This document shows, piece after piece, positions 1 through 24,927 of a DNA stretch of 24,927 nt. This DNA comes from a virus. Position numbers and translations under genes: made by a program. Position 1 is the stretch's first letter; each line of letters opens with the position of its first letter. The stretch lies in the IMG/VR virus record IMGVR_UViG_3300032282_001532, positions 1-24,927 of that record; one strand, given 5' to 3'. The notes under the pieces are model-generated. The model was not told the DNA's origin and searched no databases. It worked only from the letters and a program-made list of their open reading frames with translations.

Positions 1-1875
1 TTTAACACCACTTGAATTGTAGTTTTCATTATAAGCAATATTAGCCATTAATAAGTTAATGTTTTGGTCTGTTGTGCCAATTTTAATAATTTGATTGGTG
101 TCCAACTTACCTTTATAATCAAACACTCTCAAATTGTATAGTGTGTTTGCTGGGTTTGCATCTGGGGCCAATAAAGAAAGGGATTCTACAGTAGATGAAT
201 ATGTGGATACGTCCACATTACTGCCTTGGTAAGCCGACTGACCTTTTTGTGGAATATTTAAGATACTAACATTTGATACTATAATGTCTTGTACTTTTAG
301 TGAAATTTGTGGGGATGCAATATAATCTTCACCCGTTTCATTTACAATAATGGTACTTACAGAACCAATACTATCTGTATTTGCGGTAAATTTTGCACCA
401 TCACCTAAAATACCTGTAACTGTAATTAAAGCGTTAGAAGCATTTGCATTAGCGGATACAACTCTTAATGTTGGCAAAGAAGTTAATTTATAACCTAATC
501 CACCGAGTGGATAAAGTTGTGTGCCATATCGAAATGCAACATTGGTGATAGCGCCAGTTGCAGATACAGTAACAACATTTGCGTATGCTCCATAACCCGA
601 ACCACCAGAAAAAATAATTTGGTCATTGGCACGATATCCGTGACCAGCATTTTCAATATTCATTGGAGCCAAAATGCCCAAGAATTTTAAATCTGCGTAG
701 TTATTGGCAGCAGTGTCATCATCTAAATTTGTTAGATATAATGCTTGTGCTGAAATTTCTGGAGGCCTGGATATTCCACCTCCACCATTAATAACCAAAA
801 CTGAAGATATTGGATTAACTGCAACGGTGTGAAAATCTAACGCAGACGAAATTCTAGTGTGTATATTTGCAGTATTGGAAAAACCATAATCCAATGCATC
901 AATTCTTAAACCTGATTTTGTTCCAATGGCATTATTTGCAATTAAAACATAAGAAGTTTTGGTTGGATCAACCGAAGCAACCACAGCCGAGGCACCACCA
1001 CCATATTTAATAGTTAATGGTGATTCTAGTGTGTACCCATATCCTCCATCATCAACGTTGATAGATTTAATTGTACCAGTCGTTACTGTACCAATTTGAG
1101 CATTTGCACCAACAGGAAACAATGTATCTTCATTTAATCCACCATAAACAACAACAGGATCTCCTGGTCGATAATACAGACCACGATATTTTGGATTAAT
1201 TGTTATTGAACTAATTTGACCAACAATTTTTGCTCTAAGTGGCTGACCACCAAATAAAACATCTTGGTCGTTATTGTCAACTACACGAACAAATTCACCA
1301 GATTGAAACAATCGTTGAATATTGGATACAAAAACTTCCGTTTTGGTTCCAGCAACAACGGAGTTTTCTACTGTTGCAATGGACCTAGTTGTTTCACCCA
1401 ACAACCTATATTGTTTAATATTTAAAAGGTTGTCATCCAATGAAGCCAGTTTTAAACTCTTAGCAACGTACCAAGTACCAGCAGAAGCTCTTAATACAGA
1501 CTCTTTAGTATAATACACATCAAAGTCTGAATTGTAAAGCACCTTAAACAGAAATTTAAATGATGCCGGTGTTCCTTTTGATTGATAGAACTGTTTGGCA
1601 TATTTTACTACCTTCGTTTTATCAACCAATAAATCTTTAGGAAAAAAAGGCAGAAAATCATTAATAAAATAATCAATGAACTCAGAAGTGGTATTATCAA
1701 TATCTGTATAGTTTAAGATATTTTTTGCACGATTAGTTACTTGTCCTTCTTGTTCCATCCACTCATAATATGCTTGCAAAAACAATACAAATTTATCGTA
1801 TGCAGGATCGTCCCGAATGTATGCAGGAAGCTGATGTGGAATCAGTAATGAAGTTTTTTGATTATTTGGAATCAT
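1..1875 (-). CDS. Large baseplate-associated virion structural protein, 3' end outside the window
   Basis: An open frame of 625 codons starts with ATG at 1875 and runs off the left edge with no stop; I checked it codon by codon down to about 1320-1380 from the edge. The N-terminus (MIPNNQKTSLLIPHQLPAYI) leads into a mostly helical 110-residue segment (FLQAYYEWMEQ, then YFINDFLPFFPKDL and KQFYQSKGTPASFKFLF). The remainder is Ser/Thr/Asn/Gly-rich and beta-like, with recurring GYGY, GHGY and GLGY turns near residues 275, 410 and 457. The start overlaps the gp6 stop (TAATG), so it is the next gene of the baseplate operon, where T4 has gp7/gp8. Similar large proteins follow gp6 in aquatic T4-like phages and are annotated as structural. 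I do not see enough to call it a true gp7 homologue. Role inferred: outer wedge or wedge-periphery component. Confidence 0.85.
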   Translation of the reverse strand, partial: MIPNNQKTSLLIPHQLPAYIRDDPAYDKFVLFLQAYYEWMEQEGQVTNRAKNILNYTDIDNTTSEFIDYFINDFLPFFPKDLLVDKTKVVKYAKQFYQSKGTPASFKFLFKVLYNSDFDVYYTKESVLRASAGTWYVAKSLKLASLDDNLLNIKQYRLLGETTRSIATVENSVVAGTKTEVFVSNIQRLFQSGEFVRVVDNNDQDVLFGGQPLRAKIVGQISSITINPKYRGLYYRPGDPVVVYGGLNEDTLFPVGANAQIGTVTTGTIKSINVDDGGYGYTLESPLTIKYGGGASAVVASVDPTKTSYVLIANNAIGTKSGLRIDALDYGFSNTANIHTRISSALDFHTVAVNPISSVLVINGGGGISRPPEISAQALYLTNLDDDTAANNYADLKFLGILAPMNIENAGHGYRANDQIIFSGGSGYGAYANVVTVSATGAITNVAFRYGTQLYPLGGLGYKLTSLPTLRVVSANANASNALITVTGILGDGAKFTANTDSIGSVSTIIVNETGEDYIASPQISLKVQDIIVSNVSILNIPQKGQSAYQGSNVDVSTYSSTVESLSLLAPDANPANTLYNLRVFDYKGKLDTNQIIKIGTTDQNINLLMANIAYNENYNSSGVK

Positions 1876-3956
1876 TAGTTGTTAGTTTTAGGTATTACAT
1901 TAACCGTAATTGCTGTTGAGTCAAATTCATCAATAGTAATAATTCTATTGTATGATGAAGAAATAGTTGAAACTGTTGGTGTTGCAGAAACAGTTAACAT
2001 TCCAAATACATTATTTACACTAGTAGGATTAAAAGCATTTAAAGTAATTAAACCAGCATCATATTCAATTGTTCCTATGTTGTCATCAAGAACAGTTTTA
2101 GCATTACTGTTGTTATTGTAGTATGTTCTCAATGTACCATATTTACCTTGAAGGTTGACCACCAAAGCACCTAATTGACCTGTAGTGTCACCTGGTTGCG
2201 GAGTTACTGTTGCAATTGCACTGGTGTAGTTGTTACCTGCGTTAGTGATTGTAACACTTTTGATACTTCCGCTTGCAAGAACAGCCGTAGCAGTTGCACC
2301 TACACCATCACCAAGAATATCAATTTTAGGTGCATACTGATAACCAAAACCAGGATTGATAACAGAAATAGTTTCTACACCATATGTGGAAACAGGAACT
2401 TCATCAATATAAACATTGTTAATTGACCTTTGTGGATTCAATGGATCTGGATATTGCAGAGTTGGTGTGCTACTTGTACCACTTAAAAACAATCCTTTTT
2501 GTAAAGGTGCATTAAAGTATAATTTATAAGTTGTGGGTGTTGAAAAATTTGGATAAAATTTCTTCTGCAATTTAATTTTATAATCGCTGGTCAAAATGGA
2601 ATTGTTATACAATTGGATTGTGTTTAACAAATCATATGAACTAAATGTGGAATTAAATGTATTTAAAGTTTTTTTACCAAATGCAATAATAGCATTTTTT
2701 ACACCAGTTTGAATTTGTCCGGCAGTTAATGATGTTTTGGCTGGATCATAATATACATTAATATCTAATTTAATATAAGTGTAATCGGGATCAACAATGG
2801 TTGGTGTTACAGTCAAAACACTAATAGGTTTAATAACATCACTAACAATTTTTTGTTTTTGAATTTCGGTTAAAGTGTATCCACCAGTTGGTTTTAAAGA
2901 AATAAAGACTTGGCCGTATACTGGTGGATCGTTTTCTTCGCCACCCCACACATTAACTGCATCAAATGAGAAACCGAGTTTATTTTGTTGCACCGCAGAA
3001 ATATAATCATTTTTTGATACTGCACGGTTTTGTGCAGAATAAGATTTAATGGCTTGGTATTTAATGGAACTAATGGTTTCTTTTCCGCTACCTTGTGAAG
3101 CCGCAATTTTTGGATAAATTGATGTTGTTGTATAACCATTGATGCGGTCCATCAACAAAAAGTTGTTTGCTTTAGCAGACTTGGTACCTTCAGTAACAAC
3201 ATAAGAAACAGTAATAATATTACCATCAGATACGGCATGGCCTAGAACGTCATCACCAAAAGAAATTTCATAGTTTCCATTAGATAACTCTTGTAAGAAG
3301 TATACATTTGAATTTGAATCTAATGTTAAGTAATTCGTTGCGGGTTGAAATACTTGATATGCAGTATTGGAACTGGATTCTTGAACCAATACTTTAAGTG
3401 TGGTTGTATCAATTAAAGAATTGGTTAACTCAAACTGTTTTTTAGGATTAGTTGCAGTATTAACAGTATAGCGGTGAGTAATTGGAACACCTTGTTTTAA
3501 TTCAATATTTGTAAATGTTGCGGTATTACTAGAAACGGATACTGTTGATGAATCTGTTGTAACAAAGTTATAGTTTACACCATTCACCGACTCCGACAAG
3601 AAGTTGGTAAATTTTGGTAATGTAAATGATGTGTTAGAAACACCATTAAATGTAATGTCAATAAATGCTGTAGGTGCAATAGAAGATTTTGGTACATAGT
3701 CCAACAATTTTGCATGAGATACAACAGAACCTCTTTGTAATGCGGTGTCCAAGAACATTTCATTGGCTACCATGTTTAGATAAAAAGAGTTGTAGTGTGT
3801 ATTGTAGGCCAAAACATCGAGTAAGACCGACATAGTAGAACCATCAAAGTTGTAATCTTTGAGTGTATCTTGCGATTGTAAGTAAGTTATAAAGTTTTGC
3901 TTAATATTACTGAAATCTAAATCAGCTACCTTTATATTGGTATTGGACGCTGCCAT
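1875..3956 (-). CDS. gp6: Baseplate wedge protein gp6
   Basis: 693 residues, close to T4 gp6 (about 660). Gp6 forms the inner ring that ties baseplate wedges together and follows gp25 in T4-like phages, as here. The N-terminal block is recognisable: DYNFDGSTMSVLLDVLAYNT, then YLNMVANEMFLDTALQRGSV and a LLDYVPKS segment. The central gp6/gpJ-type region includes QNRAVSKNDYISAVQ and IKPISVLTVTPTIVDPDYTY. Residues about 533-600 form a Gly/Thr-rich beta module (PGFGYQYAPKIDILGDGVGA) that looks like an insertion shared with the next gene. The start at 3956 overlaps the gp25 stop as TAATG; AAAGG lies about eight bases upstream. Strong identification from motifs and synteny. Confidence 0.95.
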   Translation of the reverse strand: MAASNTNIKVADLDFSNIKQNFITYLQSQDTLKDYNFDGSTMSVLLDVLAYNTHYNSFYLNMVANEMFLDTALQRGSVVSHAKLLDYVPKSSIAPTAFIDITFNGVSNTSFTLPKFTNFLSESVNGVNYNFVTTDSSTVSVSSNTATFTNIELKQGVPITHRYTVNTATNPKKQFELTNSLIDTTTLKVLVQESSSNTAYQVFQPATNYLTLDSNSNVYFLQELSNGNYEISFGDDVLGHAVSDGNIITVSYVVTEGTKSAKANNFLLMDRINGYTTTSIYPKIAASQGSGKETISSIKYQAIKSYSAQNRAVSKNDYISAVQQNKLGFSFDAVNVWGGEENDPPVYGQVFISLKPTGGYTLTEIQKQKIVSDVIKPISVLTVTPTIVDPDYTYIKLDINVYYDPAKTSLTAGQIQTGVKNAIIAFGKKTLNTFNSTFSSYDLLNTIQLYNNSILTSDYKIKLQKKFYPNFSTPTTYKLYFNAPLQKGLFLSGTSSTPTLQYPDPLNPQRSINNVYIDEVPVSTYGVETISVINPGFGYQYAPKIDILGDGVGATATAVLASGSIKSVTITNAGNNYTSAIATVTPQPGDTTGQLGALVVNLQGKYGTLRTYYNNNSNAKTVLDDNIGTIEYDAGLITLNAFNPTSVNNVFGMLTVSATPTVSTISSSYNRIITIDEFDSTAITVNVIPKTNN

Positions 3957-4348
3957 TATCTTGACCTTTCAAGAAGTAAATTTACGGCTGTTGGCAAAGT
4001 ATTGTTTCCTATAAGAAAAGTTAATGTAGCCTTAAAAGAATTAGTATCTGGTGAAGGAATTACAGTAACATCTTGAATAACAACTCTTGGTTCAAAATTA
4101 CGGACGACATTCTTAATCTCTTCCCTAATTAAACCAGCAGTTAAAACATTAATTGGTTCAAATAAAAGGGTATCTATATTCGAACCTAAAGTAGGTTGAA
4201 ATAATCTTTCATAAAAATTAGTCAACAATAGAGAACGAACTGAACGAATAACCGCCTGTTCATCATAACTTACGGCCACATCGTTAGTAACGGGTAGCTT
4301 TCTAAAAGTTAAATCTAAATCGGAATATATCTTTTTAATTGTGGCCAT
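3956..4348 (-). CDS. gp25: Baseplate wedge protein gp25
   Basis: 130 residues, the usual size of T4 gp25 (132). Gp25/GPW proteins sit in the inner baseplate and nucleate the sheath. Family features are visible: DLTFRKLPVTNDVAVSYDE near the N-terminus, the VIRSVRSLLLTNFYERLFQP helix, then LGSNIDTLLFEP and IREEIKNVVRNFEPRV. It lies directly before gp6, the conserved pairing. No Shine-Dalgarno is visible before the ATG; instead a CATAAATA late-promoter-like string ends five bases upstream. Translation may therefore be leaderless from that promoter or coupled to the upstream gene, which ends 14 bases away. Confidence 0.95.
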   Translation of the reverse strand: MATIKKIYSDLDLTFRKLPVTNDVAVSYDEQAVIRSVRSLLLTNFYERLFQPTLGSNIDTLLFEPINVLTAGLIREEIKNVVRNFEPRVVIQDVTVIPSPDTNSFKATLTFLIGNNTLPTAVNLLLERSR

Positions 4349-4352
4349 CTGA

Positions 4353-4360
4353 TATTTATG
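4353..4360 (-). promoter_or_regulatory. Possible T4-type late promoter before gp25 (CATAAATA)
   Basis: The minus strand reads CATAAATA, matching the NATAAATA form of the T4 late promoter (TATAAATA), in the short gap before gp25. A start a few bases downstream would fall at or next to the gp25 ATG. A/T strings like this are common by chance, so support comes only from its intergenic position and from similar strings at 10580, 18148 and 20400. Confidence 0.4.
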
Positions 4361-4362
4361 TG

Positions 4363-5313
4363 TTAAAATTGGTTAAAATATTCATAATATGATGGTGGAG
4401 TCGGAACAACTTCTGGTTCTGTAACTGGTATTACAATATTATTATTTGCAATATCGGTTTTAATTTTTGGAGTACCAATAACATTTTCAAGTAAATATGT
4501 CTGAGCCGTACCTATATTAGTAAAATTACTTATTTTAAAGTAATCATCCATCAATTTAACTGCATTTGCATAAAAATTCCAATCGTGTGACCATCTATTG
4601 TATATAAATTCATTAAATTTATCAATAATGTTTTTAATATTATTAATTGCAGTAATATTTAAGGTATTTACATCAGCTGTTAATAATGTGCCGTCTGTTG
4701 TCAATAATGTTGAATCAGCTGTAAATATTGATAAATTTGAACTTGAACCACCTACAAAATTAACAAAAATTTCACAATTTTCACCAATAACAAGATTATT
4801 GGCCTCAACTTCATCAACAACAAATAAACTGGTTAATGAACCATATGCAGGTAAACTATTGGCAATACCATCAGTTTTGTTTAACAAGGTAACTAATGTT
4901 TGTCCTGTATTAATTGCAGTTAAATATGAAGGTATTGTTGGTGAACCAGAAGTTTCTGATACACCAGACACATTATCTGTGTGTAATTTGAATCTATCTA
5001 ACTGAATAATACAGTTTATTGCTGAATTTAATAAATTTATTGTTGTAGTATCTGGTGAAGGAATTGTGTATATTGATGCAACCAAATTTGATAGATTTGC
5101 AGTAATGTTATTACAAACATTAGCCAAAGGATTAACATAATAATTTGTAGTAATCACATTGTTATTGGCCATATCATTTAACTGCCAATCTGCCAACTCA
5201 ATGTCGGTTGCCATAGATTGGATAGTATTTACAGCTTCTTCAGGCAAATCTAAGGTAGTACCAAACTTAGTGGTGTCAAAGTTAAATTGTAATCTATCAA
5301 ATAATTGGGTCAT
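4363..5313 (-). CDS. Unknown protein between gp5 spike and gp25 (316 aa)
   Basis: I do not recognise this protein. It is Asn/Thr/Leu/Ile-rich (TTTINLLNSAINCIIQ), has no signal peptide or membrane helix, and contains a small internal repetition around residues 195-215 (STLLTTDGTLLTADVNTL). The C-terminal third is more conserved-looking (IDKFNEFIYNRWSHDWNFYA, LMDDYFKISNF) and ends with a Pro/Val linker and YEYFNQF. Its ATG overlaps the stop of the spike gene (TAATG), so it is translated with the baseplate genes. The location between spike and gp25 makes a structural or assembly role likely (inference). It is unlikely to be a shadow frame because both flanking genes dovetail with it exactly. Confidence 0.8.
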   Translation of the reverse strand: MTQLFDRLQFNFDTTKFGTTLDLPEEAVNTIQSMATDIELADWQLNDMANNNVITTNYYVNPLANVCNNITANLSNLVASIYTIPSPDTTTINLLNSAINCIIQLDRFKLHTDNVSGVSETSGSPTIPSYLTAINTGQTLVTLLNKTDGIANSLPAYGSLTSLFVVDEVEANNLVIGENCEIFVNFVGGSSSNLSIFTADSTLLTTDGTLLTADVNTLNITAINNIKNIIDKFNEFIYNRWSHDWNFYANAVKLMDDYFKISNFTNIGTAQTYLLENVIGTPKIKTDIANNNIVIPVTEPEVVPTPPSYYEYFNQF

Positions 5314-6125
5314 TATGGCATTGGTTGTCTAGGAGGTGAAGTTGGTCCTTTATCACCCATGTGATTGTGACTATTAAATTTGGTTCTGGTTGATTGCATA
5401 GAACCCATAGAATCTTTTACTACACCACCTTCAACCATAGTGGTGCCTGTAACTTGCGGCGATAACATAGATACATTTGCAATGACTTTACCTGAGGAGT
5501 TCTCATAACCAGGTATAGTGAATCCTACATTAACACCACCAATTGAATCAATTCCACCATGTGAAAACAGTTTGTAACCGCAAGTAAGATTAGTAGTTGC
5601 ATTGATAGAACCACCACTTGTAATACTTCCTGATACAGCAAGGTCACCTTTAATTGTAAAGGCATTTTCGCAAGAAAAGGTGATATCTCCACCTTCACCA
5701 CCCGCATCAATATTAATTTCTTTACCGGCAACCAAATCAATATTGCCATCTGCATTAATCTTTACATCACCAGCAACTTGAGAATACATCTTACCATCAA
5801 TTTGCGAGTAACAATCACCTTTAACATGAAGTTTGGAATCTCCAAGAATTTCGATATTACAAGTACCTTTGATGACAATGTTTCTATCTCTCATGTATAC
5901 TGAGAAACCATTACCTAACACTACATGTTCTGTTGAGCCACTTGGATCAATCTCGTAGAATGTTCCAGTTCTGTGTTGAGTTCTAACTCTTTCATTACCA
6001 GGAGTATCGTCCATCAAACTGATGTGACCAGATTCCGTTTGTGTCATATTTACATACGGATATTTTCCAGGCTTTACATCATGTTGTGTGTGCCAAATAC
6101 TGGTGTTATTCGCTTGTTCTGCCAT
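5313..6125 (-). CDS. gp5: Cell-puncturing spike, gp5-like beta-helix with metal-binding tip
   Basis: 270 residues corresponding to the C-terminal needle of T4 gp5/VgrG-type spikes, encoded as its own gene. Residues about 65-170 are short beta-repeats with regular V/I-x-G/D spacing (NIEILGDSKLHVKGD, VAGDVKINADGNIDLVAGKE), the pattern of a triple-stranded beta-helix. The C-terminus has FNSHNHMGDKGPTSPPRQPM: H253-x-H255 followed by a Pro-rich tail is the signature of spike tips that bind iron through HxH (P2 gpV type, established for that family). Such a tip may remove the need for a separate PAAR cap such as T4 gp5.4 (inference). There is no lysozyme domain and no OB domain; the OB fold is encoded two genes upstream (6869-7330). 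Confidence 0.85.
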   Translation of the reverse strand: MAEQANNTSIWHTQHDVKPGKYPYVNMTQTESGHISLMDDTPGNERVRTQHRTGTFYEIDPSGSTEHVVLGNGFSVYMRDRNIVIKGTCNIEILGDSKLHVKGDCYSQIDGKMYSQVAGDVKINADGNIDLVAGKEINIDAGGEGGDITFSCENAFTIKGDLAVSGSITSGGSINATTNLTCGYKLFSHGGIDSIGGVNVGFTIPGYENSSGKVIANVSMLSPQVTGTTMVEGGVVKDSMGSMQSTRTKFNSHNHMGDKGPTSPPRQPMP

Positions 6126-6865
6126 TAAAATATTTTCTTTGATCGTTTTTTGGAAGTGGGTCCGGTGCCTGAGAATGTGGTTGCTAGAAGTGCAACACTA
6201 GTACCAAGTAACAATGCAGATTTAGCAACTGAAGCCGCACCCATCAAAGTAGTTTTTGTTTCTTTTAACAATGCACCAAATTCTGTACCAGGACCACTAC
6301 CTTTTGCACCACCTAATTTACTAAAAGCTGCACTTGCAGCTGCTTTGGCAGCACCAATTAGTTTAACAAGAATTTTGGCCATTAATAAAACTAATGCAAC
6401 AGGTAATGCTTTAATCCATGCAATAATTTGATTTAACTTCATAACAACTTTTGCAATCATTTTAAAAAAATTATCAATGGTTTTCATCATTCTATTTATT
6501 AACTTCAATTTGGCTGTTATCCATTTGACTGCTTCACTAATTTGAGTAGTAATGACACCACTTTCTGCTTCAGTTTTCATCTTGTTCTCTCTAACATCTC
6601 GCCTAGTTCGAACTTGATTTCTTACTGCTGTATGTTGATTATTAATATAATAAGGAACAGTTTGTTTTGGGTCATCAATTGCAACTACATTATAATTTGA
6701 AAATGCAATTACTGTTCCGTCTTTGTGACCACGGGAAATATCTGGTGTTGTTGGTTTACCAGGAATATCTAAACGGTCCGCAACAAATAATGGACGTGGA
6801 GGGTCCACTTCTTTTACGCTATTGTATTGTGATTCATCGTATTGAATTTCTGCTAATACTGTCAT
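6125..6865 (-). CDS. Unknown hydrophobic protein inserted between the two gp5 modules (246 aa)
   Basis: I do not recognise a family. Residues 1-100 are polar with a possible short beta region (DGTVIAFSNYNVVAIDDP). Residues 110-150 form a Lys/Met/Ile-rich amphipathic helix. Residues 152-180 (ALPVALVLLMAKILVKLIGA) and 207-232 are hydrophobic enough for membrane segments, the first followed by an Ala-rich stretch, and the protein ends with a basic tail (TSKKRSKKIF). The gene starts three bases after the OB-domain gene and overlaps the beta-helix gene by TAATG, so it sits where the T4 gp5 lysozyme domain lies in the fused protein. A role in spike assembly or membrane penetration is inference from position and hydrophobicity only. 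Confidence 0.8.
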   Translation of the reverse strand: MTVLAEIQYDESQYNSVKEVDPPRPLFVADRLDIPGKPTTPDISRGHKDGTVIAFSNYNVVAIDDPKQTVPYYINNQHTAVRNQVRTRRDVRENKMKTEAESGVITTQISEAVKWITAKLKLINRMMKTIDNFFKMIAKVVMKLNQIIAWIKALPVALVLLMAKILVKLIGAAKAAASAAFSKLGGAKGSGPGTEFGALLKETKTTLMGAASVAKSALLLGTSVALLATTFSGTGPTSKKRSKKIF

Positions 6866-6868
6866 TTT

Positions 6869-7330
6869 TTACTCCTCTGGTTCTTCAGGTGTATCTGTTG
6901 GTTCGGCATTATAAGTTGCCGTTACATCATTTGGATCTTTATCTCCATACTCTTTGTCGGGGTCTACATACTGGTCTTTTTCTTTATCTGTCATATCTGG
7001 TTCTTCAGATTGTTCAAACTTAAAGCTCGTTGGGTCTTGCCAAACTCCAGGCAATACACCTAACATAACAGGAAATTGTCCACTTTCACCATCCATAAAA
7101 AATCCAAGAATCCAATCTCCTAACATTGGTGCAGAAAATGTCTTAGATGCATTTATTGGATATACAGCTTGAGCCCAAGGCAAATCAGATGTTGGAATTT
7201 CTTTGCCATACCAACCAAAGATTCTAACTTGACAACGACCTAAACCCAAAGGGTCTACTCGGTTCTCAACTGCACCAACCCACCAAACAAATCCATTTAG
7301 TCCTGCAAAACTATTAACTGCCTTTGTCAT
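6869..7330 (-). CDS. gp5: gp5 N-terminal OB-fold module (hub/spike adaptor)
   Basis: 153 residues. The first 100 match the OB-fold of gp5/VgrG spike proteins: GFVWWVGAVENRVDPLGLGR, CQVRIFGWYG, then a LPWAQAVYP strand, GDWILGFFMDGESGQFPVML and a closing GVLPG. In T4 this domain sits on the gp27 trimer and leads to the lysozyme and the needle. Here it ends after a strongly acidic tail (DKEKDQYVDPDKEYGDKD to EEPEE), and the needle is a separate gene. The upstream neighbour is the gp27-like hub 14 bases away, the expected partner. Identification of the fold is firm; whether the three proteins reassemble one spike is inference. Confidence 0.85.
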   Translation of the reverse strand: MTKAVNSFAGLNGFVWWVGAVENRVDPLGLGRCQVRIFGWYGKEIPTSDLPWAQAVYPINASKTFSAPMLGDWILGFFMDGESGQFPVMLGVLPGVWQDPTSFKFEQSEEPDMTDKEKDQYVDPDKEYGDKDPNDVTATYNAEPTDTPEEPEE

Positions 7331-7344
7331 TTAATTATCCTCAC

Positions 7345-8706
7345 TTATACCATGCTTTGCCACATAACAGAACCACCACTAGGTGATGCATAAGAGTTTG
7401 GTACACTCTCTTTGGCCAATTCTAAAACAGTCTTATACTCATTCATTGTAATCATATGCCTTACCGCAGTTACCAAATATTTACCTGAATAAAATGAATC
7501 GGGTGATTTTGCATTTGGATTTAATGACAATAAAGAAAAATTAAGTGTCATTCCTACAGTTAATGCAGGATCTCCAGGTACAGAAATTTTAATTCTAATA
7601 TAATTAGCCAATGCCAACTGTGCAGTTCTGTGTGGAATAAATGTTTCTGCAAAAATATCAGGACCAACTACTGGTCCATCAAAGGTTGCACCATCAGCAG
7701 TATCATCTTCTGGTACACGACCTGCTTCATCAATATAAGGAACAACCTTTTGATTGAAGTTTGTAAATGCCAATTTGTATACTGCTTGAGATGTATCGGT
7801 TAATTTATCACCATATCTATTTTCATAGTTATTAACAACTCTAGATTTATTTAAAGATTTAGACTTAGTATCATATTTTTTATAATCAAATTCTGTTGTC
7901 TTTAATCTTCTAGTTAATACGTCAACTGACAATAATTTGTTTGCAAATATACCGGAGTTAATACCATGCAAGGTGTCAAATGAATTTAAAATCTCATAAG
8001 TGGTAACATTGTATACATTACCTTGCATATCTTTAGGACTTACGTTTTTTGGATTGTATGCATAATTGTAATACGGTGCCTGTGTAGTTAATTTTTGTAA
8101 TGATTTAAAATTAAAACCATATTTGTTTTCAAAGAAAACCATATCTGCACCAGGTAAACTAGGTGATGGTCTTGCATAGTTGGCCATCCAATTAATTGCA
8201 TCAAAAGGTTTAATTGTAGGCACCACAAAACTATACACACCATAGGTGTCATCAATATCTATCTTACTATCGTCTATGCCTAACTCATTAGATAATATAT
8301 CATATACATTATCTGAAATAGTAGAATCTGGATAAGATTTGCATACCTTATATTGTTCTGAGAGTAATAGTTCTTCTGAACAGAAGTACAAACAATATGA
8401 TTCGGTGTTCATATTGTTTTCTAATTTTCTTTTATCTATTTTATAAACTCTAAACATTTTATCAATTTGTGCAACGCCACTAACCTTTGCAAAAGTCATT
8501 TTTAAGAATTCTGTACCATTCATGTTTAATAATTCAATATAACCCATAGAATCGGTTACCATCAAATAACCGGCTGCGGTGTTATTAAAAATATCTTCAT
8601 GATATGACAACTCCACCAATATGTTTTTCATATCCATATTGTCTACGGATGTGACCAACATTAAATTGACTAAAGCATAGTCCTTTGGATAGAGAATACC
8701 TGACAT
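7345..8706 (-). CDS. gp27: gp27-like baseplate hub protein
   Basis: 453 residues (T4 gp27 is 391). The order gp53, this gene, then the gp5 OB module is where a gp27-type hub is expected. The sequence resembles the gpD/VgrG-N hub fold: an early LVELSYHEDIFNNTAAGYLM segment, then TEFLKMTFAKVSG, KMFRVYKIDKRKLENNM, a central FDAINWMANYARPS region and a late SFYSGKYLVTAVRHMI that is typical of hub beta-barrels. Gp27 forms the trimeric ring connecting the tail tube to the spike. I cannot align it in detail without tools, so identity as gp27 is by fold-like motifs and synteny. Confidence 0.75.
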   Translation of the reverse strand: MSGILYPKDYALVNLMLVTSVDNMDMKNILVELSYHEDIFNNTAAGYLMVTDSMGYIELLNMNGTEFLKMTFAKVSGVAQIDKMFRVYKIDKRKLENNMNTESYCLYFCSEELLLSEQYKVCKSYPDSTISDNVYDILSNELGIDDSKIDIDDTYGVYSFVVPTIKPFDAINWMANYARPSPSLPGADMVFFENKYGFNFKSLQKLTTQAPYYNYAYNPKNVSPKDMQGNVYNVTTYEILNSFDTLHGINSGIFANKLLSVDVLTRRLKTTEFDYKKYDTKSKSLNKSRVVNNYENRYGDKLTDTSQAVYKLAFTNFNQKVVPYIDEAGRVPEDDTADGATFDGPVVGPDIFAETFIPHRTAQLALANYIRIKISVPGDPALTVGMTLNFSLLSLNPNAKSPDSFYSGKYLVTAVRHMITMNEYKTVLELAKESVPNSYASPSGGSVMWQSMV

Positions 8707-8709
8707 AAT

Positions 8710-9342
8710 TTACTTACTCATTAATTCTTTAAATTGCGATTCAATCTGAGGTGCATAAATGTTATTAATCAAATAGATTTTTCTTTTTCTTTCATTATTT
8801 TCCATTTCCCAATCGTAAATGCTTAAAGCTCTTTTAGAAATAAACTTTGATACGCTTGTACCATTTGGAAAATTTTGTGTAATTTTATCTACTTGCAACA
8901 ATGTCCATTCATCTTCATCAATAATCATTGATGTTTGTGTTTTGCCAGTTTCAGAATTTTCAGTACCAAATATTTTTAGATAATACTTAACTGTTTGTTG
9001 TGCGTAAGAAATAACACTTGGAGAACCAGCATCATCTGCTTCAACAGCATACTTATCATTAATGTATTTTAACATCTGTTGAGAAGTTAATGGCCATTGC
9101 CATTGTGGGTCGAGTATTTGGTTTGCATATAAAACCATCCAATGCCTATTAACATCACCATAATATTTACTTGCAACAATCTCAGGTGTATCACCTTCTT
9201 GTATATCATAGGCATAAAACAATAAAGGATTTCTTGCCAAAGCAGGAATCATATTAGTTCTAGCCATAATATTAGTTGATGCTATAGCATTATTTTTATA
9301 ATCTGTTGATGCAATTTTTGGAAAAGAATCAAAATATAACAT
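8710..9342 (-). CDS. gp53: Baseplate wedge protein gp53
   Basis: 210 residues, close to T4 gp53 (196). The distinctive family core is present: YDIQEGDTPEIVASKYYGDV, then RHWMVLYANQILDPQWQWPL, a LysM-like unit that clamps neighbouring wedges in the T4 baseplate. The start overlaps the gp48 stop (TAATG) and the gene ends three bases before the hub gene. Nothing appears truncated. Confidence 0.93.
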   Translation of the reverse strand: MLYFDSFPKIASTDYKNNAIASTNIMARTNMIPALARNPLLFYAYDIQEGDTPEIVASKYYGDVNRHWMVLYANQILDPQWQWPLTSQQMLKYINDKYAVEADDAGSPSVISYAQQTVKYYLKIFGTENSETGKTQTSMIIDEDEWTLLQVDKITQNFPNGTSVSKFISKRALSIYDWEMENNERKRKIYLINNIYAPQIESQFKELMSK

Positions 9343-10550
9343 TATCTTAATCCTCCATTCACACCGTTATAACCTTTTTGAATTTTCATCTTATCGAGAA
9401 TCTCTGTTTCTGTAAATGTTAGTGTTAATGTTGTTTGAACAGGTGCACCATCATCGTATGCCGCCCAACCACTAGGTGTAAAATTAATATCTAAATCTTT
9501 TAACACACAATTGCCATATTTTGGCAAAAATTTATTTTCTACACCATCAATCATAAAGTCAACAGTAAATATTGATGGAGGTATTAAATACATAGACTGT
9601 GAAGATATTTCTTTACCCGCCATAAGTGTTGGTGCAAAATGATATTTAAATTGATTGATAATATAATTTACTTCATTTGATTCATCTTGTGAATTTGGAG
9701 TGAAAACAAAAGACAATGTAAAGCTTCTTAAACCAATACCTCGATAAATCATTTGTAATTGAGGGTTGATAGCGTAACCAGCACCTTTAAGTAAAACACT
9801 TTGTAAATTGTCTGCATTTACACCAAAACCAAATTTGTTAGCTAGTGCAGAACCACCTTTTGTAAGTAAAGATATGGCTGCTGGGTCCGTAGATGCAATG
9901 TTACCTGCTTGTTTTAAAGCTCCAGTAACTCCACCCATGCCACCACCACCATTTTTATAGGCATCAATAATTGAACCAGATTTGCCAGCTACTTGGTCAA
10001 TTGTTCTTAGTGTGTTGATACCTGATCCTAAATCGGTTAATCTCAATTCATCATAAGAAGAACTGTACTGTGCTGAAAGTGTGTCGGGCATATACAGAGA
10101 GATTACCGCTTTTGGTTGTGTTCTTGTTGGTGATATTTTTAAACCTTTTGATATAATGTCACCAAAACCTCCACCACCACTAGCTATTTTATCAATTGGA
10201 GGCAGAGCATTCCCTTCTTCATCAAAGGGTACAAACCCACCATCACCACTTGAAGCTGAAGTATCTTCAGAAAACCAACTTCCAAATCCTGGTAAACCTA
10301 CAGTATCACCTTGAATTAAATTTGAAGCAGAACCGGCACCACCACCTTTATTATAACCTGCAGGAATAATTTCTGAAATTGAAAATTGAACATAATGTGA
10401 TTTAGACGGACTTGTGGCTAAATCTGATGGATATTTGTACGTCTTTACACCAAGACCACCATAAAGTAATGATAGTGGACTATTTGGGTTAAATACATTT
10501 GATGGTATTGAAACGCCAGCAATTGACGATGGAATAGAAATTATGGCCAT
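9342..10550 (-). CDS. gp48: Baseplate tail-tube cap gp48
   Basis: 402 residues (T4 gp48, 364). The C-terminal half carries the family signature: GIGLRSFTLSFVFTPNSQDE, EVNYIINQFKYHFAP, then the tube-fold strands YGNCVLKDLDINFTPSGWAA and TTLTLTFTETEILD. The middle is Gly/Ser-rich. Gp48 caps the hub and forms the platform from which gp54 and gp19 polymerise. It is the first gene of the leftward baseplate operon, 34 bases from the divergently transcribed gp4. A CATAAATA late-type promoter lies at 10580-10587; the SD is weak (AGAGA). Confidence 0.88.
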   Translation of the reverse strand: MAIISIPSSIAGVSIPSNVFNPNSPLSLLYGGLGVKTYKYPSDLATSPSKSHYVQFSISEIIPAGYNKGGGAGSASNLIQGDTVGLPGFGSWFSEDTSASSGDGGFVPFDEEGNALPPIDKIASGGGGFGDIISKGLKISPTRTQPKAVISLYMPDTLSAQYSSSYDELRLTDLGSGINTLRTIDQVAGKSGSIIDAYKNGGGGMGGVTGALKQAGNIASTDPAAISLLTKGGSALANKFGFGVNADNLQSVLLKGAGYAINPQLQMIYRGIGLRSFTLSFVFTPNSQDESNEVNYIINQFKYHFAPTLMAGKEISSQSMYLIPPSIFTVDFMIDGVENKFLPKYGNCVLKDLDINFTPSGWAAYDDGAPVQTTLTLTFTETEILDKMKIQKGYNGVNGGLR

Positions 10551-10576
10551 TGACTATCTCTAAAATTGATTATACA
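10550..10576 (+). promoter_or_regulatory. Possible rightward promoter for gp4 (TTGACT, 15 bp, TATACA)
   Basis: TTGACT at 10550-10555 and TATACA at 10571-10576 are separated by 15 bases, shorter than the usual 17. A start about seven bases on would fall at the gp4 ATG, giving a leaderless mRNA, which agrees with the lack of any Shine-Dalgarno before gp4. The alternative is a promoter inside gp48. Weak evidence. Confidence 0.3.
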
Positions 10577-10579
10577 TAC

Positions 10580-10587
10580 TATTTATG
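10580..10587 (-). promoter_or_regulatory. Possible late promoter for the leftward baseplate operon (CATAAATA)
   Basis: On the minus strand CATAAATA lies about 30 bases before the gp48 ATG and overlaps the gp4 start codon on the other strand. It fits the NATAAATA late-promoter form. A TATAAT hexamer also follows within the same gap (minus strand). The gap is only 34 bases yet must serve two divergent operons, so a promoter is required in or near it. Confidence 0.5.
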
Positions 10588-11022
10588 GCATATTCTGGAC
10601 GATTTACACCAAAGAACCCACAGAAATATATTGGGGATCCAAATAACATCATCTACCGTTCTTCTTGGGAATGTAAGATGATGTCCTGGCTTGACCGCAA
10701 TTCCGACATTATATCATGGGCTTCTGAAGAACTTATCATTCCATACATCTCCCCTGTAGATAATCGTAAACATCGATACTTTCCAGATTTTATTGTTAAA
10801 GCAAAGACCAGAGATGGTTCTTTGAAAACTATGATGTTGGAAGTCAAACCAAAAAAACAGACTTTACCACCAGAACCAAAAAAAAGAGTTACTAAACAGT
10901 TTATTAATGAGGTAACTACTTATGCCGTCAACCAAGCCAAATGGAAGGCCGCAAATGAATTCTGTTTAGACAGAGGTTGGGAGTTTAAATTGATTACGGA
11001 AGATCACTTAGGACTCAACTAA
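10585..11022 (+). CDS. gp4: Head completion protein gp4 (TnsA-like nuclease fold)
   Basis: 145 residues, matching T4 gp4/gp50 (about 150), which completes the DNA-filled head before tail joining. Conserved features: MAYSGRFTPKNPQKYIGDPN, IIYRSSWECKMMSWLDRN and WASEELIIPYISPVDNRKHR, then YFPDFIV and MLEVKPKKQ. D near 69 (PDF) and E-x-K (EVKPK) form a PD-(D/E)XK-type active site as in TnsA-like nucleases. It opens the rightward operon; no Shine-Dalgarno is seen before its ATG. Confidence 0.92.
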   Translation: MAYSGRFTPKNPQKYIGDPNNIIYRSSWECKMMSWLDRNSDIISWASEELIIPYISPVDNRKHRYFPDFIVKAKTRDGSLKTMMLEVKPKKQTLPPEPKKRVTKQFINEVTTYAVNQAKWKAANEFCLDRGWEFKLITEDHLGLN

Positions 11023-11030
11023 ATAGTAAA

Positions 11031-11624
11031 ATGGCATCTAATCTAACCTCTCTCGCAAAAGAAAAATCGGCAGCCGAAATCCAAACGATGTCGAAAGATT
11101 CGTTAAAGTGGCTTCAAGGTAAAATTGACGAGCTCAGAAACCCAGCACGGGTTCGGTCTGAAATGAACAGAGAAAAGTTTAGACAAACCAACACCTTTAA
11201 ATTAGGTATGTTGTATTGTTTTTATTACAGCCCAATCACCAAAGCAGACTTACCATATTATGATAAGTTTCCATTGGTACTAGCATTAGAGAAATACAAT
11301 GACGGTTTCTTAGGTTTAAACTTACATTACTTGCCACTTAAATATCGGTTGGCATTTTTAGGTAAACTGATGGATTACGCTGTCCTAGACAGTAACGATG
11401 ACATTAAAAGGTTGCGTGTCACTTATGACATTTTAAATGCCTCCAGACGCCTTAAAGAGTTTAGGCCTTGCATTAAACGATATCTTACTGGTCAAATCCA
11501 GTCAAAATTACTTACCATTCAACCAAATGAATGGGATGTAGCGGCATACTTGCCAATTCATATGTTTGCCGGTGCCCAGCCTGCTCGTGTGTGGCAAGAA
11601 TCATTACAAGAAATAAGGAAATAA
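11031..11624 (+). CDS. Conserved T4-like phage protein downstream of gp4 (197 aa)
   Basis: A well-conserved-looking soluble protein with a characteristic centre: FKLGMLYCFYYSPITKADLP, YYDKFPLVLALEKYNDGFLG and LNLHYLPLKYRLAFLGKL. Relatives are common in aquatic T4-like phages, usually as hypothetical or structural. In T4 the gene beside gp4 is gp2, the DNA end protector, so a gp2-like role is possible by synteny, but I do not see a sequence match and leave the symbol empty. It follows gp4 by eight bases with no clear SD, suggesting coupled translation. Confidence 0.85.
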   Translation: MASNLTSLAKEKSAAEIQTMSKDSLKWLQGKIDELRNPARVRSEMNREKFRQTNTFKLGMLYCFYYSPITKADLPYYDKFPLVLALEKYNDGFLGLNLHYLPLKYRLAFLGKLMDYAVLDSNDDIKRLRVTYDILNASRRLKEFRPCIKRYLTGQIQSKLLTIQPNEWDVAAYLPIHMFAGAQPARVWQESLQEIRK

Positions 11625-11627
11625 TAA

Positions 11628-12563
11628 ATGGCACTCGGGGACATTTTTAATAAAGTCGGTAATGCTGTTGGTGATGTTGCTGGAAATTTATTTGGTGGAA
11701 TTCTTGGCCAAGAGGCGGGTAAAAGTGGTAGCATCAATGACTTCAAAGCAAGTTTCACTACTGATGTTGCTAGACCAAATAAATTTGATGTAGAAATTCC
11801 TGTACCTATCACGTTGATACCTTTCAGAGGTATGTCCCGCATTTTAAAGATGCGTTGTGAAAATGCAGAACTACCAAGCAGAACATTTGCAACAGCTGAT
11901 CGTAAAATTGGTTCTAATCCAGTTGAGAAGATGCCATATCAACCAACATATAATGATGTTGTGTTAACCTTCATTCTTGGTGATGATATGGAAACTAAAG
12001 TATTTTTTGATACTTGGCAAGAATTTATCAATCCAACTTATTCTTTTAATTTTACATACAAGACAGATTATGTCACAAATATAACAATTAATCAATATGA
12101 TGTTCACAATAAATTAACATATTCCATTAATTTGATTGATGCATATCCTGTTTCTGTTAACCAGTTAGACTTAGACTGGTCGGCTGATGGACACCATAAG
12201 CTAACTGTTGTATTTGCATATTCATATTGGATTAACAACTCTGTTCAAGCACTTGGTAATTCTTTGTTGTTGAGTGTTATATCAAGAATCACATCTGCAT
12301 TGGGTGGATTAGGTTCTTTAGGTACTTTCGGTGAAACATCCGATTTGTCTAATCCATTCGGAATTGACATATTTGGTAACGGAGATGGTGGAGATTTTTC
12401 TGATCCATCATATAACGCTACCGATACAGAATCTTCTTGGTTTGGTGACCAAGCAGCTTATGACTTTGCAACCTTTGATGATGACGGCAATCCGTTGCCT
12501 GATTTAGGCGGCCAAGATGGAGTTTATACTGACCCGTATGACCGTGGGATTTATATTGGTTAA
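11628..12563 (+). CDS. gp54: gp54-like tail tube initiator (tube-fold protein)
   Basis: 311 residues, close to T4 gp54 (320) and longer than gp19 (163). After a Gly/Ala-rich N-terminal segment, residues 38-200 resemble the gp19/gp54 tube fold: RPNKFDVEIPVPITLIPF, LKMRCENAELPSRTFA, YQPTYNDVVLTFILGDDMET and a late LDLDWSADGHHKLTVVFAYS strand pair. The C-terminal 100 residues are Gly/Asp-rich and acidic (FGNGDGGDFSDPSY) and may be disordered. SD AAGGAAA lies before ATG. Gp54 starts tube polymerisation on gp48. Here gp48 is in the opposite operon, unlike T4, where the two genes are adjacent. A main tube protein cannot be fully excluded, but the length argues against it. Confidence 0.65.
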   Translation: MALGDIFNKVGNAVGDVAGNLFGGILGQEAGKSGSINDFKASFTTDVARPNKFDVEIPVPITLIPFRGMSRILKMRCENAELPSRTFATADRKIGSNPVEKMPYQPTYNDVVLTFILGDDMETKVFFDTWQEFINPTYSFNFTYKTDYVTNITINQYDVHNKLTYSINLIDAYPVSVNQLDLDWSADGHHKLTVVFAYSYWINNSVQALGNSLLLSVISRITSALGGLGSLGTFGETSDLSNPFGIDIFGNGDGGDFSDPSYNATDTESSWFGDQAAYDFATFDDDGNPLPDLGGQDGVYTDPYDRGIYIG

Positions 12564-12589
12564 TTTTTTAATATAGGAGTGATAATAAA

Positions 12590-13315
12590 ATGGCATTACC
12601 AAAAATTGATGCACCGGTTTATGAAATAGATTTACCGTTATCTAAGAAACATATTCGATTCAGACCTTTTCTTGTAAAAGAACAAAGAAATCTGATGATG
12701 GCCATGGAATCTGATGATAAAGAAACTATCGAAAAAAACATTAAACAGGTACTACATAATTGTACCTTAACAACAGATGTCAATATTGATTCATTACCAA
12801 TTATTGATGTTGAATTTTATTTCTTAAATTTAAGAGCTCGTTCAGTTGGTGAAGTAATTGAAACCAAATATCGTTGTGAAAACGAAGTTGATTCAAAACC
12901 ATGTAATAATTTAATGGAAACTTCTATTAATCTGTTAAATATTAATGTTGAAATGAATGACAAGGCCAAAGACCTTATTCAATTAACTGACACAATTGCA
13001 ATTAAATTAAAGTATCCAGAGTTTGCATTATTAGATAGAGCAACCAAGTTTGATAGTGCTACTGACATGGCATTTCAAATGATTGTAGAAAGTATTGAAT
13101 ACATCTATGATGGCGAACAATACTATTATCCAAATGAAACAGACCCAACAGAATTAATTGAGTTTGTTGAATCGTTAAATGCCGAACAGTTTACTAAAAT
13201 TGAAGATTTCTTTAATAATCTTCCTACTTTAAACAAAAAAATTGAAATAACTTGTAGTAAGTGTGGATACGACCACACGATAGAGGTGGAAGGGTTAGAC
13301 AATTTTTTCGGTTAA
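12590..13315 (+). CDS. gp26: Baseplate hub assembly protein gp26 / tail-assembly chaperone
   Basis: 241 residues (T4 gp26, 208) with the T4-baseplate family pattern: IDLPLSKKHIRFRPFLVKEQ, then a Met-rich helix and FYFLNLRARSVGEVIETKY. Four cysteines, C96/C105 and C222/C225 (CSKCGYDH), could form a zinc ribbon. SD AGGAGTG precedes the ATG. The last codons before the stop are AAT TTT TTC GGT TAA and contain a T TTT TTC slippery heptamer. A -1 shift there continues into the next frame for 62 codons. Placement directly before two long tail proteins matches the G/GT chaperone position of other tailed phages. Confidence 0.85.
   Translation: MALPKIDAPVYEIDLPLSKKHIRFRPFLVKEQRNLMMAMESDDKETIEKNIKQVLHNCTLTTDVNIDSLPIIDVEFYFLNLRARSVGEVIETKYRCENEVDSKPCNNLMETSINLLNINVEMNDKAKDLIQLTDTIAIKLKYPEFALLDRATKFDSATDMAFQMIVESIEYIYDGEQYYYPNETDPTELIEFVESLNAEQFTKIEDFFNNLPTLNKKIEITCSKCGYDHTIEVEGLDNFFG
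13283..13309 (+). promoter_or_regulatory. Programmed -1 frameshift site (SD-like stimulator plus TTTTTTC)
   Basis: The heptamer TTTTTTC at 13303-13309 is in the X XXY YYZ register of the gp26 frame (aaT TTT TTC). Two codons later comes the zero-frame stop TAA at 13313-13315. An SD-like GAGGTG at 13283-13288 (then GGAAGGG) lies 8-14 bases upstream of the heptamer, the arrangement known to stimulate -1 shifting in bacterial dnaX. I see only weak hairpins downstream. Function is inferred from sequence. Confidence 0.7.
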
Positions 13316-13497
13316 CATTTCGTCATGACAATTTGAGAAATTATTACAAGACTAACTTTTCATTAATGCAACATCACAAATATAGTCTTACTGAACTTGA
13401 AAATATGATACCTTGGGAACGTGATATTTACGTTAATATGCTTATACAATACATTGACGAAGAAAACGAAAAGATTAAGCAAAGACAAGGTAAATGA
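13309..13497 (+). CDS. gp26 -1 frameshift extension (62 codons; gp51/T-like)
   Basis: This frame has no convincing start of its own: the only upstream start is a GTG at 13261 without SD, inside gp26 and giving an odd Arg-rich leader, and the first internal ATG (13366) would drop the conserved-looking beginning. Read by a -1 shift at TTTTTTC it adds 62 residues to gp26 residues 1-240, giving about 302 residues. The extension (HDNLRNYYKTNFSLMQHHKY, SLTELENMIPWERDIYVNML) looks like a real helical domain, similar in style to small hub-catalyst and tail-chaperone T domains. Its stop overlaps the next ATG (ATGA). If the shift does not occur, it could be a short independent protein from 13366. Confidence 0.7.
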   Translation, partial: RLTFRHDNLRNYYKTNFSLMQHHKYSLTELENMIPWERDIYVNMLIQYIDEENEKIKQRQGK

Positions 13498-15182
13498 AAA
13501 GTAAATACGAGCAAGCAGCGAATACTAGAAAAAGAGGCCTAGTCGGTTCAATAACCGATAGGCTTGTTGCTGGCCAAGGTATTGGTAAATCGTTTGGTGC
13601 TGGTGTTTCAGAAACTCTTGCTGCAAAAACCACAGGTATCAAAGAAAAATTTGACCCGTTGAACATTGCTAAAATGTTTACCGGTAATTTAGGCATGGCA
13701 CTTCTTGGTAAAATTACCGGTAGAAAATCTGAAGATATGGAATACTTCCTTAATAAAGGTCGTAAGAAAGGTGAACCATATCGTGCGGTCTCTGCACCAG
13801 AAACAAAAGTAGGTAAAGTTGATACTGCCTTTTACACCAATGTTCGTGAAGGTCAAAAAGGTTCGTTAAGAAAAGGTGACAATGTTGCTACTGTTGCAGC
13901 CAGATTAACGAATATATTAAAAGCTTTTTATGAAAAAGAAACTTTAAATAGAGAACTTGCACAAAATTTTGATGAAGAAATTATGCAAGAAGATCAAAGA
14001 CGCCATGACGATTTAATTGCAGCAATTAAAAAAATACAAAAAGGTTCTATTTCTGATAAAGATTTAGAAAAAATTAAGAAAGTAGAAAAAGAATCTAAAA
14101 TTACCGAAACTGCACCACTTACACCCAACACACCCACTACACCTGCGGCACCAACATCCACACCATCTATACCAAAGATGGAAGAAAAAGAAATTGCTAA
14201 AAAAGTTACTGAGATTAAACCAGGAATAAAAGAGCCTAGTTTGGCTGAACCCGTTCTTACACCAAAAATAGAAAAAACTGTGCCAAGTTTTGGTGCAAAA
14301 ACTCCAAAAACAGAAATACCATCAATACCTACTGCAATAAAAGAAACTGTGCCTGCAGCAAAAACTGGTGGAGTATCAACTGCAACTAAAGCCGCCGTTG
14401 GTGCAGCTGGTATGGCTGGTGTAATTACTGATGCCCTCGCCGATGTAGGCATCACAAATCCATTTGCTAAACAAGCCATTTTAGGTAATGTTAATAAAGA
14501 AAGTGGTTTTCAAAATGTTGGAGAAAATTTAAACTACAAAACATCTAAACGAGTTCGTGAAGTATTTCCTAGTGTGACCGGTCAAATGACTGATGAACAA
14601 ATACAACCATACTTAAATAATCCTGAAGGATTATCTGAATTGGTTTATGGCCATGAGACCAAAAAGGGTAAAGAATTAGGTAACACAGAACCTGGTGATG
14701 CATGGAAATACCGTGGCCGTGGATTAATACAGTTAACCGGTAAATCAAATTATGAACAAATTGGTAAAGAATTAAAAATTGATTTAGTTAAAAATCCTGA
14801 ATTGGTTAATGACCCAGCAATCGCACCAAAAGTGGTTGCAGTATACATTAAGAAAAGATTAAAAGATAAAATCAATAGTTTTACTAATCAAAAAGATGCC
14901 AATAGAGATATTACACAAGCAATTGTTGGTTCAAGAGTTGATTTGACCAAAGGCATTGGTGCTCAACAATTGGCTAAAGTTGAGAACTACACGACATTAA
15001 ATTCTGGTGAAAGAATATATGCATCATCGAATGAAAATCAAGAACTAAAACAAGAACCATCTGTTACAAATGTTGCGGTAAATAACACCAAAACAATAAT
15101 TAATACAAGTAATAGAGAACCAAAGGTACTGTCTGGTCCACAGATAGAAGATTATCCAGTATTAGCATCTAATATAACATAA
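13494..15182 (+). CDS. Tail protein with paralogous N-terminal module and C-terminal GH19 muralytic domain
   Basis: 562 residues. Residues 10-145 share a module with the next gene (LITDKL-type helix, KEKFDPLNIAKMFTG, LLGKITGR). Residues 200-290 are a Pro/Thr/Lys-rich linker (PLTPNTPTTPAAPTSTPSIP). Residues 305-485 resemble GH19 chitinase/endolysin domains: a catalytic Glu candidate E336 in NVNKESGFQNVGENLNY and the diagnostic YRGRGLIQLTGKSNYEQIG. Phage GH19 domains cleave peptidoglycan sugar chains (established for the family). The ATG overlaps the frameshift extension stop (ATGA), which places it where tape-measure proteins follow chaperones. Probably a virion-associated lysin supplying the activity missing from gp5 (inference). 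An endolysin role alone is less likely given the structural context. Confidence 0.82.
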   Translation: MKSKYEQAANTRKRGLVGSITDRLVAGQGIGKSFGAGVSETLAAKTTGIKEKFDPLNIAKMFTGNLGMALLGKITGRKSEDMEYFLNKGRKKGEPYRAVSAPETKVGKVDTAFYTNVREGQKGSLRKGDNVATVAARLTNILKAFYEKETLNRELAQNFDEEIMQEDQRRHDDLIAAIKKIQKGSISDKDLEKIKKVEKESKITETAPLTPNTPTTPAAPTSTPSIPKMEEKEIAKKVTEIKPGIKEPSLAEPVLTPKIEKTVPSFGAKTPKTEIPSIPTAIKETVPAAKTGGVSTATKAAVGAAGMAGVITDALADVGITNPFAKQAILGNVNKESGFQNVGENLNYKTSKRVREVFPSVTGQMTDEQIQPYLNNPEGLSELVYGHETKKGKELGNTEPGDAWKYRGRGLIQLTGKSNYEQIGKELKIDLVKNPELVNDPAIAPKVVAVYIKKRLKDKINSFTNQKDANRDITQAIVGSRVDLTKGIGAQQLAKVENYTTLNSGERIYASSNENQELKQEPSVTNVAVNNTKTIINTSNREPKVLSGPQIEDYPVLASNIT

Positions 15183-15183
15183 A

Positions 15184-17121
15184 ATGATTATAATAAAAAC
15201 TTTAGGTCAAGATACCTTTTCATGGAACCCAAATGCTTTCAATAGAAGAGGCCATTGGTTCCTTTTAGCTGAAACGGGTAGTTACATTCGTGTAGCAACT
15301 AAGGCCGAAATGTCCAAATTAGGCACTCCAAAAAAACAAGATGAAGCACAAGTTGATGTCAAAACTGGTGAAAGAAAGATGTCTTATCAACGTGCTGCTG
15401 AAATTAGAAAGAAAAGTCTTAAAAACTTAATCACGGATAAATTGGTTGAAGGTGAAGGCATTGGTTCTTCGATTGGTGGTAGTATATCAGAAAAAATGAA
15501 AGCAAGAACAACTGGATTAAAAGAAAAGTTTGATCCGTTGAACATTGCTAAAATGTTTACAGGTAAATTAGGTTCAGCATTACTTGGTAAAATTACTGGC
15601 AGAAGTAAAGAAGATATTAGATATTTTTCTGGCGACAAAAAACAAAAAGAAACAACATCAAGAACATCTTATGCTAATGAAAAATTAAACAAATCTGATA
15701 CTGGATTATATTCAGCAATTTCAGAAGGCAATACACAATCAATGAAAAAAGGTGATGGCATCGCTACTGTATTGGCTAGAATGTATAACCTTATTAAATC
15801 TCAACAAATTGAATCATTGAAAAGATTTCAAATTGAAAAAAACTTTAAAAAGATTAAAGAAAAACAAAAAGACAAATGGAACAAAGAACTTATTCAAGCT
15901 TTAGGTGGTAAAAAATCATTTACAATTGTAAAAGAAACTAAAAAAGAAGAAAGTGGTAGCCTATTAGATATAATTTCTGGTATTATTGCTGGTATTAAAG
16001 CTTGGGTTTTAGGAAAACTGGAAAATTTTAAGACAGCCGCTAAAGCAGTTTTGCCAGTTATTGGTGCGGCCGCTTCTGCCCTTGGTGTTGGTAAAACACT
16101 ACTTGATAAGATTACAAAACCAAGCTCGACTACCGCACCTATTGATCAAAAAAATAAAGAAGTTAAACCTGAAGAAAAGAAAGAAGTTAAGCCTGAAGAA
16201 AAGAAACCTGGCGATAAAAAATTAAATAAAGAAATTACCAAAGAATTAGAAAAAACCGGCGATAGTGATAACAAAAAACCAAAAGCAACAAAAGTTGGTA
16301 AAACTGAAGAAGTTCCAAAAGCCAGTAAAGTATCAACAGTACTAAAAGGTGCTAAAGGTGTTGTAAAATACTTAACTAAACTACCAATGATTGGTGTTAT
16401 TGCTGGTGCTTATGAAATGATTGGAACAATACAACAAGCAATTGATGACCATGAAGCAGGAAAAATTACAGATGGTGAATTGAAAAAAACAGTTATATCA
16501 ACCACCGCATCTATTATTACTGCTGGTGCTGGTACTTCTATTGGAGCAACAATTGGTGCTACTGTAGGTTCCGTTGCCGGACCTATTGGTACATTTGTGG
16601 GTGGTGCAGCTGGTGGTATTGCGGGTTATATTGGTGGTAAATATGCAGGTAAAGCTGGCGCAGAAAAGTTATTTGATTATGTTTCAAAATCGAATAGTGA
16701 AGTTGAACCAAAAATAGATGCAGTAAGAACAGAAGAACAAATGGTTAAATCCACGGATCAACCAAAATCGGAAGGCATTAAGAAATCAAAAGTTCCAGCT
16801 GCAATAGACGGTGCAACACAATCAACTTCTACACCAGCAAGTATGCCAACAGCAACGGCTTCTGCAACTGAACCACAAACGGCTGTACCTGTTTCCACAC
16901 CAAGTATGACTGACGCAAGATTACAATCTACAATGGATAAAAATAATGAGATGAAAGCTGTTGGTAAATCATCAATCAATTCTACCATTATTGATAACTC
17001 ACAGTCAATCAATGCAGCAGCTGGTGGTGATGGTGGTATTATGGTTGATTCTTCAGTTTCACCTAGAATAGATGATTCAACATTACAACGAGTTCATAGA
17101 CAAAACCTACGACCAATATAA
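15184..17121 (+). CDS. Candidate tape-measure/hub protein, paralogue of the upstream gene
   Basis: 645 residues. A unique 65-residue N-terminus precedes the shared module (residues 67-205), which at DNA level keeps a 26-base identical block with the upstream gene. It continues with a Lys/Glu-rich coiled-coil region (210-245), a hydrophobic stretch near 257-310 (LLDIISGIIAGIKAWVLGKL), a tandem Lys/Glu/Pro repeat near 326-341, a second hydrophobic patch near 388-425 and a Gly/Ala zipper at about 437-493 (IGATIGATVGSVAGPIGTFV). The tail is Ser/Thr-rich. Length is near T4 gp29 (590), and hydrophobic Gly-rich segments are typical of tape-measure proteins, so a gp29-equivalent role is plausible but unproven. 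It starts one base after the upstream stop without an SD, suggesting coupled translation, and ends four bases before the terminator. Confidence 0.75.
   Translation: MIIIKTLGQDTFSWNPNAFNRRGHWFLLAETGSYIRVATKAEMSKLGTPKKQDEAQVDVKTGERKMSYQRAAEIRKKSLKNLITDKLVEGEGIGSSIGGSISEKMKARTTGLKEKFDPLNIAKMFTGKLGSALLGKITGRSKEDIRYFSGDKKQKETTSRTSYANEKLNKSDTGLYSAISEGNTQSMKKGDGIATVLARMYNLIKSQQIESLKRFQIEKNFKKIKEKQKDKWNKELIQALGGKKSFTIVKETKKEESGSLLDIISGIIAGIKAWVLGKLENFKTAAKAVLPVIGAAASALGVGKTLLDKITKPSSTTAPIDQKNKEVKPEEKKEVKPEEKKPGDKKLNKEITKELEKTGDSDNKKPKATKVGKTEEVPKASKVSTVLKGAKGVVKYLTKLPMIGVIAGAYEMIGTIQQAIDDHEAGKITDGELKKTVISTTASIITAGAGTSIGATIGATVGSVAGPIGTFVGGAAGGIAGYIGGKYAGKAGAEKLFDYVSKSNSEVEPKIDAVRTEEQMVKSTDQPKSEGIKKSKVPAAIDGATQSTSTPASMPTATASATEPQTAVPVSTPSMTDARLQSTMDKNNEMKAVGKSSINSTIIDNSQSINAAAGGDGGIMVDSSVSPRIDDSTLQRVHRQNLRPI
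16159..16206 (+). repeat. Tandem 24-bp direct repeat (2 copies) in the tape-measure candidate
   Basis: Two adjacent 24-base units, 16159-16182 and 16183-16206, differ by a single silent base and encode EVKPEEKK twice. The repeat lies in a charged linker between hydrophobic segments, so copy-number change would alter linker length without breaking the frame. Confidence 0.9.
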
Positions 17122-17142
17122 AAAACCCCGCCGTAGCGGGGT
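17119..17142 (-). terminator. Intrinsic terminator between convergent operons
   Basis: Perfect 7-bp stem ACCCCGC / GCGGGGT (17125-17131 with 17136-17142) with a 4-base loop. On the minus strand the stem is followed by five T residues within TTTTTATATT, so it is a good intrinsic terminator for leftward gp32 mRNA. Rightward transcripts meet the same hairpin but are followed by CTAAACC, a poor T tract, so termination in that direction is probably weaker. Confidence 0.85.
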
Positions 17143-17163
17143 CTAAACCTAGGGGTCGTGAGT

Positions 17164-18060
17164 TTAATCTTCTTCAGCTAACTTACTGAAATAACTCAAA
17201 TCATCCTCATCGGATGTATCATCTTTAAAAGGTGAATCTTCTGCTTTAACCTTAGGTGCATCAAAGGTTTTAGCTTTCACTTGTTCTACGGTTGTGCGTG
17301 GTGCTTCACCATTCAAACCAAGAACTTTATCAAGGCGTTTCTTCAACTCATCATAGGACTTGAATTCTTTCTCACCAGTTAATTCTTGGAGTGAGAATGA
17401 ATCTTTCCAAATTTGTTCCAACTTGGCATCGTCATCAGACAATACGGATGGTGAATCAAACTCAGACTTATCATAGTTTTGATAACCTTCTACCTTACGA
17501 ATCTTCAATTTGAAGTTAGCACCTTTCCACATATCAAATGGATTGATTGCTTGTTCATCTTCGAATTGTGGGTTCATTGCTTCAGTAATCTTATCAAAGA
17601 TTTTCTTACCAAACTTGAACAACTTAATCTTTCCTTCGTTTTCTGGATGTTTAGGATCCGAAACGATATAAACATTGGCGATATAATTTAACTTACGCTT
17701 TTGTTTACGAACTACATCTTTGTTAGCTTCAATGCCAGAATTCCATAATGTAGAATTGTGTTCACAAACTGGACATTGTTGATTCTTTGTGGTTAAACAG
17801 TTATCAATTAACCAACCGCCAGGTCCTTGGAACCCGTGTGAGAAAATCTTAACCCAAGGCAGACCATCATCACCATCTTTTTCTGATGCTGGGAGGAAAC
17901 GGATAGTGGCCATGCCATTACCTGCCTTATCAACTTCTGGACGCCAGAAATTATCAGACTTTTCCGCACCACCTTCAGATGATGTGTTTAGTGCTTCGAT
18001 TGCTTTGGAGAGTTTGTCGAGATTGCCAGATTGGCGTTTTAGATTTGCAAATGAACTCAT
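17164..18060 (-). CDS. gp32: Single-stranded DNA-binding protein gp32
   Basis: 298 residues (T4 gp32, 301). All three gp32 parts are visible. The basic N-terminus has a cooperativity-type LKRQSG motif at 7-12. The OB core contains the zinc site H75, C88, C96, C99 (SHGFQGPGGWLIDNCL then CPVCEHN), spaced much as H64-C77-C87-C90 in T4. The acidic C-terminus (DDTSDEDDLSYFSKLAEED) recruits replication partners. Gp32 coats single-stranded DNA and works with gp59, encoded two genes upstream. It has its own strong promoter at 18136-18164, SD AAAGG, and a tandem repeat in its leader. It ends just before the terminator. Confidence 0.95.
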   Translation of the reverse strand: MSSFANLKRQSGNLDKLSKAIEALNTSSEGGAEKSDNFWRPEVDKAGNGMATIRFLPASEKDGDDGLPWVKIFSHGFQGPGGWLIDNCLTTKNQQCPVCEHNSTLWNSGIEANKDVVRKQKRKLNYIANVYIVSDPKHPENEGKIKLFKFGKKIFDKITEAMNPQFEDEQAINPFDMWKGANFKLKIRKVEGYQNYDKSEFDSPSVLSDDDAKLEQIWKDSFSLQELTGEKEFKSYDELKKRLDKVLGLNGEAPRTTVEQVKAKTFDAPKVKAEDSPFKDDTSDEDDLSYFSKLAEED

Positions 18061-18073
18061 TGTGTTGCCTTTC

Positions 18074-18095
18074 GTATAAACGGAGTATTAACGGA
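18074..18095 (-). repeat. Tandem 11-bp repeat in the gp32 leader (possible autoregulatory site)
   Basis: On the minus strand TCCGTTAATAC is followed directly by TCCGTTTATAC (one mismatch), ending about four bases before the AAAGG ribosome-binding site of gp32. T4 gp32 represses its own translation by binding an unstructured A/U-rich leader (established for T4). A duplicated A/U-rich 11-mer here could serve the same purpose (inference). Confidence 0.6.
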
Positions 18096-18135
18096 ATATG
18101 AACTACTTTCAAGGTACTTCTCATAATCAACTGCT

Positions 18136-18164
18136 AGTATATCATAATATTTATGCTTTGTCAA
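18136..18164 (-). promoter_or_regulatory. gp32: Strong sigma70-type promoter for gp32
   Basis: The minus strand has TTGACA (18164-18159), a 17-base spacer and TATACT (18141-18136), with an extended -10 TG one base upstream of TATACT. The -35 box overlaps the stop codon of the upstream HAD gene. Predicted start near 18129 gives a leader of about 70 bases. Confidence 0.85.
18148..18155 (-). promoter_or_regulatory. Possible late promoter overlapping the gp32 promoter spacer (CATAAATA)
   Basis: CATAAATA on the minus strand sits inside the 17-base spacer of the sigma70-type promoter. If the late sigma factor uses it, gp32 could be expressed early and late from almost the same place, with the two polymerase forms competing. 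Motif only. Confidence 0.35.
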
Positions 18165-18652
18165 ACGTACATCTTCAAAATACCGATGGTGGAATTGGCA
18201 TCTTGGTGATGTATACCAATACCACCTTCTCTACGCCATTGGTCGATATTTACCTGAGTATCATCAATCAATAGTGTATTTTCGTTTGAGTAATCCTTCT
18301 TGTGTCTTTTACCTGGTACAATTATAGGAGGAAACTCAATGTTGTGTTTTTTCAACCACTCCAACTTCTGTGGTCTAATATCAGGATCTCTTTTATCGGA
18401 GGCGCTTGACGATAGAATCTCGGTTGGAACATCTAAACTTCTTAAAAAGTTAATTAGTTCCATGGCGTCAGGCATTAAATCCAAATCTGCAAATTCTCCA
18501 TCGGCAATAAACTGTGTGAAGAACTTATCAAACTCTTTATTGCTTTCTGCCTCTCTTGGTAATATTTTATACCGAGCTTTGTATCTTTTGTCAAAGTCGG
18601 CAATCACACCGTCCATGTCTAGGTAAATTTTGGTAATTTTTATATCAGGCAT
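18161..18652 (-). CDS. HAD-superfamily phosphatase, probable 5'-deoxyribonucleotidase
   Basis: 163 residues with the HAD motifs in order: motif I YLDMDGVIADF (nucleophile D12, D14), motif II Ser in ILSSSAS (about S81), a basic KKHNIEF/KRHKKD region, and motif IV LLIDDTQVN (D130, D131). Its size and the DMDGVIADF form fit small NT5C-like 5'(3')-deoxyribonucleotidases that dephosphorylate nucleoside monophosphates; the exact substrate cannot be read from sequence. It lies between gp59 and gp32, overlapping the gp59 end by eight bases. T4 has gp59 next to gp32 with no such gene between. Confidence 0.85.
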   Translation of the reverse strand: MPDIKITKIYLDMDGVIADFDKRYKARYKILPREAESNKEFDKFFTQFIADGEFADLDLMPDAMELINFLRSLDVPTEILSSSASDKRDPDIRPQKLEWLKKHNIEFPPIIVPGKRHKKDYSNENTLLIDDTQVNIDQWRREGGIGIHHQDANSTIGILKMYV

Positions 18653-19250
18653 ATTCTTTAATTTTTTCTTTCAATATATCTTCAAACTTCTGAATCTTTT
18701 CTTGGTCAAATATAAAAGGCTGATACTTTCGTAATCTTAACTCCCAATTTGGCCAGATAATATCATCAGTTATCTCTTTCTTCCATGCTGGCAAGAAACC
18801 CATAATCATATTCATGTAAACAACCGTTTCAAGGTGTATATTATCTTCCATCAATTCTTTCAATAAATTTGGATAATTACCAGATAACTGAAACATTTCT
18901 TTTGGTTTATATTTGTTGAACAGGTAGATTATATCATTCTCAAAGGTATAAGTCAAGCTTTGTTGTGTCTTTTGCCACTTTTTGAATACCTCTTCACCAT
19001 CAACCGTGTTCATATCACCCACCCACTTATCACCATCCAAAAAGTTGGCAACATAGAAATTTCTTAATTCTTCTAATTGGTATTTACGAGATAGTTTATA
19101 GAAAGTATACTTGTCTTTCCTTTTCAGAAAGGCATCTTGTGATACATTCGTCTTACCGTTATACTTGAAGTAATCGTAAGAGTTTGATGTAAAGTGCAGC
19201 TTCAATGCATTATAAAGAGCAAAGGCTGCGAAGCCTGTGTTCTCGGTCAT
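18645..19250 (-). CDS. gp59: Helicase loader gp59
   Basis: 201 residues (T4 gp59, 217). Resembles T4 gp59 along its length: FALYNALKLHF, YDYFKYNGKTNVSQDAFLKR then KDKYTFYKLSRKYQLEELRN, and KWVGDM. Gp59 loads the gp41 helicase on gp32-coated forks. It sits in the conserved neighbourhood gp33-gp59-gp32, with one inserted gene before gp32. Its ATG overlaps the gp33 stop (ATGA). Confidence 0.93.
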   Translation of the reverse strand: MTENTGFAAFALYNALKLHFTSNSYDYFKYNGKTNVSQDAFLKRKDKYTFYKLSRKYQLEELRNFYVANFLDGDKWVGDMNTVDGEEVFKKWQKTQQSLTYTFENDIIYLFNKYKPKEMFQLSGNYPNLLKELMEDNIHLETVVYMNMIMGFLPAWKKEITDDIIWPNWELRLRKYQPFIFDQEKIQKFEDILKEKIKEYA

Positions 19251-19468
19251 ATCGGCAGTTTAGAACTTTTCTTAATTAAATTTAAACTTTGTGCTTCTTC
19301 TTTAATCTTTGCCTTTAATGCAGAAGATATTAATGTTGCGGCTACTTCTACCTCTAGGCCAGACTCCTTACAATGATGGCAGATAGAATCCATTAAACCG
19401 ATTCTTTTATCTGCCGCCAATTGTTCAATCAACATACTAAATTTCTTAATCTCATCACGGGTTGGCAT
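19247..19468 (-). CDS. gp33: Late transcription co-activator gp33
   Basis: 73 residues, smaller than T4 gp33 (112) but like gp33 of aquatic T4-like phages. Pattern: FSMLIEQLAADKRIGLMDSI, then ESGLEVEVAATLI and AKIKEEAQSLNLI. Gp33 tethers host RNA polymerase to the sliding clamp for late transcription (established in T4). Synteny with gp59 supports it. The start lies one base after the stop of the cell-wall hydrolase (TAATATG). Confidence 0.88.
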   Translation of the reverse strand: MPTRDEIKKFSMLIEQLAADKRIGLMDSICHHCKESGLEVEVAATLISSALKAKIKEEAQSLNLIKKSSKLPI

Positions 19469-19469
19469 A

Positions 19470-20003
19470 TTAAATCTTACTGTAAAATATATGGTTTCCT
19501 ATTTGTTTAACAACCTTGGTCTTTTCCCAATTAGGTTTAATATAAACTGCATGGAAATATAATGCATTTGATTGCGCTATTGTATCATGAACATAGGGTT
19601 CTGTCAAGGCTCTCTTGGCAATTAATTGGGACTCTTCCCAAGAATACTTATCTTTCACTACCAATTCTTTTACCATACAGGTCCATGAGAATTGGCAAAT
19701 CGTTCTTAAATTTTGATCAGTAGTTTTTTGATAAACAACTGAACAAATGTCGGATGGAAATTTACCAGAGTTTACACGGTTTAATGTAACTTGTGCTACT
19801 GCCAATTTACCTTCATATTTCTCGGAACCGGCCTCATAGTAAATATTTTTTGCAAGGCAGTCTACTTGTCTGTTATAATCTGCACTTACTTGTTTTGCTG
19901 TTGTTGTATTAATAAACTCCGATGATAGAGTTGGGGCTGTATAGATTACAGTTAAAGCAGTTAATACTATTGTGAGTGTGTTATATTTCTTTGTGTTAAA
20001 CAT
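19470..20003 (-). CDS. SleB-type cell wall hydrolase with signal sequence (likely endolysin)
   Basis: 177 residues. The N-terminal 28 residues form a signal peptide or signal anchor (basic start, then TLTIVLTALTVIYTAP). Residues 48-177 match the Hydrolase_2/SleB family: CLAKNIYYEAGSEKYEGKLA with the probable catalytic Glu E57, AQVTLNRVNSGKFPSDICSV, CQFSWTC, and ALYFHA near the end. These enzymes cut peptidoglycan. The Sec-type start suggests holin-independent export, as for SAR or signal-peptide endolysins (inference). SD AGGAAG precedes the ATG. It lies directly upstream of gp33, in the operon driven from 20454-20482. Confidence 0.88.
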   Translation of the reverse strand: MFNTKKYNTLTIVLTALTVIYTAPTLSSEFINTTTAKQVSADYNRQVDCLAKNIYYEAGSEKYEGKLAVAQVTLNRVNSGKFPSDICSVVYQKTTDQNLRTICQFSWTCMVKELVVKDKYSWEESQLIAKRALTEPYVHDTIAQSNALYFHAVYIKPNWEKTKVVKQIGNHIFYSKI

Positions 20004-20023
20004 CTTTCTTCCTTTTTGATGTT

Positions 20024-20049
20024 CTGGCTGCCGAGAATTAGGCGGCCAG
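20024..20049 (-). other. Intergenic hairpin before the cell-wall hydrolase
   Basis: Inverted repeat CTGGC..GCC / GGC..GCCAG around an 8-base loop, 8 paired bases with one mismatch. It lies in the only spacer of this operon segment, just upstream of the hydrolase SD. No T run follows on the minus strand, so it is not an ordinary terminator for that strand; an mRNA processing or stability element is possible. Confidence 0.55.
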
Positions 20050-20059
20050 ATTTCTCCAA

Positions 20060-20338
20060 TTACGAATTCGTTTTCTTTGTAATTTTTACTTCAGGTTGTG
20101 GAGGGGTTTGCGAAACGAATAGATTAAGTGATTCTGCTTTCTTAACTATATCTGCTTCTGTGGGGAATGCTGGCAGCTCGGGGATATCAGGTGATTCACG
20201 GCCAGCAATTTTTGCTGCCTCAACCTGTGTTTGCCATTGTTCTAATTTAGCACTTCTTAAATAAGAATACTCATCAGAAACTAGGCCTTGTGCCATCTTT
20301 AATAATTCTAACCGAATTTCATACGGTGTCATACTCAT
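20060..20338 (-). CDS. Small conserved hypothetical protein (92 aa)
   Basis: A soluble, mostly helical protein: MSMTPYEIRLELLKMAQGL, a YSYLRSAKLEQWQ segment, then a Pro-rich spacer (ESPDIPELPAFPTEADIVKK) and a Lys/Thr tail. Similar small proteins with the MTPYEIRLE start and FPTxxDIxxKA ending occur in aquatic T4-like phages, without known function. It is the first gene after a perfect consensus promoter and a 110-base leader; SD AGGAG is seven bases before the start. Second in-frame ATG at codon 3. Confidence 0.85.
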   Translation of the reverse strand: MSMTPYEIRLELLKMAQGLVSDEYSYLRSAKLEQWQTQVEAAKIAGRESPDIPELPAFPTEADIVKKAESLNLFVSQTPPQPEVKITKKTNS

Positions 20339-20453
20339 ATTGTTACTCCTGTGTGTGTTTGTGTGTTACTAAACGATTGTGTGTTTTGTCTAGTAGTATT
20401 ATTTATCCAAAATTAAGTCCGACCCACCACCTATTTTAACGAAATAGGAAACT
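20339..20453 (-). other. Leader of the 92-aa/lysin operon: 5' hairpin and CA-rich stretch
   Basis: The predicted mRNA starts near 20447 and begins almost at once with a perfect 7-bp hairpin (CCTATTT / AAATAGG, loop of five, 20430-20448). The last 45 bases before the SD are almost free of structure and rich in ACAC steps (20352-20383). No open frame is convincing. A 5'-terminal stem can protect mRNA from decay; the CA-rich stretch may aid initiation (inference). Confidence 0.6.
20400..20407 (-). promoter_or_regulatory. Possible late promoter (GATAAATA)
   Basis: The minus strand reads GATAAATA about 60 bases before the 92-residue gene and about 50 bases downstream of the sigma70-type promoter. 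It fits the NATAAATA form. A second, late promoter here would let the lysin and gp33 be expressed late. Confidence 0.4.
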
Positions 20454-20482
20454 ATTATAACATAAATTTATTCAAATGTCAA
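20454..20482 (-). promoter_or_regulatory. Perfect consensus sigma70-type promoter
   Basis: Minus strand: TTGACA (20482-20477), exactly 17 bases, TATAAT (20459-20454). The -35 overlaps the stop codon of the nuclease gene upstream. It should drive the 92-aa gene, the cell-wall hydrolase, gp33, gp59 and the HAD gene. Confidence 0.9.
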
Positions 20483-21312
20483 TCAGCGGCCACATTACTA
20501 CCACATTTGGCACGCTTTGCATTAGTTAAAGCTGCGTAGTCCATTGGCCACTCGGCACCAACCGGTAATTCTTTTGCGTTGGATGGGAATGAGAATTTAA
20601 CTCCAGCAGTACCTTCAATGTTAGCAATACCCATACGGAACTTGGTTAGGTCGTTGCCTAGGTTTGGATAAGGTTCTGTATGAGGAAATGCCCAACCTGC
20701 CACCTCATTGGTGGAGTGATTGATAACAATCTTGTAATAACCATGTGGTACTGTAACACCATTACCAATCTTTTTATTAGTAACGCCATATATACCGCCA
20801 ACGTAAACGATATAAACCTGATTGCGGAGGACAGTCCAACCCCGTACATTCGTTTCTAATAACTTCCAGATTCCACGATTTAGGCTTCCAGCTTGAGGTG
20901 CCATGTTTGTCATTAAAAAAGATTCATATTCAACTTGCTGACTCCAAGATTGGTCACCATCAGGCGACATATGACCTTTATCAAAACCTGTACCTGCGTA
21001 ATCATCAGGTCTTGGTCCATTAGGTGTAGTTTCATCTTTCACAAATGCATTGGTTCTAGGGAAACAACCTAATGCAGATTGTGGTGTCATGGTATATGTT
21101 ACATATTTTGGTAGTTTGGCTGCAGAATCATAACCAACAAAATAACCTTCACGACAAATAGGATACATTGGTGGGTTTGTTGATGGAAAACCAAAAGGTG
21201 CATGAACGATACATTGTGCCTGTGCTTGATTAGGCCTTTGTTGCCATGCATAACTAGTACCTATAGGTATTAAAATGAGTGATAAAATAATACCTATAAG
21301 TTGCTTTTTCAT
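20479..21312 (-). CDS. Secreted DNA/RNA non-specific endonuclease (NUC1 family)
   Basis: 277 residues. A typical Sec signal peptide occupies residues 1-22 (MKKQLIGIILSLILIPIGTS then YA). The mature part has the beta-beta-alpha-Me signature of the NucA/Serratia nuclease family: FDKGHMSPDGDQSW with general base H114 (family motif DRGH, here DKGH) and MTNMAPQAGSLNRGIWKLLE with the metal-binding Asn N145. Cysteines at 34, 53, 83 and 272 could form disulfides outside the cytoplasm. The substrate is DNA and/or RNA without sequence specificity (family knowledge). Its ATG overlaps the exonuclease stop (ATGA). A phage-made exported nuclease could degrade extracellular or periplasmic DNA or recycle nucleotides; the actual role is unknown. 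Confidence 0.88.
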   Translation of the reverse strand: MKKQLIGIILSLILIPIGTSYAWQQRPNQAQAQCIVHAPFGFPSTNPPMYPICREGYFVGYDSAAKLPKYVTYTMTPQSALGCFPRTNAFVKDETTPNGPRPDDYAGTGFDKGHMSPDGDQSWSQQVEYESFLMTNMAPQAGSLNRGIWKLLETNVRGWTVLRNQVYIVYVGGIYGVTNKKIGNGVTVPHGYYKIVINHSTNEVAGWAFPHTEPYPNLGNDLTKFRMGIANIEGTAGVKFSFPSNAKELPVGAEWPMDYAALTNAKRAKCGSNVAAD

Positions 21313-21965
21313 TTGGCGTTTTTCCTGTAATATATGATTGCCTCAACTAAACCATCAATGTGGTCAGCAGTTTTTTGTTTAAATAATAATGGTTCACTAT
21401 CTTCTACTGCCATGATAATAACTGTGTTATTTATAGGAGTTCCAATCATATCTTCATACATTAATGCATATGCAGAAGTTTGCCAATAATAATCTTTAAT
21501 TTGTGCCGCTGTCTTTGGTCGTTTGGATGTTTTAAAATCAATTACTGATAACTCACCATCAAATTCTGCAATACAATCTACACGACCAGCCATACCTAAT
21601 TGTTCAGACCATAGTGCCTGTTCTTGATAATGTATATTGTTGATACGATTTAATAATGGCTTTAAAGAAAAAAACATTTCTTTCGCATCAGGCATAATAT
21701 CACCTAATGAATCGTTGTTTAGATATCTTTCACATAATGTATGAACGTTGGTTCCTCTACCTGTTGCAATCTTAGAGATTCGATTGGCCTCTGCATCACC
21801 AACTCTCTTACGCCATTCCATAATGGCCTGTTTCTTTTGGGCGCCAAGGACTGTTGTAACAGATGGAAGTTTTACACCATTAGGTAAAGTATAGAATCTT
21901 CTACCATCAGGTGAAGTTTGAGATACTAAATCGGGAAGTTGTTTTGGTGGACAATATTTAAACAT
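21309..21965 (-). CDS. PD-(D/E)XK exonuclease (RecB/MGME1-like)
   Basis: 218 residues. Motifs in order: LPSVTTVLG near 33-41; ATGRGTNVHTLCERY with conserved H75; E117; GMAGRVDCIAEFDGELSVID with D130 and the D143-F-K145 catalytic DxK; and QTSAYAL (Q162xxxY166) typical of RecB-type nucleases. Members are common in aquatic T4-like phages as PDDEXK exonucleases and probably process single-stranded ends in recombination or host DNA breakdown (inference). It starts one base after the 2OG oxygenase stop (TAATATG) and overlaps the secreted nuclease gene. Confidence 0.9.
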   Translation of the reverse strand: MFKYCPPKQLPDLVSQTSPDGRRFYTLPNGVKLPSVTTVLGAQKKQAIMEWRKRVGDAEANRISKIATGRGTNVHTLCERYLNNDSLGDIMPDAKEMFFSLKPLLNRINNIHYQEQALWSEQLGMAGRVDCIAEFDGELSVIDFKTSKRPKTAAQIKDYYWQTSAYALMYEDMIGTPINNTVIIMAVEDSEPLLFKQKTADHIDGLVEAIIYYRKNAK

Positions 21966-21966
21966 A

Positions 21967-22566
21967 TTAATTTACAAACTCAATCCAACCAGTAATGATA
22001 TACTTGGTTTGTCCACCTAGTGGTGGGTTGCCACGATGTGTATGTGTATAACCAGCAGGCCAGATGAGTAGACGACCTTCTTCCGGTTTAATCCTTTGTC
22101 CTGAATATAAGAATTCTGTTTCGCCACCCTCACGGATGTTATTGAGATACATTAAGAATACACCAACTCTGGCGTTCATATCTCTTGAACCATTCTCACA
22201 ATGCCAGATATGATAACCTTCGGTTGGTTTTGTTCTTTGAACTTTGATTGTATAAATCATTTGCTGTGGCATATTCTTCAATACGGAATATTCTTTAGCG
22301 TAAATTGGATAACATTCTTGCCAAAATGTATTAGTAAATGTATCGAAATGTTCTCCTAGATTATCTTTGGAGAATGATATACTATCAGGACCAAGTATAG
22401 AAGTGGATGTATCAGACTTAACAGTTTCGACTGTGTAATCTCTTTGCCATGTTTTACCCATGGTATCAAGTTTCTCAAAATAATCAATCATTTCTTGGCA
22501 ATATTCATGAGTAAAAAACCCATCAAATACACCTACAAAATTATCAAAATTTACATTTTGCTTCAT
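21967..22566 (-). CDS. 2-oxoglutarate/Fe(II)-dependent oxygenase
   Basis: 199 residues with the double-stranded beta-helix oxygenase pattern of phage and prolyl-4-hydroxylase-like enzymes: FDGFFTHEYCQEMIDYF at the start, TEGYHIWHCENG with the metal ligands H122 and E124 (HxE rather than the common HxD), VFLMYLNNIREGGETEF, GRLLIWPAGYTHTHRGNPP with distal His (H177), and K188 in QTKYIITGW as the likely 2-oxoglutarate anchor. Such genes are frequent in aquatic T4-like phages; the substrate is unknown. SD GAGGATGATGA precedes the start. No partner gene hints at what is hydroxylated. Confidence 0.88.
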   Translation of the reverse strand: MKQNVNFDNFVGVFDGFFTHEYCQEMIDYFEKLDTMGKTWQRDYTVETVKSDTSTSILGPDSISFSKDNLGEHFDTFTNTFWQECYPIYAKEYSVLKNMPQQMIYTIKVQRTKPTEGYHIWHCENGSRDMNARVGVFLMYLNNIREGGETEFLYSGQRIKPEEGRLLIWPAGYTHTHRGNPPLGGQTKYIITGWIEFVN

Positions 22567-22575
22567 TCATCATCC

Positions 22576-22734
22576 TCAATATAATATATTTTTTACTAAT
22601 CCGTTCTCGGATCTATTCTTTTCTAACGAGTGCTTCTGCTTTATATATTCAACAAGTTCCTCTTTAACTTTTTCCTTGTTTTGATATTCGTAATACAGCC
22701 GCTGTTGTTTTGACATTATTCTTTTTTTGCTCAT
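22576..22734 (-). CDS. Small basic hypothetical protein (52 aa)
   Basis: Chosen start is ATG at 22734, because AGGA lies about six bases before it; an earlier in-frame ATG at 22758 adds MIIIIGKL but lacks an SD. The product is strongly charged and helical (RLYYEYQNKEKVKEELVEYI). It overlaps in another frame the doubtful 62-residue frame at 22664-22852. Function not recognised. Confidence 0.5.
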   Translation of the reverse strand: MSKKRIMSKQQRLYYEYQNKEKVKEELVEYIKQKHSLEKNRSENGLVKNILY

Positions 22735-22852
22735 TAGTTTTCCTATTATTATTATCATTGGATAGCTTTTGAGTCTTTACTACGGGGGCAACTTTCTGTT
22801 CAAGTTTAACTCCTTTGTAGATTAGTAAAACGGGAAGGTTATTAACTACCAT
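22664..22852 (-). CDS. Doubtful small ORF (62 aa)
   Basis: The frame starts seven bases inside the end of the 93-residue gene and runs through Asn/Lys-rich codons (NDNNNRKTNEQKKNNVKTTA). The SD is weak (AGAG adjacent to the ATG). It fills a spacer otherwise empty from 22735 to 22845, but its second half overlaps the better-supported 52-residue gene, and low complexity makes chance openness likely. Either a real small protein or an untranslated leader for the 52-residue gene. Confidence 0.3.
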   Translation of the reverse strand: MVVNNLPVLLIYKGVKLEQKVAPVVKTQKLSNDNNNRKTNEQKKNNVKTTAAVLRISKQGKS

Positions 22853-23127
22853 TCTCTTGGTGCTTTGGTTTTGTGACCATCTTTGATTGTATTCTGGCCA
22901 ACCTGTTCTTTCATTCGACCAATGACATACTTCTCAAAAGTTGAATCAGGTTTACCAATACCGGGAACAGACATACGCATACCATCAGACATGATAGGTA
23001 AATTCTGTGCAGAAATGTATATTTCTAGGTGGGGATTATCGAGTTTGAATTGTTCTAACACAGTATAAGACATACGGTGTTCTTCAACTTCACTTGTTTC
23101 TTTATTTAAGAAATCATATGTTGGCAT
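22846..23127 (-). CDS. Conserved hypothetical protein (93 aa, FmdB-like start)
   Basis: The start MPTYDFLNKETSEVEEHRMS resembles FmdB-type small regulators, but the zinc-binding cysteine pairs of that family are absent. The middle (LEQFKLDNPHLEIYI) and tail (FEKYVIGRMKEQVGQNTIKD) match small proteins seen in many aquatic T4-like phages. No function is known to me. The ATG overlaps the upstream stop (TAATG). Confidence 0.82.
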   Translation of the reverse strand: MPTYDFLNKETSEVEEHRMSYTVLEQFKLDNPHLEIYISAQNLPIMSDGMRMSVPGIGKPDSTFEKYVIGRMKEQVGQNTIKDGHKTKAPREW

Positions 23128-23711
23128 TAAGAGTATCCATAAGATAGAGGTTCAACCATTTTAATAAACCAGTTAGGTTCTGTTCTACTATTTATCTTAC
23201 CTTTCCATGACCATAAGTGACTTTTATTTTTTACATAATAGTTACGATATGATTGAATGGAATCATTTTTTACTTTGGCATCGTCAGGCATGGCGGGTGT
23301 AGGTTGTGTAAACTTACCTACTGATATATTATTTGGTATTTTTTGCAAGGCATCAACCAAACCAGTTTCTTGGCACTTGTGGATTTTACCATAACGGTAG
23401 GTATATTCTGCACACACGGCAACCAACAATGAATGTAACCACTCATAGTTTTCTGCGTTTACTCGACACCACACAGCAGAAGGATGATTAACATGAGTAG
23501 CGGAATAAAGCACTTGATCACGCTCATCAGAGAGAATGTAGTGCTGTTGTTTGCGACCAGACTTAGATAGACGAGTAGCAAGAACACCGTCAAGAACACG
23601 GTGTGCGGTAGAAAGTAATTGAGCATATTCAAGTATCATTTTAACAACGTGCTTATCTACATGGTCGTGAGCACATTTTACGGGGTCATTATCAAGGTAA
23701 AAAATATTCAT
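23127..23711 (-). CDS. Conserved phage protein with His-rich N-terminus (194 aa)
   Basis: A widespread-looking but unnamed family. The N-terminus MNIFYLDNDPVKCAHDHVDK then HVVKMILEYAQLLSTAHRVL places Cys/His/Asp residues as a possible metal or nucleotide site; NHPSAVWCRVNAENYEWL and YTYRYGKIHKCQE follow. The C-terminus (SYRNYYVKNKSHLWSWKG) is basic and aromatic, as in nucleic-acid-binding proteins. No membrane segment. It lies in a tightly coupled run of small genes (ATGA upstream, TAATG downstream). I can give no function; a nucleotide or DNA-related enzyme is a guess from residue pattern only. Confidence 0.83.
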   Translation of the reverse strand: MNIFYLDNDPVKCAHDHVDKHVVKMILEYAQLLSTAHRVLDGVLATRLSKSGRKQQHYILSDERDQVLYSATHVNHPSAVWCRVNAENYEWLHSLLVAVCAEYTYRYGKIHKCQETGLVDALQKIPNNISVGKFTQPTPAMPDDAKVKNDSIQSYRNYYVKNKSHLWSWKGKINSRTEPNWFIKMVEPLSYGYS

Positions 23712-23992
23712 AGCATTCTAATCAAACCTATTGTATCAATAGTAGTAAGTAACAAGTAATTAGCAACCATCCCAAAAGATTTGCGAGTAAAAGCAGCCCA
23801 CAAATACATAGCACACCCAGCAATCCAGATTGGATATAAAATGAGTAACGGTGGGTTAGGGACAGTAAGAGCCATTGTAATGGAACATCCAATGCTGATT
23901 GCCCACGCCAATAGTTCAACAACAAAGCGAATTTTGTTTGACTTCCAATCATCACGGATCCAACCAAAAATGTTATAAAATGCATCGTTCAT
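23708..23992 (-). CDS. Small integral membrane protein, about three helices (94 aa)
   Basis: Hydrophobic segments at residues about 22-43 (FVVELLAWAISIGCSITMAL), 46-66 (PPLLILYPIWIAGCAMYLWA) and 72-92. The short polar N-terminus (NDAFYNIFGWIRDDWKSNK) probably faces the cytoplasm. Family not recognised; the arrangement recalls small phage membrane proteins near nucleotide-metabolism genes. ATG overlaps the upstream stop (TAATG), its own stop overlaps the next ATG (ATGA). Another open frame at 23728-23985 is a shadow of this one. Confidence 0.78.
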   Translation of the reverse strand: MNDAFYNIFGWIRDDWKSNKIRFVVELLAWAISIGCSITMALTVPNPPLLILYPIWIAGCAMYLWAAFTRKSFGMVANYLLLTTIDTIGLIRML

Positions 23993-24240
23993 TATAGTTT
24001 AGGAATATCTAATACTGAACCTTTAATTGCCTTAACTTTTTTAGCAATGTCATCACTTGAAACCGTCTGCATAGCAAACTGTTTGAACTGTTCGTAACTA
24101 TCAGTAACTTTAATTACACCGTGAGCCAAAAACAATGCACAACCTCCAGACACTAAAGGAGCAATTTCAACCACTTCATCTAAATTAATAATTACTTTAC
24201 TGCTTTTCTCAACAGAATTAACTTCAACAAATAATGCCAT
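23992..24240 (-). CDS. Small conserved hypothetical protein, FlbD-like pattern (82 aa)
   Basis: The first 55 residues (VIINLDEVVEIAPLVSGGCA, FLAHGVIKVTDSYEQF) form a compact beta-type domain resembling FlbD-like and similar small phage proteins: a strand, a Gly-Cys turn, then a short strand and helix. The C-terminal 25 residues are a helix plus tail. No catalytic residues are seen. Starts at a TAATG overlap with the GTG-initiated gene upstream. Confidence 0.8.
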   Translation of the reverse strand: MALFVEVNSVEKSSKVIINLDEVVEIAPLVSGGCALFLAHGVIKVTDSYEQFKQFAMQTVSSDDIAKKVKAIKGSVLDIPKL

Positions 24241-24410
24241 TATGCTTCTCCTTTATCCGACTTCATAGTTAATTTGGCCAATTTGGCTCGTTTTTCCAAC
24301 ACTTCAGCTTCAATCATCATCTTTTTCCACGGACCTCGTTGTTCTGTTGTCAATGTAGCCAACGTTCTTTTGGTAGACTTACTTAAATTAAAATCTTTAT
24401 TAGTTTTCAC
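24240..24410 (-). CDS. Small basic protein with GTG start (56 aa)
   Basis: Minus-strand frame starting at GTG 24410-24408 and ending with TAA that overlaps the next ATG (TAATG). AAGGA lies five bases before the GTG, and the GTG overlaps the stop of the upstream gene (GTGA), so initiation is well supported. Product starts MKTNKDFNLSKSTKRTLATL and continues TTEQRGPWKKMMIEAEVLEK; it is basic and helical. Similar short proteins occur in aquatic T4-like phages. Function unknown. Confidence 0.8.
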   Translation of the reverse strand: MKTNKDFNLSKSTKRTLATLTTEQRGPWKKMMIEAEVLEKRAKLAKLTMKSDKGEA

Positions 24411-24655
24411 TTGTTTCCTTTATCACAATCAGTTACACGAACTAGTAATGTATCAGTTTGATTCAATGGTCGAACAAAATAACATTCACCTTTAACTGAC
24501 CAAACTAATTTGTTTTGAATAGATCCATCAAACTCACCACTAAATGGTTTATTCATAAAATATGGTGCATAATACATAGTCAATACAAATATTAACAAAC
24601 ACAAAAGAAATGTTGTTTTATACTTTGTAAAATACTCATTTAAATTTTTATACAT
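24407..24655 (-). CDS. Small single-pass membrane protein (82 aa)
   Basis: A basic, aromatic N-terminus (MYKNLNEYFTKYK) is followed by one membrane helix at about 15-33 (TFLLCLLIFVLTMYYAPYF), then a polar domain of 45 residues with two cysteines (GECYFVRP, VTDCDKG), probably outside the cytoplasm. Overlaps the upstream gene by eight bases and the GTG-start gene by four. Function not recognised. Confidence 0.72.
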   Translation of the reverse strand: MYKNLNEYFTKYKTTFLLCLLIFVLTMYYAPYFMNKPFSGEFDGSIQNKLVWSVKGECYFVRPLNQTDTLLVRVTDCDKGNK

Positions 24656-24884
24656 GAATAATACCTTTCGTATAGAATATGGCCATTATACCAGCAATCA
24701 TAAGGAAAAGCAATACAATTATGGTACACTTATGTGATTCTTCACGCCAGTATTCTGTTTCTCTGGTAATCATTTCGTGTTGTGCTTCAACCATTGGTGG
24801 TATATCAGGTTGCATCAACTTTAAGGTCTCATAGGACTGTTCCAAACGCCTCAAACATTGCCAATAATTATAGTATGATATCAT
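24648..24884 (-). CDS. Small tail-anchored membrane protein (78 aa)
   Basis: Residues 1-52 are polar and helical (YWQCLRRLEQSYETLKLMQP, HEMITRETEYWREE). Residues 53-70 are one hydrophobic helix (CTIIVLLFLMIAGIMAIFY) close to the C-terminus, so the protein looks tail-anchored. It could be an assembly, exclusion or lysis-related membrane protein; nothing in it decides. The start lies one base after the stop of the frame entering from the right edge. Confidence 0.68.
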   Translation of the reverse strand: MISYYNYWQCLRRLEQSYETLKLMQPDIPPMVEAQHEMITRETEYWREESHKCTIIVLLFLMIAGIMAIFYTKGIIHV

Positions 24885-24885
24885 A

Positions 24886-24927
24886 TTAATCCCACAAGTT
24901 TTGGTAGTATCTACCGAATAATCTAAA
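24886..24927 (-). CDS. C-terminal fragment of a gene cut by the right edge
   Basis: Thirteen open codons ending in TAA, giving FRLFGRYYQNLWD. The stop is placed one base before the next ATG (TAATATG), the same junction seen at 19468-19472 and 21965-21969, which supports it being a real gene end. Too short to identify. Confidence 0.5.
   Translation of the reverse strand, partial: FRLFGRYYQNLWD

Follow-up and report, generated by a model that had tools for sequence, protein, structure and literature searches.

A conserved T_TTT_TTC site and a probable programmed −1 frameshift in a gp26-like hub chaperone gene of an uncultivated T4-like phage

In the 24,927-nucleotide stretch of viral DNA analysed here (the window; positions 1 to 24,927 of IMG/VR record IMGVR_UViG_3300032282_001532), a single gene very probably gives rise to short and long forms of a T4-like tail (baseplate-hub) assembly chaperone through a programmed −1 frameshift. 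This reading is supported by the conservation of a slippery heptamer, its register, an upstream SD-like element and the −1 reading frame, by the lack of any start codon for the extension in a third of homologous loci, and by the colinearity of the predicted fusion with T4 gp51. Most ribosomes would terminate at the TAA codon, yielding the gp26-like short form of 241 aa, while a fraction would be paused by pairing of GGAAGGG with 16S rRNA. The paused ribosomes would shift by −1 on T_TTT_TTC as both Phe tRNAs re-pair with TTT TTT, and would read 62 further codons to produce a 302-aa long form. This form is the counterpart of T4 gp51, a protein that T4 encodes in a separate, paralogous gene. By analogy with lambda G and GT, the two forms may chaperone hub/tape-measure assembly. 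We infer the shift itself, its efficiency, the effect of the SD-like element and the chaperone role from comparative evidence.

The initial annotation of the window had placed TTTTTTC in slippery register at the end of the gp26 frame, with an SD-like GAGGTG/GGAAGGG upstream, a −1 frame open for 62 codons and an ATGA overlap with the next gene, and direct reading of the sequence bore out each of these features (Table 1). The gp26-like ORF ends in AAT TTT TTC GGT TAA, with one sense codon (GGT) between the heptamer and the stop, and the −1 frame runs from CGG to AAA for exactly 62 codons before TGA. TTTTTTC in register occurs once among the 6,678 codon pairs of the 23 window ORFs, and this uniqueness, together with recurrence in 127 of 133 non-identical loci, argues that the junction did not arise by chance. 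The window gp26 is at most about 39% identical to the cultured-phage homologues sampled. In profile comparisons the extension matched the 'baseplate hub assembly catalyst' family (phrog_634) and, less strongly, phrog_150 at its C-terminus (E=3e-8), the latter being the first sign of family members that carry both parts in one ORF.

Table 1. Features of the gp26-like locus and its downstream genes in the window.
Feature	Coordinates	Strand	Evidence
AGGAG, ribosome-binding site of gp26-like ORF	12575..12579	+	sequence
gp26-like ORF, short form (TAC-N), 241 aa	12590..13315	+	Pfam PF12322 T4_baseplate E=4e-58; phrog_150 'baseplate hub' E=3e-63
Predicted long form (TAC-NC), 302 aa, −1 shift at 13303-13309	12590..13497	+	colinear with T4 gp51
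GAGGTG, outer SD-like element	13283..13288	+	sequence
GGAAGGG, SD-like element, 8-nt spacer to heptamer; GGAGGG in many relatives	13288..13294	+	
Slippery heptamer T_TTT_TTC, in register	13303..13309	+	sequence and conservation
TAA, 0-frame stop of gp26-like ORF	13313..13315	+	sequence
−1 extension, 62 codons + TGA (cyanophage 'gp51', TAC-C)	13309..13497	+	phrog_634 E=2e-31; third-position substitutions
ATGA, extension stop (TGA 13495-13497) overlapping next gene's start (ATG 13494)	13494..13497	+	sequence
Next gene, 562 aa, GH19/endolysin-like domain in C-terminal half	13494..15182	+	PF00182 E=3e-7; phrog_181 E=7e-38
645-aa tail gene, hydrophobic and glycine-zipper stretches, possible tape measure	15184..17121	+	hydrophobic segments 258-309; inference only

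Scans of viral contigs, one with the window protein as query and one with the S-PM2 protein, yielded 160 homologous loci; broad scans with a KVP40-like gp26 query returned no locus, and those with a Rhizobium gp26 query returned one. The scored set comprised 133 non-identical loci, including named phages and one Rhizobium-like contig. Conservation of the heptamer, its register and the open −1 frame, which the initial annotation had proposed as a check, was found in 130 of these 133 loci, with the SD-like element present in most; because the loci are related to one another, this and the codon counts below do not represent independent events. The heptamer was TTTTTTC in 127 cases, TTTTTTG in 2 and TTTTTTT in 1, and it almost always lay one codon ahead of the stop. 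The 130 loci span the window lineage, cyanophages (Kyanoviridae), KVP40-like Vibrio phages, Angelvirus PX29, and Rhizobium and Sinorhizobium phages, and T_TTT_TTC is also found in Ceceduovirus AS-szw, S-SM1, ACG-2014i and Vibrio phage Bakedbeans. The three loci lacking a T6 heptamer are Vibrio D524, Salmonella SFP10 and, presumably, T4 gp26. The termination context differs in a few phages: the 0-frame stop directly follows the heptamer in MA01 and S-CRM01 (TTT TTC TAG/TAA), and the 0 frame of Pelagibacter phage Mosig continues for eight codons beyond it, one being usual.

Codon choice at the slip site was compared with that at a conserved internal Phe-Phe pair of the same protein. The slip-site pair was encoded by TTT TTC in 127 of 130 loci, whereas the control pair (n=118) was TTC TTT in 51, TTT TTT in 39, TTC TTC in 14 and TTT TTC in 14. 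The base immediately 5′ of the slip-site pair was T in all 130 loci, although the residue it belongs to varies (S, N, D, A, G or T), as against 20 of 118 for the control. These counts indicate that an X_XXY_YYZ heptamer is maintained in register and that the site is more strongly conserved than the encoded protein requires. Upstream, an element of the GGAGGG, GAGGG or GGAAGG type ends 8-9 nt 5′ of the heptamer in most loci, with near-constant spacing. The Glu codon preceding the conserved Gly of this element was GAG in 79 of 112 loci, compared with 27% GAG usage overall. Predicted anti-SD pairing averaged −7.6 kcal/mol, versus −5.1 kcal/mol for synonymous shuffles, and was individually extreme in only 21% of loci. 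No strong stem-loop was predicted downstream of the heptamer (mean z of −0.6 against neighbouring stretches).

The extension, described at the outset as protein-like, behaves as coding sequence. Substitutions among relatives numbered 6489, 3646 and 17252 at the first, second and third positions of the −1 frame, and the extension is present in 578 phage records (E<=0.01); this third-position bias and wide occurrence indicate that it is protein-coding. The proposal that it has no usable start of its own also held for the window, where no ATG is available and the only candidates are a GTG at 13261, upstream of the slip and shared by few relatives, and a TTG roughly nine codons inside the extension. 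The conserved core of the extension has no ATG, GTG or TTG ahead of it within the open −1 stretch in 43 of 130 loci. An ATG does lie ahead of the core in about half of the loci, often just past the gp26 stop, so that separate initiation is possible there, and it is this ATG that cyanophage annotators have taken as the start of a separate 'gp51'. The records of S-WAM1, DSL-LC03 and ACG-2014i leave the extension unannotated, and other cyanophage records list it as a separate 'hub assembly catalyst'.

These annotations raise the alternative that the extension is a separate small gene, translated from its own start or by termination-reinitiation and never fused to gp26. Many cyanophage records present it in this way, an ATG closely follows the gp26 stop in P-SSM2 and S-PM2, and Vibrio D524 carries TAATGG without a heptamer. 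Against this, a third of the loci have no start at all while the heptamer hardly varies, and T4 gp51 occurs naturally as a fusion that is colinear with the product of the shift. We consider a separate gene very unlikely and, because 43 of 130 loci are startless, reject it as a general explanation. A compatible extension of the preferred reading is that frameshifting produces the fusion everywhere and that lineages with a junction ATG initiate independently as well. This would accommodate the S-PM2-like loci, of which 44 of 68 have an ATG before the extension core, as well as the KVP40-like, Rhizobium and Sinorhizobium phages that have one there too. Such a double route is unlikely for the window lineage itself, which lacks the ATG, and overall we regard it as rather unlikely.

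A fused frame could also arise from RNA polymerase slippage on the T6 run, since six consecutive T residues are present in 130 of 130 loci. A run of this length is short for bacterial transcriptional slippage, however, and the constant spacing of the SD-like element and the unvarying codon register implicate the ribosome, making a transcriptional origin highly improbable. That the junction reflects a sequencing or assembly error, or a decayed gene fusion, has a negligible probability: coding constraint is evident in the extension, and the recurrence of the same junction in 130 non-identical loci, cultured phages included, refutes it.

We compared the predicted products with the T4 hub proteins. 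The predicted fusion aligned with T4 gp51 over 240 columns (hhalign 99.5%, E=5e-23), and the alignment crossed the frameshift junction unbroken; the extension alone aligned with the gp51 C-terminus (96.6%). The short form aligned with T4 gp26 (99.7%, E=3.5e-26), which lacks the extension and itself matched only the N-terminal part of T4 gp51 (99.3%). Both homologies that mark the T4-like TAC family were thereby recovered, that of the short form to gp26 and that of the extension to the gp51 C-terminus, and PHROGs places T4 gp26 and T4 gp51 together in phrog_150. The initial annotation was right to link the locus to these two hub genes, and the hhalign results add that gp51 is itself the long-form paralogue. 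Since gp51 is colinear with the fusion and gp26 corresponds to its N-terminal part only, T4 encodes a short and a long form in a pair of paralogues. These are separate genes on opposite strands, without a frameshift (gp51, 249 aa, occupies 2192-2941 of locus L082 on the minus strand), whereas the window lineage appears to obtain both forms from one gene by frameshifting. T4 gp26 and gp51 are listed as hub assembly chaperones in a review that also describes gp51 as needed for assembly yet missing from the completed particle (PMC3004832).

For structural comparison, a T4-type gp51 served as the natural equivalent of the long form. Its AlphaFold2 model (pLDDT 84) and that of the window short form (pLDDT 85) have a similar predicted order of elements, with three additional C-terminal helices in gp51. 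A search for homologues of solved structure, including any solved chaperone, gave no significant sequence match, and a PDB fold search with the gp51 model likewise gave none. In a PDB fold comparison, the highest probability among the matches listed (0.30) belonged to the HK97 tail assembly chaperone gp13 (2ob9; E=3.7, not significant; TM 0.40 by target length; 60 columns), a likeness that is suggestive only.

Ackermannviridae, among them Vi01, CBA120 and SFP10, retain the −1 extension after gp26, often unannotated, and it was found in 280 of their records. Their junctions read ATT TTC or GTT TTC without a canonical heptamer, as in ATT TTC ATT TAA TTTTTG (junction sequence GAAATTTTCATTTAATTTTTG), and no ATG precedes the extension core in most of the Ackermannviridae loci read; pSal02 does carry one at the junction. 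Vibrio D524 combines CTT TTC with a TAATG overlap, and its distant relative Bakedbeans keeps T_TTT_TTC; comparison of the two sequences is consistent with a possible switch from frameshifting to re-initiation.

Downstream of the extension, neither the 562-aa nor the 645-aa gene matched a tape measure family in Pfam and PHROG profile searches; judging from its hydrophobic and glycine-zipper stretches, the 645-aa gene may be the tape measure. The two genes are paralogous, above all over their first ~150 aa, a relationship missed by a first BLASTP and detected at E=1.6e-48 without composition adjustment.

The lambda G/GT heptamer is GGGAAAG, different from that of the window. The arrangement resembles lambda G/GT in its short and long forms, in a −1 shift placed close to where the short frame ends and in a position in the tail cluster (Xu, Hendrix & Duda 2004). 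At the level of arrangement and signal, the window locus has the lambda-type layout of both forms from one gene, and the G/GT-like logic put forward in the initial annotation gains support from the conserved signal, the startless loci and the colinear gp51 fusion. No sequence homology of this family to any solved chaperone was detected, and its structural likeness to HK97 gp13 is only weak. The TAC locus of Vandenendeviridae (phage Adele, PMC12846349) also has a polyT site at which a −1 shift occurs close to the 3′ end of TAC-N, but its motif is GTTTTT and the phage family is different.

Tail-assembly chaperones (TAC-N/TAC-NC) have been identified in T4-like phages (Vladimirov, Gautam & Davidson 2022, Virology 566:9-15). 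The PRFect paper (PMC10885494) credits that study with T4-like phages that, in place of frameshifting, carry one gene for the short protein and another for the long fusion, and the phage Adele paper (PMC12846349) credits it with polyT −1 frameshift signals in T4-like TAC-N genes. The initial annotation had asked whether such a frameshift was already described for this lineage; as relayed by these two papers, in principle it was. The principle is already reported for T4-like phages, and the window locus is a well-supported new example of it, not a new system, belonging to the same protein family and coming from an uncultivated relative. What is added here is a large conservation test, an SD-like element with codon-choice evidence, and the Ackermannviridae exception. 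The family in the 2022 study is said to be that of T4 gp26/gp51, and its abstract reportedly describes frameshifting as conserved in several T4-like groups, with the T4 group using separate genes.

We tentatively propose, as a possibility somewhat short of even, that an SD-like-stimulated −1 frameshift is ancestral for T4-like hub chaperones and that the essential T4 genes 26 and 51 represent a duplication that replaced it; the Ackermannviridae extension, which lacks a canonical heptamer and mostly a start, would then imply a non-canonical slip at the NTT TTC junction or a re-start at AUU. Cyanophage gp51, which is the same extension as in the window, has been reported to reach ~20% of T4 gp51 in length and to resemble it at the C-terminus, and was treated as a shortened separate gene in a main text that does not mention frameshifting (Sullivan et al. 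2010, PMC3037559). Its truncated appearance would be explained if the missing ~200 residues come from gp26 by frameshifting. The extension occurs in several hundred public genomes and, in those examined, has been either labelled a separate hub catalyst or overlooked. The same function appears to depend on frameshifting in some T4-like lineages and on a pair of paralogues in T4, and the two kinds of lineage would offer a useful natural comparison for asking why phages keep a fixed ratio of short to long chaperone.
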